Positions 1 through 64,000 of a stretch of 64,000 nucleotides of DNA are shown here, piece after piece. Each line of letters begins with the position of its first letter. Position 1 is the first letter of the stretch. The stretch comes from Cyanothece sp. BG0011. GTDB taxonomy: Bacteria; Cyanobacteriota; Cyanobacteriia; Cyanobacteriales; Microcystaceae. The notes below the pieces were generated by a model that saw only the letters and a list, made by a program, of their open reading frames with translations, was not told the origin of the DNA and did not search any database. Both the position numbers and the translations under genes were made by a program. The stretch spans positions 1 to 64,000 of the forward strand of contig NZ_PRLH01000002.1 in assembly GCF_003013815.1 (NCBI RefSeq). The letters run 5' to 3'.

Positions 1-293
1 AACAGCAAGTGGGAACGGCGGGGGAAGATAGCTTTGTGGTGGGCAATGCCACCGAATCATTCTACGATTCCTATGGACAACAAGATTATCTCGAAATCTC
101 TGGGTTTGATGCTTCAATTGATAGGATTCAATTAAACGGAACTCAAGATGATTACGTTATCGGTGCATCTCCTTCGGGTAGTAATGATCAAGGCATCTTT
201 CTCAAGGTTGCTGGTATGCAAGACGAATTAGTCGCGATCGTTAAAGATAGTAATAATTTGGATTTGAACAGTAACAATTTTGTCTTTGCTTAA
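1..293 (+). CDS. RTX-like / calcium-binding repeat protein, C-terminal end (partial)
   Basis: The window opens inside this gene: the frame is open from base 3, and the GTG at position 9 is internal rather than a start. The visible 90 or so residues read like the terminal beta-rich region that follows Ca-binding nonapeptides in secreted cyanobacterial proteins. There is a 'GEDSFVVGNA' segment, then a YLEISGFD stretch of the kind seen in 'ITDF' RTX tails, and the end is VFA. No GGxGxDxLx nonapeptide is visible in the piece present. Assignment to the RTX/hemolysin-type class is inference from this tail only; the function is unknown. It converges on mraY. Confidence 0.55.
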   Translation, partial: QQVGTAGEDSFVVGNATESFYDSYGQQDYLEISGFDASIDRIQLNGTQDDYVIGASPSGSNDQGIFLKVAGMQDELVAIVKDSNNLDLNSNNFVFA

Positions 294-312
294 GATGGGG
301 TTGTTGTTATGA

Positions 313-350
313 AGGGGTTAGGTACTGGGTAGATATTTCCCCTAACCCCT
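313..350. terminator. Bidirectional terminator-like hairpin
   Basis: AGGGGTTAGG (313-322) pairs perfectly with CCTAACCCCT (341-350) around an 18-nt loop. It lies between two converging genes, so it could end both transcripts. There is no clear T-tract after the stem. Confidence 0.5.
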
Positions 351-355
351 CTCTA

Positions 356-1474
356 CTAATCAATTGGCAACGATGAAATAACAGCTAATATCGCCAACCC
401 TGCATTAATTAAGTAAAAAATTCCGACAATTTGGGTTTCACACCAACCGCTTAATTCTAAATGATGATGCAAGGGTGCCATTTTTAACAGTCTTTTGCCA
501 ACGCCGTCAGGACCTTTTGTGGCTTTATAGTAACCGACTTGAGCAATCACTGAGAGAGATTCCACAAAGAAAATCCCACTCACCACAAATAAGGCCCACA
601 GATTACCGCTTAAAATCCCAACCGCAGCTAAGGAACCCCCCAAGGCTAACGATCCGGTGTCCCCCATAAAGACATTGGCCGGGTTACGATTATGAAAGAC
701 AAATCCTAAACAACCCCCACTCATACAAGCACAAAATATTCCTAATGCTGGGGTGGTGGTAGCCACTAAAATTCCTAACCCCAGAAAGGCTAAAGCGGCG
801 GTTCCCCCGGCTAACCCGTCTACCCCATCGGTGAGGTTGGTGGCGTTACTTTCGGCCACGAGAACAAATCCGGCTAACCCCCAAAATAAAACCCCTAACG
901 GTAGAATTAAATTCCCCGGTAAGGCGACATCGGTAATGCTAGTGGGTTGAGTCAACGCCGTCCAAACACAAAAGGCAACCGCGATCGCAATTTGTAAGAT
1001 TAATTTCATCCGGGGAGTGAGTCCCTTATTGGATTTTTGCCTTAAAATTTGCCAGTCATCTACCCAGCCAATCATCATATAAGCTAAGGTAACCACAGAA
1101 ACAGCGATCGCCGCCGGGGCAAACTGTGACCCAATTAAAGCAATCATCACCACCACAGGGACAAAAAAAATTCCCCCCATGGTTGGGGTTCCTGCTTTGC
1201 TGAGATGGCTTTGGGGTCCGTCTTCTTGGATAATTTGACCAGCTTTTAACCGTCGCAAAAAAGGAACCACTGCTAATCCTATCAAGCCACTGATTACAGC
1301 AGAAACGCCTAAAGGAAGCAATAATATTTTACTAAAAGTGACTAATTCACCCAATAATTGAGCAAAACCCAAAGTAAGAAGTAATAATAACCCAGTTAGT
1401 AACCCTAACAAGTTGTTTCCTGAGGGTTTTTTTAGGGAAATTTCAGGAGAAACCTTTGCATCCACCACAGCCAT
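356..1474 (-). CDS. mraY: Phospho-N-acetylmuramoyl-pentapeptide transferase MraY
   Basis: This membrane enzyme transfers phospho-MurNAc-pentapeptide from UDP to undecaprenyl phosphate, giving lipid I for peptidoglycan. The 372-residue length and about ten hydrophobic segments fit the family. Diagnostic motifs are visible: the DDW near residue 138, NATNLTDGVDGLAGG near 210 (catalytic aspartates), GDTGSLALGG near 270 and the loop LHHHLE near 340. The cytosolic N-terminal tail (about 20 residues) precedes the first helix. In cyanobacteria mraY often stands outside a dcw cluster, and no other murein gene is next to it here. Confidence 0.96.
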   Translation of the reverse strand: MAVVDAKVSPEISLKKPSGNNLLGLLTGLLLLLTLGFAQLLGELVTFSKILLLPLGVSAVISGLIGLAVVPFLRRLKAGQIIQEDGPQSHLSKAGTPTMGGIFFVPVVVMIALIGSQFAPAAIAVSVVTLAYMMIGWVDDWQILRQKSNKGLTPRMKLILQIAIAVAFCVWTALTQPTSITDVALPGNLILPLGVLFWGLAGFVLVAESNATNLTDGVDGLAGGTAALAFLGLGILVATTTPALGIFCACMSGGCLGFVFHNRNPANVFMGDTGSLALGGSLAAVGILSGNLWALFVVSGIFFVESLSVIAQVGYYKATKGPDGVGKRLLKMAPLHHHLELSGWCETQIVGIFYLINAGLAILAVISSLPID

Positions 1475-1560
1475 TAAAGTACCATTACAAGCTTAACATC
1501 AACTATATGGGATGAAAGGGGAATGATGATATTTGTTCCCCTCTCGTCCTTGTTTAAGAC

Positions 1561-1803
1561 CTAATCTTCGTCGTCTATACTGATATCGTCATCATCGTCA
1601 TAGTTGTCATCTACGTCAATTAATTCAGAGATTTCTGCGTCTTCTTCTAGAGAGGGTTTCGTTTCTTCTTGTTCACGATAAATTAAGCGATTGGTGGCTT
1701 CTAACCAATTAATAATAGAAGAATCTCGCTTAACGGGAATGACCGCAGCCGGTTCGTACCGAGGTTCTTGGGAAATAGCTGGAGATAATTCGTCTTTAGA
1801 CAT
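1561..1803 (-). CDS. DUF3134 family protein (cyanobacterial, unknown function)
   Basis: This is an 80-residue acidic protein. A conserved central stretch around residues 20-45 (SIINWLEATNRLIYREQEE) matches what I know of the cyanobacterial DUF3134 family. It is followed by a tail made almost only of Asp, Glu and Ile (residues 55-80). It lies 86 bp upstream of mraY on the same strand and could be co-transcribed with it. No enzymatic motif, signal peptide or membrane helix is visible. The family is known only as conserved in cyanobacteria. Confidence 0.7.
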   Translation of the reverse strand: MSKDELSPAISQEPRYEPAAVIPVKRDSSIINWLEATNRLIYREQEETKPSLEEDAEISELIDVDDNYDDDDDISIDDED

Positions 1804-2100
1804 AGAATTTAGAGTTAACAGGTTTCGTTACTATCCTATAATAACTTACCTTATAACATAGCCTATGGTTATTTTTCTCTTGTTTTCCCTCAAAGCAATC
1901 CTATAAATTAGCAGAATTTGACAATTTTTAAATAGTTAAACTGATCTTTTTGATAATTAAACTATTAATAATTGACTCCCTTTCAAAGGATGAAACTACT
2001 TAGTATCTTGTTTATCAAATAATTCTATTATAGAATAAAATATGACAAAAGTAAACTATCTAACCCTTAAGACAAAACTGTAGGAATCATTGATTAAATA

Positions 2101-2730
2101 ATGCTATATCTCAAAGATGTTATGTATCATCCCCCTGCCACCGTTGACCCTATTTTGAAGGCGACTAATTTAGAATTAGGGTCTCAAGAATTAGGTCTAG
2201 TGGTCGGTCCAAGTGGTTCGGGAAAAACAACGTTATTAGAAATTTTAGCCGGGTTAGCTCAACAAACCAAAGGACGCATTTTTTGGCGAGACCAAGAATT
2301 AACTTTTTTAGAATTGCAACAACTTTGTGGTTTAGTTTTCCAGTTCCCTGAACGGCATTTTTGTGGCAGTAATATCCTAGAAGAATTGCGGTTAGGTCAT
2401 CCAGAAATTACAACGGAAAATATTAGAAATGCCTTGGCGGAAGTGGGGTTACAAGATATTCCCCTTAATACTTCTCCCCATAGACTGAGTGGTGGACAAC
2501 AAAGACGTTTAGCTTTAGCGGTTCAATTAATTCGTCAACCTAATTTATTATTATTAGATGAACCTACCGCCGGCTTAGATTGGTCAATGCGACTGCAATT
2601 AGCTAAACTTTTATCTAAATTAAAACAACATTGGACATTATTAATTGTTTCCCATGACCCTGATGAATTATTATCAATTGCTGATCGTTGTTGGCAAATC
2701 AATAAAGGAGAATTAGCTTCAGTTAATTAA
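2101..2730 (+). CDS. ABC transporter ATPase, energy-coupling factor (EcfA-like) type
   Basis: A single 209-residue nucleotide-binding domain. Visible motifs are Walker A GPSGSGKTT (near residue 36), a Q-loop VFQFPERHF of the kind typical of EcfA/CbiO ATPases (near 78), signature LSGGQQRR (near 127), Walker B LLLLDEPTAGLD (near 148) and the H-loop SHD (near 182). The short length without a C-terminal extension resembles the ECF ATPases of cyanobacteria and plastids. No permease or substrate-binding gene is adjacent, so the substrate cannot be told. It converges on the ImmA gene with a 13-bp gap. Confidence 0.85.
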   Translation: MLYLKDVMYHPPATVDPILKATNLELGSQELGLVVGPSGSGKTTLLEILAGLAQQTKGRIFWRDQELTFLELQQLCGLVFQFPERHFCGSNILEELRLGHPEITTENIRNALAEVGLQDIPLNTSPHRLSGGQQRRLALAVQLIRQPNLLLLDEPTAGLDWSMRLQLAKLLSKLKQHWTLLIVSHDPDELLSIADRCWQINKGELASVN

Positions 2731-2743
2731 ATATTTTAAGGAA

Positions 2744-3364
2744 CTATTTTCTAACCTCAATTTGACGAGAATTTTCTTTTAATTCAATCCATCCTAAGTC
2801 TTTTAAGCGATGGACTAAATTAGAAATCGTTACCCCTAATTCTTCAGCCATACCATACAGTTCTCGCCATTGTTTTAAATCACGATTCTGACCCATTTCT
2901 TGTAACTTAAAGCGAGGCATTAATAGGCAACTGGCGAAATATTGTGCCTGCCATTCAATGCCACTTAAGTTAACTTCGTTACGACATAATAAAGGCTCAA
3001 CTTTAATCATTTTTGTGTCTTGTTTTAAACAGTTTTCAACCCTATTTTTGTCAATATGTAATACCCAATGTCCGATTTCATGGGCGATGGTAGATTCTCC
3101 AAACCCTCCCCTTAATTCGGGAATTAATTCATTAATTTCAATTAACTTTTCTAAGGGTAAAATTCTGGCAGCAATGACTCCTTTTTCATCATTAGGAATA
3201 CTATCCCAAACCACGTCTAACCCCAAAAATTCAGCCACTCGACTAGCATCTAGGGGAAATTTTAACTTGTAGGTGGGTGTCTTTTCTATCTCCTGTAAAA
3301 TTTTGATGGTTTCTGTCTCAATTCTTTTTTTAGGAATGAAACGAAATGGCTTAAATATCTGCAT
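2744..3364 (-). CDS. ImmA/IrrE-family metallopeptidase
   Basis: A 206-residue protein with the zinc-protease motif HEIGHW (near residue 90) and a downstream Gln/Glu-containing helix (EWQAQYFASCLLMP, near 135), the order seen in ImmA/IrrE peptidases. The C-terminal third looks like a small winged-helix segment. It follows the XRE regulator gene by 3 bp, and its Shine-Dalgarno (GGGGAGGGG) overlaps the end of that gene, so the two are one operon. In known ImmA/ImmR pairs the peptidase cleaves the XRE repressor to switch on target genes. That role here is inference. Confidence 0.88.
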   Translation of the reverse strand: MQIFKPFRFIPKKRIETETIKILQEIEKTPTYKLKFPLDASRVAEFLGLDVVWDSIPNDEKGVIAARILPLEKLIEINELIPELRGGFGESTIAHEIGHWVLHIDKNRVENCLKQDTKMIKVEPLLCRNEVNLSGIEWQAQYFASCLLMPRFKLQEMGQNRDLKQWRELYGMAEELGVTISNLVHRLKDLGWIELKENSRQIEVRK

Positions 3365-3367
3365 GGT

Positions 3368-3715
3368 TTACCCCTCCCCATCTTCTTGTATCGCTTGATT
3401 AAATATTTTTTCTGCAAATTTGGGATTTTCTTTCATTCTTCTGAACAAAGTGGGCATACTTTTATAGTGTTCCCGCAAAAAGTCCTCATTGTCTTCGGGA
3501 AGTTTCCCTGCTAAAAAAATTAACTCGTCTGCGTCTAAGTCTAGATAACCTGCTAAATCTCTAATAATGTCCTCTTTTGGGGAATATTTAGCCCTATCAT
3601 TCTCTAACTTGGATAAGTAAGTAAAATCTATTTCTAGCTTCTGGGCTAACTCTCTTTGACTATATCCCTTCTTTTTGCGCCTTTGACGTATCACTTGACC
3701 AAAACTTTGACTCAC
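3368..3715 (-). CDS. XRE-family transcriptional regulator paired with ImmA-like peptidase
   Basis: A 115-residue protein with an N-terminal Cro/CI-type helix-turn-helix (residues 6-60: VIRQRRKKKGYSQRELAQKL, then TYLSKLEND). The start is GTG at 3715, supported by AGGAGA seven bases upstream. A short helical tail (residues 65-115) probably dimerises or is the protease-sensitive region. It is divergent from the coiled-coil operon and shares with it a 175-bp intergenic region that carries two identical 16-bp repeats. It is the likely repressor of itself and of that operon (inference). Confidence 0.9.
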   Translation of the reverse strand: MSQSFGQVIRQRRKKKGYSQRELAQKLEIDFTYLSKLENDRAKYSPKEDIIRDLAGYLDLDADELIFLAGKLPEDNEDFLREHYKSMPTLFRRMKENPKFAEKIFNQAIQEDGEG

Positions 3716-3749
3716 GGTTTCTCCTGGGTAACTTTTTTCTCAATCACAC

Positions 3750-3802
3750 TTGACTAAAAAATCAATATTAGTTTACCATAACAGTGTTGACTAAAAAATC
3801 AA
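3750..3802. promoter_or_regulatory. Twin operator-like repeats between XRE regulator and coiled-coil operon
   Basis: TTGACTAAAAAATCAA occurs twice without a mismatch, at 3750-3765 and 3787-3802, with a start-to-start distance of 37 bp (about 3.5 turns). Each copy is a partial palindrome (TTGA...TCAA). The position between divergent promoters suggests binding sites for the adjacent XRE protein. Confidence 0.6.
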
Positions 3803-3890
3803 CTTATCGGAGAATTCTAGAAAGTCAAAGGAAACCTTATCAGAAAGGTTACCCAATTTTTGAGTATTTAACACCAGGAAAATTACAATT

Positions 3891-4868
3891 ATGGCACAAG
3901 AAACCTTAACAGGGACTAAAGAACAAATTTTGTCTAATTTTACGCAATTCTTAGGCAAATATCATCAACAAGAATCCAGTGTTATCACCAAAGAAGAAGA
4001 ATTAGAAAAAGAAAAAAACAAGCAATTATTAGAGAAAGCTGGCGAATATACCGTTAATAATATTGTTAACAGTATGGCCTCTCTACAATTAGATTTTGGA
4101 CAAATTATTCAAGATTTATCCCAAAATTTAACAACAGAATCCACTAAATTAGATGAACTCAAAAAAGCCATTACCGTTAAACAAGAACAACTCGAAAAAC
4201 TTCGTCAAGTCAGGTTAGTTGCGGATGCCCTTTATATTTTAAGACAGGAATATCAAGAGAAATCGAGACGATTGCAAGAACAGAGTAATCAACAGAAAGA
4301 AAGCTTAGAAAAAGAACAAGAAAAAACAAGACATACCTGGGAAAAAGAAGCCGAAGAATTTGCCGCAAGAATAGAAGAAGAAACCGAATTAATTAATAAG
4401 CAACGGCAACAAGAAGCAGCCAATTATCAATACGAAATCCAAAAATCTCGGAAAATAGAACAGGATGAATATGAAGAGAAAAAACGTCAGCAAGAAAGGG
4501 AGTTACAATTACTCAATTTAGCTGAAGAGAAAGATTGGCAAGAAAGAGAAAATAGATTAGCCCAAAACGCAGAAGAATTTGCCGCCAATCAGCAAAAAAT
4601 AGAGGAATTAGAGGCAAAAATCAAAGAAGAGTATAATAAAGCAAAAGGAGAAGCTATTAAAGCTGCTGATAGAGAAGCCCAAGTTAAAATTGATTTACTT
4701 GAAAAAGAATGGGAATTAAATAAACAGGGCTATGAATTTAAGATCCAAGCTTTAGAAACAAAAATCACCCAAAATAACGAACAAATTTCAGAATTAAATA
4801 CCCAACTACAAAATACAACTAATCAGGCGCAAAACTTAGCTTTAAGAGCATTTCAAGGCAATAACTAA
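3891..4868 (+). CDS. Coiled-coil protein A of a tandem pair (unknown function)
   Basis: A 325-residue protein, almost wholly helical and rich in Glu, Lys and Gln. Residues 1-30 hold a short segment (KEQILSNFTQFL) and residues 50-100 a less charged helical part (NNIVNSMASLQLDFGQIIQD). From about 115 to 315 there is one long coiled coil. There is no signal peptide, membrane helix or enzyme motif. It ends LALRAFQGNN, very like the LAVKAIEG near the end of the next gene, and the order of segments is shared, so the two are probably diverged paralogues. It lies 33 bp upstream of protein B in one operon. A filament or scaffold role is inference; I do not recognise the family. Confidence 0.8.
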   Translation: MAQETLTGTKEQILSNFTQFLGKYHQQESSVITKEEELEKEKNKQLLEKAGEYTVNNIVNSMASLQLDFGQIIQDLSQNLTTESTKLDELKKAITVKQEQLEKLRQVRLVADALYILRQEYQEKSRRLQEQSNQQKESLEKEQEKTRHTWEKEAEEFAARIEEETELINKQRQQEAANYQYEIQKSRKIEQDEYEEKKRQQERELQLLNLAEEKDWQERENRLAQNAEEFAANQQKIEELEAKIKEEYNKAKGEAIKAADREAQVKIDLLEKEWELNKQGYEFKIQALETKITQNNEQISELNTQLQNTTNQAQNLALRAFQGNN

Positions 4869-4901
4869 ACCAGCACAATCATTAAATAAAGAGGTCTCAA
4901 C

Positions 4902-5999
4902 ATGGCACAAAAAATCAATTCTAAAAACACAAAAGCCCAAATTTTAGAAGCTTACGAAGAACTAATACAAGAAAAATCAGCATTAGAAAGTCAAGTCAAA
5001 CAACTAACAAAAACATCACCAGCAACTCCAACAGTTTTACCCAACCATCAATCGTCTAATTCTCCCAAGAAAAAAGTCATGACAACAGTAACCTCAGTCT
5101 CGGATAATAATATTACTTTGACCATTCAAAGTTTAGAAAAAGTTCAAAATAATTTTGGTAGTGCAGTAAGCCATTTATCAGAACAATTAATCGCTGAAGC
5201 TTCTCTGTTAGCAGAACTTAATAAAATTGCCACAGAAGAGTTAGCAGAATTAGAAGAATTACATAATATTGAAACCATTGAAGACGAAACCTTATCTAAC
5301 TTAATTGAAGAGTACGAAACCACTGCCAAAACCAATGAAGAAGAACTCAATAAACAACAAGAAAACTTAGCTAAAGAATTCGAGGAATTACAAAAAAATT
5401 GGCACAAAGAAAAACAAAATCATAATCGAGAAGTTCGAGAAAGAGAACAAGAATATTTGACTAATAAGAAACGAGATGAGGAAGAATATATTTATAATTT
5501 AGAATTAGAAAGACAACTAGATGAAGAACAATATCAAGCAGAAAAACAAGCTTTATATCAAGAATTAAAAGAGGCTAGAGAAACCCAAGAAAAACAATGG
5601 CAAGAAAGGGAAAAAAGTATTAGTCAACAAGAAAAAGAACAAGAAGAAACTAAAGCTAAACTTGAACAATTACAAGAAGAATTAGAACAGAAAATTAAAC
5701 AAGCTAAAGAAGAAGGAAAAGGTATTGGAACCTATCAAGCTAAAATTAAATCTGATTTACGTAGTAAAGAAATTGAAGGAGAAAAGCATAATTATCAACT
5801 AAGAATTGCTGCTTTAGAAGAAACGATAAATAATCAAGACATTCGTCAGCAAAAACTCTCTCAACAGTTAGAAGCATCCCTCAAACAGGTTCAAGATTTA
5901 GCGGTTAAAGCCATTGAAGGAACCTCAAATCGAAATTCCTTTGAAGCGATGAAAGAAATTGCCATCGAACAAGCAAAAAATCAACAAAAGAGTAAATAA
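4902..5999 (+). CDS. Coiled-coil protein B of a tandem pair (unknown function)
   Basis: 365 residues. There is an N-terminal KAQILEAYEELIQEKSALES helix (9-30, resembling the start of protein A), then a Ser/Thr/Pro-rich linker (about 38-70). A helical domain follows (about 75-130: NNITLTIQSLEKVQNNFG), then a coiled coil from 130 to 340 and a basic tail with KEIAIEQAKNQQKSK. RBS GAGG lies 9 bases upstream of the ATG. The linker and tail distinguish it from protein A. No catalytic motif is visible. It is probably co-expressed with A and likely forms hetero-oligomers with it (inference). Confidence 0.8.
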   Translation: MAQKINSKNTKAQILEAYEELIQEKSALESQVKQLTKTSPATPTVLPNHQSSNSPKKKVMTTVTSVSDNNITLTIQSLEKVQNNFGSAVSHLSEQLIAEASLLAELNKIATEELAELEELHNIETIEDETLSNLIEEYETTAKTNEEELNKQQENLAKEFEELQKNWHKEKQNHNREVREREQEYLTNKKRDEEEYIYNLELERQLDEEQYQAEKQALYQELKEARETQEKQWQEREKSISQQEKEQEETKAKLEQLQEELEQKIKQAKEEGKGIGTYQAKIKSDLRSKEIEGEKHNYQLRIAALEETINNQDIRQQKLSQQLEASLKQVQDLAVKAIEGTSNRNSFEAMKEIAIEQAKNQQKSK

Positions 6000-6005
6000 A
6001 AAGAC

Positions 6006-6050
6006 AGTTATCAGTGAATAGTGACCAGTTACTACTATTCATTGATAACT
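6006..6050. terminator. Long hairpin between converging genes (dispersed repeat type)
   Basis: A 17-bp stem, 6006-6022 with 6034-6050, is interrupted only by one G/T pair. It lies between the end of coiled-coil gene B and the end of the pentapeptide gene. The core TATCAGTGA..AGTGACCAGT recurs near 30590, so it is also a dispersed repeat. Confidence 0.6.
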
Positions 6051-6065
6051 CAACTCTTTTATTAA

Positions 6066-6953
6066 TTAAACAGCGAAACCTGGTTGTAACTGTTCAAAAG
6101 AACCGACATAATTAGGGGTGTCTTTAAAGGGTGATTGTGGTGAAGTGGGTTTAATGGTTTGGGGTGTTAAGTGAGTTCCGATAACCTTAGTTTCGCTAAA
6201 TTTGGCGTTAGTAAAATCAGCATCTTCAATAATAGCATTGGTTAAATCAGCCCCTTCTAAATCAGCCCCTCTTAAATTAGCCCCTTGAAGATTAGCCCCT
6301 CGTAAATTGGTATAATTTAGCTTAGCTCCTTTAAAATTAGCCCCTTGTAATTTAGCCCCTTGAAGATTACTATGGGTAAGTCGGCATTTTTCAAAATTGA
6401 TTTCTTCTAAATCGGCGTAACTTAAATCAACATCCTTGATAAAGGTATGACTTAAATTAGCCCCAAAAAAGGAAGTTTCTTGTAAATTAGCACAACTTAA
6501 ACGGGCTTGTGAAAGATTAGCCCAATTAAAATTGACTCCTGTTAAATTAGCTTCTCTGAGGTTAATGTTCTGAAGATTAGCCCCGCAACAATTCGCGTCA
6601 GATAAATCAGCTGCCCGTAAATTACTATGGGATAAATTCGCCCCACTTAACTTGGCTTTGACTAAAATAGATTTGACCATGAAAGCCCCTGTTAAATTGG
6701 CTTTGGTTAAATCCGTTTCAATCAGTTGAGATTGACTCATTTTCGCATAGGACAAATCTGCCCAGTTTAAACTGACTTGACTTAAATTCGATTTCGTTAA
6801 AAATCCGCGACTCAGGTTAATCCCCATTAAATTTGAGCGAGTTAAATCCACAGAAATTAACATAACTCCTGATAAATCAACTCCCCTGAGATCCAGTTCT
6901 CGAAATTGTCGATGACCTTGTTCATATTGTCGCAGTAGGTGACTAATATTCAT
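6066..6953 (-). CDS. Pentapeptide-repeat protein
   Basis: About 295 residues, nearly all of them tandem A(D/N)LxX pentapeptides from residue 15 to about 255, predicted to form a right-handed quadrilateral beta helix. ATG 6953 (MNISHLLRQYEQG) is preferred because the N-terminal helix before the repeats is a common cap; a TTG at 6974 would add seven residues. The final 40 residues are Pro/Thr-rich and not repetitive. There is no signal peptide or second domain. Proteins of this class are abundant in cyanobacteria and mostly of unknown role. Confidence 0.88.
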   Translation of the reverse strand: MNISHLLRQYEQGHRQFRELDLRGVDLSGVMLISVDLTRSNLMGINLSRGFLTKSNLSQVSLNWADLSYAKMSQSQLIETDLTKANLTGAFMVKSILVKAKLSGANLSHSNLRAADLSDANCCGANLQNINLREANLTGVNFNWANLSQARLSCANLQETSFFGANLSHTFIKDVDLSYADLEEINFEKCRLTHSNLQGAKLQGANFKGAKLNYTNLRGANLQGANLRGADLEGADLTNAIIEDADFTNAKFSETKVIGTHLTPQTIKPTSPQSPFKDTPNYVGSFEQLQPGFAV

Positions 6954-7364
6954 AGTAGGATTAGACACACTCAAAGATGGTAGCTAAAGTAAGTTGCAGT
7001 AAACTCAATTATTTTCTAGTTCATATCAACTAGCTCGTATCTCAATCAGAGATTAACTAATCTACTGCTATCAATTATTCTGGTATAACAGAATAAAAGT
7101 GTTCATGTATTTTATTTTACTCCCAAGAAAACGGGATTAGTGCCATCAATTCCAATTTGTTAAAAAACTTATTTGTTATTTAATTTTACTCACATTATTT
7201 TGTAAAGTATTTTATCTCATCCTCCGTATTAATATCTAAGTTTTAAATAATGTCTATTTTATTACTGAAACATTACTAAAATTTTTTCCCTGTTCTCACT
7301 GTTGGCAGAGGTATTTTCCCTGAGACTCTCTCATCATTAAATGATCATCTTGGGTGAAAATAAT
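6954..7364. other. Intergenic region, 411 bp
   Basis: AT-rich region upstream of the pentapeptide gene and downstream of the HTH gene. I see no ORF of note, RNA gene or strong hairpin. It probably holds the promoter of the pentapeptide gene. Confidence 0.5.
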
Positions 7365-8267
7365 TTAATCTGAACTAGGGACCAGGGAATAAATTTGACC
7401 ATCCATAAGAATGCGAGTAATTCCTTTCGCTTGTAAATAGTCACAAGTTTTGTAAAGAAGACGGCCATCAGGAACCTTAATCACTCGCTGGGAACGATTA
7501 GAGAAACGACGGGCGACCCGATGATTATCAAAAATCGGTAACGTTTTTTGTTGTACCTCATCCACAGGAATTTGACCGAGATGGGCGAATTCTTTCAACG
7601 GTTTAGCAATTAATTCGGCCGAGCGATCGATAACCAGATAACAAGTTTTGGGGAAAGTTGCGGCCGATAAAGGAAGAACTTGGACATCGTCAGGTGTGGA
7701 TAAAGAGTCGTTGTAGTCTTGTTCTTCGTCTCCCTCATCCTCATCCTCTTCATCGTCCCAGTCGTCGTCACTGTCTTCTAACTCTTCTCCTAACATTTCT
7801 CCGACGGTCACCACATTGAGGTCTTCTAAATCCTCTGTGTCCTCATCTTCCTCTTGAGAAACCAAGATCGGCGCTTCTTTTTTAACCACTGGTTTCGGTT
7901 TTGAGGAGGGTTCTGGGGATGGAGTTTGAGCAGGAGAATCAGACTTTGTTGTTTGCTCGGTGATAGCCTCTGAAACCGAAGCCGGTTCTTGTGAAGGAAC
8001 TTCTTCACTAACTTTAAGAATCGGTTTTGCTTGCTTGGGGGTCGATTCTTCTTCGGCAGTCCCTTGAGTTTTATTGGTTCTAGCTAGACGTTTTTGTTGA
8101 ATTAAATCTTCATACTCCACATCCGAGAGCGTATTTTTCAAAAAACGACTAATGGTAGAACTACTGACCCCGTAACGGTCAGCTAAGGTAGATGTAGTTT
8201 CTGGGGTTTGACGATAAAGATTAAGAATTTCTTGTTTGTCGTCGTCGGTTAATTTCTTGGGACTCAT
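7365..8267 (-). CDS. HTH protein with acidic linker and conserved C-terminal domain
   Basis: 300 residues in three parts. Residues 1-60 form a transposase-type helix-turn-helix (KQEILNLYRQTPETTSTLAD, then GVSSSTISRFLK). Residues 65-195 are a low-complexity linker rich in Pro, Ser, Glu and Asp, with an acidic block near 150-185. Residues 205-300 form a compact domain starting TFPKTCYLVIDRSAEL. No transposase catalytic triad is present, so a DNA-binding chromosomal protein is likelier than a mobile-element enzyme. It is divergent from carA, with a 197-bp gap. The role is unknown. Confidence 0.75.
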   Translation of the reverse strand: MSPKKLTDDDKQEILNLYRQTPETTSTLADRYGVSSSTISRFLKNTLSDVEYEDLIQQKRLARTNKTQGTAEEESTPKQAKPILKVSEEVPSQEPASVSEAITEQTTKSDSPAQTPSPEPSSKPKPVVKKEAPILVSQEEDEDTEDLEDLNVVTVGEMLGEELEDSDDDWDDEEDEDEGDEEQDYNDSLSTPDDVQVLPLSAATFPKTCYLVIDRSAELIAKPLKEFAHLGQIPVDEVQQKTLPIFDNHRVARRFSNRSQRVIKVPDGRLLYKTCDYLQAKGITRILMDGQIYSLVPSSD

Positions 8268-8464
8268 GGGATTATACCTACCTTTTTGGCAGTTCGACTC
8301 TACCTTAACACCTCAGAAGCATCTGTTAAAATTATCCCCAGTAACCTAGGGTTAAACTGATTCTCAACAGGTGGCTAGGATATCAGGATTTAATGGATTG
8401 CCTGATCTAGTGTATCGTTAACCGCTAGGTTTCATCCCTTCTTAGTATCAAAAACTTAACGATT

Positions 8465-9610
8465 ATGGCAATGGCAAAGGGGAAACCCGCTCTATTAGTG
8501 TTAGCTGACGGAACAACTTTTGAAGGGTTATCCTTCGGGGCGAAAGGAACCACCGTGGGAGAGGTCGTATTTAATACAGGAATGACAGGATATCAAGAAG
8601 TTTTGACCGATCCTAGTTATTGTGGACAAATTGTAACATTTACCTATCCTGAGTTGGGCAATACAGGGGTTAACCCTGATGACGAAGAATCAGAAAAACC
8701 TCAAGTTAAAGGGGTGATCGCCCGTAACATAACTTATCGTCCCAGTAATTGGCGATCAACTGAATCTTTACCGGATTATCTCATTCGTCATAAAATTGTC
8801 GGTATCTACGGCATTGATACTCGGTCTCTAACCCGTAAAATTCGTTCTGTAGGGGCGATGAATGGAATTATCTCTACAGAAATCTTGGATAAAAGCGAGT
8901 TATTGCGTCAAGTTCAATCAGCTCCTTCGATGGCGGGGTTAAATTTAGTCAAGGAAGTCACTACTAAAGAGATTTATGAGTGGTCCACTCCGACAGAGGG
9001 ACACTGGGAATTTAAGGCTAAAAATGGAGAAGGTTCCTCAGAGTCATTAACAGTGGTAGCCATTGATTTTGGTGTAAAACGCAACATTTTACGACGGTTG
9101 GCTAGTTACGGTTGTAAAATTATCGTAGTTCCTGCTGATACCCCTCCTGAAGAGATTTTAAAATACAATCCTGATGGTATTTTCTTATCTAATGGACCAG
9201 GTGACCCTTCAGCCGTTACAGAGGGTGTGACGACGGTTAAAGCCTTAATTGAACAAGGAAAACCCACCTTTGGCATTTGTATGGGCCACCAAATTTTAGG
9301 GCTATCCCTAGGGGCTGAAACCTTTAAGTTAAAATTTGGTCATCGGGGATTAAATCAACCTTGTGGACTGCAACAAAAGGTAGAAATTACCAGTCAAAAT
9401 CATGGGTTTGCCGTAACGGAAAAATCCTTAGATGCTGAGGTAGAAATTACTCATCTGAATTTAAATGATCGCACAGTGGCCGGGTTATCCCATAAAACCT
9501 TACCTTTCTTCTCCGTACAATACCATCCCGAAGCCAGTCCCGGTCCCCATGATGCAGACTACTTATTTGAGAAGTTTGTGACAATGATGAAAGAGAATAA
9601 AGGAAAATGA
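8465..9610 (+). CDS. carA: Carbamoyl-phosphate synthase small subunit (glutaminase)
   Basis: This subunit hydrolyses glutamine and channels ammonia to CarB for carbamoyl phosphate, feeding arginine and pyrimidine synthesis. The 381-residue length is normal. The N-terminal domain begins [13 protein letters not shown]. The class I amidotransferase domain shows the oxyanion motif LSNGPGDP (near 240), nucleophile FGICMGHQ (Cys near 273) and the catalytic [10 protein letters not shown] (His and Glu near 352). ATG 8465 is followed by a second in-frame ATG at 8471, and either may be used. carB is not adjacent. Confidence 0.97.
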
Positions 9611-9623
9611 TCTAATCCCCCCA

Positions 9624-9647
9624 AACCCCCCTTTTATAAGGGGGGTT
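9624..9647 (+). terminator. C6/G6 hairpin downstream of carA
   Basis: AACCCCCC (9624-9631) pairs with GGGGGGTT (9640-9647) around TTTTATAA. It is the same C6-N-G6 hairpin type as at 24952-24970 and 61827-61845, so it may be a repeat that also terminates carA. Confidence 0.55.
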
Positions 9648-9685
9648 GATAGTTGTAACTGTTTAATTCCCTGTTCCCTTAAATA

Positions 9686-10069
9686 ATGAGTGAAACCCTT
9701 GCCTTAACAGTTCGGATGTGCAATGAACTGTTAACCAGCTTATGTCAATTGTTAGCCCTCTTTGTCATTTTTATTGGCATTATGAGGGCGTTGATTATTT
9801 TCCTCAAAGATTTATTGTTTAAACCCCAAACAACAGAAGCGTTTCAACGCAGTCGTTTAGCAATGGGTTATTCTTTTTCTTTGGGGTTAAGCTTTTTGGT
9901 GGGGGCAAGTATTTTGAAGACGATGATTTCTAGTCGTTGGGATGATCTGGCCAGATTAATTCTTATTATTGCCGTACGAACAATTCTTAATTATCTCCTC
10001 ACACAAACCATCGCTTCTTCTGATCAAAAAGAATCCCTTTCACTCTCGAATAATAACAACAACTCATAA
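9686..10069 (+). CDS. DUF1622 family membrane protein
   Basis: 127 residues with three hydrophobic segments (about 12-38, 60-82 and 90-108). Between the first and second is a cytoplasmic stretch containing AFQRSRLAMGYSFSLGLSFLVG, the usual core of DUF1622. The C-terminal tail is polar with a run of Asn. Function is unknown. It follows carA by 75 bp on the same strand, but a hairpin stands between them. Confidence 0.75.
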   Translation: MSETLALTVRMCNELLTSLCQLLALFVIFIGIMRALIIFLKDLLFKPQTTEAFQRSRLAMGYSFSLGLSFLVGASILKTMISSRWDDLARLILIIAVRTILNYLLTQTIASSDQKESLSLSNNNNNS

Positions 10070-10632
10070 AAAAGCTACCAAGATCAAAGATACAGCAACT
10101 TCATAAAAAGTAATCGAACGATAGGTGCAAAGTCCTGGTAATTTTTTCATGTTTTTACTTCTATTTGGGTCAATCATTCACTCTTGTTTAAAAAGAAAAA
10201 GAGGAGAGGTGATATTAGAAGTCAAAAGTCAAAAGTCAAACTAGCTTTGTGTTTAGATTTAACAAAAAGTGACTTTACCTAACTACGCTTCGACTATGAT
10301 ATTAATATCACCAACGCCAACTCCTCCTTCAAAACAATGACCCCTCACACCTAGTCATCTGTTTAAAAAAACGCTTTGCAAAAAACAGATTATAGATGTT
10401 GGACAAAGGCAGTAGGTTGATGTTTGTTTGTGACTGCGTTTTGCCTTTGATCTTAGTTTAACTGGTTAATATTAATACTTCAGTCCCAGAAAAAAGAGAA
10501 TTTTTTGAATTAATGAGTAGAAAATTATCTTAATAAAGTAGAAAATTAGGGAAATAAAGGGAAATTTTAATATCCATTAATTTAATTATACATAATGTCT
10601 GTATAAAAAGATACTGTAAGGTTAAACAATAA
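10070..10632. other. Intergenic region, 563 bp, with heptad repeat
   Basis: No convincing gene. Three tandem AAGTCAA heptads lie at 10219-10239, a repeat type often seen in cyanobacterial spacers. The rest is AT-rich without clear structure. Confidence 0.5.
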
Positions 10633-10670
10633 GTTGTCATTTGACAACCAATTAAGATCAATATTATAAT
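10633..10670 (+). promoter_or_regulatory. Consensus sigma-70 promoter overlapped by palindromic operator
   Basis: TTGACA (10641-10646) and TATAAT (10665-10670) are separated by 18 bp and both match consensus. The palindrome GTTGTCATTTGACAAC (10633-10648) covers the -35 box. The ATG of the collapsed module follows at 10681, so the leader would be only a few bases. Confidence 0.6.
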
Positions 10671-10680
10671 TTTATACAAC

Positions 10681-10957
10681 ATGGCAAAAAAACACCCTAA
10701 CAAAGATATAAGGGCTGCTTTAGAGTACGCAGAGCAAAAAGGCTGGCGAATAATTGAAGGTGGTTCTCATGGGATCTCAATCTATTTGGCATTTAGCAGA
10801 TATTTTGACTTGGTTAGTTGAAAATAAAGATTATCAGATTGAAGAATCGTTGATAGAAATCGCTCAAACGACTAGGCATTTGAATCTAGCTAAACAAATT
10901 AATAAACTTTCTCCCAACTGGTCAGAAAAATTCAAAACTTTGGTGGGTTATCAATAA
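10681..10957 (+). pseudogene. Collapsed two-gene toxin-antitoxin-like module (deletion fusion)
   Basis: ATG 10681 starts a reading frame, MAKKHPNKDIRAALEYAEQK then GWRIIEGGSH, that looks like the first 30 residues of a small HicA-like protein which normally continues with a Cys-rich part and NPxNHA. After GGSH the sequence changes: this frame stops at 10819-10821. The +1 frame from about 10769 continues as SQSIWHLADILTWLVENKDY to a stop at 10957, resembling the C-terminal third of the HTH protein encoded next to such genes. The simplest reading is an internal deletion that joined the head of gene 1 to the tail of gene 2 out of frame. Identification of the two families is from memory and moderately sure. 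Confidence 0.55.
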
Positions 10958-11004
10958 AAAAAGTTACTATAATTTAACTGTAGAATTTTTCTCTAAACTC
11001 ATGA

Positions 11005-11250
11005 AAAGCGATCGCAGTTTTAAATCGTGGGTTACGCCCTTTTTTAACCAAATGGCATCCTCTCTTACAAGTTTGGGAAGCAAAACGCCCTCTTGAGGTT
11101 AGTCTGTTAGTATATGAAAAGCAATGGGATCAAGAACCTCAATTACGTCAGGAATTAGAGCATCTGAGACAGGATCTCTATCAATATGCCCTCGCTTTGG
11201 CCGACATTGCTGGTATTGAAACATCGATAAAAGGAGACATTGACGGATGA
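11005..11250 (+). pseudogene. N-terminally truncated partner gene of TIR protein
   Basis: The frame is open from just after a stop at 11002-11004 and reads KAIAVLNRGLRPFLTKWHP, with a conserved-looking RPFLTKWHP core. It continues through a helical EPQLRQELEHLRQDLYQYAL segment to TGA 11248-11250. No good start exists in this frame, so the 5' part appears to be lost. The stop overlaps the TIR start as ATGA (11247-11250), the usual sign of translational coupling. Genes with this RPFLxKWHP core sit beside effector genes in other bacteria as I recall; that link is not proven here. Confidence 0.5.
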
Positions 11251-11984
11251 GCTCGGGTTTTGAGTTTGATGTGTTTCTCGCTCATAATAGTTTAGATAAG
11301 CCCCAAGTGCGGAAAATTTCGGCAAAACTGAGGGAACGAGGTTTAAAACCTTGGTTAGATGAGGAACAAATTCCGCCAGGGAAAGCGTTTCAGGATGAAA
11401 TTCAAAAAGCCATCCCTCAGATTAAATCAGCAGTGATTATTATCGGTTCTCAAGGGTTAGGAAATTGGCAAAAATTGGAACTAAAAACCCTCATTAGTCA
11501 GTTTGTTAATCGGAATACTTCAGTAATTCCAGTTTTGTTGGTGGGAGTGAATCAGATTCCTGATAATTTACGCTTTCTCAAAGAATTTCATTGGGTTAAA
11601 TTTGAACAAGAAGATGATAGTCGGGCTTTTTATAACCTAGAGTGGGGTATTACAGGGGTTAAACCGCCCTCAAACACCAAAACCGTCACCTTAAGCGCAG
11701 AAGAATGGTTGAACAGTGGTTATAACAAAGACGAATCAGGTGATTATCAAGGGGCGATCGCTGACTACAATCAAGCGATTAAACTCAACCCTGACTATGC
11801 TCTTGCTTACAATAATCGCGGTTTAGCCAAGAAAAGGTTAGGAGACAAACAAGGGGCGATATCTGACTACAATCAAGCAGCACAACTTTACTTACAACAA
11901 AATAAAATGGATGACTATTCAGATGCGCTTAACCGAGCGAAAAAATTAGAAAATAAAGGATTTTTTGGAGGATTATTCGGATGA
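11247..11984 (+). CDS. TIR domain-TPR repeat protein
   Basis: 245 residues. The TIR domain (about 4-135) shows FDVFLAHNSLDK (beta A and box 1), KPWLDEEQIPPG (box 2) and a helix with WQKLELKTLI, where the glutamate (near residue 78) matches the position of the NADase glutamate of bacterial TIRs. Residues about 148-216 hold two TPRs (GDYQGAIADYNQAIKLNPDY and the following repeat). The protein ends in a Gly/Phe-rich tail. Its ATG overlaps the stop of the truncated gene upstream. TIR-TPR proteins can be NAD-consuming defence effectors or signalling proteins; which applies is inference. Confidence 0.85.
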   Translation: MSSGFEFDVFLAHNSLDKPQVRKISAKLRERGLKPWLDEEQIPPGKAFQDEIQKAIPQIKSAVIIIGSQGLGNWQKLELKTLISQFVNRNTSVIPVLLVGVNQIPDNLRFLKEFHWVKFEQEDDSRAFYNLEWGITGVKPPSNTKTVTLSAEEWLNSGYNKDESGDYQGAIADYNQAIKLNPDYALAYNNRGLAKKRLGDKQGAISDYNQAAQLYLQQNKMDDYSDALNRAKKLENKGFFGGLFG

Positions 11985-12020
11985 AATTAAATATTCTCTC
12001 TTTTATCATATTCCCGCCTC

Positions 12021-12173
12021 CAGTATCAGGATTTTGTAGGATGGTAGGATTTGCAGGATAGGATGATGAGATGAGATGATAAAATTTATTAGATTAATTA
12101 CATTCATCTTTCCTAGAAAGTTTAAAAGAAAAAAATCCTGAAAATCCCCCAATCCTGTACAATCCTGATACTG
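12021..12173. mobile_element. 153-bp MITE-like element with perfect 13-bp terminal inverted repeats
   Basis: CAGTATCAGGATT at 12021-12033 is the exact reverse complement of AATCCTGATACTG at 12161-12173. Inside, the left arm has repeated (T)AGGAT units and the right arm AATCCTG units, so the arms can pair further. There is no ORF inside and no clear target-site duplication. It lies between the TIR-TPR gene and the GxxExxY gene. Confidence 0.6.
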
Positions 12174-12221
12174 ACCATTAGTAAGCTATCTACACTAAAC
12201 CATCACGTCAATAATAAATAC

Positions 12222-12608
12222 ATGAAACTGGAAGATATAACTTATAAAGTAATCGGTTGCTCGATGAAAGTTCATAACACATTAGGCAATGGATTTCCAG
12301 AGGTGATTTATCAGAGATGTTTAGCGATTGAACTACAAAAAGCAGGCTTAACATTTGAGAGAGAAAAAGAACAGCCTATCTATTATGAAGGCATCCATGT
12401 GGGAACAAGACGGGCTGATTTTGTTGTAGAAAATAAAATTATAGTTGAACTTAAAGCTGTCATTAATTTAGAAAATGTCCATCTTGCTCAAGCTAAAAAT
12501 TATGTGGTTGCTTATGATTTTTCGGTGGGATTATTAATTAATTTTGGAGCAATCAGTTTACAGTATAAAAAAATATTCAATCCTAACTATCATCAGAAAA
12601 CAAAATAA
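12222..12608 (+). CDS. GxxExxY protein
   Basis: 128 residues, the usual length. The family signature is visible as GFPEVIY (near residues 24-30). It is followed by a PD-(D/E)XK-like core in which RRADFVVENKIIVELKA (near 64-80) supplies the D and ExK residues. This suggests a nuclease-fold protein. Such genes are scattered in cyanobacteria, often near small inverted repeats such as the one 49 bp upstream, and their role is not established. Confidence 0.85.
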   Translation: MKLEDITYKVIGCSMKVHNTLGNGFPEVIYQRCLAIELQKAGLTFEREKEQPIYYEGIHVGTRRADFVVENKIIVELKAVINLENVHLAQAKNYVVAYDFSVGLLINFGAISLQYKKIFNPNYHQKTK

Positions 12609-12761
12609 GGTGTTTCTTGGGTTTCCTCTTCTCAATCCAACCTATGACTTAAATGTCCTAAATAAATTAAATGGATTATTAAGAAGATTTATAAAATAAG
12701 GCTTTTTTTCTATAGCTTGCTATAATAGAAATACTATGAAAAATTAAGATTATTATTAGTC

Positions 12762-14063
12762 ATGATAGTTAATTCATCATCATTATTATTAAAAGAAATT
12801 GCCGAGAAAACCTTTCAAGCAGCGAGAAAATTAGGGGGACTTTCAACCAGCGATCGCAACCAAGCTATAGAAGCGATCGCACAAGCTTTAGAAACTGCGT
12901 CAGAAGATATTATAAAAGCCAATCAACTAGATTGTGAATTAGCAGAAAAAGAAGGGATTTCTAAGCCTTTATATAACCGTCTAAAATTAGGAAAAACTAA
13001 ACTTGAAGCTACCATAAAAGGGGTAAGAGATGTCATTGATTTACCTGATCCCGTGGGTCATATTTCCATTCATAGAGAATTAGATGAAGGTTTAATCTTA
13101 AAACGGGTTAGTTGTCCTTTGGGGGTGTTAGGCATCATTTTTGAAGCCCGTCCAGAAGCCTTAATTCAGATTACCAGCTTAGCTATCAAATCGGGTAATG
13201 GAGTTATTTTAAAAGGGGGAAAAGAAGCCTTAAATTCTTGTCAAATTTTAGTTAAAGTGATTCGAGAGGCTTTAAGTAAAACTCAAGTAAGTCCTGATGC
13301 AGTACAGTTATTAACCACCCGTGAAGAAATTAGAAATCTGTTAGATTTAGATGAATATATTGATTTGATTATCCCTAGAGGTTCCAATGAATTTGTGAGA
13401 TTTATTCAACAAAACACTAATATTCCTGTTTTAGGCCATGCGGATGGAATTTGTCACTTATATATTGATCAAAAAGCTGATTTAGAAACAGCAATTTCTA
13501 TAACAGTTGATTCAAAAACGCAATATCCTGCTGCTTGTAATGCTATCGAAACGTTATTAATTCATCAAGCTATTGCTGCTGAATTTTTACCGAAAATAGC
13601 TGAGGCTTTAACTTCACAACAAGTTAAATTAAAAGGGGATAAATTAACTCAAAATTATCTCAATATTGAACCAGCAACGGAAGAAGACTGGAAAACAGAA
13701 TACAGTGATTTAATCTTATCCATTAAGATTGTAGATTCTTTAGAAGCAGCCATTAATCATATTAATACCTATGGTTCAAAACACACCGATGCTATTATTA
13801 CAGAAGATAAAAATAGGGCAGAAACATTCATGAATCAAGTCGATGCTGCTGGGGTGTATCATAATTGTTCAACCAGGTTTGCAGACGGGTTTCGTTATGG
13901 GTTTGGGGCAGAAGTTGGCATTAGTACCCAGAAAATGCCGCCTAGAGGTCCTGTAGGGTTAGAAGGGTTAGTTACCTATAAATATCAAGTGACAGGAAAG
14001 GGTCACATTGCAGCTACCTATTCAGGTGAGAATGCAAAAGGGTTTACTCATAAAGAGGTATAA
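12762..14063 (+). CDS. proA: Glutamate-5-semialdehyde dehydrogenase (gamma-glutamyl phosphate reductase)
   Basis: Second step of proline synthesis: NADPH reduction of gamma-glutamyl phosphate. 433 residues of the aldehyde-dehydrogenase superfamily. Visible markers are [17 protein letters not shown] (near 125), the catalytic cysteine in [12 protein letters not shown] (near 257), HTDAIIT (near 343) and the C-terminal [20 protein letters not shown] (near 380). Length and motifs are complete. proB is not nearby. The following gene begins 67 bp later on the same strand. Confidence 0.96.
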
Positions 14064-14130
14064 CCTTCTTCTTTGATGGTTTGTCTTATAATATAGGAGA
14101 AAATACTAATAAATTGAAAAAGATAAGATT

Positions 14131-14469
14131 ATGGAAATATTAATTTCTTTGCTCATTACCGCTATCAGTTTATTGATTATTGCACAACTCCCCATAGGGG
14201 TAGAAGTGGATAGTTTTTGGAAAGCTTTAGTGGCTGCCATTGTTTTTGGTATTCTCAATGCTTTAGTTAAACCGATTCTGATTTTTCTTAGCATTCCTTT
14301 AACTATATTAACATTAGGTTTATTTTTGTTAATTGTTAATGCCATTGTATTTGGTTTAGCGGCTGCTTTAGTAACTGGTTTTCGCTTACGCTATGGTTTC
14401 TGGAGTGCGCTTTTTGGGTCAATTTGTCTGAGTTTTATTAATGGTATTTTATCAAATTTTGTAGGATAA
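14131..14469 (+). CDS. Phage holin family (superfamily IV-like) membrane protein
   Basis: 112 residues, almost all hydrophobic, with four predicted helices (about 3-24, 29-48, 52-80 and 90-110). The motif AIVFGILNALVKPILIFLSI matches the chromosomally encoded 'phage holin family protein' widespread in cyanobacteria. No phage genes surround it, so a lysis role is unlikely. The function is unknown. Confidence 0.8.
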   Translation: MEILISLLITAISLLIIAQLPIGVEVDSFWKALVAAIVFGILNALVKPILIFLSIPLTILTLGLFLLIVNAIVFGLAAALVTGFRLRYGFWSALFGSICLSFINGILSNFVG

Positions 14470-14491
14470 GAATTCTCAAAAAAGTTTGAAT

Positions 14492-14517
14492 CAGAGACGC
14501 TATGAATAGCGTCTCTG
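14492..14517 (+). terminator. Perfect 11-bp hairpin after the holin-like gene
   Basis: CAGAGACGCTA (14492-14502) pairs fully with TAGCGTCTCTG (14507-14517) around a TGAA loop. There is no T-tract, so it may be a repeat or RNA-stabilising stem as well as a terminator. Confidence 0.5.
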
Positions 14518-14548
14518 TGAATCTTATAAGATAAATAATTAAAAGCTA

Positions 14549-16018
14549 ATGGATGACTATAATCAAATTAATTTAACAATTGATTGGAATCAATTAATTA
14601 TAGATTATCAAAAAAAATATTCTAATTACAGAGTTGCAGAAAAGAAAAAAAGTTATCAATTATTTCCTCAAGGAACCCCTCAAATTCCAGCATCTATAAA
14701 ATTACGAGACTATCAACAAGAAGCGGTTATTAACTGGTTTAAAAACAAAGGAAGAGGAACCTTAAAAATGGCTACAGGAAGCGGAAAAACCATTACTGCT
14801 TTAGCCATTGCTACAGAATTATATGAAAAAATTAAACTACAAGTTTTGATAGTCGTTTGTCCCTATCGTCATTTAGTGATTCAGTGGGAAAGAGAATGTA
14901 GAAAATTTAATCTTAATCCTATTTTAGCGTTTGAAAGGGTTGATAATTGGCAAAGTCAACTATCGACAGAACTATACAATATACAATGTCAACAAAAGCC
15001 TTTTTTAACCATTATTACCACTAATTCTACTTTAATTAATCAAGGATTTCAATCACAAGTTAAATTTTTTCCTGAGAAAACCTTAATTATTGGTGATGAG
15101 GCACATCATTTAGGGTCCCCTCGTTTAGAGAGTCGTTTACCCCGAAATATTGGCTTAAGATTAGCGTTGTCAGCTACCCCAGAACGCTATTTTGATGAAG
15201 AAGGGACTGACGCTTTATTAACCTATTTTGGAGATATCATCAAACCAGAATTTACCTTAGCTGATGCCATTAAAAAACAGGCATTAGTGCCTTATTTATA
15301 CTATCCGATTTTTGTTAATTTAACAGAATCAGAAGCCTTTACCTATGCTAAATTAACTCAGCGTATTGGTTGGGCATTAGGAAAAAATGATAATATTAAA
15401 AACAACGATAATTTGACTTCCTTATTAATTCAGCGATCGCGTTTAATTGGAACGGCAGAAAACAAGCTCAACGCTTTAAGAGAATTGATGGAAACTCGTT
15501 TAGAAACGAAATATACCCTGTTTTACTGTGGGGATGGCTATTTAGAAAACGAACCCAAAAATTATCAAAAACAAATCGCAGCCGTGACTCGTATTTTAGG
15601 CAGAGAATTAGGCTATCGAGTGAATACTTATACCGCCGAAAATACCTTAGAAGAACGCAAAAAAATCCGAGAACAATTACAAAAAGGAGACTTACAAGGT
15701 GTCGTTTCCATTCGTTGTTTAGATGAAGGAATTGATATTCCAGAAATTGAACAGGCCGTAATTTTAGCCAGTAGTGGAAACCCTCACCAATTTATTCAAA
15801 GAAGAGGTAGAGTCTTACGACCTTATCCCCATAAAAAACAAGCCATAATTTATGATATGATAGTGATGCCTCCTAATTTAGACCGAGAAACCTGGGAAGT
15901 GGAAAGGAACTTATTAAGAAAAGAGTTAAAACGATTTATAGAATTTGGCAAAATTGCTAAAAATGCAGAAGAAGTGAAAGAAAAATTCTTATCAATTCAA
16001 GAACAATATGCTCTCTAA
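14549..16018 (+). CDS. Superfamily 2 DEAH-type helicase/translocase, restriction-like
   Basis: 489 residues. Helicase motifs occur in order: Q-like LRDYQQEAVINW (near 52), Walker A ATGSGKT (near 75), DEAH in GDEAHHLGS (near 182), SAT in LALSATPER (near 208), then motif V VSIRCLDEGIDIPE (near 392) and motif VI QFIQRRGRVLRP (near 418). It belongs to the COG1061/Ssl2-like group. Similar proteins are sometimes named 'DNA phosphorothioation system restriction enzyme', but no dnd genes are visible here, so that role is only a possibility. It precedes yebC by 42 bp on the same strand. Confidence 0.82.
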   Translation: MDDYNQINLTIDWNQLIIDYQKKYSNYRVAEKKKSYQLFPQGTPQIPASIKLRDYQQEAVINWFKNKGRGTLKMATGSGKTITALAIATELYEKIKLQVLIVVCPYRHLVIQWERECRKFNLNPILAFERVDNWQSQLSTELYNIQCQQKPFLTIITTNSTLINQGFQSQVKFFPEKTLIIGDEAHHLGSPRLESRLPRNIGLRLALSATPERYFDEEGTDALLTYFGDIIKPEFTLADAIKKQALVPYLYYPIFVNLTESEAFTYAKLTQRIGWALGKNDNIKNNDNLTSLLIQRSRLIGTAENKLNALRELMETRLETKYTLFYCGDGYLENEPKNYQKQIAAVTRILGRELGYRVNTYTAENTLEERKKIREQLQKGDLQGVVSIRCLDEGIDIPEIEQAVILASSGNPHQFIQRRGRVLRPYPHKKQAIIYDMIVMPPNLDRETWEVERNLLRKELKRFIEFGKIAKNAEEVKEKFLSIQEQYAL

Positions 16019-16060
16019 ATAAGGTAAAATAAAATAAAGATAGTTATTAAAAATAGTCTT

Positions 16061-16831
16061 ATGGCAGGACATAGTAAATGGGCAAATATTAAACGCCAAA
16101 AAGAAAGAGTAGACGCGAAAAAAGGAAAAACCTTTGCTCAATTATCCCGTGCCATTATTGTGGCCGCTAAACATGGTATTCCTGATCCGGCCGGGAACTT
16201 TCAACTACGAACCGCCATCGAAAAAGCAAAAGCCGCCGGCATCCCTAATGATAATATTGAACGGGCGATCGCCAAAGGTGCCGGAACCTACGAAAACGAT
16301 GACACCATCTATGAAGAAATTCGCTACGAAGGTTATGGCGTTGGAGGGATTGCCATTCTCATAGAAGCCTTTACCGATAACAGAAATCGTACGGCTGCCG
16401 ACTTACGATCTGCCTTTAATAAAAATGGCGGTAACTTAGGGGAAACCGGCTGTGTGAGTTGGATGTTTGAACAAAAAGGTGTGGTGAGAATAGAAGGTAA
16501 CATCGATGAAAATGCTTTGTTAGAAGCTTCAATGGAAGGAGAAGCCGACAGTTATGAATTATATGAAGAAGGAAACGAACAAGCAGCAGAAGTGTTTACA
16601 GAGATGACTAACTTAGATACCTTAAGTCAGACATTGAACGATCAAAACTTTAACGTCACAGAAGTTGAATTAAGATGGATTCCTAATAATTTAATTTACA
16701 TTGAAGATGATGAGCAAGCCAAATCCATTATTAAATTAATCGAAGCCTTAGAATCCTTAGATGACGTACAGAATGTAACGGCTAACTTTGAAATGGCCGA
16801 TGAATTGATGTTATTAGGGCTAGAAAATTAA
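16061..16831 (+). CDS. YebC/PmpR-TACO1 family protein
   Basis: 256 residues with the invariant start MAGHSKWANIKRQKERVDAK and the FAQLSRAIIVAAK helix. The family's middle ERAIAKGAG and YEGYGVGGIAILIEAFTDNRNRTA (split around 95-120) and the downstream FNKNGGNLGETGCVSWMF follow. The family includes DNA-binding regulators and the translation factor TACO1/YebC2, which helps ribosomes through proline stretches; which applies here cannot be told. It converges on psbM. Confidence 0.95.
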   Translation: MAGHSKWANIKRQKERVDAKKGKTFAQLSRAIIVAAKHGIPDPAGNFQLRTAIEKAKAAGIPNDNIERAIAKGAGTYENDDTIYEEIRYEGYGVGGIAILIEAFTDNRNRTAADLRSAFNKNGGNLGETGCVSWMFEQKGVVRIEGNIDENALLEASMEGEADSYELYEEGNEQAAEVFTEMTNLDTLSQTLNDQNFNVTEVELRWIPNNLIYIEDDEQAKSIIKLIEALESLDDVQNVTANFEMADELMLLGLEN

Positions 16832-16838
16832 AAAAAGA

Positions 16839-16865
16839 GGGAAATTTCCATAATGAAAATTTCCC
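16839..16865. terminator. Hairpin between yebC and psbM
   Basis: GGGAAATTT (16839-16847) pairs with AAATTTCCC (16857-16865), with further pairing of flanking GAG/CTC. It lies between two converging genes, with A-rich sequence on the left side, so it could terminate both. Confidence 0.6.
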
Positions 16866-16899
16866 CACTCTCTTGAATTAAGCATTAATGAAAAATAGC

Positions 16900-17007
16900 T
16901 TAAGATTCCGTTTCCTCACGGGTTTGGATGTATAAAATAAGTAGGAATACGGTGGGAACGAGAACAAAAAGAATAGTCGCAATAAAGCCAAGATCGTTAA
17001 CTTCCAT
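16900..17007 (-). CDS. psbM: Photosystem II reaction centre protein PsbM
   Basis: A 35-residue protein, too short for most gene callers, reading [20 protein letters not shown] and ending IQTREETES. The single transmembrane helix, the N-terminal (M)EVN(D/Q)LG and the FVLVPTVFL core are those of PsbM, which sits at the PSII dimer interface. It is an isolated short gene 87 bp downstream of the ferredoxin gene on the same strand, possibly co-transcribed. Confidence 0.93.
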
Positions 17008-17094
17008 AGGTAATAAGCCTCTATGTTATCAAATGAAAACAACAACTCTTAGAATATCATTACAACGGTCAATGACGGCAATGCGTCCTATCTA

Positions 17095-17391
17095 TTATTT
17101 CGGCTTAGTAACCACCTTGACAGGGCCATTGACAATCGTTTGACAAGCAAGACGGTAATTATCTGGCTTTTTCTTGAGAACTCGTTTTTCAAAATCAGTA
17201 CGGGGCGATAGATTCTCCATCCCTTCGGCAATTTCGACAATACAGGTTCCACACTGCCCATAACCACCGCAATTCATCAATTTACCTTTCAAGGTATAAA
17301 TATCAACTTTATTTTGTAAAGCTTTCTCCCGTAGGTTAGCCCCTTGTGCTGACACAACCTCTTTATTTTCCTTAACAAAATTGATAGTCAT
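17095..17391 (-). CDS. [2Fe-2S] ferredoxin, CX5CX2C type
   Basis: 98 residues from ATG 17391, chosen because AGGAGG lies just upstream; an upstream in-frame start would add a poor 12-residue extension. Iron ligands are visible as [10 protein letters not shown] (near 39-48) plus the Cys in RLACQT (near 83). The CX5CX2C spacing is unlike the CX4CX2C of the main photosynthetic ferredoxin PetF, so this is an alternative ferredoxin. It lies upstream of psbM on the same strand. The redox partner is unknown. Confidence 0.88.
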
Positions 17392-17523
17392 CTGCCCTCC
17401 TTGCATTATGCCGATAGTATAGAACAACCATTACTTATAATGTTAAGAAATTATAAGTAATTTAACCAACCGATTCAATAGTTGATCTTGACCATAAGAA
17501 AGAAAAATAATCAACGGTTGGGT

Positions 17524-19206
17524 TTACCTCGTCTCAAACAGACGGTCATCCGGGTAGTTACTCACCGCCCGTTGCAAAGCATTAAGAGATTGATTGTATT
17601 GAATGATAGCTTGTAGAAAATTACCCCGTGCTTGGGATAAGTCTCGTTGAGCATTAATAACGTCTGTTTGAGTACCGACCCCTGCCTGGAAGCGCAATCT
17701 TGCCAGTCTGAGGGCTTCCTCACGAGTGGCTACATTTTGTCGGGTACTGCTAATATTTTCGCGATTCGCAATCAGTTGGTAGTAAGCATCTTCCACCTCA
17801 AAACGAATTTGATTACGGGCATCAGCAAATTGAATATTCGCTTGATCCATACGACGTTCTGCAGCCCTCGCACCAGCAAACGCCCGTCCTCCATCGAATA
17901 ATCGCCAGGTTAAACGGGTTTCAAACCGATAGTTAACCAATGCACCCAAAGAATTATCTAAGTCATCATCAAACCCATATTGAGCCAGAAAATCTAAGCG
18001 AGGAATAATACCGTCTTGACCCCCCATAGCAATACGACGATCCTGTTGAGCAATTTCTCTTTGGACTAACTGTTGTTCTAACTCCGCACGATTTTTATAA
18101 GCTCTAACAATGGTTTCTTCGAGGGAGAGGGACCAGTTTCCTGATTCTGTAATTTCATCAGCGGCCACTAATTGAACGTGCTGGCCGACACTGAGGGTTT
18201 CTGCTAACCTGCGCCTGGCGATTCGTTGTTGAGCGATCGCTCGGGTTAATTCTTCGTTGGCTGCTGCCAAATCTCCTTCGGCCCGTAGCACATCAAATCG
18301 AGTGCCTAACCCTGCTTGTTCTAAGAGTTGGGCATCTCGTAGGGTTTGGGAGGCATTTTCTACGTCTGCTTGAGCGATCGCTACTTGGGCATCGGCATTT
18401 TGCAAGAGATAATAGTTATCTGTCGCTTCAAAGCGTACCTGTTCAGAAACTCGTTCTAACTCTAATTGGCGAGAGCGAATTTCCCGTTCGGCTCTTTTGA
18501 TCTGAGCATCTCGTTCCCCACCAGTATAGATATTGTATTGTAGAACAGCATTAAAAATCCCTGTTGTTTGTCTTGATCTAGCGACTGATTCTATAATCCC
18601 TTGAGCAAAGTCTCCGGTCTGCCGTTCGGTAAAATCACGGTTTAGTGAAGAGTCTATTTGTAAACTAGGGTAAAGGGCTGCCCTTTGCTCTACTAAAAGA
18701 GCTTTAGATTCTTCGACGGCAATACGGGCTTCTTGTAATTCTCGGTTATTTTGTAGGGCAAAAGCAATGACTTCTTCTAAGGTGACAGGTTGGTTGATGG
18801 TTGTTTCTACATTCTCTGGTTTAGTAGGAAACAACAGGGGATTTCCATTGGGGTTAAGATTATTGGGGGGTAATTGTTCGAGGATTGTTTCTGAATAAGC
18901 GTCAGAGGATTCGAGACTGGGAGGGGTTGTCGTCTGGGAGAGGATTCTGGGAGCAGAGGTTTGCCTTTTTTTGACAACAGTCGCGCTCTTTTTCTTTGTT
19001 TTCGATGAGTCTGAGGACTCTTTCATCTGTTTGATATCACTCACACGGGGTTGGGATTTTAGGGAGTTGTCCGAGGGTAACAGTAATTTAGCCGCTTCAG
19101 ATTTCCCTGGCCCGGAAGATACGGTTTGTGCCATTAACTCTGTATTCAAAGATAATGTGGACAACAAACCCACACTCACACACACACAATAACGTAGAAC
19201 AAACAT
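17524..19206 (-). CDS. TolC-family outer-membrane efflux protein
   Basis: About 560 residues. A signal peptide (MFVLRYCVCVSVGLLSTL...) begins at ATG 19206. A Ser/Lys/Pro-rich periplasmic linker follows (about 30-130). Two homologous helical halves typical of TolC come after it: one opens VTLEEVIAFALQNNRELQEA near 142, the other SLEETIVRAYKNRAELEQQL near 350. The periplasmic tunnel helices are rich in Ala, Gln and Arg. It is probably the single outer-membrane exit duct for type I secretion and efflux pumps in this cell. No inner-membrane pump is adjacent. Confidence 0.9.
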   Translation of the reverse strand: MFVLRYCVCVSVGLLSTLSLNTELMAQTVSSGPGKSEAAKLLLPSDNSLKSQPRVSDIKQMKESSDSSKTKKKSATVVKKRQTSAPRILSQTTTPPSLESSDAYSETILEQLPPNNLNPNGNPLLFPTKPENVETTINQPVTLEEVIAFALQNNRELQEARIAVEESKALLVEQRAALYPSLQIDSSLNRDFTERQTGDFAQGIIESVARSRQTTGIFNAVLQYNIYTGGERDAQIKRAEREIRSRQLELERVSEQVRFEATDNYYLLQNADAQVAIAQADVENASQTLRDAQLLEQAGLGTRFDVLRAEGDLAAANEELTRAIAQQRIARRRLAETLSVGQHVQLVAADEITESGNWSLSLEETIVRAYKNRAELEQQLVQREIAQQDRRIAMGGQDGIIPRLDFLAQYGFDDDLDNSLGALVNYRFETRLTWRLFDGGRAFAGARAAERRMDQANIQFADARNQIRFEVEDAYYQLIANRENISSTRQNVATREEALRLARLRFQAGVGTQTDVINAQRDLSQARGNFLQAIIQYNQSLNALQRAVSNYPDDRLFETR

Positions 19207-19380
19207 AATGTTTATCAAAGATTCTAGTTAAACAATTAAATGATAATAGAAATGAAACAATGATAGTTGATTGGGGAACAGGTAAAAATTGAGAGCATCA
19301 TCAATTTGTGTCAACTTCATAATTGACTTCATCTCGATTTAATTATGTTAGCATTTGATCGGACTAGCTTTCAGCTTACC

Positions 19381-21518
19381 TTACCTTTTTTCAGGCTGTA
19401 TATCTTGTTTAATATTGATGGATTCTAGTTGATAGTTATCCGAAGTGATAATTTCAGTTTTAGGTAACTCGATCCTAGAATTAGAGAGAGAAGACATAGA
19501 CTGGTTGATAGACATATCTTGACTGGTGATGATTTCTTTTTTCGATATTGTTTCTTCTGGCTGACTATTCTCAGTAATATTCGGTTCAGATCCCGATATT
19601 TCTGATTGTATATTGTCTATTTGCTTGGGAAATGTTTCTCCCCCATTATCTGATGGAGTGGTTTCTGAAGAATCAGTTTGAGATAATAACTGTTCTGGTT
19701 TTATCTGTTTGTCTTCTATTTTGTCTTCTGTTAAAGAACTAAAATCAGATGAGACTTCTTCTGCTTTCACCCCTTCACCATTACTATTTTTTTCTTCTTT
19801 TTCTTCTTTTTCTTCTTTTTTTTCCTTGGTTGAAGAACTAATATTCAGTGAGGCATTTTCTGGTTTAACCTCTTCATTATTGCTACTTTTTCCCTCTTTT
19901 TCTTCTGAGTTTTCCTTGTTTAGAGAACTGATATTAGGGGACTCGTTTTGTGGGCTTACTTCTTCTGGGTTGACCGTTTCTGGTTGGATATCGGTTTGTT
20001 TTTCCGTGGATTCCTGGTTAGCTATTTCCTTATCATGTTTCGTCTCATCTTCTAATGGATTGACACTCTCCTCTCCCGGAACATCCCATAAAAGATTTTT
20101 TCTAATTAAACCGTTGATTTTATTTTGTTCTTCGGCGGTTAATTCTCCAGGTTCTCCTGTTAATTCTTTATAAATTTTAATATATTCGGCGGCTGACTGA
20201 TACCAACTAAAATCTTGGTTCATACACCGTTGTTGAAGTTTTTTCCAATCTGCTTTAAAGCGGAATCCTTCCCAGGCCCGAATCATGCACACCAATAAAT
20301 CTAAGGGTTCATAATGCTCAAAACAATAACCGGTTCCTTCTTGGTGAATCGGATCATAAAAAGTAACCGTATCCCCTAATCCCCCTGTGCGTCGAACAAT
20401 AGGAACACAACCGTAACGCATAGCAAACAATTGACTAATACCACAGGGTTCAAACCGAGAGGGCATCAAAAACACATCCGAGCCGGCAAAAATACGTCGG
20501 GATAAAACATCATTGTAGAGAATTTGTACGGATACACGGCCAGGATAACGGGCCGATAACTGCCATAACTGATTTTCGTAATAATGATCTCCACTCCCCA
20601 AAACAATCAATTGAGAATCCGTATGGGCCATAAACCGGTCTAAGACTTGAAGGATTAAATCAATCCCTTTTTGTTCAACTAAACGGGTGACCATACCCAT
20701 TAAAAAGGCATCTTTATTAATTTCTAGCCCAGTTTCTTCTTGGAGACCAATTTTGTTCGCAATCCGTTTTTCGAGGGTGTAGGGGGTAAACGTTTCATAG
20801 ATTAACTGATCCTTGGCAGGGTTATAGACTTCCATATCAATGCCATTGAGAATCCCCACCAAGTTTTGATTCACATAAGATAACAATCCATCGAGTCTTT
20901 CTCCGTAGGCCGGGGTTTGAATCTGTTGAGCATAGGTAGGAGAAACAGTGGTAATGCGTCCCGCAAATTTGATCCCTGCGGCCATAGCATTATCTCCATC
21001 CATATACCAGGGACACCAGGTATGATGTTCGATAAAGCCGCGACCGGGTCCTTGATAGGCTAAATTGTGGATAGTAAAAACAGTGGTAATATCAGGGGTT
21101 TCGTGCATCCACACTGGAATCATGCCGGTATGCCAGTCGTGACAATGGATGACGTTGGGTTTCCAACAATTCCAAGCAAATTCTGCGGCTGCGTTGGAAA
21201 AGAAGGTAAACCGCCAATATTCATCGTCTCCGTAAATTCGACGAGGGGCAAAACTATGATGTTTTAATAAGTAAAGGGGAACATCGCTTTTAGGAAGGGT
21301 GGTTTGATAGACCGAAAACTCCTGAGACATGGCATTAGATTGCCAGATCGGTTCTGAGGGAATTTCTATTTTATCGTCGAGAAATCCATAATAAGGCATG
21401 AGAATCCGTACATCATAGCCTAATTGATGTAAAACTTTCGGTAATGCTCCGATAACGTCTCCCATTCCGCCCGCTTTGGCTAATGGAGCCACTTCTGCCC
21501 TACAAATAAAATTCGCAT
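19381..21518 (-). CDS. glgA: Glycogen synthase (ADP-glucose type) with acidic C-terminal tail; apparent frameshift at codon 6-7
   Basis: GT5 glucosyltransferase that extends glycogen from ADP-glucose. The ADP-glucose loop LAKAGGMGDVIGALPK lies near residue 14, the HDWHTGMIPVW motif near 120 and the C-terminal SRFEPCGISQLF near 360. The catalytic part spans about 460 residues. It is followed by about 250 residues of Ser/Glu/Asn/Lys-rich tail with at least three imperfect repeats ('EEVxPxNxSxNISS'). The natural start MRILFV at 21518 is in a different frame from the rest: one base seems missing near 21498-21503. The in-frame upstream extension to 21672 looks like chance. Either the cell decodes this oddly or the sequence holds an error. 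Confidence 0.85.
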
Positions 21519-21835
21519 TCTTAACTCTGTGTTCCCTTGTTTGCCACTTTATGATTTTGACATACTCTACCGTTAAATTGGAGATTATCATAGAGGTTTT
21601 GCTAGAACTTTTTTCTCTATTCGGCTGATAGATGAGTGGTGCTTTTATCATCATTTCAGCAAAATAGTTCACTTGTCTCTTTCACATTTGGTGTCTTGTG
21701 CTTAATATTGTAGACCCAAACGCTATATATAGAGCATGGCTAGGAAAGGGGTGATTAACCTCAAACCCTTTTGATAGTCACAGATTGCCTTGTGTTATGG
21801 CGTTTGTGGGAATTCAATTGTCGGGAGAACAAATC

Positions 21836-24800
21836 ATGAACCCTCATCAAGAATGGTTAAATAGTTGCGTTGATGAGCAACTCATCAAACTCAATGTAAC
21901 CAAGTTAGAAGGAATGTCCCCTTCAGAACATTTACTCTATTCTGATGAGCTTCCCCGACGAAACGATGGCAGACTCACCCATCATATTTTAAAGCGTTAT
22001 GAACACACAGAACAAGGGGGTTGGTGGTGTTCAGGGGTTGATGTGATCACAGGAGATGAGGACCTCTGGGGATGTTTTAAACCCAAGCAACCCCGACTGA
22101 GTTACGACCAAAAAAAGCTTATTAAGTATGAACATCCACCCCAAACCCCTACAGGAATCTTTGCTTTAAGAGTTCCCCTGCATCTTTGGGCAACCATAGC
22201 GCAACAGTATCAAATAGAGTTTACCCCAGATATGGCCGATGAGACCCAACCAGATGGAGGGTTTTGGCAATGGGTAATGGATCATCCTTCGATTCCCCTT
22301 TGTATCACAGAAGGAGCCAAAAAAGCAGGAGCCTTATTAAGTGCCGGCTATGTTGCGATCGCCCTTCCTGGGATTAATAATGGTTATCGTACCCCGAAAG
22401 ATGAACTAGGAAATCGCATCGGTAAATCTTATTTAATTCCCCAGTTAAACAAGTTAACCCATGGGAGACGAGAAATTTATTTTACCTTTGATCAAGATAG
22501 TCAACCCAATACCATCAAAGCGGTTAATCATGCTATTAGAAAGTTAGGTTATTTGTTAACACAAACCGGATCTCAAGTTAAGGTGATTCATTGGAACCCG
22601 GAACAAGGAAAAGGGGTTGATGATCTTTTAGTTAATGATGGAAAAAAAGCGTTTGATGATTGTTATCAAAAAGCTTTACCTCTAGAGATATGGAAAGCCA
22701 GAGAATTTACCCAATTAACCCATGAGACAAGTTTAGAAGTTAATGCTCGTTATCTTCCTAGTTTAATGATTTCTGATACGGCGAAATTAGTCGGGATAAA
22801 ATCGGGGATTGGCACAGGGAAAACCGAAGCTTTAGTTAAAGTGGTTAAACAGGCGATCGCCAATCATCAAAAAGTTCTAGTGATCGGTCATCGGATTAAA
22901 TTAGTTGAACAGTTATGTCAACGATTTGGACTCCCTTATATTACAGAAATCAATGAATATTCTTACCAAACATTCATAGGTTATGGGTTATGTATTGACT
23001 CTCTCCATGAAAAATCTCAGGCTAAATTTAATCCTCAAGACTGGCAAGATGCTTTAGTTATTATTGATGAAGTTGAACAAGTCATTTGGCATAGTTTAAA
23101 TTCGGAAACTTGTACCAATAACCGTGTTTCTATATTGAGATGTTTTAAACAACTCATACAAACAATTGTAGCAGGAAAAGGAAGAATTTTTGTTGCTGAT
23201 GCTGACTTAAGTGATGTTTCTTTAGATTATTTAATCACTTTATCAGGAATTGATTTACAACCATTTATTATCCAAAATAACTGGAAACCCACCTTAACTG
23301 AAACATGGCAAGCTTATCACTATCCAGAAACAAACCCCAAACGTTTTCTTGAAGGGTTAGTGGATCATATTCGCCAAGGGGGTAAACCCTTTATTTGTTT
23401 ATCCGCTCAAAAAATCACCAGTAAATGGGGAACTCAAACCTTAGAATTTTATCTCAAAAAGCAATTTCCTAATGCTAATATTTTACGAATCGATTCTCAA
23501 TCATTAACTGATCCTAATCATGATGCTTATCAATGTATTCCTCGACTGAATGAGATATTAATCAACTATGATATTGTTTTAAGTAGTCCTGCCATTGAAA
23601 CTGGGGTTAGTATTGATATTAAAGATCACTTTACTTCAGTTTGGTGTCTAGCTCAAGGGATACAAACCCCCACATCCGTTGTTCAATCTTTAGGACGAAT
23701 AAGAGATAATATTCCCCGTTATCTTTGGTTAGCTTCTTATGGGTTTAATAAAGTGGGTAATGGGTCAACTTCTATCCCCAACTTATTAACATCTGGACAT
23801 CGCTTAACAAACTTAAATATTCGCTTTTTACAGCAAGCTGACTTAGAATCTTTAGATGATCTAGATACAGGATTTCAAGCTGAATCTTTACTATGTTGGG
23901 GTAAAATAGCTGTGCGAGTTAATGCACAAATGATTCATTATAGAGAAACTATTATTAGTTTTATTAAAGCAGCAAACCATCACATCAATTTAGTCAAAAA
24001 ATATAAAAAAGAGAAAACTAACAAAAAAAAGTCTTTGGCTCGTTCTAAAAATAAACTGACAGAAACCATAGAAGAAGTTAGAGAAAATAATTATCGATTA
24101 GACTGTGAAAAAATTGCCCAGTCTCATGATTTAAGCGATGAAGAATATCAACTGATTAAAAAATCTTTAGTAAAAACAACTAAAGAACGTAGACAACTGA
24201 GAAAATATGATTTAAAACGCCGTTATTATCTTCCTGTGACTCCCCAGTTAGTGGCTTTAGATAATGAAGGTTGGTATCAAAAACTAAGAATACATTACTT
24301 CTTAACCATCGGACGAAATTATTTAGCTGATCGAGACACCATCGTCGCCAAAAAATTAATTGAACAAGGACAAGGCAGCATCTTTTTACCCGATTTTAAT
24401 GGTCGTCAATTGGGTGCTATTATCGGAACCATGGAAGTTTTAGGAATTAATATTCTCTTAAAAAATATGGGTCGGAAGTTAATCAATATTGATGATGATC
24501 TCAAGAAAATGGCTAATTTAGCGATCAACAATAGACAAGACATTAAAACAATCATGGGAATTGGTATTGCTAAAAATGCTAGTCCTATCACCATTATCAG
24601 GCGACTTTTAGATAAAATAGGCTATGGTTTAACCTGTTGTGGAACGAAAACAATTAATAAAAAAAGAGTTCGACTTTATCAAGTCGTGACCCCTAATGAT
24701 AACCGACAAAAAGTGTTTCAACAATGGTTATTAAAAGATCAAAACGCGCCAGGAACTTCTGAACCTTGGTTTGAACCTTATCTGGTGTCAAAACCTCAAC

Positions 24801-24889
24801 CTCAAGATCGACAAGATAAGAACAATCATATACAGTTGAGTCTAGATTTTTCAGCCATTAGTCAGGGGATAAAAAAGACTCGTCAGTGA
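21836..24889 (+). CDS. CyRepA1-like plasmid replication protein (DUF3854 primase-helicase)
   Basis: About 1017 residues from ATG 21836, where GGGAG stands 8 bases upstream; an in-frame ATG lies at 21797. The N-terminal part has a DUF3854/Toprim-like region (about 90-290, with ITEGAKKAGALLSAGYVAIA and a later YFTFDQDS). A helicase part follows, with Walker A GIGTGKTEAL near 323 and Walker B IIDEVEQ near 408. Further SF2-like motifs come next (SPAIETGVSID, VVQSLGRIRD). A basic coiled segment lies near 730-800. This layout is that of the CyRepA1 replication proteins of large cyanobacterial plasmids. Here it stands between glgA and plsC. Confidence 0.85.
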   Translation: MNPHQEWLNSCVDEQLIKLNVTKLEGMSPSEHLLYSDELPRRNDGRLTHHILKRYEHTEQGGWWCSGVDVITGDEDLWGCFKPKQPRLSYDQKKLIKYEHPPQTPTGIFALRVPLHLWATIAQQYQIEFTPDMADETQPDGGFWQWVMDHPSIPLCITEGAKKAGALLSAGYVAIALPGINNGYRTPKDELGNRIGKSYLIPQLNKLTHGRREIYFTFDQDSQPNTIKAVNHAIRKLGYLLTQTGSQVKVIHWNPEQGKGVDDLLVNDGKKAFDDCYQKALPLEIWKAREFTQLTHETSLEVNARYLPSLMISDTAKLVGIKSGIGTGKTEALVKVVKQAIANHQKVLVIGHRIKLVEQLCQRFGLPYITEINEYSYQTFIGYGLCIDSLHEKSQAKFNPQDWQDALVIIDEVEQVIWHSLNSETCTNNRVSILRCFKQLIQTIVAGKGRIFVADADLSDVSLDYLITLSGIDLQPFIIQNNWKPTLTETWQAYHYPETNPKRFLEGLVDHIRQGGKPFICLSAQKITSKWGTQTLEFYLKKQFPNANILRIDSQSLTDPNHDAYQCIPRLNEILINYDIVLSSPAIETGVSIDIKDHFTSVWCLAQGIQTPTSVVQSLGRIRDNIPRYLWLASYGFNKVGNGSTSIPNLLTSGHRLTNLNIRFLQQADLESLDDLDTGFQAESLLCWGKIAVRVNAQMIHYRETIISFIKAANHHINLVKKYKKEKTNKKKSLARSKNKLTETIEEVRENNYRLDCEKIAQSHDLSDEEYQLIKKSLVKTTKERRQLRKYDLKRRYYLPVTPQLVALDNEGWYQKLRIHYFLTIGRNYLADRDTIVAKKLIEQGQGSIFLPDFNGRQLGAIIGTMEVLGINILLKNMGRKLINIDDDLKKMANLAINNRQDIKTIMGIGIAKNASPITIIRRLLDKIGYGLTCCGTKTINKKRVRLYQVVTPNDNRQKVFQQWLLKDQNAPGTSEPWFEPYLVSKPQPQDRQDKNNHIQLSLDFSAISQGIKKTRQ

Positions 24890-24901
24890 TATAGCCAGTT
24901 T

Positions 24902-25020
24902 ACTCATATCTTGCACCTTCGATAAACCCCCTACCCCCCACACCCCCCACACCCCCCTTTATAAGGGGGGCAGGGGGGGTAGGGGGTTTGGGGGGTAGGG
25001 GGTAGGGGGAATAGGGAATA
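24902..25020. repeat. Dispersed repeat: ACTCATATCTTGCACC end plus C/G-rich hairpin
   Basis: ACTCATATCTTGCACCTTCG (24902-24921) is the exact reverse complement of the right end of the element at 61852-61871. It is followed by C-rich tracts, the hairpin CCCCCCTTTATAAGGGGGG (24952-24970) and G-rich tracts to about 25015. No matching second end is seen here, so it looks like a half or decayed copy. It lies directly after the CyRepA1-like gene. Confidence 0.6.
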
Positions 25021-25173
25021 GGCAATAGTATTTATTTATAACTGACTTGACAGCTAGATAACTGTCTGTCGGTGCAAAGACATCAATCCTAAAAACTTTT
25101 ATAGTGTAACTACAATGACCCTGTTTATTACTTATCTCTTTTTGAGATTATTTTGTTGCGTTTTGCCTAATTT

Positions 25174-25878
25174 ATGAATAATTCTACAATTAAGAGCGAT
25201 CATGTCAAATCTCGCATTTCTCCTTGGTTAATTCGTCTTGTTTATCCCCTAGGAGCGTGGATTGTACTACCATTATATTTTGGCCGCATTACCATTAAAG
25301 GTCAAGAACACATTCCCGAAACCGGCCCGGTAATCATTGCCCCTACCCATCGTTCCCGTTGGGATGCCTTAATCATACCCTATGCAGTAGGAAGAATGGT
25401 TAGTGGTAGAGATGTTCGGTTTATGGTAACTTCTAGTGAAATGGAAGGGATTCAAGGTTGGTTTATTCGACGTTTAGGAGGGTTCCCGGTGGATGTCAAA
25501 CGGCCAGGACCTAGCAGTTTAGAGCATAGTGTCGAAGTGCTTAAACAAGGAGAAATGTTAGTCATTTTTCCAGAGGGAGGAATTTTTCGAGATACGGAAG
25601 TTCATCCCCTCAAACGAGGTGTGGCCCGCATTGCCCTAGAAGTAGAATCTCAACAACCCGGTTGCGGTATGAAAATTTTACCCGTCGCCATTGAATATAG
25701 TCAGCCCTTTCCCAGTTGGGGAACCGATGTCACTGTTAATATTGGTTCTCCCCTTGATGTGGCTACTTATGACATTACCACTATGAAACGTAGTTCCGAA
25801 AAGCTAACCCAAGACATAGAATCTGATCTTAAAGAAATTTTCCAGAGTCAATCTGATGAAGTGGTTTTTCAAAGCTAA
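25174..25878 (+). CDS. 1-acyl-sn-glycerol-3-phosphate acyltransferase (PlsC-type)
   Basis: 234 residues. It acylates lysophosphatidic acid to phosphatidic acid at the membrane. The catalytic HX4D motif is HRSRWD (near 55), followed by FPVD (near 107) and the substrate-binding FPEGG (near 131). A hydrophobic segment precedes the active site (about 22-40). Complete length. No lipid gene is adjacent. Cyanobacteria carry several paralogues, so the exact acyl preference cannot be told. Confidence 0.9.
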   Translation: MNNSTIKSDHVKSRISPWLIRLVYPLGAWIVLPLYFGRITIKGQEHIPETGPVIIAPTHRSRWDALIIPYAVGRMVSGRDVRFMVTSSEMEGIQGWFIRRLGGFPVDVKRPGPSSLEHSVEVLKQGEMLVIFPEGGIFRDTEVHPLKRGVARIALEVESQQPGCGMKILPVAIEYSQPFPSWGTDVTVNIGSPLDVATYDITTMKRSSEKLTQDIESDLKEIFQSQSDEVVFQS

Positions 25879-26153
25879 CATCAATCATTCGTTTCCGTTT
25901 CTCTGTGTGACCCGAAAAGTGGTTTTTTCTGATTGATCTTTAGGCGATCGCAGTTTAATATTTTACTCATATTTACAGTCGAAACTCTTTTGAATTGAAT
26001 CGTGATTGGGTAAATTACCTAGACATTATTGATGTTACCCTATGGAATGTTCAGGTTAATTTCAAGTTAAGTTGATAGGTGACGGAAATTGAATCATAGA
26101 TTATACTGAGTGATACTATATAAAAATGATTTTTTAGAAAGTTCTCCAAGGCC

Positions 26154-26993
26154 ATGGAAATTCTTCAAAAACTAGGGAAACCTAGCTATCTACTCTTAGG
26201 GATTATAGCAGCCATTACGGCTCTTCACTTTACTCTTTTAGAACAAGAAGGTAATCAAAATCTAATCAGTGTTAGCCTTTTGATTTGGTTAACAGCTGCT
26301 TCTTTATTATGGGACAAATACCAAGAGAAGGAATTTTATCTAGAAAGCAATTTACCCTCGACAGTATTGGGAATTATTTTAATTTTAATTGCCTTATTAA
26401 GAAGTCTCTCTACATCGGGGTATCATTTCTTTCTTTGTCCTGTTCTTTTTGCTTTTGGATTGGTATTAATTACATCGGGTTTCAAAGGATTTCAGTTTTA
26501 CAAAAAAGAAGTTATTGTTTTTAGTCTTTTTCTCTTATATCCAGCATTACTTAAAGTTTTAGCCATGAGTAATCTAGATATATGGACATCTATGTTTTCC
26601 ACCTTTCTCTTGAATGTGCTAGGATTTGAAGCCTCTAGAGACGGCACTTTTATCAGCTTACCAACAGGAAAAGTTGAAGTTTTATATGGATGTGCAGGGG
26701 TAGATATCCTAAGCTTAATGGTTATTTGCTCTATTTTATTGTTTTTTATCGTACCGCTAACCAATCCTCAAAAAATTCTGTGTTTATTTTTAGCACCTCT
26801 GATCGGTTTCGTCGTCAATAGTATCCGTGTGTGTTTGTTGACCTTTTTTGTTGCTCAAGCGTCTGATGAAGCCTTTCATTATTGGCATGGAGAAGACGGG
26901 AGTTTAGCTTTTGCCATGATATCAGTGATTTTATTTGGTATATTTTGTTGGTTCTCCTATGTCCGACCTTTAAGTTTAGAAAACCAAGATTAA
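26154..26993 (+). CDS. crtA: Cyanoexosortase A
   Basis: 279 residues with about eight transmembrane helices. The exosortase catalytic residues are visible: Cys in LYGCAGVDILSLM (near 182), Arg in NSIRVCLL (near 223) and His in FHYWHGEDGSLAF (near 245). It processes PEP-CTERM tails for export of surface proteins and polysaccharide-linked material. It stands immediately upstream of its usual partner gene (27-bp gap). A PEP-CTERM protein candidate lies 6.6 kb downstream at 33630. Confidence 0.93.
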   Translation: MEILQKLGKPSYLLLGIIAAITALHFTLLEQEGNQNLISVSLLIWLTAASLLWDKYQEKEFYLESNLPSTVLGIILILIALLRSLSTSGYHFFLCPVLFAFGLVLITSGFKGFQFYKKEVIVFSLFLLYPALLKVLAMSNLDIWTSMFSTFLLNVLGFEASRDGTFISLPTGKVEVLYGCAGVDILSLMVICSILLFFIVPLTNPQKILCLFLAPLIGFVVNSIRVCLLTFFVAQASDEAFHYWHGEDGSLAFAMISVILFGIFCWFSYVRPLSLENQD

Positions 26994-27020
26994 AATAATC
27001 AAAAATTAAATTTTAAAATC

Positions 27021-27749
27021 ATGAACTCAATTCAACCTTATTGGCAAAAAACGAGAGTCAGTCTCTTAGGATTAATTTTGCTAGGAACCCTGGGAATTTT
27101 CACTTACCAAATTATTAATCCAGTTAGCACTAAGACAAAGACAAATCAAACTCCAACAGTTCCGGAGCAAGTCCCCTTATCTAATTGGCAATTTATTAAA
27201 AGTCAACCTGTTGATTTAATTGAAACTTCTAGATTGGGACCTGGAATGACTGCTGGCCGAAAATATGAGTACAGCCAAGATCAACAACGCTTAGAAGTGG
27301 AAGTTCGTTATGAAAAGTATAAAGGGGCTTTAACTAAATTTCTGACTATCTATCGTGATCTGCCATCGGCAACGATTACACCGACAATTCACTATAATCA
27401 GAACATTGGTCATTATGCTTTTTTTGAATACGACAATACAACCTATCTAGGTTCTTGTATTAATCCTAAAGGTCAAACAACGGTTACTCATAGCCAGTAT
27501 AATCAGAATCGTTATCTCAATGGTTGGGGAATTGGGCGAAGTGTTTTGTGGTTAATTGGACAACAAGACTTGTTTGAACCCCGTTGTCTATGGACCCTTA
27601 TGTCCCTTCCCGCTTCTTCAGACTCAGAATTAGATTTTACTATCAATATCGATCCCAATAAGAAAGAACTCAACGAAGTTGAGAAAAAGCTAGAAGAAGC
27701 TTGGTTAGATTGGTATTCCTGGTGGAAAAATAACTTTCCTGATTATTAA
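27021..27749 (+). CDS. Cyanoexosortase A system-associated protein
   Basis: 242 residues with one N-terminal membrane anchor (about 12-32) and a periplasmic domain. It resembles the C-terminal EpsI-like part of other exosortases and, in cyanobacteria, is encoded right after crtA. Visible features are a GLGPGM-like TSRLGPGMTAGRKYEY segment near 72 and an RCLWTLMSLP stretch near 190. It is co-transcribed with the exosortase (27-bp gap). The stop overlaps the end of miaA by 4 bp on the opposite strand. Confidence 0.88.
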   Translation: MNSIQPYWQKTRVSLLGLILLGTLGIFTYQIINPVSTKTKTNQTPTVPEQVPLSNWQFIKSQPVDLIETSRLGPGMTAGRKYEYSQDQQRLEVEVRYEKYKGALTKFLTIYRDLPSATITPTIHYNQNIGHYAFFEYDNTTYLGSCINPKGQTTVTHSQYNQNRYLNGWGIGRSVLWLIGQQDLFEPRCLWTLMSLPASSDSELDFTINIDPNKKELNEVEKKLEEAWLDWYSWWKNNFPDY

Positions 27750-28654
27750 TTCTCTAACCCTAAAGTATCATTGAGTTTTGATAAAATGTTCTCAACTAAC
27801 TTAGATGATGTGGTATCAAACCACTCAATTTCTGGATAAGCACGAAACCAAGTTCGTTGACGTTTAGCAAACTGACGGGTATGTACAATAATTTCTTTTT
27901 CTGCTGCGGATAATGATAATTTTCCTTGTAGATAGTTGATAATTTCTGCATACCCTAATGTCTTCAATAAAGGTAACTCCCAACCATATTTCCTAACAAT
28001 ATTTTTTACTTCCTCAATCAACCCCATTTCGATCATTTTTTTTGTTCTTGTTTCAATTCTTTTCTTTAATTCTTCAGCAGAACAATCTAAACCAATTTGT
28101 ATAATAGGATAAGCAGGTGGATTTTCTCCTTGTTGTTGAGAAATGGGCATTCCAGTCACATAAAACACCTCTAAAGCACGAAGGGTTCTCACCTGATCAT
28201 TGGGATGAATTTTTTGACTTGCGATGGGATCAACTTGCTGTAAAATTTGATAACATTGTTGTTGTCCTAAGGCTTCTAACTGTAATCTTAGCCTCGGTTG
28301 TGGTGCAACCCTCGGTATTTTTAATCCTTTGACAATGGATTTAAGATAAAGTCCTGTTCCTCCGACTAAAAGAGGAAATCTTGTTAATTTTTTATCGATC
28401 AAATTTTGTGCTTTCTCTTGATATTCTGCTAACGTTAATGTCTCTGTTGGCTCACAAATATCAATTAAATAATGATGAATTAAATCTTGTTCTGCTGGGG
28501 TAGGTTTAGCTGTTCCAATATTAAATTCTCGATAAACTTGACGAGAATCTGCACTAATAATAATAGAATTAATAGATTGAGCAATTTCTAAAGCTAAGGC
28601 TGTTTTTCCTGTTGCGGTTGCTCCACAAATGACGATTAAGCCTTTTGACATCAT
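27746..28654 (-). CDS. miaA: tRNA dimethylallyltransferase MiaA
   Basis: It adds the isopentenyl group to N6 of A37 in tRNAs reading UNN codons. From ATG 28654 or 28651 the protein has 301-302 residues. It shows the P-loop GATATGKTALA (near 10), ISADSRQVYREFNIGTAKP (near 35), LVGGTGLYLKSIVKG (near 100) and the C-terminal RQFAKRQRTWFR (near 270). A longer upstream frame to 28696 has no support. It converges on the cyanoexosortase partner with a 4-bp overlap. Confidence 0.96.
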   Translation of the reverse strand: MMSKGLIVICGATATGKTALALEIAQSINSIIISADSRQVYREFNIGTAKPTPAEQDLIHHYLIDICEPTETLTLAEYQEKAQNLIDKKLTRFPLLVGGTGLYLKSIVKGLKIPRVAPQPRLRLQLEALGQQQCYQILQQVDPIASQKIHPNDQVRTLRALEVFYVTGMPISQQQGENPPAYPIIQIGLDCSAEELKKRIETRTKKMIEMGLIEEVKNIVRKYGWELPLLKTLGYAEIINYLQGKLSLSAAEKEIIVHTRQFAKRQRTWFRAYPEIEWFDTTSSKLVENILSKLNDTLGLEN

Positions 28655-29148
28655 GATAAGTATTAGCAGTTTTATTTTATCATAGCAAAATTTCATCTAA
28701 ATATTAAAATATATGACGAATTTTTACAGAACACTTGAAGGATAGGGACAGGATGATTTATAGTCATGATATTATCTTGAAGTTTTGGCTAATTTTTATT
28801 TCAAAATCGCTAAAATCAATTACTCAAGAAAACACTGTTTTGTTCCAAATCGAAACAAGGATCAAATAGAGAAGAGGTAGAAGTTCTCACAATAATGAGA
28901 CCTACTTGAATTTTATTTTTCCCCTGTTAATACGTTCCCTACTTCCTAAAATCAAGAAATCTTAGAGTTGATTGAGCAAGGTTGTTAACCTGTTGTATCC
29001 CCTTTTTCTTGGTCAATAATCTCTAATCCTTCACTAACATGAGAACTGCGATCAATCAAAGTTACTAATGGTAAGAAAAAGACAACTCTTATCTTATGTG
29101 ATTTCTTCTCAGAGTTTGAATCCTTTTCAGGTTAACCCATGAAATTTT
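28655..29148. other. Intergenic region, 494 bp
   Basis: Region upstream of miaA and the cytochrome gene, probably with divergent promoters. No RNA gene is seen. On the minus strand about 28988-29110 there is a short protein-like stretch (VFFLPLVTLIDRSSH...) ending in a stop, with no start; it may be a gene remnant or chance. Confidence 0.4.
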
Positions 29149-30585
29149 ATGGCAGTTCTTATGACCCTACTTAGCAGTAAAGTTGGAAAGATTATTACTA
29201 CCCTTATTCTCGTTATTTTACTCATGGCAGGAGGGGTAGGTTATTTTGCTTGGTACAATTTTAAGCGAGAAGTTCCCATTGTTTATAAATCAGCAGAAGA
29301 TCACTTTAAATATGGTTCTATCAATTCTGGAGGTATTCCTTTCTTTATTTGGGAAGTTTTACCGAATCTTTTTGCTGAACATTTACCCGGGCCTGACGGT
29401 TATCAATCATTAGGGTTTATTTGGGAAGAAGGCAAAGAAATGCCAGTGGGGGTTTCTAAAACGATTGTCGGGTTTCCTCGTCAGGGATCAACTTGCGCCC
29501 TCTGTCACAGTACAACCTATCGTAAAAGTCCTCAAGACTTACCCACTATAGTGTTAGGGGCCCCAACCCAAAAATTTGACTCCATCGCGAATATTCGGTT
29601 TTTAGCTGCCTGTGGTAATGATCCCAAATTCACCCCCGACAATATCATACCGGCCATTGAAGCCAACCATAATTTATCTTGGTCAGATAAACTCCTCTAT
29701 CGTTACGTTATTATCCCCCAAACCCAAAAAGCCTTAATGGGTTTAGGACTCGGTTTTGCTTGGACTAACTCTCGTCCCGATCCCGGACCCGGTCGAATTC
29801 CTTCGTTTAACCCCGTCAAATTTATTAACTTTAGGCTACCCCTCGATGACACCATCGATAATGTGGATGATCCTGCGGTATGGAACCTGAGAAAGCACAA
29901 AGGATTTTACTATCATTGGGATGGGTTAGAAGGCAGTCTCACTGAAACCATTATCATGGGGGCCTTAGCCGCAGGAACGAAACCCGACAACGTACCCCTA
30001 GAAAACTTACAAAGGGTTGAAGACTTCATTCGTTTAATTCCTCCCCCCGATTATCCGTTTGACATTGATCCTGTTTTAGCTGCCCAGGGAAAACCCATTT
30101 TTGACAATAAGTGTGCTTCTTGTCATGCTTTTGGAGGCGATCGCACAGGAACCGTCATTCCCATTCAAGAAGTGGGAACCGATGATCATCGCATTGAAAT
30201 GTGGACTCAAGCAGCCGTTGATAAGTATTTGGCGGTAGGGGATGGACAAGAATGGGATTTCACCCAAGTACAGAAACAAAATGGTTATGTAGCCGTCGCT
30301 TTAGATGGGATTTGGTTGAGGGCCCCTTATTTACATAATGGTTCAGTTCCTTACTTAACGGATCTTTTAGAAGTCCCAGAAAAAAGAACGACAACATTTT
30401 ATCGGGGTTATGATGTTTACAATCGAGACAAAGTCGGTTTCGTTTCTGAAGGAACAACAGCAGAAACGGAAGGGTTTAAATACGATACCCATCTCGACGG
30501 TAATAGTAATCAGGGACATCTCTATGGAACAGAGTTATCTTCTGAGGATAAACAGGCCTTAGTCGAATATCTCAAAACCCTTTAA
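29149..30585 (+). CDS. Membrane-anchored di-heme c-type cytochrome (peroxidase/RoxA-like)
   Basis: 478 residues. It has an N-terminal membrane anchor (about 13-38) and two haem-attachment motifs, CALCH (near 118) and CASCH (near 324). The C-terminal half has the family features DPVLAAQGKPIFDNKCASCH and APYLHNGSVPYLTDLL, found in di-haem cytochrome c peroxidases and RoxA-like oxygenases. It acts on the lumenal or periplasmic side. Whether it is a peroxidase or an oxygenase cannot be decided by eye. It is monocistronic by position. Confidence 0.8.
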   Translation: MAVLMTLLSSKVGKIITTLILVILLMAGGVGYFAWYNFKREVPIVYKSAEDHFKYGSINSGGIPFFIWEVLPNLFAEHLPGPDGYQSLGFIWEEGKEMPVGVSKTIVGFPRQGSTCALCHSTTYRKSPQDLPTIVLGAPTQKFDSIANIRFLAACGNDPKFTPDNIIPAIEANHNLSWSDKLLYRYVIIPQTQKALMGLGLGFAWTNSRPDPGPGRIPSFNPVKFINFRLPLDDTIDNVDDPAVWNLRKHKGFYYHWDGLEGSLTETIIMGALAAGTKPDNVPLENLQRVEDFIRLIPPPDYPFDIDPVLAAQGKPIFDNKCASCHAFGGDRTGTVIPIQEVGTDDHRIEMWTQAAVDKYLAVGDGQEWDFTQVQKQNGYVAVALDGIWLRAPYLHNGSVPYLTDLLEVPEKRTTTFYRGYDVYNRDKVGFVSEGTTAETEGFKYDTHLDGNSNQGHLYGTELSSEDKQALVEYLKTL

Positions 30586-30593
30586 TTATTATC

Positions 30594-30628
30594 AGTGATC
30601 AGTGACCAGTAATCGGTTGCTGATCACT
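30594..30628 (+). terminator. 9-bp hairpin after the cytochrome gene (dispersed repeat type)
   Basis: AGTGATCAG (30594-30602) pairs with CTGATCACT (30620-30628). The left arm and loop share TATCAGTGA..AGTGACCAGT with the hairpin at 6006-6050. Confidence 0.5.
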
Positions 30629-30815
30629 ACTTGAACTTACTGTGGTTTAAAAATTACAATTATCATGCAGACAGTGAAAACAGGTAATTTTGAGGTATTT
30701 ATTTTAAACAAATATTAAGATTATGTATTTTTTAGGTTTATTTGGGGAATTCTAAAGTTAACCAGAGGAGGTTAAAAATCCTCGTTGATCTCGTCATCAT
30801 TACTGAGAAATTCCT

Positions 30816-32072
30816 ATGTTAGCCACATCTTCCTATCACGATATTGATAATCATGATTCTCCCCAAGTTCAGCCTGTCACAGCGTCAGACAAAGAGGGTA
30901 ACGAGATCACTGCTGAGTTAGGGGATGATTTGCTTGAATTAGAATTACAAAGCATAGACTTTACAGAAACCGATCCCTCAACTCATCGCGTAACTACGGA
31001 TTTAGTCCGCTTATATCTTCAAGACATTGGCCGGGTTCCTTTATTAAAAAAAGAAGAAGAAGTCAGTAAATCTAAAGAGGTTCAACGTTATATTGAGTTA
31101 CTCGACATCAGAAATCAAGCAGCAGAAGTCGATGATGGTATCCTGAAGCAATTTGTTGAGGTTCATCGTATTCATGATCAATTAATGGCTTATTTGGGCC
31201 ATCGTCCCTCTTGGGAAAAATGGGCAAAAGCCAGTGACGTTTCAGTGTTTGAATTAAAAGAAATTTTAGCCCAAGGCAAACAAGAATGGGCTACGTTAGG
31301 GAAGATTGATGTCAAGGAATTAGAGGAGATTCAAAAATCAGGAATCCGCGCCAAAGACGAAATGATTAAAGCTAATTTACGTCTGGTGGTTTCTGTGGCT
31401 AAAAAATATCAACATCGAGGGTTAGAGTTATTAGATTTGATCCAAGAAGGAACCCTTGGATTAGAAAAAGCCGTTGAAAAATTTGATCCCATTAAAGGAT
31501 ATCGCTTTTCGACTTATGCTTATTGGTGGATTCGTCAAGGGATTACTAGGGCGATCGCTACCCAAAGTCGCATTATTCGTCTTCCGGTTCATGTAACAGA
31601 AAAACTCAATAAAATTAAACAAGTTCAACGAAAAATTTCCCAAGTTAAAGGACGTAGTGCAACCTTAGAAGAAATTGGCAAAGAACTCAATATGTCCTCT
31701 GCACAAGTTCGAGAAGTATTAATGAAAATTCCCCGTTCTGTTTCTTTAGAAATTAAAGTTGGCAAGGAAAAAGATACAGAGTTAGTGGATTTATTAGAAT
31801 CAGAAGATGTTTCCCCAGAAGAACATTTAGCCATCGAATCTTTACGTCGAGATATTGAAATTTTATTAGAAGACTTAACGGAAAGAGAACAACAAGTGAT
31901 TAAACTCCGTTATGGGTTTGAAGATGGGGTGTCTTATTCTTTGGCCGATATTGGACGGACGTTAGATTTATCACGGGAACGGGTTCGCCAAATCGAAGCC
32001 AAAGCCTTACAAAAGTTACGTCAACCTCGACGACGGAATCAAATTCGAGATTATTTTGAAAGTTTAACTTAA
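30816..32072 (+). CDS. RpoD-like sigma factor, group 2 (SigC-like)
   Basis: 418 residues. Region 1.2 begins TTDLVRLYLQDIGRVPLL (near 62). Region 2 shows LRLVVSVAKKYQHRGLELLD, KGYRFSTYAYWWIRQGI and AIATQSRIIRLP. Region 3 is near 265-310. Region 4 has LTEREQQVIKLRYG and LSRERVRQIEAKALQKLR. The acidic N-terminal 60 residues and the long stretch between regions 1.2 and 2 (about 85-185, including GHRPSWEKWAK) resemble cyanobacterial SigC more than the primary SigA. The SigC name is inference; a tree of SigA-SigE would settle it. Confidence 0.85.
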   Translation: MLATSSYHDIDNHDSPQVQPVTASDKEGNEITAELGDDLLELELQSIDFTETDPSTHRVTTDLVRLYLQDIGRVPLLKKEEEVSKSKEVQRYIELLDIRNQAAEVDDGILKQFVEVHRIHDQLMAYLGHRPSWEKWAKASDVSVFELKEILAQGKQEWATLGKIDVKELEEIQKSGIRAKDEMIKANLRLVVSVAKKYQHRGLELLDLIQEGTLGLEKAVEKFDPIKGYRFSTYAYWWIRQGITRAIATQSRIIRLPVHVTEKLNKIKQVQRKISQVKGRSATLEEIGKELNMSSAQVREVLMKIPRSVSLEIKVGKEKDTELVDLLESEDVSPEEHLAIESLRRDIEILLEDLTEREQQVIKLRYGFEDGVSYSLADIGRTLDLSRERVRQIEAKALQKLRQPRRRNQIRDYFESLT

Positions 32073-32164
32073 TTTTAAGACGACTGAGTTGAATAATTAG
32101 TTGTAGTCCAAGATGACAATCTGAATTTTGCTAATATTGAGAAATATTTAGTCTAAGATTCCAA

Positions 32165-33565
32165 ATGTCATCTTCTCAAGAATTTAACCCGCAAACAAAA
32201 CTGAATTTTTCGACGAAGTTAGCTTATGGTATTGGAGAATTAAGTGGATCGTTACCGAGTAATATTTTAGTTTTCTTTTTTCTCTTTTTCTTGACAGATA
32301 TTGCTGGCCTAAAACCGGGACTTGCTGGTATTATTGTCATGATTGGGAAAATTTGGGACGCGATTAATGATCCCTTGATTGGTTGGTTAAGCGATCGCAC
32401 TCGTTCCCGTTTTGGCCGTCGCTATCCTTGGATGATATTAGGGTCAATTCCTTTGGGGTTAAGTTGTGTTTTGTTGTGGACAATTCCCCCTAATAATCAT
32501 CAAACTTTTATGATTATTTATTATACTTTAATTGCTTTAGTTTTTTACACAGCTTTTACTGCCGTTTTGCTTCCCTATAGTGCTTTATCGGCTGAGTTAA
32601 CCCAAGATTATAATGATCGAACGAATCTCATTAGTTTTCGTTCTGCTTTTAGTATTGGGGGAAGTATTTTCTCTCTTATTTTAGCTGAACTTATTTTTAG
32701 TTGGGTTAATAATCAACAAAAACAATATTTAATTTTAGGATTAATAGCAGGTTTAATCGCTATTTTAGCTATTTTTATGAGTATTGTGGGAACCTATCAA
32801 CGGTATCATCAAGTTCAAGATGGTTATCGTAATTCTCATCCTTCATCTTCTTTATCTTTTCAAGAAAAATTACGTTTAATTTTTACTAATTTTCCGTTTA
32901 TTTGTGTGATGATCATTTATCTTTGTTCTTGGTTGAGTGTCCAAACAATAGCAGCCATTTTACCCTATTTTGTTATCAATTGTATGGAGTTAACAGAAGA
33001 ACATTTTACCCGTATGGCCATTATGGTTCAAGGGACTGCTTTAATTATGATGATGGTATGGAGTCATCTCAGTCATCGTTTAGGAAAAAAGATTATTTAT
33101 TTAATGGGAATTCCTTTTACCATTGTAGCAGAATTAGGATTATTCTTATTACAACCCGGACAAGTAACTTTAATGTATATCATCGCAATTATGGCAGGAA
33201 TTGGGATTGCAACGGCTTATATTGTTCCTTGGTCTATGTTACCGGATGTTGTGGATTTAGATCAATTAAAAACAGGACAAAGACGAGAAGGAATCTTTTT
33301 TGCATTGGTGGTTCAATTACAAAAAGTTGGTATTGCTGTGGCCTTATTAGTGGTGGGTAAAATATTAGATAGTGCTGGTTATATTCCTGGGAGTACAGGG
33401 CAACAACCTGAGACAGCTTTATGGGCGATTAGAATGATCATTGGACCTTTCCCTATTACCCTATTAATAATTAGTTTTATTTTCGCTTATTTATATCCCA
33501 TTACTCAAGAAATTCATCAAGATATAGTGTCTAAAATTTATCAACAAAATAATCCCAATGGTTAA
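32165..33565 (+). CDS. MFS sugar/cation symporter, GPH (MelB-like) family
   Basis: 466 residues with about twelve transmembrane helices. The GPH signature is present near residues 55-80: WDAINDPLIGWLSDRTRSRF followed by GRRYPWMILG. The second half has VQGTALIMMMVWSHLSHRLG. These carriers usually import sugars or other solutes with Na+ or H+; the substrate cannot be told. It follows the sigma gene by 92 bp on the same strand and converges on the PEP-CTERM gene. Confidence 0.88.
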   Translation: MSSSQEFNPQTKLNFSTKLAYGIGELSGSLPSNILVFFFLFFLTDIAGLKPGLAGIIVMIGKIWDAINDPLIGWLSDRTRSRFGRRYPWMILGSIPLGLSCVLLWTIPPNNHQTFMIIYYTLIALVFYTAFTAVLLPYSALSAELTQDYNDRTNLISFRSAFSIGGSIFSLILAELIFSWVNNQQKQYLILGLIAGLIAILAIFMSIVGTYQRYHQVQDGYRNSHPSSSLSFQEKLRLIFTNFPFICVMIIYLCSWLSVQTIAAILPYFVINCMELTEEHFTRMAIMVQGTALIMMMVWSHLSHRLGKKIIYLMGIPFTIVAELGLFLLQPGQVTLMYIIAIMAGIGIATAYIVPWSMLPDVVDLDQLKTGQRREGIFFALVVQLQKVGIAVALLVVGKILDSAGYIPGSTGQQPETALWAIRMIIGPFPITLLIISFIFAYLYPITQEIHQDIVSKIYQQNNPNG

Positions 33566-33629
33566 CTAAGCAATAAGGGTTAATTTGACCACGGGATTAA
33601 TAATTTTAATCTGATTGGTATGAAAAAAA

Positions 33630-34163
33630 TTAACGCTTCTTTAGGGAAGTTTTAATAATACCTGATAACCCTAAACTAACTAATGCTAAGGTAAGAGAAG
33701 GTTCTGGTACTTTTGGTTTTTCGGCTATATTCCAACGACTCGGTTCAAAAGGATCATCAAAACCATCACCAAATTCAGGAGACGTACTCAATACAGTATT
33801 ACTAAATATTCCTAAATTACCAATAAATATTCCAGTTAAACAATCAGTGGTTTCACAGGCCCCTAGATTCATTATTGTCCCATCGAAACTAACAATTCCT
33901 GTGGAATTTAATAACCCTTCACTATTACGAATAATAGGGGTAGAAGGTAGATTAATTCCATTTAATTGATTCATAGAAACAGAGGTTACATTAATGGTAT
34001 TACCATCTTCTTGAACTTCTCCGTCTAACATTCCTGTAAAAATGTTTCCTACTCCTGTTTCATAAGACCAATTAAAAGAAGCAGCTAAAGCAGATGTGGT
34101 TCCCATTAATAAGGATACGCTTGTTCCTGTGAGAATGGTTAAGGATGCAACAAGTTTGTGCAT
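33630..34163 (-). CDS. PEP-CTERM sorting-domain protein
   Basis: 177 residues from ATG 34163. There is a signal peptide (MHKLVASLTILTGTSVSLLM...ALA), a beta-rich body with SFNWSYETGVGNIFTGML, and a C-terminal sorting tail. The tail has VPEPSLTLALVSLGLSG, then a hydrophobic run and a basic end (KTSLKKR). This is the tripartite PEP-CTERM signal recognised by exosortases, so it is a likely substrate of the cyanoexosortase at 26154. An in-frame start at 34190 would add nine residues before the signal peptide and is less likely. The body has no recognised enzyme domain. Confidence 0.88.
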   Translation of the reverse strand: MHKLVASLTILTGTSVSLLMGTTSALAASFNWSYETGVGNIFTGMLDGEVQEDGNTINVTSVSMNQLNGINLPSTPIIRNSEGLLNSTGIVSFDGTIMNLGACETTDCLTGIFIGNLGIFSNTVLSTSPEFGDGFDDPFEPSRWNIAEKPKVPEPSLTLALVSLGLSGIIKTSLKKR

Positions 34164-34216
34164 GATTTTATTACCCCAAAGCATAATCACGGGTCATTTT
34201 AAATAATAAACATTAA

Positions 34217-34699
34217 TTATGCAACAATTTTAATGATTTCTTCCTCAAAGTATTGATTATCTCCCAGTTTCCAGCTTTTTAGATCAGTAAATTTACCGTT
34301 TTGTAAAGATGCAATCAGATAAGAATAGTTTGGCCAGGCAATTTCACGATCAAACGCTGAGGGAATGGGAAAATGGTCCGGATGAGAATGATAAATGCCG
34401 ATCATCTTTAAGTTGCGATCGCGGACTTCTTTTTGTACTTGTAACAAGGTATAAGGATCGATCATAAACCGATTTTTTTTACTTAAAGGTTGCTGCTTAG
34501 AACTGGGGATATGGGGTAAATTATCACTGATCTCACTTGTCCAACTATTTTCCGTTTCTCGAACTTCTATCACCCGTTTATGGTTCTGTTCAAGGGTTCC
34601 TAACAATAAACCACAACATTCTTCAGGATAGGTCATTTCAGCGTGGCGCTGAATTTGTTGTAATTGTTGATGAGAAAGATAAATTAGACTTGTTAACAT
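34217..34699 (-). CDS. M67 family (JAMM/MPN) metallopeptidase
   Basis: 160 residues. The JAMM zinc motif is complete as HSHPDHFPIPSAFD (H-x-H-x7-S-x2-D, near 98-111), with the upstream catalytic Glu in PEECCGLLLG (near 26). Bacterial M67 enzymes of this type trim C-terminal extensions from sulfur-carrier (ThiS/MoaD-like) proteins or cleave isopeptide-like bonds. No sulfur-carrier gene is adjacent, so the substrate is open. Confidence 0.9.
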   Translation of the reverse strand: MLTSLIYLSHQQLQQIQRHAEMTYPEECCGLLLGTLEQNHKRVIEVRETENSWTSEISDNLPHIPSSKQQPLSKKNRFMIDPYTLLQVQKEVRDRNLKMIGIYHSHPDHFPIPSAFDREIAWPNYSYLIASLQNGKFTDLKSWKLGDNQYFEEEIIKIVA

Positions 34700-34774
34700 T
34701 TCGTAACAAATGACGGTTTGATTGAGGTTTGACTATTTACAATAAAAGAGAAAATTTGAGCAACCATCAGATTA

Positions 34775-35140
34775 ATGACCACTTGTCCCCGATGTCAACA
34801 ACTTGTTAATAGTCAAGCGATCGACTGTCCCCATTGTCGAACCCCTCTCAAAGCGTTTGGACATCCTGGAATTCCCTTGTATCAAGCAACACAAACAGAA
34901 TTTTTATGCGATCGCTGTTTATATCACGAAGATGATAGTTGTACTTATGATAAACGTCCGTTTGCCAAAACTTGCACCCTCTACCACGATAAAACTGAAC
35001 CTTTAGTGACAGAAGACATCGTTAAATTAACCCCAGGAAACCCTGTAACGGTGATTAAACGTTGGTGTTATCGTTACCGAGGGATTTTATTTATTGTGGG
35101 ATTAATTGGCATTAGTTTAGCGATCGCCTTATCTAATTAA
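34775..35140 (+). CDS. Zinc-ribbon membrane protein (cyanobacterial, unknown)
   Basis: 121 residues. An N-terminal zinc ribbon CPRC...CPHC (residues 4-21) is followed by a second Cys set (CDRCLYHEDDSC...C, near 45-66) and a C-terminal membrane helix (about 97-118). It is probably tail-anchored with the ribbons in the cytoplasm. It ends 4 bp inside the last codons of the opposite-strand nblS gene. The role is unknown. Confidence 0.75.
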   Translation: MTTCPRCQQLVNSQAIDCPHCRTPLKAFGHPGIPLYQATQTEFLCDRCLYHEDDSCTYDKRPFAKTCTLYHDKTEPLVTEDIVKLTPGNPVTVIKRWCYRYRGILFIVGLIGISLAIALSN

Positions 35141-37173
35141 AAGAGTAAACTATTAGGATGAACATCCACAGTTCTCGGTAGTATGGTGTCATTAGTACAC
35201 CCTTCTGAGGGAGAACAATTATCTTGATAAAGGGCTAAATCAAACCAAAAGGTTGTACCGATTCCCACTTCACTAATGAGGTGAATTTGACTGTGATGTT
35301 TATCAATAATATTTTTGACAATGGATAATCCTAACCCGGTTCCTTCGAGGGTATGAACGCGATTTTCCACACGGAAAAAGCGATCAAAAATGGCGGCTTG
35401 ATCTTCAGGGGCAATACCAATTCCTGTGTCAGATATTTCCACCCTCACGCAGGATTTATCATTAAATCGTTTTGATTTAGTTTTAAAATGATACGCGCGA
35501 ATAACAATAATCCCACCAGGAGGCGTAAATTTTAGGGCATTTCCCACTAAATTAGTCATGACTTGTAACAACAAATCATAGTGTCCTAATACTAACGGTA
35601 AATTCTCTTCAACTTCTTTATTTAAAACTAATTCTTTATCCCTAGCATTGAGTTGGCAAGTTCTTAAGGTTTGTTCAATTAACTGAGATAAATCTACCCC
35701 ATCGAGATGATAGGTTTTAGAAGATTCTAAACGGGATAAATCTAACACATCGTTGACTAAATGAGTAAGGCGATCGGTTTCATGATTAGCAGTTTCTAGG
35801 AATTCTTTGCGTTCTGTTTCTGTTAAGTCTTCTCCAAATTCTGATAAGGTTTCAATAAACGATTTAATATTAAAGAGAGGGGTTCTTAATTCGTGAGATA
35901 CATTACTAATAAACTGACTTTTCGCTTCATTTAATTCTACTTCTCGGGTAATATCCTGTACCGTCATGGCGATCCCTTTTAAGGTTCCTCTATGTTGATC
36001 AAATACCTGTGTTAAAAGAACCCGGACAATTCTAGATGTAGGTTGACTGAGACTAATCCGATATTCTCCTGGATTTATTTTTTGTTGTATGGATGTTGTT
36101 TCTGTGGTTTTCTCTGATTCTGACTCCTCAGAGTCGGTGTCATCTTGCTGTACCATTTGTTCTAGAGGGGTTTGTAATTGAGTGGTTAACTCTTCGGGTA
36201 AGAGTTGGAGAATGTTTTTACCAATGACATCTTTTCCTTCCCAAACAAACATCCGTCTTGCTGTGGGATTAACTAATAATAAATTGAGATCAGTATCTAA
36301 TAAAATTGCCCCATCAACGATGGTGGACACTAAAGTATCTAATTTAGCCTTTTCTGCGGTTAATTCCTCAATATTTTGTTCTTCGTAACGTTCAAGACGT
36401 TTCGCCATTTCGTTGAAGCTAAAAATTAATTCTCCTAACTCTCCACCAAAGGGGAGATTAATCCGTTGTTTAAAGTTTCCGGCTGCAATATTTTTTACTC
36501 CCACTAACAATTCTTTTATCGGCCGAGTGATGGTCAAAGCATTAAAAACTGCCCCTAAAATAACCATTGCCCAAATTGCCACAAACACAGCGATAGTTAC
36601 ATCACGGGTTAAATTAGAGGAGTTAACCACCGTAGCATTCGGATTGATGCCGATGGCTAAATAACCTAAGTGTTGTCCTTCGTGTTTGAGGGGAACAAAA
36701 ACATCAGTCACTTCACCATTGGGACTTTTATGTTGTCGTACCAAGGGTAAACTATCATGATCATCAGGGAAGTTGGGCAACTGTAACCGCCGTTCAATGG
36801 TTAAGGAGTTTTGCACCTCGGCCGATGAATAGGGAATGCCAAAGAAAATATGTCCCGTTTCGTCAGTGTAAATGATGTAGCGAACACTAGAGGTACTCTG
36901 ATAAAACCGACTAGAAAAACGGGCAACATCGGTTAAGTTGTCTTCGGCAATGAGGGGGGTAACATTAGAAGCCAATAGTAACCCCAAATCCCGACCAAAG
37001 CGCGTATCATTGAACTGTGCATCTTTTTGGATGGTATTAACCGCCCAAAAGGTTAAACCACTCATGAATAAGGAGACGGCCAGGGTTGCTGCTGCCATCA
37101 ACTTGGTTTGCAGGGTAAACTCTGACCACCACCGTCTGAGAATCTCTTTGATTTTGCTTAGGAGGTTAAACAA
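35137..37173 (-). CDS. nblS: Sensor histidine kinase NblS/Hik33 (DspA)
   Basis: 678 residues in the family order. TM1 lies about 26-48 (LMAAATLAVSLFMSGLTFWA), an extracytoplasmic sensor about 50-185 (with RFGRDLGLLLASNV), TM2 about 190-212 and HAMP about 213-268. A PAS domain follows about 280-345, then HisKA with SHELRTPL (His near 425) and HATPase with DTGIGI and GTGLGLS. The sensor and TM1 sequences are those I know for NblS/Hik33, which controls high-light, nutrient and phycobilisome responses. An unusual acidic insert (DDTDSEESESEKTTETTS, near 348) sits after PAS. No RpaB gene is adjacent. Confidence 0.92.
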   Translation of the reverse strand: MFNLLSKIKEILRRWWSEFTLQTKLMAAATLAVSLFMSGLTFWAVNTIQKDAQFNDTRFGRDLGLLLASNVTPLIAEDNLTDVARFSSRFYQSTSSVRYIIYTDETGHIFFGIPYSSAEVQNSLTIERRLQLPNFPDDHDSLPLVRQHKSPNGEVTDVFVPLKHEGQHLGYLAIGINPNATVVNSSNLTRDVTIAVFVAIWAMVILGAVFNALTITRPIKELLVGVKNIAAGNFKQRINLPFGGELGELIFSFNEMAKRLERYEEQNIEELTAEKAKLDTLVSTIVDGAILLDTDLNLLLVNPTARRMFVWEGKDVIGKNILQLLPEELTTQLQTPLEQMVQQDDTDSEESESEKTTETTSIQQKINPGEYRISLSQPTSRIVRVLLTQVFDQHRGTLKGIAMTVQDITREVELNEAKSQFISNVSHELRTPLFNIKSFIETLSEFGEDLTETERKEFLETANHETDRLTHLVNDVLDLSRLESSKTYHLDGVDLSQLIEQTLRTCQLNARDKELVLNKEVEENLPLVLGHYDLLLQVMTNLVGNALKFTPPGGIIVIRAYHFKTKSKRFNDKSCVRVEISDTGIGIAPEDQAAIFDRFFRVENRVHTLEGTGLGLSIVKNIIDKHHSQIHLISEVGIGTTFWFDLALYQDNCSPSEGCTNDTILPRTVDVHPNSLLF

Positions 37174-37340
37174 GGCTAACTTACATTAAGATTTTGTAAC
37201 ATACATTTTCTTCCCTACCATATTATCTTAACTCGTCAAGAGCCTAGGGATAGAACTGAAAAGTCGTTAAAAAATAAATTTTTTTTAAATGGTTGAAATT
37301 GTCAGATCCCTATGCTAATATTAATAATTGTGAGATAAAT

Positions 37341-37425
37341 GGGTCGATGCCCGAGTGGTTAATGGGGGCGGACTGTAAATCCGCTGGCTATGCCTACGCT
37401 GGTTCAAATCCAGCTCGGCCCACCA
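37341..37425 (+). tRNA. tRNA-Tyr (GTA)
   Basis: 85 nt including an encoded CCA. Acceptor GGGTCGA pairs with TCGGCCC (one G-T). The anticodon loop is CTGTAAA with GTA. There is a long class II variable arm and TTCAAATC in the T loop. It stands 13 bp before tRNA-Thr on the same strand. Confidence 0.95.
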
Positions 37426-37438
37426 CCTACTAACTCAC

Positions 37439-37510
37439 GCCCGTGTGGCTCAGTGGTAGAGCACACCCTTGGTAAGGGTGAGGTCACGAGTTCAATCCTC
37501 GTCACGGGCT
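37439..37510 (+). tRNA. tRNA-Thr (GGT)
   Basis: 72 nt. Acceptor GCCCGTG pairs with CACGGGC, the anticodon stem is CACCC/GGGTG with loop TTGGTAA (GGT), and the T loop is TTCAATC. CCA is not encoded. It is followed by the decayed integrase/IS region, so it could be a former integration site. Confidence 0.95.
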
Positions 37511-37981
37511 TACAGACTACACCTACATTACAGCGATTAACCTAAGAAGCATCTACAGTTTAGAGTACCATATTAGTTTCATTGTGGTTTCACTTGGGGG
37601 TGTTTTGAGTATTTGTACTTGATACAGAGAAACTGCTATTAAAAAGCGACCCATCAATATAATTTCGTCGTTTAGATTTTGTAGATTGATTTATGTTAAC
37701 CATTTTTCAAAAGCATTTATGATTGTTGTTAACCGCTATTCAATGTTTAAAATACCCATAGACTAAAACACCCTAGCGACAAAACTAGGGTGTATGATAG
37801 TTAACAGTGATATTTGTGGTTAGGACTCCTCACCATATATTAAACCTATATTAGACTCTACTATATTTGTAAGTTCTGAATTGACGGGTTTTAGTTTTTA
37901 TGATAAAAACAATAATATAGTTGTACCCTATCCTATCTATTCATTTAACCTGTTTAAACAATTTTGAAACCAGAAATAAAA
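37511..37981. other. Intergenic region downstream of tRNAs, with hairpin
   Basis: 471 bp without a gene I can support. A hairpin ACACCCTAG (37768-37776) with CTAGGGTGT (37785-37793) could end a transcript. No copy of the tRNA 3' end (attachment-site repeat) was seen. Confidence 0.5.
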
Positions 37982-38374
37982 ATGAAAAATCACTATCGAA
38001 AAAATAATAATAACGTTCAAGATATTCATTGGAAAGAAGCATTAAATAAAAACATAATTAAAAAAGCTCATATTCTTAAACGCGCTCCTAAAAATTTTGT
38101 CTATGGGTTAAAAACGGGGACTATAGAATATACACCAAGAGAAGAGGACATAAAATATAATATAATTATTGACGATGAATGGCTACACATGAAATTACAA
38201 TACGAGATTTATCCTTACTTATCAAACAAAACAGACATGAAAAAATGTATAGACAATTCCTGGGTTGACCTTAAAAAACAAGAGATTATAAATATGATTG
38301 AAAAAATTAAACAGGAAGCATTAAAAAGTGGGATAGATATCAATCTAAAAGAATTGTTAGGGATTGATCAATAA
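37982..38374 (+). CDS. Hypothetical protein, orphan
   Basis: About 130 residues from ATG 37982 (MKNHYRKNNNNVQDIHWKEA). Asn/Lys/Ile-rich, basic in the first half, with a central VYGLKTGTIEYTPREED segment and a helical end (IIDD..., LKKQEIINMIEKIKQEALKS). No signal peptide or membrane helix, and no family recognised. The very AT-rich codon use and its place between tRNAs and mobile-element scraps suggest acquired DNA. No clear ribosome-binding site. Confidence 0.5.
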   Translation: MKNHYRKNNNNVQDIHWKEALNKNIIKKAHILKRAPKNFVYGLKTGTIEYTPREEDIKYNIIIDDEWLHMKLQYEIYPYLSNKTDMKKCIDNSWVDLKKQEIINMIEKIKQEALKSGIDINLKELLGIDQ

Positions 38375-38600
38375 TACAAATAATAAAGTAACATTTTATT
38401 TAACAACAATAAAATATCAATTTCAGGAATATATAAATACTTACTCATACCTTGATAATGTTTAAATATCATCTCTTGTGAAGTACCAGCTAAATAAGCA
38501 ATATCTTTTATTTTTTGTTCTACTGTGACATTATCCATAGGAGTATTTAACATTCTAGTTATCCATGTATGTCTGAGATTATATATAGCATTTCCCACAG
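38368..38600 (-). pseudogene. Tyrosine recombinase/integrase, C-terminal fragment
   Basis: About 75 residues remain: NAIYNLRHTWITRML carries the recombinase R-H box (LRHTWITR) and, 30 residues on, AYLAGTSQEMIFKHYQG contains the second H/G-like position and the catalytic tyrosine context (HYQG). The catalytic N-terminal part is missing, because the sequence upstream on this strand is an IS remnant. It marks an old integration event near the tRNA-Thr/Tyr pair. Confidence 0.65.
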
Positions 38601-38727
38601 TCATGAGGTACAGTAACAGCAATGGGTAAACCAGTTACGAATATCTTTTTGAGTTACTTGTAATATAGCTGAGGTAATAGCATCGATTAAATCAGAATAG
38701 TTTCTGGCTTTGATTTTTCTCAAAATG
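38601..38727 (-). mobile_element. IS630-like transposase remnant (C-terminal end)
   Basis: Reading RKIKARNYSDLIDAITSAI and then QVTQKDIRNWFTHCCYCTS to a TGA stop, it matches the terminal segment typical of IS630-type transposases (final 'GWFxHCxYCTS' kind of end). Only about 40 codons survive. It separates the integrase fragment from the small membrane ORF. The family call is from memory of such ends. Confidence 0.5.
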
Positions 38728-38943
38728 GCTTTTATCTTTGACTTACTTGAGCAAGCAAAAAAAGGAACGATTACACAATACAAAGAAGCTATACTAACTA
38801 ATATTTGGAAGCATAGTATCGAGGAAAGTTTCAAATTATTAGAAATAAGATCAAGAGCTTTAAGACAAGCTATTATATTGTTAGCTATATCAATGCTATT
38901 TGCAGGATTAAATATTATTATTCATTTTGTATTTTATACCTAA
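38725..38943 (+). CDS. Small protein or gene fragment with C-terminal membrane helix
   Basis: 72 residues from ATG 38725 (MAFIFDLLEQAKKGTITQYK). The first 50 residues are charged and helical and the last 25 form one transmembrane segment (IILLAISMLFAGLNIIIHFV). It begins exactly at the IS remnant junction, so it may be the 3' part of a larger gene. No family recognised. Confidence 0.4.
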   Translation: MAFIFDLLEQAKKGTITQYKEAILTNIWKHSIEESFKLLEIRSRALRQAIILLAISMLFAGLNIIIHFVFYT

Positions 38944-39003
38944 ACCCTAGCTTTAAAAAACACAAAAACTTTATCATCTATATGATATGTAAGCTTATAA
39001 ATT

Positions 39004-39222
39004 TCATTCATTAACATTAGCTAATAAATCAGCTATCAAAGGTTTATCATGGGTTAATTGACTAACTCCTAAAATAGAAAACCCTAATAACTTACCTTCT
39101 TCATCTACTCTTTCCATAATAGCATCGTTATCCGTTTCTCTCATATAACCTGCTTTATCAGAAAATAAGATTTCTAAAAAATCAGCTTCTTTATCATACC
39201 AAATTCTTACTTTTGTTGCCAT
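39004..39222 (-). CDS. DUF2283 family protein (putative antitoxin)
   Basis: 72 residues with the family core WYDKEADFLEILFSDK (near 8) and the SILGVSQL end. It overlaps the upstream partner gene by 16 bp, as in two-gene toxin-antitoxin operons. DUF2283 proteins are often found beside small RelE/BECR-type or DUF4258 proteins; the antitoxin role is inference. Confidence 0.72.
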   Translation of the reverse strand: MATKVRIWYDKEADFLEILFSDKAGYMRETDNDAIMERVDEEGKLLGFSILGVSQLTHDKPLIADLLANVNE

Positions 39223-39515
39223 ATTAATTCTCCTGATTTAATTCGATGAGTTAGATAAGCTGTAATGACAAAAGCGTCATCATTCAGATATTTAGTAACC
39301 ACACATAACCATTTATTCCCTACCTGAGTATTTTGATAAAATCGATAACTAAGAATAACACAAGTATCGGTTTTTGAGCGTCTCACTTCCTCTGGGTATT
39401 GTAAGGTTGTTTTGATTTCTTCTTCCATTGTCAACATTTCAGGATGCTGTAAAATATGTGTTAGTCGTTCCTGGGTTAACCTAATTTGATGACCTTGATA
39501 ATCAATTAATATCAT
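39207..39515 (-). CDS. Putative BECR/DUF4258-like toxin of a two-gene pair
   Basis: 102 residues, alpha/beta. Features: RLTHILQHPEML (near 18, with a conserved His), EEVRRSKTDTCVILSYRFY (near 44) and KWLCVVTKYLNDDAFVITAYLT (near 70). This resembles the small nuclease-fold proteins annotated as DUF4258 or PBECR partners of DUF2283. It is the first gene of the pair and overlaps the second by 16 bp. Toxicity is not shown. Confidence 0.6.
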   Translation of the reverse strand: MILIDYQGHQIRLTQERLTHILQHPEMLTMEEEIKTTLQYPEEVRRSKTDTCVILSYRFYQNTQVGNKWLCVVTKYLNDDAFVITAYLTHRIKSGELIWQQK

Positions 39516-39531
39516 ATTTTAAATTGAGTAA

Positions 39532-39548
39532 GGTGGGCATGGCCCACC
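39532..39548. repeat. GGTGGGC/GCCCACC hairpin repeat
   Basis: GGTGGGC-ATG-GCCCACC lies just after ppsA and before the toxin-like gene's start. The same stem with loop ATT occurs at 47025-47041. A short dispersed palindrome, possibly also a terminator. Confidence 0.55.
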
Positions 39549-39561
39549 CAACAAAGTTAAG

Positions 39562-42048
39562 TTAACCCTTCTCAACTTCTGCAACCATTAACAAGGTTTT
39601 CAAGACAGAATCAGGGTTTAAACTCATCGAATCAATTCCTAATTCAACTAAGAATTTAGCAAACTCTGGATAATCACTCGGCGCTTGTCCACAAATACCA
39701 ATTTTACGGCCTTTTTTCTTGGCGGTTTCTATGGCTAATTTAACCATTCGTTTCACCCCTTCGTTCCTTTCATCGAACAATTGAGCCACTAAAGCAGAGT
39801 CACGATCTAACCCTAAAGTAAGCTGAGTTAAATCATTAGAACCGATAGAAAAACCGTCAAATACTTCCGCAAATTGATCGGCTAAAATGACGTTACTGGG
39901 TAACTCACACATGACATAAATTTTCAGGTCATTCTCTCCTTGTTTTAGTCCATGTTTTGCCATTTCTGCAATCACTTTCTTGCCTTCTTCTGGGGTACGG
40001 CAAAAGGGAATCATGGGGATAACATTAACCAAACCCATTTCATCCCGTACCATTTTTAATGCCTCACATTCTAGGGCAAATGCGTCACGATACATGGGAT
40101 CATAATAACGAGAAGCACCACGCCAACCAATCATAGGATTATCTTCTTTGGGTTCAAATTGTTGACCCCCTAATAAATTGGCATATTCATTGGTTTTAAA
40201 GTCAGACATCCGCACAATAACGGGTTTCGGATAAAATGAAGCTGCGATGGTTGCCACCCCTCGCGCTAATTTGTCGACGAAAAATTGTGGTTTATCATCA
40301 TAGCGTTTGGTTAATTCTGCAATTTGTTCTTTAACCGCTTCATCCTCTAATTCATCAAACTTCATCAAGGCTAAAGGATGGGCTTTAATATGGTTAGCAA
40401 TAATGAATTCTAAACGGGCTAAACCGACACCTTGGGCTGGAATACTCGCTAAAGAAAAGGCTTTTTCCGGGTTGCCCACGTTCATCAAAATTTGTGTTTT
40501 GGTGGTGGGTAAATTATCCAGTTGGTTTTCTTCAACTTCAAAGGGTAATATCCCCTCATATACCTTGCCTTCGTCTCCTTCTGAACAACAGATAGTGACT
40601 TCTTGACGGGTTTTAATTTTGTCCGTGGCATCTCCACAACCGACAATGGCAGGAATACCCATTTCACGGGCAATAATGGCAGCGTGACAGGTTCTACCCC
40701 CTTGATTCGTGACGATCGCACTGGCTTTTTTCATGATGGGTTCCCAGTCGGGATCAGTGCGGTTGGTAATGAGAACTTCCCCTTCTTTAAATTGGTCAAT
40801 TCTGCTGGCTTCGAGGATCACACGGGCTTTTCCTTGACCGATGGCCGCCCCCACACTGCGCCCAATGGCGACAACGTTACTATGGTCTTTTAAATGATAG
40901 GTTTTGAGGACATTTCCTGATTTACGGCCTTGTACGGTTTCGGGGCGTGCCTGGACAATGTAGAGTTCCCCGGTACGTCCATCTTTTGCCCATTCGATAT
41001 CCATGGGGGTATAAGTGTCCCGAACTTGGGAATAGTGATCTTCAATAATAGAAGCCCATTCCCCTAGTTTTAAAATTTCTTCATCGGATAGACAAAATTT
41101 TTCTTGATCCTCTGGTAAGACTTCCACATTTTTAGTGAGTTTTGAGCCGCCAGTATCGTAGATCATTTTGACAGCTTTAGTGCCGACTTTTTTATCTAAA
41201 ATGGGTCGATACCCTTGTTTTAAAGTGGGTTTAAAAACGTAATATTCATCGGGGTTAACGGAACCTTGGACTACATTTTCTCCTAACCCGTAGGCTGCGG
41301 TAATTAAGGCCGCATTTTTAAACCCGGTTTCGGTATCAATAGAAAACATCACACCGGCGGAGGCTAAGTCAGATCGCACCATCTTTTGTACCCCAACAGA
41401 AAGGGCAACTTCAAAGTGATCAAAACCATTGTTTTCACGATAGGAAATAGCGCGATCGGTGAATAGAGAAGCAAAGCATTTATGACAGGCTTCTAGAACT
41501 CCTTTCACACTATGAATATTTAAGTAAGTTTCTTGTTGTCCGGCAAAACTAGCATCGGGTAAATCTTCCGCCGTGGCACTAGAACGAACCGCTACATCAA
41601 GGTTTTGGGTTTCTATTTCGCATTCTTCGCGGTATTTTTCACTGAGTTGACCACATTCATGACTGTAGCGATCGCATAAAGTTTTATAGGCTTTTTTGAT
41701 CGCTTCTTGTAACTCTTGGGGGAAAGGTGTATTTAAAATTAAAGAGCGAGCTAATTGCCCTCTTTCTTGTAAATTAGCAACATCATTAACATCTAAATCA
41801 TCAAATAAATCTCTTAATCTTGACTCTAACCCGGCTGATTCTATAAAGTGACGATAGGCATAAGCGGTGGTAGCAAACCCTGTGGGAACATTGACCCCTT
41901 GAGGTTGTAATTGTTGAATCATTTCTCCTAGAGATGAGTTTTTTCCCCCGACTAAACCCACATCTTTACTTCCAACTTCTTCAAACCATAAAATAAATGC
42001 TGTTTCTCTATTGCTGGTTGGCGTTATTTCACTGGTCGTTGTTACCAT
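39562..42048 (-). CDS. ppsA: Phosphoenolpyruvate synthase
   Basis: 828 residues. It makes PEP from pyruvate with ATP, giving AMP and phosphate. Domains in order are an N-terminal ATP-binding part (VGLVGGKNSSLGEM near 28 and RSSATAEDLPDASFAGQQET near 155), the swivelling domain with the phospho-His GGRTCHAAIIAREMGIPA (His near 455), and a C-terminal PEP/pyruvate barrel ending KKGRKIGICGQAPSDYP (catalytic Cys near 787). Complete length. The start is divergent from the 2H phosphoesterase, with 366 bp between. Confidence 0.96.
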   Translation of the reverse strand: MVTTTSEITPTSNRETAFILWFEEVGSKDVGLVGGKNSSLGEMIQQLQPQGVNVPTGFATTAYAYRHFIESAGLESRLRDLFDDLDVNDVANLQERGQLARSLILNTPFPQELQEAIKKAYKTLCDRYSHECGQLSEKYREECEIETQNLDVAVRSSATAEDLPDASFAGQQETYLNIHSVKGVLEACHKCFASLFTDRAISYRENNGFDHFEVALSVGVQKMVRSDLASAGVMFSIDTETGFKNAALITAAYGLGENVVQGSVNPDEYYVFKPTLKQGYRPILDKKVGTKAVKMIYDTGGSKLTKNVEVLPEDQEKFCLSDEEILKLGEWASIIEDHYSQVRDTYTPMDIEWAKDGRTGELYIVQARPETVQGRKSGNVLKTYHLKDHSNVVAIGRSVGAAIGQGKARVILEASRIDQFKEGEVLITNRTDPDWEPIMKKASAIVTNQGGRTCHAAIIAREMGIPAIVGCGDATDKIKTRQEVTICCSEGDEGKVYEGILPFEVEENQLDNLPTTKTQILMNVGNPEKAFSLASIPAQGVGLARLEFIIANHIKAHPLALMKFDELEDEAVKEQIAELTKRYDDKPQFFVDKLARGVATIAASFYPKPVIVRMSDFKTNEYANLLGGQQFEPKEDNPMIGWRGASRYYDPMYRDAFALECEALKMVRDEMGLVNVIPMIPFCRTPEEGKKVIAEMAKHGLKQGENDLKIYVMCELPSNVILADQFAEVFDGFSIGSNDLTQLTLGLDRDSALVAQLFDERNEGVKRMVKLAIETAKKKGRKIGICGQAPSDYPEFAKFLVELGIDSMSLNPDSVLKTLLMVAEVEKG

Positions 42049-42414
42049 AAATGTTTAACCCTAATTCTTACCTCTATTTTAACCAGTTTTTTCTCTAGGA
42101 TGGAGCTTGTTAAAATTTATCAATAAACTTATTTTTTGATTGACTTTATAAGGAAAATATATTAAATATAATCTAAAATAAATATGATCAAATTAAGATT
42201 TGAAGACACAAATTAAGAAAAGATTATGGTCAAGATAAGGTCATGACAGTGATGAATTAAGATCGATCAGAGCGAGGATGAGTCAACACCAAGCCAACTG
42301 TATCACCTCAAGAACAGGAACGAACTTTTGTACTATCTCTAGTTTCTTTTAAATCTCATCGCTTCTGACTTCGTTGGGGTGGTGTGAAACCCTATTTCTC
42401 CGTCTAGAAATAAA
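42049..42414. other. Divergent intergenic region, 366 bp
   Basis: AT-rich, between ppsA and the 2H phosphoesterase gene. It presumably holds both promoters. I see no RNA gene, riboswitch or strong hairpin. Confidence 0.5.
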
Positions 42415-43005
42415 ATGACTAATGAAAAAAAGCCTTCAAAAAAAAGATTTTTTATTGCCCTGCTTCCTCCTCAGAATGTACAAGAAGAAGCCACCAAAAT
42501 CAAAGAATATTTTAAAGATGTTTATAACAGTAAAGCCGCGTTAAAGTCTCCCCCTCATGTTACCTTACAACCGCCTTTTGAATGGGAGATAGAAGACTTA
42601 TCAAAATTAACTCAAGAATTAAATAATTTCTCACAATCTCAACAACCTTTTTCTATGACTTTAAAGGGTTTTTCTGCCTTTAAACCCCGTGTTATTTATA
42701 TCGATGTCTTAAAAACCTCTGAACTTTTATCCCTTCAAAAATCATTAATGACTCATTTAGAATCCTCTTTAAATATTGTTCATCAGGTGTCTAAAAGTCG
42801 TCCTTTTGCGCCTCATTTAACCGTTGCTTTTCGAGATTTAACGAAAAAGAATTTTTATCAAGCTTGGTCAGAATTCAAAGACAAAGAAATTTACTACAAT
42901 TTTATGATTAATGAAATAACTTTATTAATTCATAATGGCAGAAATTGGGATATTCATTCTGAATATTGTTTTAATAAATATGAGTTTCATCGTGAAATTA
43001 TATAG
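42415..43005 (+). CDS. 2'-5' RNA ligase / 2H phosphoesterase family protein
   Basis: 196 residues. The two H-x-T-x catalytic motifs are HVTL (near 44, in PPHVTLQPPF) and HLTV (near 139, in APHLTVAF), at the usual distance for the 2H superfamily. Such enzymes cleave or join 2',5' or cyclic phosphodiester bonds in RNA or nucleotides. The in-vivo substrate is unknown. No partner gene is adjacent. Confidence 0.85.
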   Translation: MTNEKKPSKKRFFIALLPPQNVQEEATKIKEYFKDVYNSKAALKSPPHVTLQPPFEWEIEDLSKLTQELNNFSQSQQPFSMTLKGFSAFKPRVIYIDVLKTSELLSLQKSLMTHLESSLNIVHQVSKSRPFAPHLTVAFRDLTKKNFYQAWSEFKDKEIYYNFMINEITLLIHNGRNWDIHSEYCFNKYEFHREII

Positions 43006-43135
43006 CTGCCAACAGATTTGCTACCTCACCCCCTGAAAAATCCTGAGAGAGAAACCGACTTTTAAGAAACTTGTCCCTAAAAGCTGGCTTCTCTCTAGTT
43101 TTATACTATGAAACTAATTTGCCAATCTCGTTTTT

Positions 43136-43741
43136 TTATTGCTGTGCTTGAAGTTTGGAGACTAAACGTTCTCGCAATTCCCTGGGCATTAACACTCGAT
43201 TAATAGCGTGAATGACTCCATTATCTGCCTCAATATTAGGATTGACCACACTGGCATTATTAACGATCACTTGCTCAGAATGGGTTAAGACAGAAACCCC
43301 ACCACCAAGCGTATTTACCGTACCCGTTGAGAGTTCACTGGCAGTCACTTCTGTTGAAACAACATGATAGGTAAGAACTTCCTTCAACACATCTTGGTTT
43401 TCTGGTTGAAGCAGATAGTTTAACGCACCATCGGGTAACTCATTAAAGGCTTCGTCGGTAGGGGCAAAAATTGTGTAGGGGCCTCCCTGGGCTAATGTAT
43501 CTTTTAATCCGGCAGCTTCTATAGCTTTAACTAAAGTATTAAATTGATTGCTGTTGGTGGCTACACCGACAAGATTATTTTCCATCTGACTTTGATAATC
43601 TTGATTAGTCATCTGTGTAGATGTATTTTCCCTCATTGAGTCTGAGGTATGGGTATTGGCCATTGCCGCAGGAGTAATTAATAGGGTACTCATGCCCAGA
43701 AGACTGGTAAATACAGTCAGTTTTTCTTTTAAGCTATTCAT
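43136..43741 (-). CDS. Fasciclin (FAS1) domain secreted protein
   Basis: About 201 residues from ATG 43741, with signal peptide MNSLKEKLTVFTSLLGMSTL...AMA. One FAS1 domain (about 58-190) shows FNTLVKAIEAAGL, GPYTIFAPTDEAFNELP, VLTYHVVSTEV and NGVIHAINRVLMP. It is exported to the periplasm or surface, where FAS1 domains act in adhesion. The longer in-frame start at 43798 would bury the signal peptide and is rejected. Confidence 0.92.
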   Translation of the reverse strand: MNSLKEKLTVFTSLLGMSTLLITPAAMANTHTSDSMRENTSTQMTNQDYQSQMENNLVGVATNSNQFNTLVKAIEAAGLKDTLAQGGPYTIFAPTDEAFNELPDGALNYLLQPENQDVLKEVLTYHVVSTEVTASELSTGTVNTLGGGVSVLTHSEQVIVNNASVVNPNIEADNGVIHAINRVLMPRELRERLVSKLQAQQ

Positions 43742-43887
43742 AAATTTTGTAAAAATCTCTTGACTTCCATCTATTTTTAAAGTAAGAAAATAACTCAATT
43801 CTTACATCCCACTAGAGGAAGAGAAGGGTAGGGTTGCAAAAATAAGCGATCGCCCTAAATGGGCTTCTTATGATTCTCGTTTTAGAA

Positions 43888-44454
43888 TTAATATAACAAT
43901 AAATTTTCGATGGGGATCTCGATATTAGCAAAGGCTTGAGGGGTTACTATTCCTGATTGATATTCAACGATTTGCAAATATTGATCGTTGCTAGGTTGAG
44001 TATGAACAATTAACTTTTTATTTTTGAGATCGATTACCCAATATTCAGAGATATTATTACGAGCATAAGTCAGAACTTTCTGTTCTAAGTCTTTCTTAAG
44101 GGTTCGCTGAGACACTTCTATTAACCAATAAATATCTTCTGCATAGGGATGATGGGTACGATAAAGAGTTAAAGGCAATCTAACAATTGCAATATCGGGT
44201 TCCGGTTCAGAATTGTCTAATGTAATAGGATGAGATTCTCTCACATGAGCTAATTCTGATAGCTTGTTTCGTAGATAAATAACAATGCTTTCGTTAGTAA
44301 AACTATGCTCAACTCCCTCTGGACTCATCTCGACTATATCACCTTCTAATAACTCCACTTTTTGGTCTTCTAGAACTCCAGAATTCACCAATTCATGCCA
44401 TTTATCTATAGACCATTTGTAAGTTACTAAAACCATATTATTTAAGTTCATCAC
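43888..44454 (-). CDS. Uma2 family endonuclease-fold protein
   Basis: 188 residues, the standard size. PD-(D/E)XK-like core: EPEPDIAIVR (near 104), IYWLIEVSQRTLKKDLEQK (near 125) and YWVIDLKNKKLIVH (near 150). Uma2 (DUF820) genes are present in tens of copies in cyanobacteria; none has an agreed function. It is divergent from the restriction gene with a 59-bp gap. Confidence 0.88.
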   Translation of the reverse strand: MMNLNNMVLVTYKWSIDKWHELVNSGVLEDQKVELLEGDIVEMSPEGVEHSFTNESIVIYLRNKLSELAHVRESHPITLDNSEPEPDIAIVRLPLTLYRTHHPYAEDIYWLIEVSQRTLKKDLEQKVLTYARNNISEYWVIDLKNKKLIVHTQPSNDQYLQIVEYQSGIVTPQAFANIEIPIENLLLY

Positions 44455-44513
44455 TAACTATAGACTAATTTTAGCCGATAGGCCAATGATAGCGTTTTTC
44501 AGTTGAGTAGCAA

Positions 44514-45599
44514 ATGTTTATAATGAATAAACTAACTTTACTCATCAAGTTAATGGCAAATACAAGACTCAAAAAATATAGGAGAAATATTAACGAACTT
44601 AGAGAGGTTGCGGCCATTTGGTGGCCAGAAGAATTATTAACAGAAAGTGCAACCGCTAGTATTATTCCAACACTCTTAAAAAGACAAGAGCAATTTATCT
44701 CTATTTTGACACTTTGTACTCAAAGTCCTGAACAAGTTTTTGAAGTTATCAATGCTGCTCAATTTTCTGCCAATCTTTTTTTAAAACATCTTGTTATTTT
44801 AGCTGATTATGGGGGAGAACCCTTATCTAGATTAAACAAAAATTTTCAGGCTATTTTTCCTGTAAAGAAACCAGATAATAAATCTACTATGAAATTTTCT
44901 TGGAGAGAGAAAGATTACGTTTATCAGTTTAAAAAATTACCTATAAAAACTCTTAATAATAAAAAACTGGGTATTGATGGATCTACTTTAATGAATTATC
45001 AACCTTTAGATGATTTTAAAAAAGATATTATTATGATTTTGCTTTATGGTAGTAGCACAGAAGTATCAGAACAAGCAGGATTAGAAAAATGTGAAATTGG
45101 GGCTTTACTAGGAAGAAAACAAGAACTCGATAGATATATTAAACAAAAGTATATTACAGTTAGTAGAATTACTGGAGGAGCAACAGCGAATACTTTAGGA
45201 CAAGTTGCACAAAAAACAGTAATAAAATTTCTTACAAGTTATTTAGGGAAAAATTATAAAATTACCAGTAATGCTAAAATCAACTTAGAAGGTTATGAAA
45301 ATAATCTAGGAATGCCCTTTGATATAGTTGTTGAGAAAAATGATAAAATGGTAGGAATTGAAGTAAGTTTTCAAGTAACAACAAATAGTACAATTGAGAG
45401 AAAAGCAGCACAAGCAAAAAACCGTCAAAGGTTGATGCACGAAAACGGTTATAAAATTGCTTATATTATTGATGGAGCAGGCAACTTTCAAAGAAGCTCA
45501 GCTATTACCAAAATTTGTCAATACAGTGATTGTACAATTGCTTATAGAAAAACAGAATTTAAAGTATTAGGAAACTTTATTAGAGATAGTTTAATATGA
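44514..45599 (+). CDS. Type II restriction endonuclease (putative)
   Basis: 361 residues. The function is inferred from its 4-bp ATGA overlap with the cytosine methylase gene, plus a PD-(D/E)XK-like site in the C-terminal third: MPFDIVV (Asp near 269) and GIEVSFQ (Glu near 283), where Ser replaces the usual Lys. The N-terminal 150 residues are helical; residues about 195-240 resemble a helix-turn-helix (SEQAGLEKCEIGALLGRKQE). ATG 44514 or the later ATG 44553 (MANTRLKKYRR) may be the start. The recognition site cannot be read from the sequence. Confidence 0.72.
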   Translation: MFIMNKLTLLIKLMANTRLKKYRRNINELREVAAIWWPEELLTESATASIIPTLLKRQEQFISILTLCTQSPEQVFEVINAAQFSANLFLKHLVILADYGGEPLSRLNKNFQAIFPVKKPDNKSTMKFSWREKDYVYQFKKLPIKTLNNKKLGIDGSTLMNYQPLDDFKKDIIMILLYGSSTEVSEQAGLEKCEIGALLGRKQELDRYIKQKYITVSRITGGATANTLGQVAQKTVIKFLTSYLGKNYKITSNAKINLEGYENNLGMPFDIVVEKNDKMVGIEVSFQVTTNSTIERKAAQAKNRQRLMHENGYKIAYIIDGAGNFQRSSAITKICQYSDCTIAYRKTEFKVLGNFIRDSLI

Positions 45600-46864
45600 T
45601 TAATTTTATTGATATTTTCGCTGGTATTGGGGGAATGCGATTAGGGTTAGAATTAGCTTGTCAACAACTAAAAATAAAAACCCATTGTATTTTAAGTTCT
45701 GAAATTGACCATAAAGCTTGTGAAACTTATAATTTAAACTTTAATGAATTCCCCAAGGGAGATATTAAAAATATAGATAAAATAGAATATTTTAATTTTC
45801 TCTTGGCAGGATTTCCTTGTCAACCTTTTTCTTATGCAGGAAAACATCAAGGATTTGGAGATACTAGAGGAACTCTTTTTTTTGAAGTTGAAAAAATACT
45901 AAAAAAGTATCAACCTGACGGATTTTTGTTAGAAAATGTTAGAGGCTTAGTTACTCATGATAAAGGAAGAACCTTAAAAACTATTATCAGTAAATTGAAT
46001 GATTTAGATTACGGTATTGAATATTTATTATTAAATAGTAGTAATTTTAATGTTCCTCAAAATAGAGTTAGAATCTATATTTTAGGAAAAAAAGGAAGTA
46101 AACCTAAATTAACTATTCAATCAGATAAAGGTGCAATTGATTCTCATTCGTTTAAAAAAAATGCTATTCAAGGTAATTTGTTTTCTCCCATCCATCATCC
46201 GATTAAACCCCTAACCGTGAAAGATATTTTAGAGGATAAGGTACAAGAAAAATACTTTTGTTCTCAAGATTTTACTAACTTATTAAATCGTGCTGTAAAA
46301 GAAAACTTTAATAAATTACATGGAACAAGACTAATTGATTTTAGAGGAGGAAACTCTTTACATTCTTGGGATTTAGGAATTAAAGGAGAATGTACTAATG
46401 CCGAAAGAAATTTGATGAATTTATTAATTGCGAATCGTAGAAAAAAAGTTTTTGGAACTCATCAAGATGGTAAAAGTTTAACTTTAGAACAAATCAAAAC
46501 ATTCTACTTTAATGACGATTTAGAAACACTTATTACTAGCTTATTGGCTAAAGGTTATCTTAAAGAGGAATCTGGAAAATATGGACCAGTTTGTGGTAAT
46601 TTATCCTTTGAAGTGTTTAAATTTTTAGATCCTGATAGTATATCTATTACCTTAACCAGTGCCGATGCTCATAGATTAGGGATTGTTACTAATAATAAGC
46701 CCCGAAGACTTACCCCTAGAGAATGTGCAAGATTACAGGGTTTTCCTGATAGTTTTAAATTACATCCTGACGATAGAGCTACCTATAAACAATTAGGAAA
46801 TTCTGTGAGTGTGCCTGTGGTTGAAGCAGTCATGATAGATTATTTTAAAAATAATTTGAATTAA
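45596..46864 (+). CDS. DNA (cytosine-5) methyltransferase of type II R-M system
   Basis: 422 residues with all main 5mC methylase motifs: I DIFAGIGGMRLGLE (near 4), IV GFPCQPFSYAG (catalytic Cys near 74), VI ENVRGL (near 115), VIII PQNRVRIYILG (near 155), IX RRLTPRECARLQGFPD (near 373) and X YKQLGNSVSVPVV (near 400). The target-recognition region between VIII and IX is long (about 200 residues, with FRGGNSLHSWDLGIKGE). Translation is coupled to the endonuclease by an ATGA overlap. Confidence 0.95.
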   Translation: MINFIDIFAGIGGMRLGLELACQQLKIKTHCILSSEIDHKACETYNLNFNEFPKGDIKNIDKIEYFNFLLAGFPCQPFSYAGKHQGFGDTRGTLFFEVEKILKKYQPDGFLLENVRGLVTHDKGRTLKTIISKLNDLDYGIEYLLLNSSNFNVPQNRVRIYILGKKGSKPKLTIQSDKGAIDSHSFKKNAIQGNLFSPIHHPIKPLTVKDILEDKVQEKYFCSQDFTNLLNRAVKENFNKLHGTRLIDFRGGNSLHSWDLGIKGECTNAERNLMNLLIANRRKKVFGTHQDGKSLTLEQIKTFYFNDDLETLITSLLAKGYLKEESGKYGPVCGNLSFEVFKFLDPDSISITLTSADAHRLGIVTNNKPRRLTPRECARLQGFPDSFKLHPDDRATYKQLGNSVSVPVVEAVMIDYFKNNLN

Positions 46865-47024
46865 CACAAAAAACCATCTTCACGAATTAATTTTATAGCA
46901 TTTTTTGCTAACGAATTTTAAGTTATAATTCCTTAATGTATGTACTACAACCCGTAAAACAGAAATTTACTTTGTTAGTTTGCTTATAATATTAAATTAC
47001 CAACTACGTTATCAGCAAAAAAAA

Positions 47025-47041
47025 GGTGGGCATTGCCCACC
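47025..47041. terminator. GGTGGGC/GCCCACC hairpin between converging genes
   Basis: GGTGGGC (47025-47031) pairs with GCCCACC (47035-47041), loop ATT, with a run of A before the stem (a T-tract for the minus-strand gene). It is the same repeat type as at 39532. It lies between the methylase and the SH3 gene. Confidence 0.6.
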
Positions 47042-47049
47042 CTACTTAA

Positions 47050-47547
47050 TTATTGTTCTACTTTTTCGACATTGCCGGCCTTCACCCAACCTTCTTGTTG
47101 AGAGTTGGGGAGACGAACTTGCTGCCAATCTCCATCCGCAGTGGTTTGTAGTATGATCACCTCAGAATCGTATTCAACACCGCCAATTCTTTCGGCATTT
47201 AAGTCAGGTTGCGATCGCACACTTAAACCGGTTGACCAAGTCACTTTTGCCCGATAGGCCCCGTCGGGTAAGTCTTCTGTTTCTTCCTCTGTTTCTTCTT
47301 CAATGACAGGTTCTTTAGCCACGACTTCCTCAACGGGTTGGGTTTTGGTTTCTTTATTAACAACCGGTTGCGTTTCAGCTTTAGCGGTGGTTTCTGGGGG
47401 TTTCTCTTCAGCAAAGGTGGGTTTTTCGGGGTTAGCATTCATCCGCGCAAAGACGACATAAGCTAAAGAAGCCGTTCCCCCCACTAATAGAAAGATACCG
47501 AGGAAAAATCCTAATAAAAATTGAAAAACACCAGATAAACGATTCAT
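47050..47547 (-). CDS. Membrane-anchored SH3 (SH3b) domain protein
   Basis: 165 residues. One N-terminal membrane helix (about 8-31, QFLLGFFLGIFLLVGGTASL) precedes a Lys/Pro/Glu/Thr-rich linker (about 38-95). A C-terminal bacterial SH3 domain (about 98-160) shows ARVTWSTGLSVRSQPDLNAERI-type sequence and DWQQVRLPNSQQEGWV. The domain faces the periplasm and may bind cell wall. It lies 88 bp downstream of ycf46 on the same strand. Confidence 0.85.
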   Translation of the reverse strand: MNRLSGVFQFLLGFFLGIFLLVGGTASLAYVVFARMNANPEKPTFAEEKPPETTAKAETQPVVNKETKTQPVEEVVAKEPVIEEETEEETEDLPDGAYRAKVTWSTGLSVRSQPDLNAERIGGVEYDSEVIILQTTADGDWQQVRLPNSQQEGWVKAGNVEKVEQ

Positions 47548-47635
47548 AATGATAACAGGATAGGATATAACTTTTAAAGTTGAATCTTAACGTTAATTCC
47601 CCTTATTTAGCCACTATTCAAACGTAATTTATTTC

Positions 47636-49141
47636 TTAAGGAGTCAAAGAATTTAAACTACTTTGACGAGAGGCTAACCGGGCTTTTCCGGCTGCAGCCC
47701 ACTGCTGCAAAAATTCAATTTCTTCTTGGGCAGTTCGGGCTAAGGGGATAATTTGACTTGCTGCTTGTAAGATATCATCGGTGGTAAAGTCACGGTTTTG
47801 ACTAAATCCGATGTGCATAGCTTCGATTAAGGTTTGTTCAATTTCTGCCCCCGAAAAATCTGGGGTTTCATAAGCGAGTCGCTTGATGTCGTAAGTTTTC
47901 AGATTATGGGGTCGCAGTCTAGATAGATGGACGTTAAAAATCGCTTCTCGTTCCCTCTGGGTAGGCAAACCCACAAAGAAAATTTCGTCAAAGCGGCCCT
48001 TGCGTAGCATTTCTGGGGGTAAAGCTTTGATATTGTTGGCGGTGGCGACGACAAACACGGGGGATTTTTTTTCGGCTAACCAGGTGATAAAGGTCCCAAA
48101 CACACGGCTAGTGGTGCCTCCGTCTCCTTTTCCTTCCACACCAGCAAAGGCTTTATCAATTTCATCGATCCATAACACACAAGGGGCCAACGCTTCTGCT
48201 AAATTGACCATTTGACGGGTGCGAGACTCGGACTCTCCCACTAACCCCCCAAACAGTCGCCCCACATCTAACCGTAATAAGGGTAAATGCCAATGGTGAG
48301 AAATGGCTTTCGCGGTGAGGGATTTTCCGGTGCCTTGAATACCCACTAATAACAGTCCTCTAGGGTGAGGTAAACCATAAGCCCTTGCTTTTTCGCTAAA
48401 TGCCCCACCTCGACGCAATAACCAGTCTTTGAGGTTGTCTAACCCGCCTATATCGGATATTTGTTCGGTAGCCGGGTAAAAGTCTAAAATTTGGGTTTGA
48501 CGGATAGATTGCCGTTTTTCTTCTAAAATAAGTTCTACGTCTTCGGGTTCAATACGTCCATGACTGGCGATACAAAGGGTCAAAACACGGCGTATTCTCT
48601 CTAAGGATAGTCCTTGTGCCGATCTGACTAATTCATCTATTAAAGTATCCGATAAAGGTTGTCCTGTGGCTCCTAGAAGACGTTCTATTTCGTCTTTGAT
48701 TTCTGTGCCGGTGGGAAGGGGAAAGTCAAGGATGGTAAGGACTTCGGTTAATTCGTCGGGAATTTGGACTTGTGGGGCAATAATAATGATATTTTTGGGT
48801 TGAGATTTTAAACTACGGGCGAGGTTTCGCAGTTTTCGGGAGATGGAAACATCTTCTAAAAAGCGTTGAAAGTCTCTTAAAATGAAGATTCCGCCGATAT
48901 TATTGGGCAAATTTTCGACAAATTCTAATGCTTGGAGGGGGTTGCGTCTGCCGACTCCTTCGTTATTGGGGTTATCTTGATAACCGTCTACGAAGTCCCA
49001 AGTATAAACCGTGCGGTTTTGCATGGTTTGGCCTGATTGAGCGATCGCATTTTCTAGTCTTTCTTCTTCGCTGGTGGAAATATAGATTAAAGGGTAACAG
49101 GCCCGTAGTAGCAGTTCAAATTCTTCTCGAAATGTCATCAT
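47636..49141 (-). CDS. ycf46: Ycf46 AAA+ ATPase
   Basis: 501 residues. The N-terminal Ycf46 domain (about 1-215) starts FREEFELLLRACYPLIYIST. The AAA+ module follows with Walker A GIQGTGKSLTAK (near 264), Walker B VLWIDEIDKAF (near 325), the sensor VVATANN (near 366) and arginine-finger region RKGRFDEIFFV (near 382). It is conserved in cyanobacteria and red-algal plastids and has been linked to CO2 use and photosynthesis regulation. It starts with MM; either Met may be used. Confidence 0.93.
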   Translation of the reverse strand: MMTFREEFELLLRACYPLIYISTSEEERLENAIAQSGQTMQNRTVYTWDFVDGYQDNPNNEGVGRRNPLQALEFVENLPNNIGGIFILRDFQRFLEDVSISRKLRNLARSLKSQPKNIIIIAPQVQIPDELTEVLTILDFPLPTGTEIKDEIERLLGATGQPLSDTLIDELVRSAQGLSLERIRRVLTLCIASHGRIEPEDVELILEEKRQSIRQTQILDFYPATEQISDIGGLDNLKDWLLRRGGAFSEKARAYGLPHPRGLLLVGIQGTGKSLTAKAISHHWHLPLLRLDVGRLFGGLVGESESRTRQMVNLAEALAPCVLWIDEIDKAFAGVEGKGDGGTTSRVFGTFITWLAEKKSPVFVVATANNIKALPPEMLRKGRFDEIFFVGLPTQREREAIFNVHLSRLRPHNLKTYDIKRLAYETPDFSGAEIEQTLIEAMHIGFSQNRDFTTDDILQAASQIIPLARTAQEEIEFLQQWAAAGKARLASRQSSLNSLTP

Positions 49142-49384
49142 TAATTACAATCGTTGGTTATAACCCTATCTCAACAATAATAAAGGTTAGCGGTTAATCT
49201 GACTATTTTGGTTAGTTTATAACTTCTGTTGGTTTTCGATGGTTCTCAAGTTATCCATTTTTCAATGAGTGTTCTTGTATCATGGTTTATCGAAGTCTTA
49301 ACTTGAAATGGATAGAGTTGAGACGATTATATTTTAAACTAACGACAAGTCATTCACTCATAGTTAAATGAGAGGAAAATTATC

Positions 49385-50023
49385 ATGAGTTTAACGTTAT
49401 ATTTTTTGCGTCACGGTGAAACAGAAAGTAGTCTTAAAGATAGTTTTTGTGGCACTCTTGATCCTGATTTAACCCCTCAAGGAAAAGAAATGGCAAAAGC
49501 ATTTGCTGATGCTTATCAATCTTTTGATTGGTCTGCTATTTATGTTAGTCCCATGAAGCGAACTATTGCCACTGCAAAACCTCTTTGTGAGGCAACCGGA
49601 ATGGAAATGCAGATTAAAGATGGACTCAAAGAAATGGATTTTGGTCAATGGGAAAATCGCACCCGTGACTGGGTTAAAGAGCATGATTTAGAGGCATATA
49701 TTGATTGGATGACCGAACCTGCTTGGAACCCTCCCCCCGATGGAGAAACTGCCGTAGAAGTGGGTAGTCGTGCCATGTTAGTTATATCAGAAATTGAAGC
49801 AAACTATCCTGATGGAAAGGTGTTAGTCGTTGCTCATAAAACGACAATTAGAATTATTTTGTGTCATTTATTAGGCATTGATTTGGGTCGATATCGTGAC
49901 CGTATTGATATGTTAGCAGCCTCGGTGAGTGTTATTGAATTTGGGTTACATGGTCCTTTGTTGAAAAAATTAGGCGATCGCTCTTATATGAGTCAAGAAT
50001 TACAAGATCGTGCAGGAAGTTAA
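49385..50023 (+). CDS. Histidine phosphatase family protein (phosphoglycerate mutase-like)
   Basis: 212 residues. The catalytic RHGE is in LYFLRHGETES (near 8), the second His in VVAHKTTIRIILCHLLG (near 154), and KEMDFGQWENRTRDW (near 80) is the typical acid-donor region. RBS GAGG lies 8-11 bases upstream of the ATG. It is likelier a phosphatase (small phosphoesters, alpha-ribazole phosphate or sugar phosphates) than a glycolytic mutase. The substrate is unknown. Confidence 0.9.
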   Translation: MSLTLYFLRHGETESSLKDSFCGTLDPDLTPQGKEMAKAFADAYQSFDWSAIYVSPMKRTIATAKPLCEATGMEMQIKDGLKEMDFGQWENRTRDWVKEHDLEAYIDWMTEPAWNPPPDGETAVEVGSRAMLVISEIEANYPDGKVLVVAHKTTIRIILCHLLGIDLGRYRDRIDMLAASVSVIEFGLHGPLLKKLGDRSYMSQELQDRAGS

Positions 50024-50030
50024 CAAAAAA

Positions 50031-50784
50031 ATGGTTGATCACGATCGCTTATTTAAAGAACTCCTTTCAACCTTTTTTCTTAATTCATATTGAAGCACAA
50101 TCGAGTTCTCAAACAAACTTTAATAGACGAATGTTTTCCTATTTTGCTCGTCTTCATGAAAAGTTTGTGTTACCCATTTATCCCATTGTTATCTTTTCCT
50201 ATGATTATCCTCAAAAAGCAGCAGAAAATAAATACGAGATTGAATTTCCTGATTTTAAAGTGTTAGACTTTAACTATCGCGTGGTGCAACTTAACCGATT
50301 AAATTGGAGAGATTTTATCGATCAACCTAATCCAGTTGCATCAGCATTAATGGCTAAAATGAAAATAGCTGATCAAGATCGTGCGAAAGTTAAAGCACAA
50401 TGTTTAAGGTTATTAGTAACCTTGAAATTAGATCCAGCTAGAATGCAATTAATTTCAGGATTTATTGATACGTATTTGACGTTAAATCCAGTAGAAGAAA
50501 GCATTTTTAGATCAGAGTTAAACACATTTTTACCCCAAGAACAGGAGGATGTTATGGAACTTGTTACCAGTTGGATGCAACAGGGAATTGAACAGGGAAT
50601 TGAACAGGGAATCATGAGAGAAAAAAACTTAGTTATCCGTTTAATTGAACGGAAACTAGGAACCATTGAACCTGAAATAAAAACCCAAATTCAAGAATTA
50701 GAAATTGAAAAAATTGAAGCGTTAGGAGAAGCTATTTTTGATTTTTCTAATATCGAAGATTTAAAAAGTTGGTTGAATCGATAA
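50031..50784 (+). pseudogene. Rpn/DUF4351-type recombination-nuclease-like gene, internally deleted and frameshifted
   Basis: ATG 50031 gives MVDHDRLFKELLSTFF, the usual start of this cyanobacterial family, but that frame stops at 50091-50093. The rest, HIEAQSSSQTNFNRRMFSYF and onwards, continues in the next frame from about 50080. Residues normally lying between 'LLSTFF' and 'FxLIHIEAQ' are missing. So a deletion and a frame change broke the gene. The C-terminal part carries a QGIEQGIEQGI repeat and the DUF4351 domain (NLVIRLIERKLG to KSWLNR). A TTG-started remnant of 249 residues is still open. Confidence 0.75.
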
Positions 50785-50819
50785 TTATCTTAAATATAAA
50801 TCAATTGTTTCTAACAACT

Positions 50820-52487
50820 ATGAGAAAGAAATTAAAAAATTTTTTACTTGTTTTAGTGATCACCTTATCTATTGTTGTATCTCCTTTCGTTTATGCACAA
50901 GATAATCAAGAAACAGCAAATAAAATTGATGGTTATCCTGTAATTTTAAACGACGACATTTTATTTAAAATACAAGCACCTACTGGCTCATTTTCCTCTG
51001 AAGAAAGAGCTAGTACGATTACTCATAGGTTAGAAACATTCGCCGAAGATAATTCTTTATCGGTTGAGTCGATTGAATTAGAAACGCAAGATAATATTAC
51101 CAGTATCATCGCAGAAGATACAATTTTAGCTACCTTAACAGAAGAAGATGCTAACGCTGCTAGAAAAACTCGTCAAGAATTATCAGAAGAATATTTAGAA
51201 ATTATCAAAACTTCTATCACTCAATTTAGAGAAGAAAGAACCTTAATTGCGAAAATTTTTAGCTTAGTTTGGACTTTACTTGCTACTTTATCCCTTTTAT
51301 TGATTTTTACACTAATGGATCTCGTTTTTCCAAAAATATTTAATCTTTTAAATAGGTGGAAAGACACAGTCATTCCTAGTTTGAGAATCCAAAATGTCAA
51401 TTTAATTAGTTCAACACAAGTAACAAATACTTTAATCGCAGTTATCAAAACAATTCGAGTTATTCTTGTTCTTTTAATACTCTTTTTATATATTCCTTTT
51501 ATTCTGAGATTTTTCCCTTTAACTCGGAAAATATCACAACAAATTTTTGATTATATTTTTAAAGCAGTTTTATATATTTCTGAATCGGTGCTTAACTATA
51601 TTCCCAACATTTTTATGATTGGGTTAATTGCTGTTTCCACCTATTATATTATCCGTTTTTGTAAGTTTGTTTTCAAGGAATTAGAACGAGGGAATATTAC
51701 CATACCTGGATTTTATCAAGATTGGGCAACCCCAACTTATAATATTTTACAATTCCTCATTATCGCTTTAGCTGCGGTGGTTGCTGTTCCGTATTTACCA
51801 GGGTTTGACTCTCCTGCTTTTCGAGGGATTTCTGTATTTTTAGGGGTTCTTTTCTCCTTGGGTTCAACTTCTGCTGTAGCGAATACTGTAGGGGGTGTAA
51901 TCTTAATTTATACCCGTGCATTTCAATTAGGAGACCGTGTACAAATTGGTGATATTATTGGTGATATAGAAGATAAAACATTGCTAGTAACTCGCATTCG
52001 TACCCCAAAAAATGTCATTGTTACTTTACCTAATGCAACAGTATTAAATAGTAATGTGATTAACTTTAGTGCCTCAGCAAGAGAAACAGGAATACCCTTA
52101 ATTATTTCTACTACAATTACCTTAGGTTATGATGTTCCTTGGCGCAAAGTTCATCAAGTTTTATTAGCTGCAGCTGATGTTACAGACTCCTTATTAAAAG
52201 AACCTAAACCCTTCGTTTTACAAACCAGTTTAGACGACTTTTATGTGAGTTATGAATTGAATGTTTATACAGAAAAAACCCGTCGATTATTTGAGATTTA
52301 TTCCGACATTCATCAAAATATTCAGGATAAATGTAACGAGTCAGACATTGAAATTTTATCTCCTCATTATTCTGCGCTTCGAGATGGTAATCAAAATACA
52401 ATTCCTTCTAACTATTTACCCAAAGATTATCAAGCACCAGGGTTTAGAATTGAAAATTTAGGTAATAATGTTAACAAGCATTCATAA
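50820..52487 (+). CDS. MscS-family mechanosensitive ion channel, signal-peptide type
   Basis: About 555 residues from ATG 50820 with signal peptide MRKKLKNFLLVLVITLSIVV...YA. A periplasmic domain (about 20-140) precedes four to five membrane helices (about 145-370). The MscS pore and beta domain follow: STSAVANTVGGVILIYTRAF, LGDRVQIGDIIGDIEDKT and NATVLNSNVINFS. The C-terminal alpha/beta part ends near 545. It releases solutes on osmotic downshift or takes part in ion signalling. An in-frame start at 50769 overlaps the broken gene upstream and is less likely. Confidence 0.9.
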   Translation: MRKKLKNFLLVLVITLSIVVSPFVYAQDNQETANKIDGYPVILNDDILFKIQAPTGSFSSEERASTITHRLETFAEDNSLSVESIELETQDNITSIIAEDTILATLTEEDANAARKTRQELSEEYLEIIKTSITQFREERTLIAKIFSLVWTLLATLSLLLIFTLMDLVFPKIFNLLNRWKDTVIPSLRIQNVNLISSTQVTNTLIAVIKTIRVILVLLILFLYIPFILRFFPLTRKISQQIFDYIFKAVLYISESVLNYIPNIFMIGLIAVSTYYIIRFCKFVFKELERGNITIPGFYQDWATPTYNILQFLIIALAAVVAVPYLPGFDSPAFRGISVFLGVLFSLGSTSAVANTVGGVILIYTRAFQLGDRVQIGDIIGDIEDKTLLVTRIRTPKNVIVTLPNATVLNSNVINFSASARETGIPLIISTTITLGYDVPWRKVHQVLLAAADVTDSLLKEPKPFVLQTSLDDFYVSYELNVYTEKTRRLFEIYSDIHQNIQDKCNESDIEILSPHYSALRDGNQNTIPSNYLPKDYQAPGFRIENLGNNVNKHS

Positions 52488-52619
52488 CTTTAGTAAATAG
52501 GTTGATAATTATCTATAGCTTTTCTCAAACTCATGAGGTACACCTAATATTTAATGTCTGACTCGGAGACTCCTAAAACTAGAAAATTTTGTAACTCACC
52601 AGTATGGGAACTGCTATAT

Positions 52620-53966
52620 TTATTTCCATGAACTTGATTCACAGTCAATTAAACGGTCTAAAATAGTGATATCTGTTTGATTGTTACCTTGGCGAACTTT
52701 CTGCTCCATTTTTACATTTAAAAGTTCCATTAATAGCCTAATTTTATAAGCTTTTTGTACTGTAGTTGCTACTTGATAAGATTGTAGGGTTTCTAAATTT
52801 TCTACATAAGACTTATTGAGGTCAAACTCAAATAAATTAACTAAAGAATTAATAACATATTTTTGTTGAGGACGAGCATTTTTTTCTAATTCAGTCATTG
52901 GAGTATCAAATAACTGTTCAATATCTTTTTCACTCGCTTTTTCTTGTAACCAAACTTCAGAAGTAGATACCGGTAAATCAGAGGTTTTCTCATCTACCTT
53001 AGCAAAAGCATGAGCTTCAGAATAACTAATTCTGCCATCCTGATTATAATCCGCAGAAGCAACGGTTTTACCAATGCGATTAACCCCACTTAATCCAGCA
53101 AAAAAACTCGAACTATAATCTTTATAATCAGCTTCATTCACTTCAGGGGTACACCCCACAGAGGGTAAGGTTTTAATCGTAGCAAAAAAGCCACATCTTG
53201 TTTGTTGACTTAATCCTTGATTTCGATTACCATTTTGATAAATATAATTGGCAAATGACCCCGAAAAACATTGAGCCATCATCGTAACAATATGGCTATC
53301 TTGCGGTAATTTATCTAAAGTATTGGATAGCTTTTCTACGGTAACAGGGGTATTATTCCACAGCATTAACGCATTATTGTTACTATTTCTTTCATTGAGA
53401 ATTCCATGACCCGTAAAATAGAGAAAAATAGGTTTTTTAGTCACTGGATTTTGATTGATTTTATCAATCCACCCATTAATATTTTTGAGACTTGCTGAAC
53501 CATTTAACCCTGGAATATTAGGAACTTTAAACTGTTCTTTACCTTGAGGATTAAGGTAACGAATACTTGCTTCTCCATTATTACCATTAGCAAAAAATAC
53601 CGTAGTTGCTGGAGACTGAAATCCCATATTTTTTAGGGTTCGTTGAAAATAAAGAATGTTTTTTTCTAAAGCAATTTCGTTAGATTCAGGACTGGCACCA
53701 CCTCCAATGACTAAAAAATTAGGTTCTGAAGTTTTGGGTTGACAAGGGTCTATAAATTGAGCCGTATTTTGAGTAAAAAAATTATAAATAGCCGGGTTTT
53801 CAATTACTTGCTGAGGAGGTTGCCTTTGGGTATCTTGTATCAAGTTAAGAAACCATCCTTGAAAAGATTGATTAACAAAAGATTCCGTTGAAGAAGATTT
53901 TCCTAATAATCCAGTTAAACTTAAGGATAAGAAAAAAAGAGCAATTTTTTGATAATTTTTAATCAT
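52620..53966 (-). CDS. Secreted caspase/C13-like cysteine peptidase with EF-hand-like loop
   Basis: 448 residues from ATG 53966 with signal peptide (MIKNYQKIALFFLSLSLTGL). The catalytic dyad is visible as His in FLYFTGHGIL (near 188) and Cys in IVTMMAQCFSGSFANY (near 235), spacing as in clan CD peptidases. Residues about 310-321, DYNQDGRISYSE, form an EF-hand-type calcium loop (D-x-N-x-D-G-x-I-x3-E). The last 110 residues are helical. A calcium-tuned exported protease is inference; the substrate is unknown. Confidence 0.8.
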   Translation of the reverse strand: MIKNYQKIALFFLSLSLTGLLGKSSSTESFVNQSFQGWFLNLIQDTQRQPPQQVIENPAIYNFFTQNTAQFIDPCQPKTSEPNFLVIGGGASPESNEIALEKNILYFQRTLKNMGFQSPATTVFFANGNNGEASIRYLNPQGKEQFKVPNIPGLNGSASLKNINGWIDKINQNPVTKKPIFLYFTGHGILNERNSNNNALMLWNNTPVTVEKLSNTLDKLPQDSHIVTMMAQCFSGSFANYIYQNGNRNQGLSQQTRCGFFATIKTLPSVGCTPEVNEADYKDYSSSFFAGLSGVNRIGKTVASADYNQDGRISYSEAHAFAKVDEKTSDLPVSTSEVWLQEKASEKDIEQLFDTPMTELEKNARPQQKYVINSLVNLFEFDLNKSYVENLETLQSYQVATTVQKAYKIRLLMELLNVKMEQKVRQGNNQTDITILDRLIDCESSSWK

Positions 53967-54099
53967 AGTAAAACAAGTTCCAGTCAACAATCAACGACAA
54001 AGCCAAGGTAAAATCAAATATAACTGATAAAATTGCAACCCATAGGATAAAGTTACCTGGGGATTACTGATTTGACACACAGTTTACTATAAAGAAATC

Positions 54100-54531
54100 A
54101 TGGAGCGAATTTCTGCATTAGGGTTAGATGTGGGTAAAAAACGCATCGGGGTAGCAGGATGTGACGGAACCGGGTTGATAGCGACAGGGTTAACCACTAT
54201 CGAACGTCAATCATTTCCTCAAGATGTTCAACAGTTACAAGCATTGGTCAAAGAACGAGAGGTGCAAATATTAGTCATTGGTCTTCCCTATTCCATGGAC
54301 GGAACCATAGGGTTTCAAGCCAAAAAAGTCCAAAAATTCGCCAAACGTCTCTCTAAAGCCCTAGAATTACCCGTAGAGTATATCGACGAACGACTGACCT
54401 CCGTTGAAGCAGAAACTCACTTAAAGGCGCAAAAAAAGTATTCTCGCCATAATAAAGGCTTAGTCGATCGCCTAGCTGCCACCATCATTTTACAACAGTG
54501 GTTAGATCAACGTCGTGCTTCTCTAATTTAA
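54100..54531 (+). CDS. ruvX: Holliday junction resolvase-like RuvX (YqgF)
   Basis: 143 residues with RNase-H-fold motifs ALGLDVGKKRIGVA (Asp near 8), VIGLPYSMDGT (near 66), YIDERLTSVEAE (Glu near 99) and VDRLAATIILQQWLD (Asp near 125). The family is thought to act in pre-16S rRNA 5' processing (as in E. coli YqgF) and possibly in recombination. tRNA-Gly follows 51 bp downstream. Confidence 0.93.
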   Translation: MERISALGLDVGKKRIGVAGCDGTGLIATGLTTIERQSFPQDVQQLQALVKEREVQILVIGLPYSMDGTIGFQAKKVQKFAKRLSKALELPVEYIDERLTSVEAETHLKAQKKYSRHNKGLVDRLAATIILQQWLDQRRASLI

Positions 54532-54582
54532 GCTTGACATTTTTTGAATGGTATGGGATACTAAGATTTAGCATTGAAAAAT

Positions 54583-54654
54583 GCGGGTGTAGCTCAGTGG
54601 TAGAGCGTCACCTTGCCAAGGTGAATGTCGCGCGTTCGAATCGCGTCACCCGCT
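54583..54654 (+). tRNA. tRNA-Gly (GCC)
   Basis: 72 nt. Acceptor GCGGGTG pairs with CACCCGC, the D loop is AGCTCAGTGGTAGAGC, the anticodon loop is TTGCCAA (GCC) and the T loop TTCGAAT. CCA is not encoded. The 3' two-thirds are overlapped antisense by the end of the sixA reading frame. Confidence 0.96.
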
Positions 54655-55153
54655 TTTTAAAGGAAAAACTTCGGGGGGTTAATAGAAATAACTCACTTTC
54701 TCCCACAGGGTTACTGGATAGGGGGAGATTCAACCCGATGATTCCTGCTTTTTTAACCACTAACGTGCCTTGAACCTGACCCCAAAGGAAGATTTCTGCC
54801 CAGTTGCCTAAGTCGGGCTGATGACCCACAACAGCGAGGCTGCTGTTATGATGATGATACTGAGAATTTAGCCACCAATCAACCCAAAGCTGAGGACTTC
54901 CGCCAGGAGAAAGGGGGCTAAATTCCTCTAACTTATCAGTTAAGCCTGCGTTTTGTAAGATTGTAGCAGTTTGACGCGCTCTGAGCAGGGGACTGGTCAA
55001 AATAATATCAAATTTAATCTGAATCTCTTTTAACCGTTGAGCGACTTTCTGGGTTTTTTCCGTTCCCCGTTCCGTTAAAGGACGCGCTTCGTCTTTTAGT
55101 GAAGGGTTTCGCTCCACTGCAATGCCATGACGAATAAGATACAGTTGTGTCAT
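54608..55153 (-). CDS. sixA: Phosphohistidine phosphatase SixA
   Basis: 181 residues. RHG catalytic motif LYLIRHGIAVE (near 4), LTSPLLRARQTA (near 52) and the second His in LAVVGHQPDLGNW (near 105). SixA removes phosphate from phospho-His of HPt domains or the NPr protein. The usual end would be just after FLLTPRSF; here the frame goes on through KKRVTRFERATFTLAR, which is simply the antisense of tRNA-Gly, to a stop at 54608. So the native stop seems lost. Divergent start, 25 bp from the next gene. Confidence 0.88.
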   Translation of the reverse strand: MTQLYLIRHGIAVERNPSLKDEARPLTERGTEKTQKVAQRLKEIQIKFDIILTSPLLRARQTATILQNAGLTDKLEEFSPLSPGGSPQLWVDWWLNSQYHHHNSSLAVVGHQPDLGNWAEIFLWGQVQGTLVVKKAGIIGLNLPLSSNPVGESELFLLTPRSFSFKKRVTRFERATFTLAR

Positions 55154-55178
55154 ACGTTAATGATTGCCACGAGGTATT

Positions 55179-56066
55179 ATGAGTAAACCTATTTATGAAA
55201 TTGTAGACGAATTACCCACCAATAACATGACCGTCAGGGTCTTAAAAACCCTTGATTATGTGGTTCCTGGGGAATGGAACAACTTGGTAGGGTTTGAAAA
55301 TACCATCCGTACCGTCACAGGGGAAACCGATGAGGAGATGATCCAACAAATCGGCGATCGCGCGGTTTATCTGTTTAATGATAAATCCCAAGGCTATCAA
55401 AGGGCCCTCTGGTTATATCAAACCATCGATAGGAGTGACAGTGCCTTAGGTGCGGCGGCCTTAGCCAATAAAATCGGCGAAAAAGTTTCTTTTTTAGGCT
55501 TTTTAAACCGCCTTACCCCCAACTCCGATAAAGTCCAAGCCCTTGATTTATCTTTAAAATTAGTGACCGAAGTAGTGGCCTTTTGTCAAATTAATGGCAT
55601 TCCAGGGGATAGTATCGGGGATTTTGTCGCCTCTTTAGGAGATTATAGCGGAGAATCTTTGATGAGAATGGCGGCTTTAGTCTGTTTAGATGGTTTAATT
55701 CCCTTGGGCCCTGATTTTATTATGAAGGTGGAGTCGACCCTTAATAATCTTTCTCCCAAAGAATTAGAGAATAATGGGACTTATAAGGATATCAAAGAAG
55801 GTCTACCCGGCAATAAAACCAGTAATCAACTGGATTTTATCGGAGAAAGTTTTGACTCAGTTAAGGGTTGGATGTCAGGATTTGTTAATAAAAAAGAGAT
55901 TAGTCGAGAGGGACTGTTTGATCGCTTGAGCAACTTTATTGAATATTCAGAAGATAAGTTAGATTATTTTGCAGCCTTTTTAGACATGACCACCAATTAT
56001 TATGAACATACCGGCACCCAAACCTTAGCCAGACGCTTAATAGAAAGAGCCGTCGCTGAAATATAA
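55179..56066 (+). CDS. Conserved cyanobacterial hypothetical, helical
   Basis: 295 residues from ATG 55179, chosen for GAGG eight bases upstream (an upstream GTG/TTG start at 55164 would add five). Mainly alpha-helical, with no signal or membrane segment and no catalytic motif. Distinctive parts are YEIVDELPTNNMTVRVLKTL near 5, QGYQRALWLYQTIDRSDSAL near 85 and DYFAAFLDMTTNYYEHTGT near 265. It is not recognised beyond appearing cyanobacterial. The next gene on the same strand starts 102 bp later. Confidence 0.7.
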   Translation: MSKPIYEIVDELPTNNMTVRVLKTLDYVVPGEWNNLVGFENTIRTVTGETDEEMIQQIGDRAVYLFNDKSQGYQRALWLYQTIDRSDSALGAAALANKIGEKVSFLGFLNRLTPNSDKVQALDLSLKLVTEVVAFCQINGIPGDSIGDFVASLGDYSGESLMRMAALVCLDGLIPLGPDFIMKVESTLNNLSPKELENNGTYKDIKEGLPGNKTSNQLDFIGESFDSVKGWMSGFVNKKEISREGLFDRLSNFIEYSEDKLDYFAAFLDMTTNYYEHTGTQTLARRLIERAVAEI

Positions 56067-56168
56067 CTTAACATTTTTTAATGAAGAACGATGGAGAGGC
56101 CCCTTAACCCGTAAACTGAGAATAGCCAGACTATGGTGGCGTATTTAGAAACCATTAAGGGAAATATT

Positions 56169-56909
56169 ATGGCAACTCCATCGGATCAAACGCAAAAAAA
56201 ACCCCTAGAAATTCGAGAAATTCAAGAATTAGCGATCGCTATCTCGGCCAAAAATCTTAATCCCACCATGCTCTCTCAAGAGTTTCTCAAGCAAACAGGA
56301 ATTGTCCCTAATGAGTGGGAATTAGGCAAACAACCGGTTTTAGGACAAAATCTTTCACAAGTTACCTTTCAAAATGGTGTCAGTATCGTTGCTCAACCTC
56401 GCACCATTACCTTTATGGAATCTCTCGGAACCAAAAAACCCGATGAACTGAATATTCCTAATGTCGCTCGTCAATATGTAGACAAACTCTCCAGTGCAGA
56501 GTATCAAGGCTTATCCATTACCCCTAAAAGTTTAGTTCCCTTTCCAGGAAATGATCAAGGTGCTAGAAACTTCATTACTCAAAACCTTTTATCCCCTGGT
56601 GAGTGGCAAAATTATGGCAATGCACCCTTACAAGCTGGTTTAAATTTACTCTATCAACTCGATCGCTGTCAATTTAGCCTCAGTATTAATGAAGCTAAAA
56701 TTCAAATGCCGGATAAATCTGCTATTCCTGCTTTATTATTTGCTGGTAATTTTAACTATAATTTAGCGGCTGAAAATCCTCAAGAAGTGATTGCTAAATT
56801 AAAGCAAGGAATTGATGATTGGCAAAAGGATTTAAATGCTTTCCAAGAAGTGGTTAATCAAAGATTTTTAGCGCAACAACAGCCAACCAGTTTGTTTCCT
56901 ACCACCTAG
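56169..56909 (+). CDS. Conserved hypothetical protein (cyanobacterial)
   Basis: 246 residues from ATG 56169; a start at 56133 (MVAYLETIKGNI) would add 12 and is less typical. Alpha/beta, soluble. Notable segments are IAISAKNLNPTMLSQEFLKQ near 19, VTFQNGVSIVAQPRTITFME near 62 and a GLNLLYQLDRCQFSLSINEA stretch near 155. Function unknown. A GGGGTT/AACCCC hairpin at 56940-56969 follows and may terminate it. Confidence 0.7.
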   Translation: MATPSDQTQKKPLEIREIQELAIAISAKNLNPTMLSQEFLKQTGIVPNEWELGKQPVLGQNLSQVTFQNGVSIVAQPRTITFMESLGTKKPDELNIPNVARQYVDKLSSAEYQGLSITPKSLVPFPGNDQGARNFITQNLLSPGEWQNYGNAPLQAGLNLLYQLDRCQFSLSINEAKIQMPDKSAIPALLFAGNFNYNLAAENPQEVIAKLKQGIDDWQKDLNAFQEVVNQRFLAQQQPTSLFPTT

Positions 56910-56939
56910 TTAATTGTAAAGATTTAGGAGTGATGGTTT

Positions 56940-56969
56940 AGGGGTTAGGGAAATTGTTTCTCAACCCCT
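56940..56969 (+). terminator. Hairpin after hypothetical gene
   Basis: AGGGGTT (56940-56946) pairs with AACCCCT (56963-56969). The stem echoes the AGGGGTTAGG hairpin at 313-350. No strong T-tract. Confidence 0.4.
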
Positions 56970-57007
56970 TATTTATGGATACTTAACAATGGGAGTCTTC
57001 GAGAAAA

Positions 57008-57949
57008 ATGATGCAACTCAAACTTACGTCTCAAGCTAACACTAGAGTTAACCTGATGCCATTTGTAACTTTAGGAATTGCTTTAATTTCTATCTCTTTT
57101 GCTCCTATTTTTATTCGCTTAAGTGAAGTTGAGTTAGGAGCTAATGGGACTGTTTTTAATCGATTGTGTATCTTTTTTATGGTTTTTGGTTTAGCTCAAA
57201 CCATTAGACAACGATTTTATTCTCCTGAAACTATTTCAATTGAATCAGCTTTAACTCCTACCCATTGGCTCCTTTTATTATTAGTCGGTCTGATGTCCAT
57301 TGCCTCCTTAGGACTTTGGGCAATTTCCTTACAGTATACTAGTGTGGCTAACTGTATGCTATTAAATAATATGACTCCTATTTTTACCAGTCTTACGGCT
57401 TGGTTGTTATTTAAAAAACAGTTTGATACTAAATTTATATTCGGAATGATTTTGGCGTTATCGGGTGCAATTTTTCTAGGATTAGAAGATTTACAGGGGA
57501 CAAATGGTCATTTAATTGGAGATTTTTATGCCTTATTATCGGCGGTTTTTTTGGGGATGTATTTTTTAATCGTTGAACAGTTAAGAAGTCGCTTTTCTGC
57601 TACAACAATTTTACTGTGGCGGTGTGGAATTGGGAGCTTTTTATTATTGCCTTTTGTGCTATTGACTGAAGGAAAATTATTTCCCCATACCTGGCAAACT
57701 TGGTTAGCTGTCATCGGATTAGGAATTATTTCCGAAGGGTTAGGACAACGATTATTAGCCTATTCTTTGGATCAATTTTCTTCTAGTTTTATTGCCATGT
57801 TTCTCTTATTAGAACCCATTGTGAGTGCCATGTTAGCTTGGCTCATTTTTGCAGAAGGTTTAACCTCAATCACAGGCCTGGGTTTTTTGATTATTCTAAC
57901 AGGCATTTATCTCGCCCAATCGAGTGAGTCTGCGGTTCATGAATCTTGA
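57008..57949 (+). CDS. DMT-superfamily (EamA) transporter
   Basis: 313 residues, ten predicted transmembrane helices in two EamA halves. The first half has FAPIFIRLSEVELGANGTVF near 38, the second GDFYALLSAVFLGMYFL near 170 and LLLEPIVSAMLAWLIFAE near 270. Such carriers export amino acids or other small metabolites; the substrate is unknown. It is 67 bp upstream of eboE on the same strand, so a link with metabolite export is possible but unproven. Confidence 0.88.
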   Translation: MMQLKLTSQANTRVNLMPFVTLGIALISISFAPIFIRLSEVELGANGTVFNRLCIFFMVFGLAQTIRQRFYSPETISIESALTPTHWLLLLLVGLMSIASLGLWAISLQYTSVANCMLLNNMTPIFTSLTAWLLFKKQFDTKFIFGMILALSGAIFLGLEDLQGTNGHLIGDFYALLSAVFLGMYFLIVEQLRSRFSATTILLWRCGIGSFLLLPFVLLTEGKLFPHTWQTWLAVIGLGIISEGLGQRLLAYSLDQFSSSFIAMFLLLEPIVSAMLAWLIFAEGLTSITGLGFLIILTGIYLAQSSESAVHES

Positions 57950-58016
57950 GCAGCCATGAATTATGAGTTAACTTAAAAGAGATTATCATCATAATCAACC
58001 TAAACCCATAGGATAA

Positions 58017-59300
58017 ATGTACCTAGGGGTGACTTATTTAGCCTTAGAGTTGACCACAGGGAAAATGTTGATCCATCCAACTAAAAACGGCGATCGCCCT
58101 TACCATCTAACCTACTGTACGAACATTCACCCAGGAGAAGATTGGGGGGCTGTTTTTAATAACCTAAAAACTTACATCCCAAAACTTAAAAAAGAACTCG
58201 CTCCCCATAACCCGTTTGGCATTGGACTGCGTTTGGCCCAGAGGGCCAGTGAGGAACTGCAACAAGCAGATAAGTTAAACCAACTGAAACAGTGGTTAAC
58301 CACCCAAGACTGTTATGTCTTTACCATAAACGGATTTCCTTACGGTGGCTTTCATCGTCAAGTGGTCAAAGATGAGGTTTATCGTCCTGACTGGTCTCAA
58401 GGCGATCGCCTGAGCTATACTCAGGGTTTGGTGAAAATATTAGCCGCCCTGCTACCCGAAGGCATCGATGGGGGCATTTCGACCGTCCCTTTATCTTATA
58501 AACCTTGGTGGCAGTCCAACCCCGGCCAACTCTCGACGATTTTTGAAGGGAGTAGTTTTCAGTTAGCTGAGATGGCTGCACAGATGGCTACATTAGAAGA
58601 GGAAACAGGAAAGCTTCTACATTTGGATCTTGAACCCGAACCCGACGCGCTCCTGGAAAACACCGACGAAGCGATCGCCTTTTTTCAAAACTGGCTTTTA
58701 CCGGTCGGGCAAGGATACCTCCAGCAAACCTATGGGGTAACACCCACCCTGGCCCAGACATGGCTACGACGACATATTCGTATCTGTTATGATACCTGTC
58801 ATTTTGCCGTGGAATACGAAGATCCGGCCATGGCCTTAGCTAAGTTCCATAAGGCCGGTATTGCCATTGGTAAGTTTCAAATTAGTTCAGCCATTCGTAT
58901 TCCTATTCCCCCGGAGCAAGCCCAGCGACAAGTGTTAAGGCAACACCTAGAGCCATTTGCTGAGTCCACTTATCTCCATCAGGTGATTGAAAAAGACTCA
59001 TCCGGGACCGTGCACCATTATCAAGACCTCCAAAATGCGCTCCCTGAGTTAATGAACACCGCTGCCACAGAATGGCGAACCCATTTCCATGTTCCCATTT
59101 TCATCGATCGCTATCCCCCCTTTAATTCCACCCAAGATCATATTATTGACATTCTCCAACAACTGTCTCAAGCACCCCAGTGCAACCACCTCGAAATTGA
59201 AACCTACACTTGGGAAGTGTTGCCCCCAGAAATGAAACTGGACCTATTGACCTCCATCAAACGGGAATATGAATGGATTTTGTCTGCTTTATCCTCATAA
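58017..59300 (+). CDS. eboE: EboE-like metabolite traffic protein (TIM-barrel)
   Basis: 427 residues. A sugar-phosphate isomerase-type TIM barrel with HLTYCTNIHPGEDWG (near 29), FTINGFPYGGFH (near 102), LHLDLEPEPDAL (near 201), IRICYDTCHFAVEYEDP (near 259) and IETYTWEVLPPE (near 397). This matches the EboE protein of ebo clusters, which in Nostoc help move scytonemin precursors to the periplasm. It is followed by eboF after 18 bp. eboA-D are not in this window. Confidence 0.82.
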   Translation: MYLGVTYLALELTTGKMLIHPTKNGDRPYHLTYCTNIHPGEDWGAVFNNLKTYIPKLKKELAPHNPFGIGLRLAQRASEELQQADKLNQLKQWLTTQDCYVFTINGFPYGGFHRQVVKDEVYRPDWSQGDRLSYTQGLVKILAALLPEGIDGGISTVPLSYKPWWQSNPGQLSTIFEGSSFQLAEMAAQMATLEEETGKLLHLDLEPEPDALLENTDEAIAFFQNWLLPVGQGYLQQTYGVTPTLAQTWLRRHIRICYDTCHFAVEYEDPAMALAKFHKAGIAIGKFQISSAIRIPIPPEQAQRQVLRQHLEPFAESTYLHQVIEKDSSGTVHHYQDLQNALPELMNTAATEWRTHFHVPIFIDRYPPFNSTQDHIIDILQQLSQAPQCNHLEIETYTWEVLPPEMKLDLLTSIKREYEWILSALSS

Positions 59301-59318
59301 TATTTGACTTTAAACAAT

Positions 59319-60704
59319 ATGAAAAGAACAGTCGTTATCAATGTCGTTGGTTTGAGTTTACGATTAATCGGTGAGCAAACCCCTAACCTCAAACGCTGGA
59401 TGAGTCAAGGACAAGTTGCTACCATTAAACCGGTTCTCCCGGCCGTCACTTGTACCGCCCAAAGTACCTATTTAACGGGACAATGGCCCAACCAAACCGG
59501 TATTGTGGGCAACGGTTGGTATTTTCGGGATGAATGTGAAGTCAAGTTTTGGCGACAGTCCAATAAACTGGTACAGGCTCCTAAAATTTGGGACGTAGCC
59601 CGAAAAATCGATCCCTCCTTTACCTGCGCTAATTTGTTCTGGTGGTACAATATGTACTCTACGGTGGACTATGGGGTAACCCCTCGCCCCATGTATCCGG
59701 CCGATGGGCGCAAAATTCCTGATATTTACACTCAACCGGCGGATTTACGCCCCCAACTTCAGGCTGAACTCGGACAGTTTCCCCTGTTTAAATTTTGGGG
59801 ACCGGCAACGTCCATTGAGTCAAGTCAGTGGATTGCTGAATCAGCGAAATGGGTAGAAAATCGCGTTAGTCCTACCTTAACGTTGATTTATTTACCCCAT
59901 CTCGATTATTGTTTGCAAAAAATTGGTTGTGATGTGGGGCAAGTGAGTCGGGATCTCCAAGAAATCGATAGCTTATGCGCAGAATTGATCAATTTCTACG
60001 AAGAAAGAGGGACTCAGGTGATTATTCTCTCTGAATATGGTATAACCCCGGTTAATAAACCCATTCACATTAATCGCATCTTGAGGGAAGCCGGACTGTT
60101 GCAGGTTCGTGAGGAGTTGGGGTTAGAACTCCTCGATGCTGGTGCGAGTCAAGCGTTTGCGGTGGCTGATCATCAACTCGCTCATGTCTATGTTAATGAA
60201 CCGACGCTGCTACCCAAGGTAAAGGGTTTGTTAGAAGAGATAGAGGGCATTGATTGGGTGCTGGATGAGACGGGTAAGCAAAAATACCATCTTGATCACG
60301 AGCGTGCAGGGGAACTGGTGGCAGTGGCTAAACCGGAGGCCTGGTTTACCTATTATTACTGGTTAGATGATCAACGCGCTCCCGATTTTGCTAGAACCGT
60401 TGATATCCATCGTAAACCGGGTTATGATCCCGTAGAATTATTCATTGATCCCGAAATTGCGATTCCTCAAGGGAAAATTGCCTTAAAGCTATTGCAGAAA
60501 AAATTAGGATTTCGCTATCTGATGGATATGATTCCCTTAAATGCTAATTTGGTTAAAGGTTCTCATGGCCATCTCCCCCAATCTCCCCAAGATTGTCCCG
60601 TGTTCATCACCCATCAGTCAAACTTGTTACCACAAGAGGCGATTAACTCAGTGGATGTCTTTCAACTGATGCTGGAGCATTTGGGTGTTAAACCGACCCT
60701 TTAA
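59319..60704 (+). CDS. Alkaline phosphatase/phosphodiesterase family protein (EboF-like)
   Basis: 461 residues from ATG 59319. Nucleotide pyrophosphatase/phosphodiesterase fold: the nucleophile Thr lies in VTCTAQSTYLTGQWP (near 48). Metal ligands are seen in the YLPHLDYCLQK, ILSEYGITP and GSHGHLPQ segments. The protein has no signal peptide. The 18-bp gap to eboE and the order E-F as in ebo clusters support the name; the substrate is unknown. It converges on the carbonic anhydrase with a 5-bp gap. Confidence 0.82.
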   Translation: MKRTVVINVVGLSLRLIGEQTPNLKRWMSQGQVATIKPVLPAVTCTAQSTYLTGQWPNQTGIVGNGWYFRDECEVKFWRQSNKLVQAPKIWDVARKIDPSFTCANLFWWYNMYSTVDYGVTPRPMYPADGRKIPDIYTQPADLRPQLQAELGQFPLFKFWGPATSIESSQWIAESAKWVENRVSPTLTLIYLPHLDYCLQKIGCDVGQVSRDLQEIDSLCAELINFYEERGTQVIILSEYGITPVNKPIHINRILREAGLLQVREELGLELLDAGASQAFAVADHQLAHVYVNEPTLLPKVKGLLEEIEGIDWVLDETGKQKYHLDHERAGELVAVAKPEAWFTYYYWLDDQRAPDFARTVDIHRKPGYDPVELFIDPEIAIPQGKIALKLLQKKLGFRYLMDMIPLNANLVKGSHGHLPQSPQDCPVFITHQSNLLPQEAINSVDVFQLMLEHLGVKPTL

Positions 60705-60709
60705 CCTTA

Positions 60710-61495
60710 CTATTTATGACTGTGATTGATCATGATCAATTCAACTACACGATCATTGTGTTCTTGAATCGGTCTAGCATTCATGGGATATAAGTTCATA
60801 AATTGCTCAATTTGTTGCCTTGATGCTTCTAGGGGTTCTTGGATAACATTCCAGTTCACATTCTCGCTACAAGGCGGTGTGGTTAATGAGCCTTGATAAT
60901 GAAAATAAGTCACATGATTGTCGATAAAATGACTGGCATCAATCCTCTGTTCTTTAGCTTCTTGTATCCCTTCTCTTGGCGAGAGATTTTCCCAAATTGT
61001 TGCTAGGGTTGGGTTTGGTTTTCCTTCCTTGATAAAAAGGCCAATCACGGCAATATTTCCTTGCTCGTTTTGATGAACTAAATGTAGTTCCATCTCACTT
61101 TTTTGACCATTTAAAGTGTGTTCACTAGGGGTATGAAAATGAAACTGTTTTAATTCATATTTTTCACCATTAATCATGGCATAACTTCCGGGTTGATAAT
61201 TAACTTGTATGGTGTGACCATTATTATTAATTACCAAAGGAGTGGCTTGATAATGGGTTTCAATGTTTCCGTTGTCTCTGATTAAATTAGATGAGGCTAA
61301 AGCAATGGGTGATTGAAATAATCCCCTTGAACAGGTTTCATATTCAATGCTGATTTCTCCCCATCGCTCAGGATTATTGGCTCCTTCATAACTCCAACTA
61401 TGATTAGTTTCAGAAGCTCCCAAAACAAGGGACATAGTTGAAAAACTCAATAGCAAACCAACCAAAATCCAATAGATAAATTTAATTCTGTCCAT
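60710..61495 (-). CDS. Alpha-class carbonic anhydrase
   Basis: 261 residues from ATG 61495 with signal peptide MDRIKFIYWILVGLLLSFST. The alpha-CA domain shows HWSYEG-type start, SPIAL, the zinc histidines in QFHFHTPSEH (near 117) and ELHLVHQ (near 137), and LTTPPCSENVNW (near 205). It is exported, probably to the periplasm, where it speeds CO2/bicarbonate conversion, like EcaA. A longer in-frame start at 61540 lacks support. Confidence 0.94.
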   Translation of the reverse strand: MDRIKFIYWILVGLLLSFSTMSLVLGASETNHSWSYEGANNPERWGEISIEYETCSRGLFQSPIALASSNLIRDNGNIETHYQATPLVINNNGHTIQVNYQPGSYAMINGEKYELKQFHFHTPSEHTLNGQKSEMELHLVHQNEQGNIAVIGLFIKEGKPNPTLATIWENLSPREGIQEAKEQRIDASHFIDNHVTYFHYQGSLTTPPCSENVNWNVIQEPLEASRQQIEQFMNLYPMNARPIQEHNDRVVELIMINHSHK

Positions 61496-61657
61496 CACAA
61501 ACTTTTCCTTGATTTCTCTTCTTGTTGACTCCCCTCTCAACGAGAAATCTATAAGTTTATTCCACCTAATTTGATTATATCAATTAGGTGATTTTTTATT
61601 GTATAAATTCTTCATTTTACTGACTGCTAATCTTGACGAGTATTAGAAAGGGGGTTT

Positions 61658-61871
61658 ACTCACATCTTGCACCAAAACAAATAAACTTAATAATTATGAC
61701 AAGGTAGTCAATTGTGAATAATTTAGCATCAAAATTGAACACTTTTGCCTGTCTTGGTGAGCGTTCCCTTGCGCAGATGCGAAGGCGCGGGGTCTCACCG
61801 CTCTTGCCTCTTGCCTACCCCCCCTGCCCCCCTTGTAAAGGGGGGTGTTAGCGAAGGTGCAAGATATGAGT
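61658..61871. mobile_element. 214-bp MITE-like element with 16-bp imperfect terminal inverted repeats
   Basis: ACTCACATCTTGCACC (61658-61673) matches the reverse complement of GGTGCAAGATATGAGT (61856-61871) with one mismatch. Inside are a C6/G6 hairpin (61827-61845) and no ORF. The right end abuts the stop codon of the TMEM165 gene (61872-61874). A related end lies at 24902. No transposase is seen. Confidence 0.65.
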
Positions 61872-62156
61872 TTACTCTTCATCAACGTCTGGCCACAATA
61901 ACCGTAACGCCATCATTGCAAAACCAATAGCAGCCATTGCTTTTAAGACTTTAGTGGGTAAAAATTGGGCAATGGTTCCTCCCGCAATTACCCCTAAAAA
62001 ACTAGCTAAAATTAGAGCGGTAATTGACCCGAAAAATACAGCGCGAGGTGACTTAGAACTTCCCCCTAACGCGATCGCTGCTAGTTGACTTTTATCGCCA
62101 ATTTCGGCTAAAAAAACAGTAATAAAACTTAATCCAAGTAATTGCCAATCCATCAT
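61872..62156 (-). CDS. TMEM165/GDT1 family half-protein (Mn exporter subunit), second
   Basis: 94 residues, three transmembrane helices, with one family motif E-x-G-D-K-S/T: FLAEIGDKSQLAAIALG (near 15). A full-length GDT1 protein has two such motifs, so this is one half. The other half is the gene 10 bp upstream. Such split pairs in cyanobacteria (hemi manganese exchangers) assemble into one transporter that moves Mn2+ out of the cytoplasm. Its stop codon touches the inverted-repeat element. Confidence 0.85.
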   Translation of the reverse strand: MMDWQLLGLSFITVFLAEIGDKSQLAAIALGGSSKSPRAVFFGSITALILASFLGVIAGGTIAQFLPTKVLKAMAAIGFAMMALRLLWPDVDEE

Positions 62157-62166
62157 TAAAATTACC

Positions 62167-62529
62167 TTAACTATTTAATATATCTCCTACCAGTAACCCT
62201 GTAATAATTAATAATAACAAAGCTACCGCTATATCTAAGGTTTTCGGCGATAAACGACGGGCTAACCAATAACCAATTAAGACCCCTAATAAGCTAGTCG
62301 CAATTAACGCCAATGCTGCTCCGGCAAATACCACCCAAGGAGACTGAGATTCTGCACTGATTAATAGAGTGGCTAACTGGGTTTTATCCCCCATTTCTGC
62401 TAAAAATATTGTCAAAAAAGTTGAACTAAAAACCGTCCAAAAACTCCATGATTGTTTAATTTCTGAGGGATTACTAGGAGGAAGATTGGGCTGGTTTTCA
62501 CTGTTATTTGTTTCAGAAAGATTCATCAT
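62167..62529 (-). CDS. TMEM165/GDT1 family half-protein (Mn exporter subunit), first
   Basis: 120 residues with a polar N-terminal 30 (SETNNSENQPNLPPSNPSEI), then three helices. The motif FLAEMGDKTQLATLLI lies near 44. It pairs with the next gene (10-bp gap), which carries the second ExGDK(S/T). Together they should form a Mn2+/H+ or Mn2+/Ca2+ exchanger of the inner or thylakoid membrane. It lies 24 bp downstream of psb28. Confidence 0.85.
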   Translation of the reverse strand: MMNLSETNNSENQPNLPPSNPSEIKQSWSFWTVFSSTFLTIFLAEMGDKTQLATLLISAESQSPWVVFAGAALALIATSLLGVLIGYWLARRLSPKTLDIAVALLLLIITGLLVGDILNS

Positions 62530-62553
62530 TTAAACTTGCTCAATTATTAATGA

Positions 62554-62922
62554 TTAACTATCTTGATAGGCCATGCCATTGGCTTCTGCGTAACGTTCCA
62601 TAAAACGCATAAATCGATCCCAATGCTCGTCTTTTTCAATATCAAATCCACATCTAACTTCTTTTAATTCGTCCCCTTCATCCCCTCCCCAAATAATTTT
62701 TAAAGAAGAGGGAGTGACACTAATTTCTCCTTCGGAATCAATTAAGCGCAAATCTCCGTAGGTTTGGGTTGTGTAACTTCTAAATCGTTCTAAGGATTTT
62801 AAATTCTCAAAAATCATCAAGACATTACGAATTCCAGTTTGTTTACTCCGTCGTAACCTAACATTACTTAATTCTTCAGAAATACCAACAAAAAATTCAA
62901 TAGAAGGGGTAACATCACTCAT
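62554..62922 (-). CDS. psb28: Photosystem II assembly protein Psb28 (Psb28-2-like)
   Basis: 122 residues. The family end HWDRFMRFMERYAEANGMAYQ (near 100-120, shown shortened) is the hallmark WDRFMRFMERYAEANG. The start SIEFFVGISEELSNVRLRRS is nearer to Psb28-2 than to the main Psb28 (inference). Psb28 binds PSII assembly intermediates containing CP47. It lies 92 bp downstream of petM on the same strand. Confidence 0.88.
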   Translation of the reverse strand: MSDVTPSIEFFVGISEELSNVRLRRSKQTGIRNVLMIFENLKSLERFRSYTTQTYGDLRLIDSEGEISVTPSSLKIIWGGDEGDELKEVRCGFDIEKDEHWDRFMRFMERYAEANGMAYQDS

Positions 62923-63014
62923 GATAAAGACTTTTGATAATTTCTCGACAAAATGGGTTAAAATTAAGGAAGAAATTGAAGCATCTGACTCAATTTCCTC
63001 CTGACCGTTATCGC

Positions 63015-63128
63015 TTACTCAGCTTCGCCTCCTTGAATTTTAAGCATGAGAAAGCCCCAAGCTAAGCCGAAAAGAACTAAAACGATTAAGATAACAGCCC
63101 CGTTAAACATCATGCTTTCAGCAGTCAT
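63015..63128 (-). CDS. petM: Cytochrome b6f complex subunit PetM
   Basis: 37 residues, beginning [20 protein letters not shown] and ending LKIQGGEAE, with a single membrane helix (about 8-30). This is the PetM sequence pattern (MTAES...FNGA...GLAWGF). It is a small peripheral-helix subunit of the b6f complex. RBS AGGAG lies about 7 bases upstream of the ATG. It is divergent from pdxA. Confidence 0.95.
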
Positions 63129-63282
63129 TTTTGTTCTCCTAATTGAATGGATAAATATTAATAATTGCCTGACAGTTTTAGCTTATCATTGAAATTACCC
63201 TTACAGTAAAGGCTCATCAAGTTTAGCTAAATTTAACCCATCATCCTATAAGTATTGTAAAACACCAAGGTAAAATCACAAG

Positions 63283-64000
63283 ATGTCCTCTTCTGACTCT
63301 CTACAGCGTCAACGGCCTCATTTAGCCCTAACCATGGGAGATCCCGCCAGCATTGGACCTGAAATTATTCTCAAGGCGTTGGCTGATCCTACTCTCACCG
63401 AAACTTGTGATCTTACCGTCATCGGAACGCGATCGCTACTGCATCAAACCTATCAGCAATTACACTCAACGGGAAAACCCCTAGCGGATGTCGATAGTTT
63501 ATCAATGATAGACATTCCCTTTGACTCTAACACCCTCAGCCAGATTATCCCCGGTTGTGGTAATGCTGCCAGTGGAAAAGCCAGTTTTATCTATTTAGAG
63601 AAGGCGATCGACCATACCCTTGAGGGCAAGTTTGATGGCATTGTTACGGCCCCCATTGCCAAGTCTTGTTGGAAGGCCGCCGGCTATCATTATCCTGGAC
63701 AAACGGAGGTGTTAGCCCAAAAAGCCCAAGTTGATCGCTTTGGAATGTTATTTGTCGGGCGATCGCCTTATACGGGTTGGACCTTAAGAACCTTATTAGT
63801 CACCACCCACATTCCCTTAAATCAAGTTTCTCAGACGTTAACTCCTCAATTAATGTCCCTGAAATTAGACCTATTAATTAACTGTTTACGGCAAGATTTT
63901 GGCCTTGAAAATCCTAAAATTGTTATCTCAGGATTAAACCCCCATAGTGGAGAAAATGGCCAATTAGGAACCGAAGAAAAAGACTGGTTATTGTCTTGGT
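63283..64000 (+). CDS. pdxA: 4-hydroxythreonine-4-phosphate dehydrogenase PdxA (partial, runs off the window)
   Basis: About 239 N-terminal residues are present. Features are [20 protein letters not shown] (near 15), the substrate/metal region [19 protein letters not shown] (near 115) with [11 protein letters not shown], and TTHIPL (His near 182), with the [17 protein letters not shown] motif near 215. It acts in the DXP-dependent pyridoxal phosphate route. The rest lies beyond the window end. Confidence 0.94.

What the first reader, a model, noticed from the sequence alone, without database searches (positions are those of the whole stretch)
3368..5999. XRE/ImmA-controlled tandem coiled-coil pair
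Two adjacent, diverged-paralogous coiled-coil proteins (A, B) of unknown family are divergent from a protease-sensitive-type XRE/ImmA regulator pair. Such regulator pairs usually govern inducible mobile or defence functions. A heteropolymer-forming cytoskeletal, scaffold or defence system switched on by damage is an attractive, undescribed possibility. Shared ends (LALRAFQG / LAVKAIEG) and shared order suggest gene duplication.
Basis: partly seen in the sequence, partly recalled or inferred. Interest (0 to 1): 0.7.

Follow-up and report, generated by a model that had tools for sequence, protein, structure and literature searches.

The report
Stress-switch-controlled coiled-coil filament gene pair
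A duplicated pair of cyanobacterial coiled-coil genes, apparently relatives of two known filament-forming proteins that keep Anabaena cells in straight rows, sits beside a dedicated repressor-and-protease switch of the kind that other bacteria use to sense DNA damage, and relatives carry other repressor types in its place.

Summary
The four genes are real: ImmA 2744-3364 (-), XRE 3368-3715 (-), A 3891-4868 (+), B 4902-5999 (+). A and B are full-length paralogues (hhalign score 361; 12 reversed or shuffled controls scored at most 43). A is in 249 of 388 genomes of the order; B follows A in 113 of 113 full-context loci. By synteny they correspond to Anabaena Alr4504/Alr4505, which I recall as ZicK/ZacK, published heteropolymer-forming shape proteins. 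The filament idea is sound but not undescribed.

New here is the control. XRE and A diverge around two identical dyads, TTGA-N8-TCAA, 37 bp apart, a pair found once in this 5.6-Mb genome. Repressor and dyads are conserved across families; in ten checked genomes the gene pair lies far from the repressor yet keeps the dyads. Thirteen of 113 loci have a non-orthologous XRE beside an M78-like gene, with another dyad; 46 of 56 Nostocaceae-type loci have a LexA-like box instead. All three are regulator classes known for stress or damage derepression. Best reading: a damage- or stress-induced, intermediate-filament-like pair. Induction in this organism, repressor binding and filament formation are inferred, and 72 of 113 loci have no adjacent XRE.

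The parts
2744..3364 (-). ImmA/IrrE-type (M78) metallopeptidase, 206 aa, second gene of the regulator operon
   Evidence: Pfam Peptidase_M78 5.5e-9; PADLOC capP 5.3e-16; H-E-x-x-H and downstream E-W-Q-A-Q invariant in 20 aligned sequences; the only solved relative found is CapP 7t5t, E 0.00022
3368..3715 (-). XRE/cI-type repressor X1, 115 aa, GTG start
   Evidence: HTH_3 1.4e-13; 24 aligned relatives with a conserved C-terminal L-R-ENP-A segment
3750..3765 (.). operator dyad 1, TTGA-N8-TCAA, overlapping the -35 of a promoter-like site towards A
   Evidence: promoter-like TTGACT-18-TACCAT 3750-3779
3787..3802 (.). operator dyad 2, identical to dyad 1; on the - strand it could supply the -35 of an XRE promoter (TTGATT-16-TATGGT, 8 of 12, by eye, below the tool's threshold)
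   Evidence: one search lists no - strand promoter here, and lists another + strand candidate at 3787-3815
3774..3780 (.). overlapping -10 elements proposed for the two divergent promoters (TACCAT + / TATGGT -); the - one by eye only
   Evidence: for the + strand; sequence
3891..4868 (+). protein A, coiled-coil, 325 aa; corresponds to Alr4504 (recalled as ZicK) by synteny of relatives
4902..5999 (+). protein B, coiled-coil paralogue of A, 365 aa; corresponds to Alr4505 (recalled as ZacK); predicted helix 7-37, low-confidence linker, one helix 70-340, C-terminal helix 346-361
   Evidence: mean pLDDT 78.8, pTM 0.28

Best explanation
A and B are paralogous subunits of an intermediate-filament-like heteropolymer of the ZicK/ZacK type, made on demand. 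In the resting cell the XRE protein dimerises on two dyads (TTGA-N8-TCAA) that overlie the -35 elements of two divergent, overlapping promoters, and so represses both itself/ImmA and A-B. A stress signal, most likely DNA damage (single-stranded DNA, or a redox/zinc signal as for Deinococcus IrrE), activates the ImmA protease, which cleaves XRE; A and B are then made together and co-assemble into filaments that brace the envelope/MreB system and cell-cell geometry while division is arrested or repair proceeds. Shown: genes, homology, pair conservation, dyads, their single occurrence as a pair in this genome, conservation of repressor plus dyads, other regulators in relatives. Inferred: binding, cleavage, signal, co-assembly, purpose.
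For: B follows A in 113 of 113 distinct full-context loci. An X1 orthologue is divergent in 28 of those 113, 15 directly and 13 with C and E (and D in 12) between; paired dyads lie at X1 in 25 of 28; 0 of 10,050 dinucleotide shuffles of A upstream regions gave a pair. The paired dyad occurs once in this genome, backwards-pattern control 0. Trans cases: in G054, G080, G101 and G119 paired dyads lie both before A and at a distant X1 locus with genes C and D; in G039, G068, G090, G108, G125 and G118 they lie before A while X1 is elsewhere. X1 (E<=1e-45) and A (E<=0.001) co-occur: 147 of 172 X1 genomes have A, against 102 of the other 216 (relatedness not corrected). A second, non-orthologous XRE is divergent in 13 of 113, beside an M78-like gene (Pfam in 3 of 3 tested; by eye in 13 of 13), with its own dyad GYAAAC-N4-GTTTRC before A in 12 of 14 loci of the wider set. 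Nostocaceae-type loci have AGTA-N6-TAC[TC] before A in 46 of 56 (shuffles 2.6%) versus 6 of 248 upstream regions of other ORFs; 11 of 40 fit RGTACNNNDGTWCB exactly, the Anabaena LexA box as quoted in PMC3091678 (passages; compare AGWA-N6-TWCT, PMC13416735, passages). Alr4505 rose 20-fold and Alr4504 4.35-fold under BMAA (PMC8147232, passages); in two other conditions Alr4505 rose 6.67 and 3.57-fold with RecA 3.03 and 3.7-fold (PMC7354497, passages). ZicK/ZacK heteropolymers: PMC7766704 (passages).
Against: No expression, binding or cleavage data exist here for this organism. PCC 7120 sequence was not found among the loci returned: the A/B = Alr4504/5 link rests on synteny, and Alr4504/5 = ZicK/ZacK on my recall. 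72 of 113 full-context loci have no XRE beside the pair. Families f14, f15 and f31 have A but no X1 at E<=1e-45 (a few weaker hits, 1e-31 to 1e-41). 25 of 172 X1 genomes lack A, so X1 has other uses. In 4 of 28 X1 loci (L180, L251, L252, L253) no ImmA was found. The window's own genome lacks gene D. The BMAA papers ascribe alr4504/5 to NtcA, and GTA-N8-TAC lies before A in 22 of 40 Nostocaceae-type loci. PMC3091678 names no alr45xx gene among predicted LexA targets. Over 100 genomes the paired-dyad pattern gave 55 sites against 28 for the backwards control (my count), so a lone hit is not proof; location is.
Confidence: 0.6

Rival explanations
1. A-B is a general cytoskeletal pair whose XRE/ImmA control answers to nutrient, redox or growth-phase signals rather than DNA damage; the filament works in ordinary growth and shape.
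For: ZicK/ZacK are described as stabilising the normal trichome (PMC7766704, passages). Of 62 loci without XRE beside A outside the Nostocaceae-type group, 23 have paired dyads, 7 a LexA-like site (one has both) and 33 none of the three motifs. BMAA papers ascribe alr4504/5 to NtcA.
Against: Three unrelated regulator types of the XRE/M78 or LexA-like kind are found at the same pair, which is hard to explain without a shared stress signal.
Confidence: 0.25
2. The pair belongs to a defence or phage-conflict module: damage or phage infection releases the XRE, and A-B with C, D and E protect DNA or block the phage.
For: XRE/ImmA resemble CapH/CapP (PADLOC capH 9.3e-11, capP 5.3e-16; CapP the only solved relative). 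In families f2 and f8 the order is C-D-E-A-B, and D has relatives in 10 IMG/VR contigs and on 4 plasmids.
Against: No defence effector match in A or B; by eye the pair lies between an ABC ATPase and a pentapeptide-repeat gene, with mraY and carA nearby; two viral-contig scans, each with two short peptide patterns, found no A or B; the window genome has no D.
Confidence: 0.12
3. XRE/ImmA is a stand-alone toxin-antitoxin-like unit and its nearness to A-B is chance.
For: Such pairs are sometimes filed as type II TA (PMC10538038, abstract in listing). X1 occurs without A in 25 of 172 genomes.
Against: Paired dyads lie before A even when X1 is elsewhere; orthologous X1 divergent in 28 and a second XRE in 13 of 113 loci.
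Confidence: 0.03

Closest known systems
ZicK/ZacK (recalled as Alr4504/Alr4505) of Anabaena sp. PCC 7120
   Same: coiled-coil proteins, interdependent heteropolymers by report; the relatives' pair sits at phoU-sphS-sphR, which in PCC 7120 are all4501-all4502-all4503, next in number to alr4504/5
   Different: the window's organism has them behind an XRE/ImmA switch; no such control is mentioned in the passages that I saw; whether the host is filamentous is not known to me
DdrO/IrrE (PprI) radiation response of Deinococcus
   Same: repressor plus M78 metallopeptidase; derepression by cleavage after damage (PMC10904395, PMC7907104: abstracts in listings)
   Different: there several repair genes; here one filament pair, a different dyad, and no evidence yet of the signal
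CapH/CapP of CBASS
   Same: XRE and M78 gene pair controlling neighbouring genes (recalled); PADLOC and PDB matches
   Different: no CBASS core gene matched A or B; matches are to the regulators only
LexA/SOS regulon of Nostoc/Anabaena
   Same: LexA-like box before the pair in relatives
   Different: absent from the window's group of loci, which have the XRE dyads instead

Membership tests
ZicK/ZacK heteropolymer-forming coiled-coil proteins | sequence homology to Alr4504 and Alr4505 | tested here: inconclusive
ZicK/ZacK heteropolymer-forming coiled-coil proteins | tandem pair of distinct coiled-coil genes | tested here: met
   113 of 113 full-context loci; long single helix predicted for B
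ZicK/ZacK heteropolymer-forming coiled-coil proteins | interdependent filament assembly; trichome shape phenotype | not testable with these tools
   needs bench work
XRE-ImmA/IrrE (DdrO-IrrE-like) derepression module | XRE repressor gene followed by M78 peptidase with HExxH | tested here: met
XRE-ImmA/IrrE (DdrO-IrrE-like) derepression module | repressor binds dyads at its own and target promoters | tested here: inconclusive
   conserved paired dyads at both; binding not tested
XRE-ImmA/IrrE (DdrO-IrrE-like) derepression module | stress-dependent cleavage of the repressor | not testable with these tools
   needs bench work
CBASS CapH/CapP | CBASS core genes under their control | tested here: not met
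   A matches no PADLOC model and B only LmuB at E 0.17
LexA regulon (window locus) | LexA-like box at the promoter | tested here: not met
   0 of 39 X1-direct loci, the window's group, have AGTA-N6-TAC[TC] in the 450 bp before A
type II toxin-antitoxin | toxic partner | not testable with these tools
   toxicity needs bench work; the only enzyme domain found is the M78 peptidase

The most novel reading that the evidence does not exclude
Cyanobacteria have a damage-inducible intermediate-filament-like system: a heteropolymeric coiled-coil pair whose stress control is so important that it has been wired in at least three ways, to two unrelated XRE/M78 switches and to LexA, and which in some families is made together with a phage-related protein (D) and two small partners (C, E) as one stress operon.
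Probability: 0.45. Interest if true: 0.82.

Novelty: new variant of a known kind. Interest (0 to 1): 0.64.

Why it matters
Bacterial intermediate-filament-like proteins are mostly thought of as constant shape scaffolds. If this pair is switched on by damage, filaments become part of a bacterial stress response, and ZicK/ZacK biology in Anabaena would have to be re-read in that light (mutant phenotypes under DNA damage, not only in normal growth). The different regulators in relatives give three separate, cheap tests of the same prediction in culturable cyanobacteria. It also gives two candidate XRE operator motifs with assigned repressors, and three uncharacterised gene families (C, D, E) in the same putative regulon.

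Tried and rejected
Family searches of A and B (Pfam, NCBIfam, PADLOC, PHROGs) gave only PHROG 29668 of unknown function as a full-length match; the NCBIfam PhoP match (A, 8.1e-5, far below its cut-off) and PDB coronavirus-spike matches were put down to coiled-coil bias. tblastn of A and B in phages found nothing; a Nostocaceae-type B found Bacillus phage G gp268 (27% over 93%, E 3e-11), left as unproven because of coiled-coil bias; the annotation around it was not searched for a partner. tblastn of A in plasmids found one record, of Kovacikia. Viral-contig scans for A and B found none. C, D and E gave no Pfam, PHROG or NCBIfam match below E 0.03. The AlphaFold model of D failed (pLDDT 35.6), so no fold search was run; its strand/helix order hints at an OB-like fold, too weak to claim. 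B's model is essentially one long helix, so no fold search was run either. A search for papers holding XRE, ImmA, cyanobacteria and coiled-coil together found none. The three papers that hold ZicK and ZacK with Anabaena and the three with alr4504/alr4505 were seen in passages, which mention no XRE/ImmA or LexA control; PMC7002697 was seen in passages and not used. The FEBS J paper itself is not held, so 'not in print' is not claimed. The listed genomes of genera g13 and g7 of the window's family lack A (Synechocystis and Microcystis are my guesses from size).

Rows dropped: and 96 loci with too little flanking sequence or duplicate A sequences were left out; the full-context sample is hand-picked, mostly one per genus, plus the loci of one Nostocaceae-type scan, so its proportions are not population rates. 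One search's tally of B adjacency was discarded because truncated loci entered it; only its shuffle count is used. 'Nostocaceae-type' is my label for family f33 and the loci, from the named records; one search left two such loci (L174, L235, both LexA-like) in its 'none_other' group.
Full report
WHAT IS THERE. The window holds, from left to right, ImmA (2744-3364, -), XRE (3368-3715, -), A (3891-4868, +) and B (4902-5999, +). XRE is a cI/SinR-type HTH protein and ImmA an M78 peptidase with an intact HEIGH motif. A and B match no Pfam family at E<=1; PHROG 29668, unknown function, matches both.

A AND B ARE TRUE PARALOGUES. Profiles of 25 A and 25 B proteins align over 333 columns, E 2.6e-51, score 361. 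Coiled-coil bias does not explain this: reversed B scores 27, ten heptad-block shuffles of B 18-43 (two of them reach probability 63-67% over 70-78 columns), A against reversed A 19. B carries an extra linker and a strongly conserved C-terminal tail. AlphaFold gives B as helix 7-37, a low-confidence linker, one continuous helix 70-340 and a short helix 346-361 (mean pLDDT 78.8), as expected of a rod protein.

HOW WIDESPREAD. At E<=0.001 A is in 32 of 59 near relatives, the own genome included, and in 249 of 388 genomes of the order, a few of these being weak or partial hits; B hits 52 of 388 genomes in a class-wide sample, 18 of them outside the order by kinship label. In 113 distinct loci with enough flanking DNA, B follows A on the same strand in all 113; in a few (L170, L173) the two are about 1.6-2 kb apart.

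IDENTITY. In PCC 7120 phoU, sphS and sphR are all4501, all4502 and all4503 (PMC7564538, one passage), so the next two rightward numbers, alr4504 and alr4505, correspond to A and B if numbering follows gene order. That these two are ZicK and ZacK is my recall of the FEBS J abstract (10.1111/febs.15630, not held). ZicK/ZacK are reported to be strictly interdependent heteropolymer formers that could stabilise the linear trichome (PMC7766704, passages) and are called elongasome-associated (PMC8262864, passage).

THE SWITCH. Between XRE and A lie two identical 16-bp dyads, TTGACTAAAAAATCAA, at 3750-3765 and 3787-3802. The first overlaps the -35 of a promoter-like TTGACT-18-TACCAT towards A; the tool lists two further + strand candidates before A (3787-3815, 3860-3889) and none on the - strand at the dyads. 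By eye the second dyad, read on the other strand, gives a weaker -35/-10 (TTGATT-16-TATGGT) towards XRE, so the two promoters would overlap face to face. The paired dyad (gap 15-30) occurs once in the 5.6-Mb genome; the same pattern read backwards occurs nowhere. No pair arose in 10,050 dinucleotide shuffles of A upstream regions.

CONSERVATION. Of 113 full-context loci, 28 have an orthologous XRE (X1) divergent from the pair, 15 directly and 13 with other genes between; 24 of 28 have a recognised ImmA, the four without being L180, L251, L252 and L253; 25 of 28 have paired dyads at X1, the other three (L160, L162, L168) a single dyad. Across 388 genomes, 147 of 172 with a strong X1 (E<=1e-45) also have A, against 102 of the other 216 (relatedness not corrected). 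Outside family f33, 147 of 206 A-bearing genomes have X1; in f33 none of 43 at that cut-off, two having a weaker hit of 2.1e-41.

TRANS REGULON. In family f20 the pair and X1 are far apart. In G054 paired dyads lie at C13:42224-42275 just before A (42346) and again at C13:315666-315719 between X1 (315787) and genes C, D and E; G080 (C and D seen), G101 and G119 (C, D and E seen) are alike. In G039, G068, G090, G108, G125 and G118 the dyads stand before A while X1 is elsewhere. A caution: over the 100 genomes the pattern gave 55 sites in 43 genomes and its backwards control 28 (my count from the table), so position, not mere presence, carries the argument.

OPERON PARTNERS. In 13 loci of families f2 and f8 and of named Planktothrix and a related Oscillatoriales record (L110, L112, L113), genes C and E lie between X1 and A in 13 of 13 and D in 12 of 13 (L130 lacks it), in the direction of A-B. 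C (about 88 aa), D (about 230 aa, 75% mean column identity in 14 sequences) and E (about 120 aa with a CxCxxGNRCxxC-like end) match no family below E 0.03. D is in 64 of 291 genomes of the order but not in the window's, in 10 IMG/VR contigs among phage-like genes in the six that I looked at (by eye), and on 4 plasmids. Its structure prediction failed.

OTHER REGULATORS AT THE SAME PAIR. In 13 of the 113 loci (14 in the wider set) a different XRE, scoring 23-31 bits to the X1 profile, stands divergent within 400 bp, beside a gene of about 283-330 aa that is M78-like (Pfam in 3 of 3 tested; by eye in 13 of 13). Before A there is another dyad, GYAAAC-N4-GTTTRC, in 12 of 14 and in none of the other groups. 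Its M78 protein reads HELME where HExxH is usual (by eye). In the Nostocaceae-type group there is no X1 match beside A and no X1 dyad pair, but AGTA-N6-TAC[TC] lies before A in 46 of 56 (shuffles 2.6%), against 6 of 248 upstream regions of other ORFs and 17 of 989 windows of 450 bp in the same loci. Eleven of 40 sites fit RGTACNNNDGTWCB letter for letter, the Anabaena LexA box quoted in PMC3091678 (passages; similar AGWA-N6-TWCT in PMC13416735, passages). PMC3091678 names no alr45xx gene. The motifs separate by group: paired X1 dyads / second dyad / LexA-like are 29/0/0 in 39 X1-direct loci, 0/12/0 in 14 second-XRE loci, 0/0/46 in 56 Nostocaceae-type loci, and 23/0/7 in 62 other loci without XRE beside A. 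X1 loci with C-E between (28) have none before A; their dyads lie before C.

EXPRESSION EVIDENCE. Under BMAA, Alr4505 rose 20-fold and Alr4504 4.35-fold in diazotrophic Nostoc PCC 7120 (PMC8147232, passages); in two other conditions Alr4505 rose 6.67 and 3.57-fold with RecA 3.03 and 3.7-fold (PMC7354497, passages). The authors link the genes to NtcA and guess at DNA metabolism and a toxin-antitoxin link; BMAA is not a clean DNA-damage treatment.

MECHANISM. The most economical account is a ZicK/ZacK-type heteropolymer under a DdrO/IrrE-like switch: repressor on two dyads, M78 protease activated by stress, joint derepression of A and B, co-assembly. PprI/IrrE is reported to sense single-stranded DNA (PMC10904395, title and abstract in listing) or to act through a redox/zinc signal (PMC7907104, title and abstract in listing). 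Signal, cleavage, binding and assembly are inferred here.

LIMITS. The full-context sample is hand-picked and uneven; 72 of its 113 loci have no XRE beside the pair, and 33 of 62 such loci outside the Nostocaceae-type group show none of the three motifs. Families f14, f15 and f31 have A but no strong X1. X1 also occurs without A (25 of 172) and beside other genes (L355, L358). No experiment bears on the window organism itself.

Noticed in passing
L110:3325-4870, L129:2429-3979 and other f2/f8 loci: Three uncharacterised gene families C, D, E between X1 and A-B in one divergent gene row; D is highly conserved and has relatives in viral contigs (L183-L192) and plasmids.
   Followed up: partly
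L181:9233-10102, L239:3641-4513, L248:5562-6452: The M78 protein of the second XRE module reads HELME where the metallopeptidase HExxH is expected; it may use another ligand or be a non-catalytic sensor.
   Followed up: no
L355:1168-5969, L358:1116-5920 (family f11): X1/ImmA divergent from a different set of three genes (about 200, 292 and 739 aa), while the sampled f11 pairs (L141-L143) lack the dyads: X1 has other clients.
   Followed up: no
G058 and G273: Six and five matches to gene D, several on different contigs, as if carried by plasmids or other mobile elements.
   Followed up: no
L363 (Bacillus phage G, gp268): A jumbo-phage protein aligns with a Nostocaceae-type B over 93% of its length at 27% identity; coiled-coil bias not excluded.
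   Followed up: partly
window 11247-11984 (+): An ORF that by eye joins a TIR-like N-terminus to TPR repeats; not part of this finding.
   Followed up: no
L007 (G002, same genus): A close relative has A and B but no XRE, ImmA or dyads beside them and no X1 hit at E<=1e-22 in the genome: a natural comparison without the regulator.
   Followed up: no
window 6066-6974 (-): Pentapeptide-repeat-like protein (A(D/N)LXX repeats, by eye) directly downstream of B, convergent.
   Followed up: no
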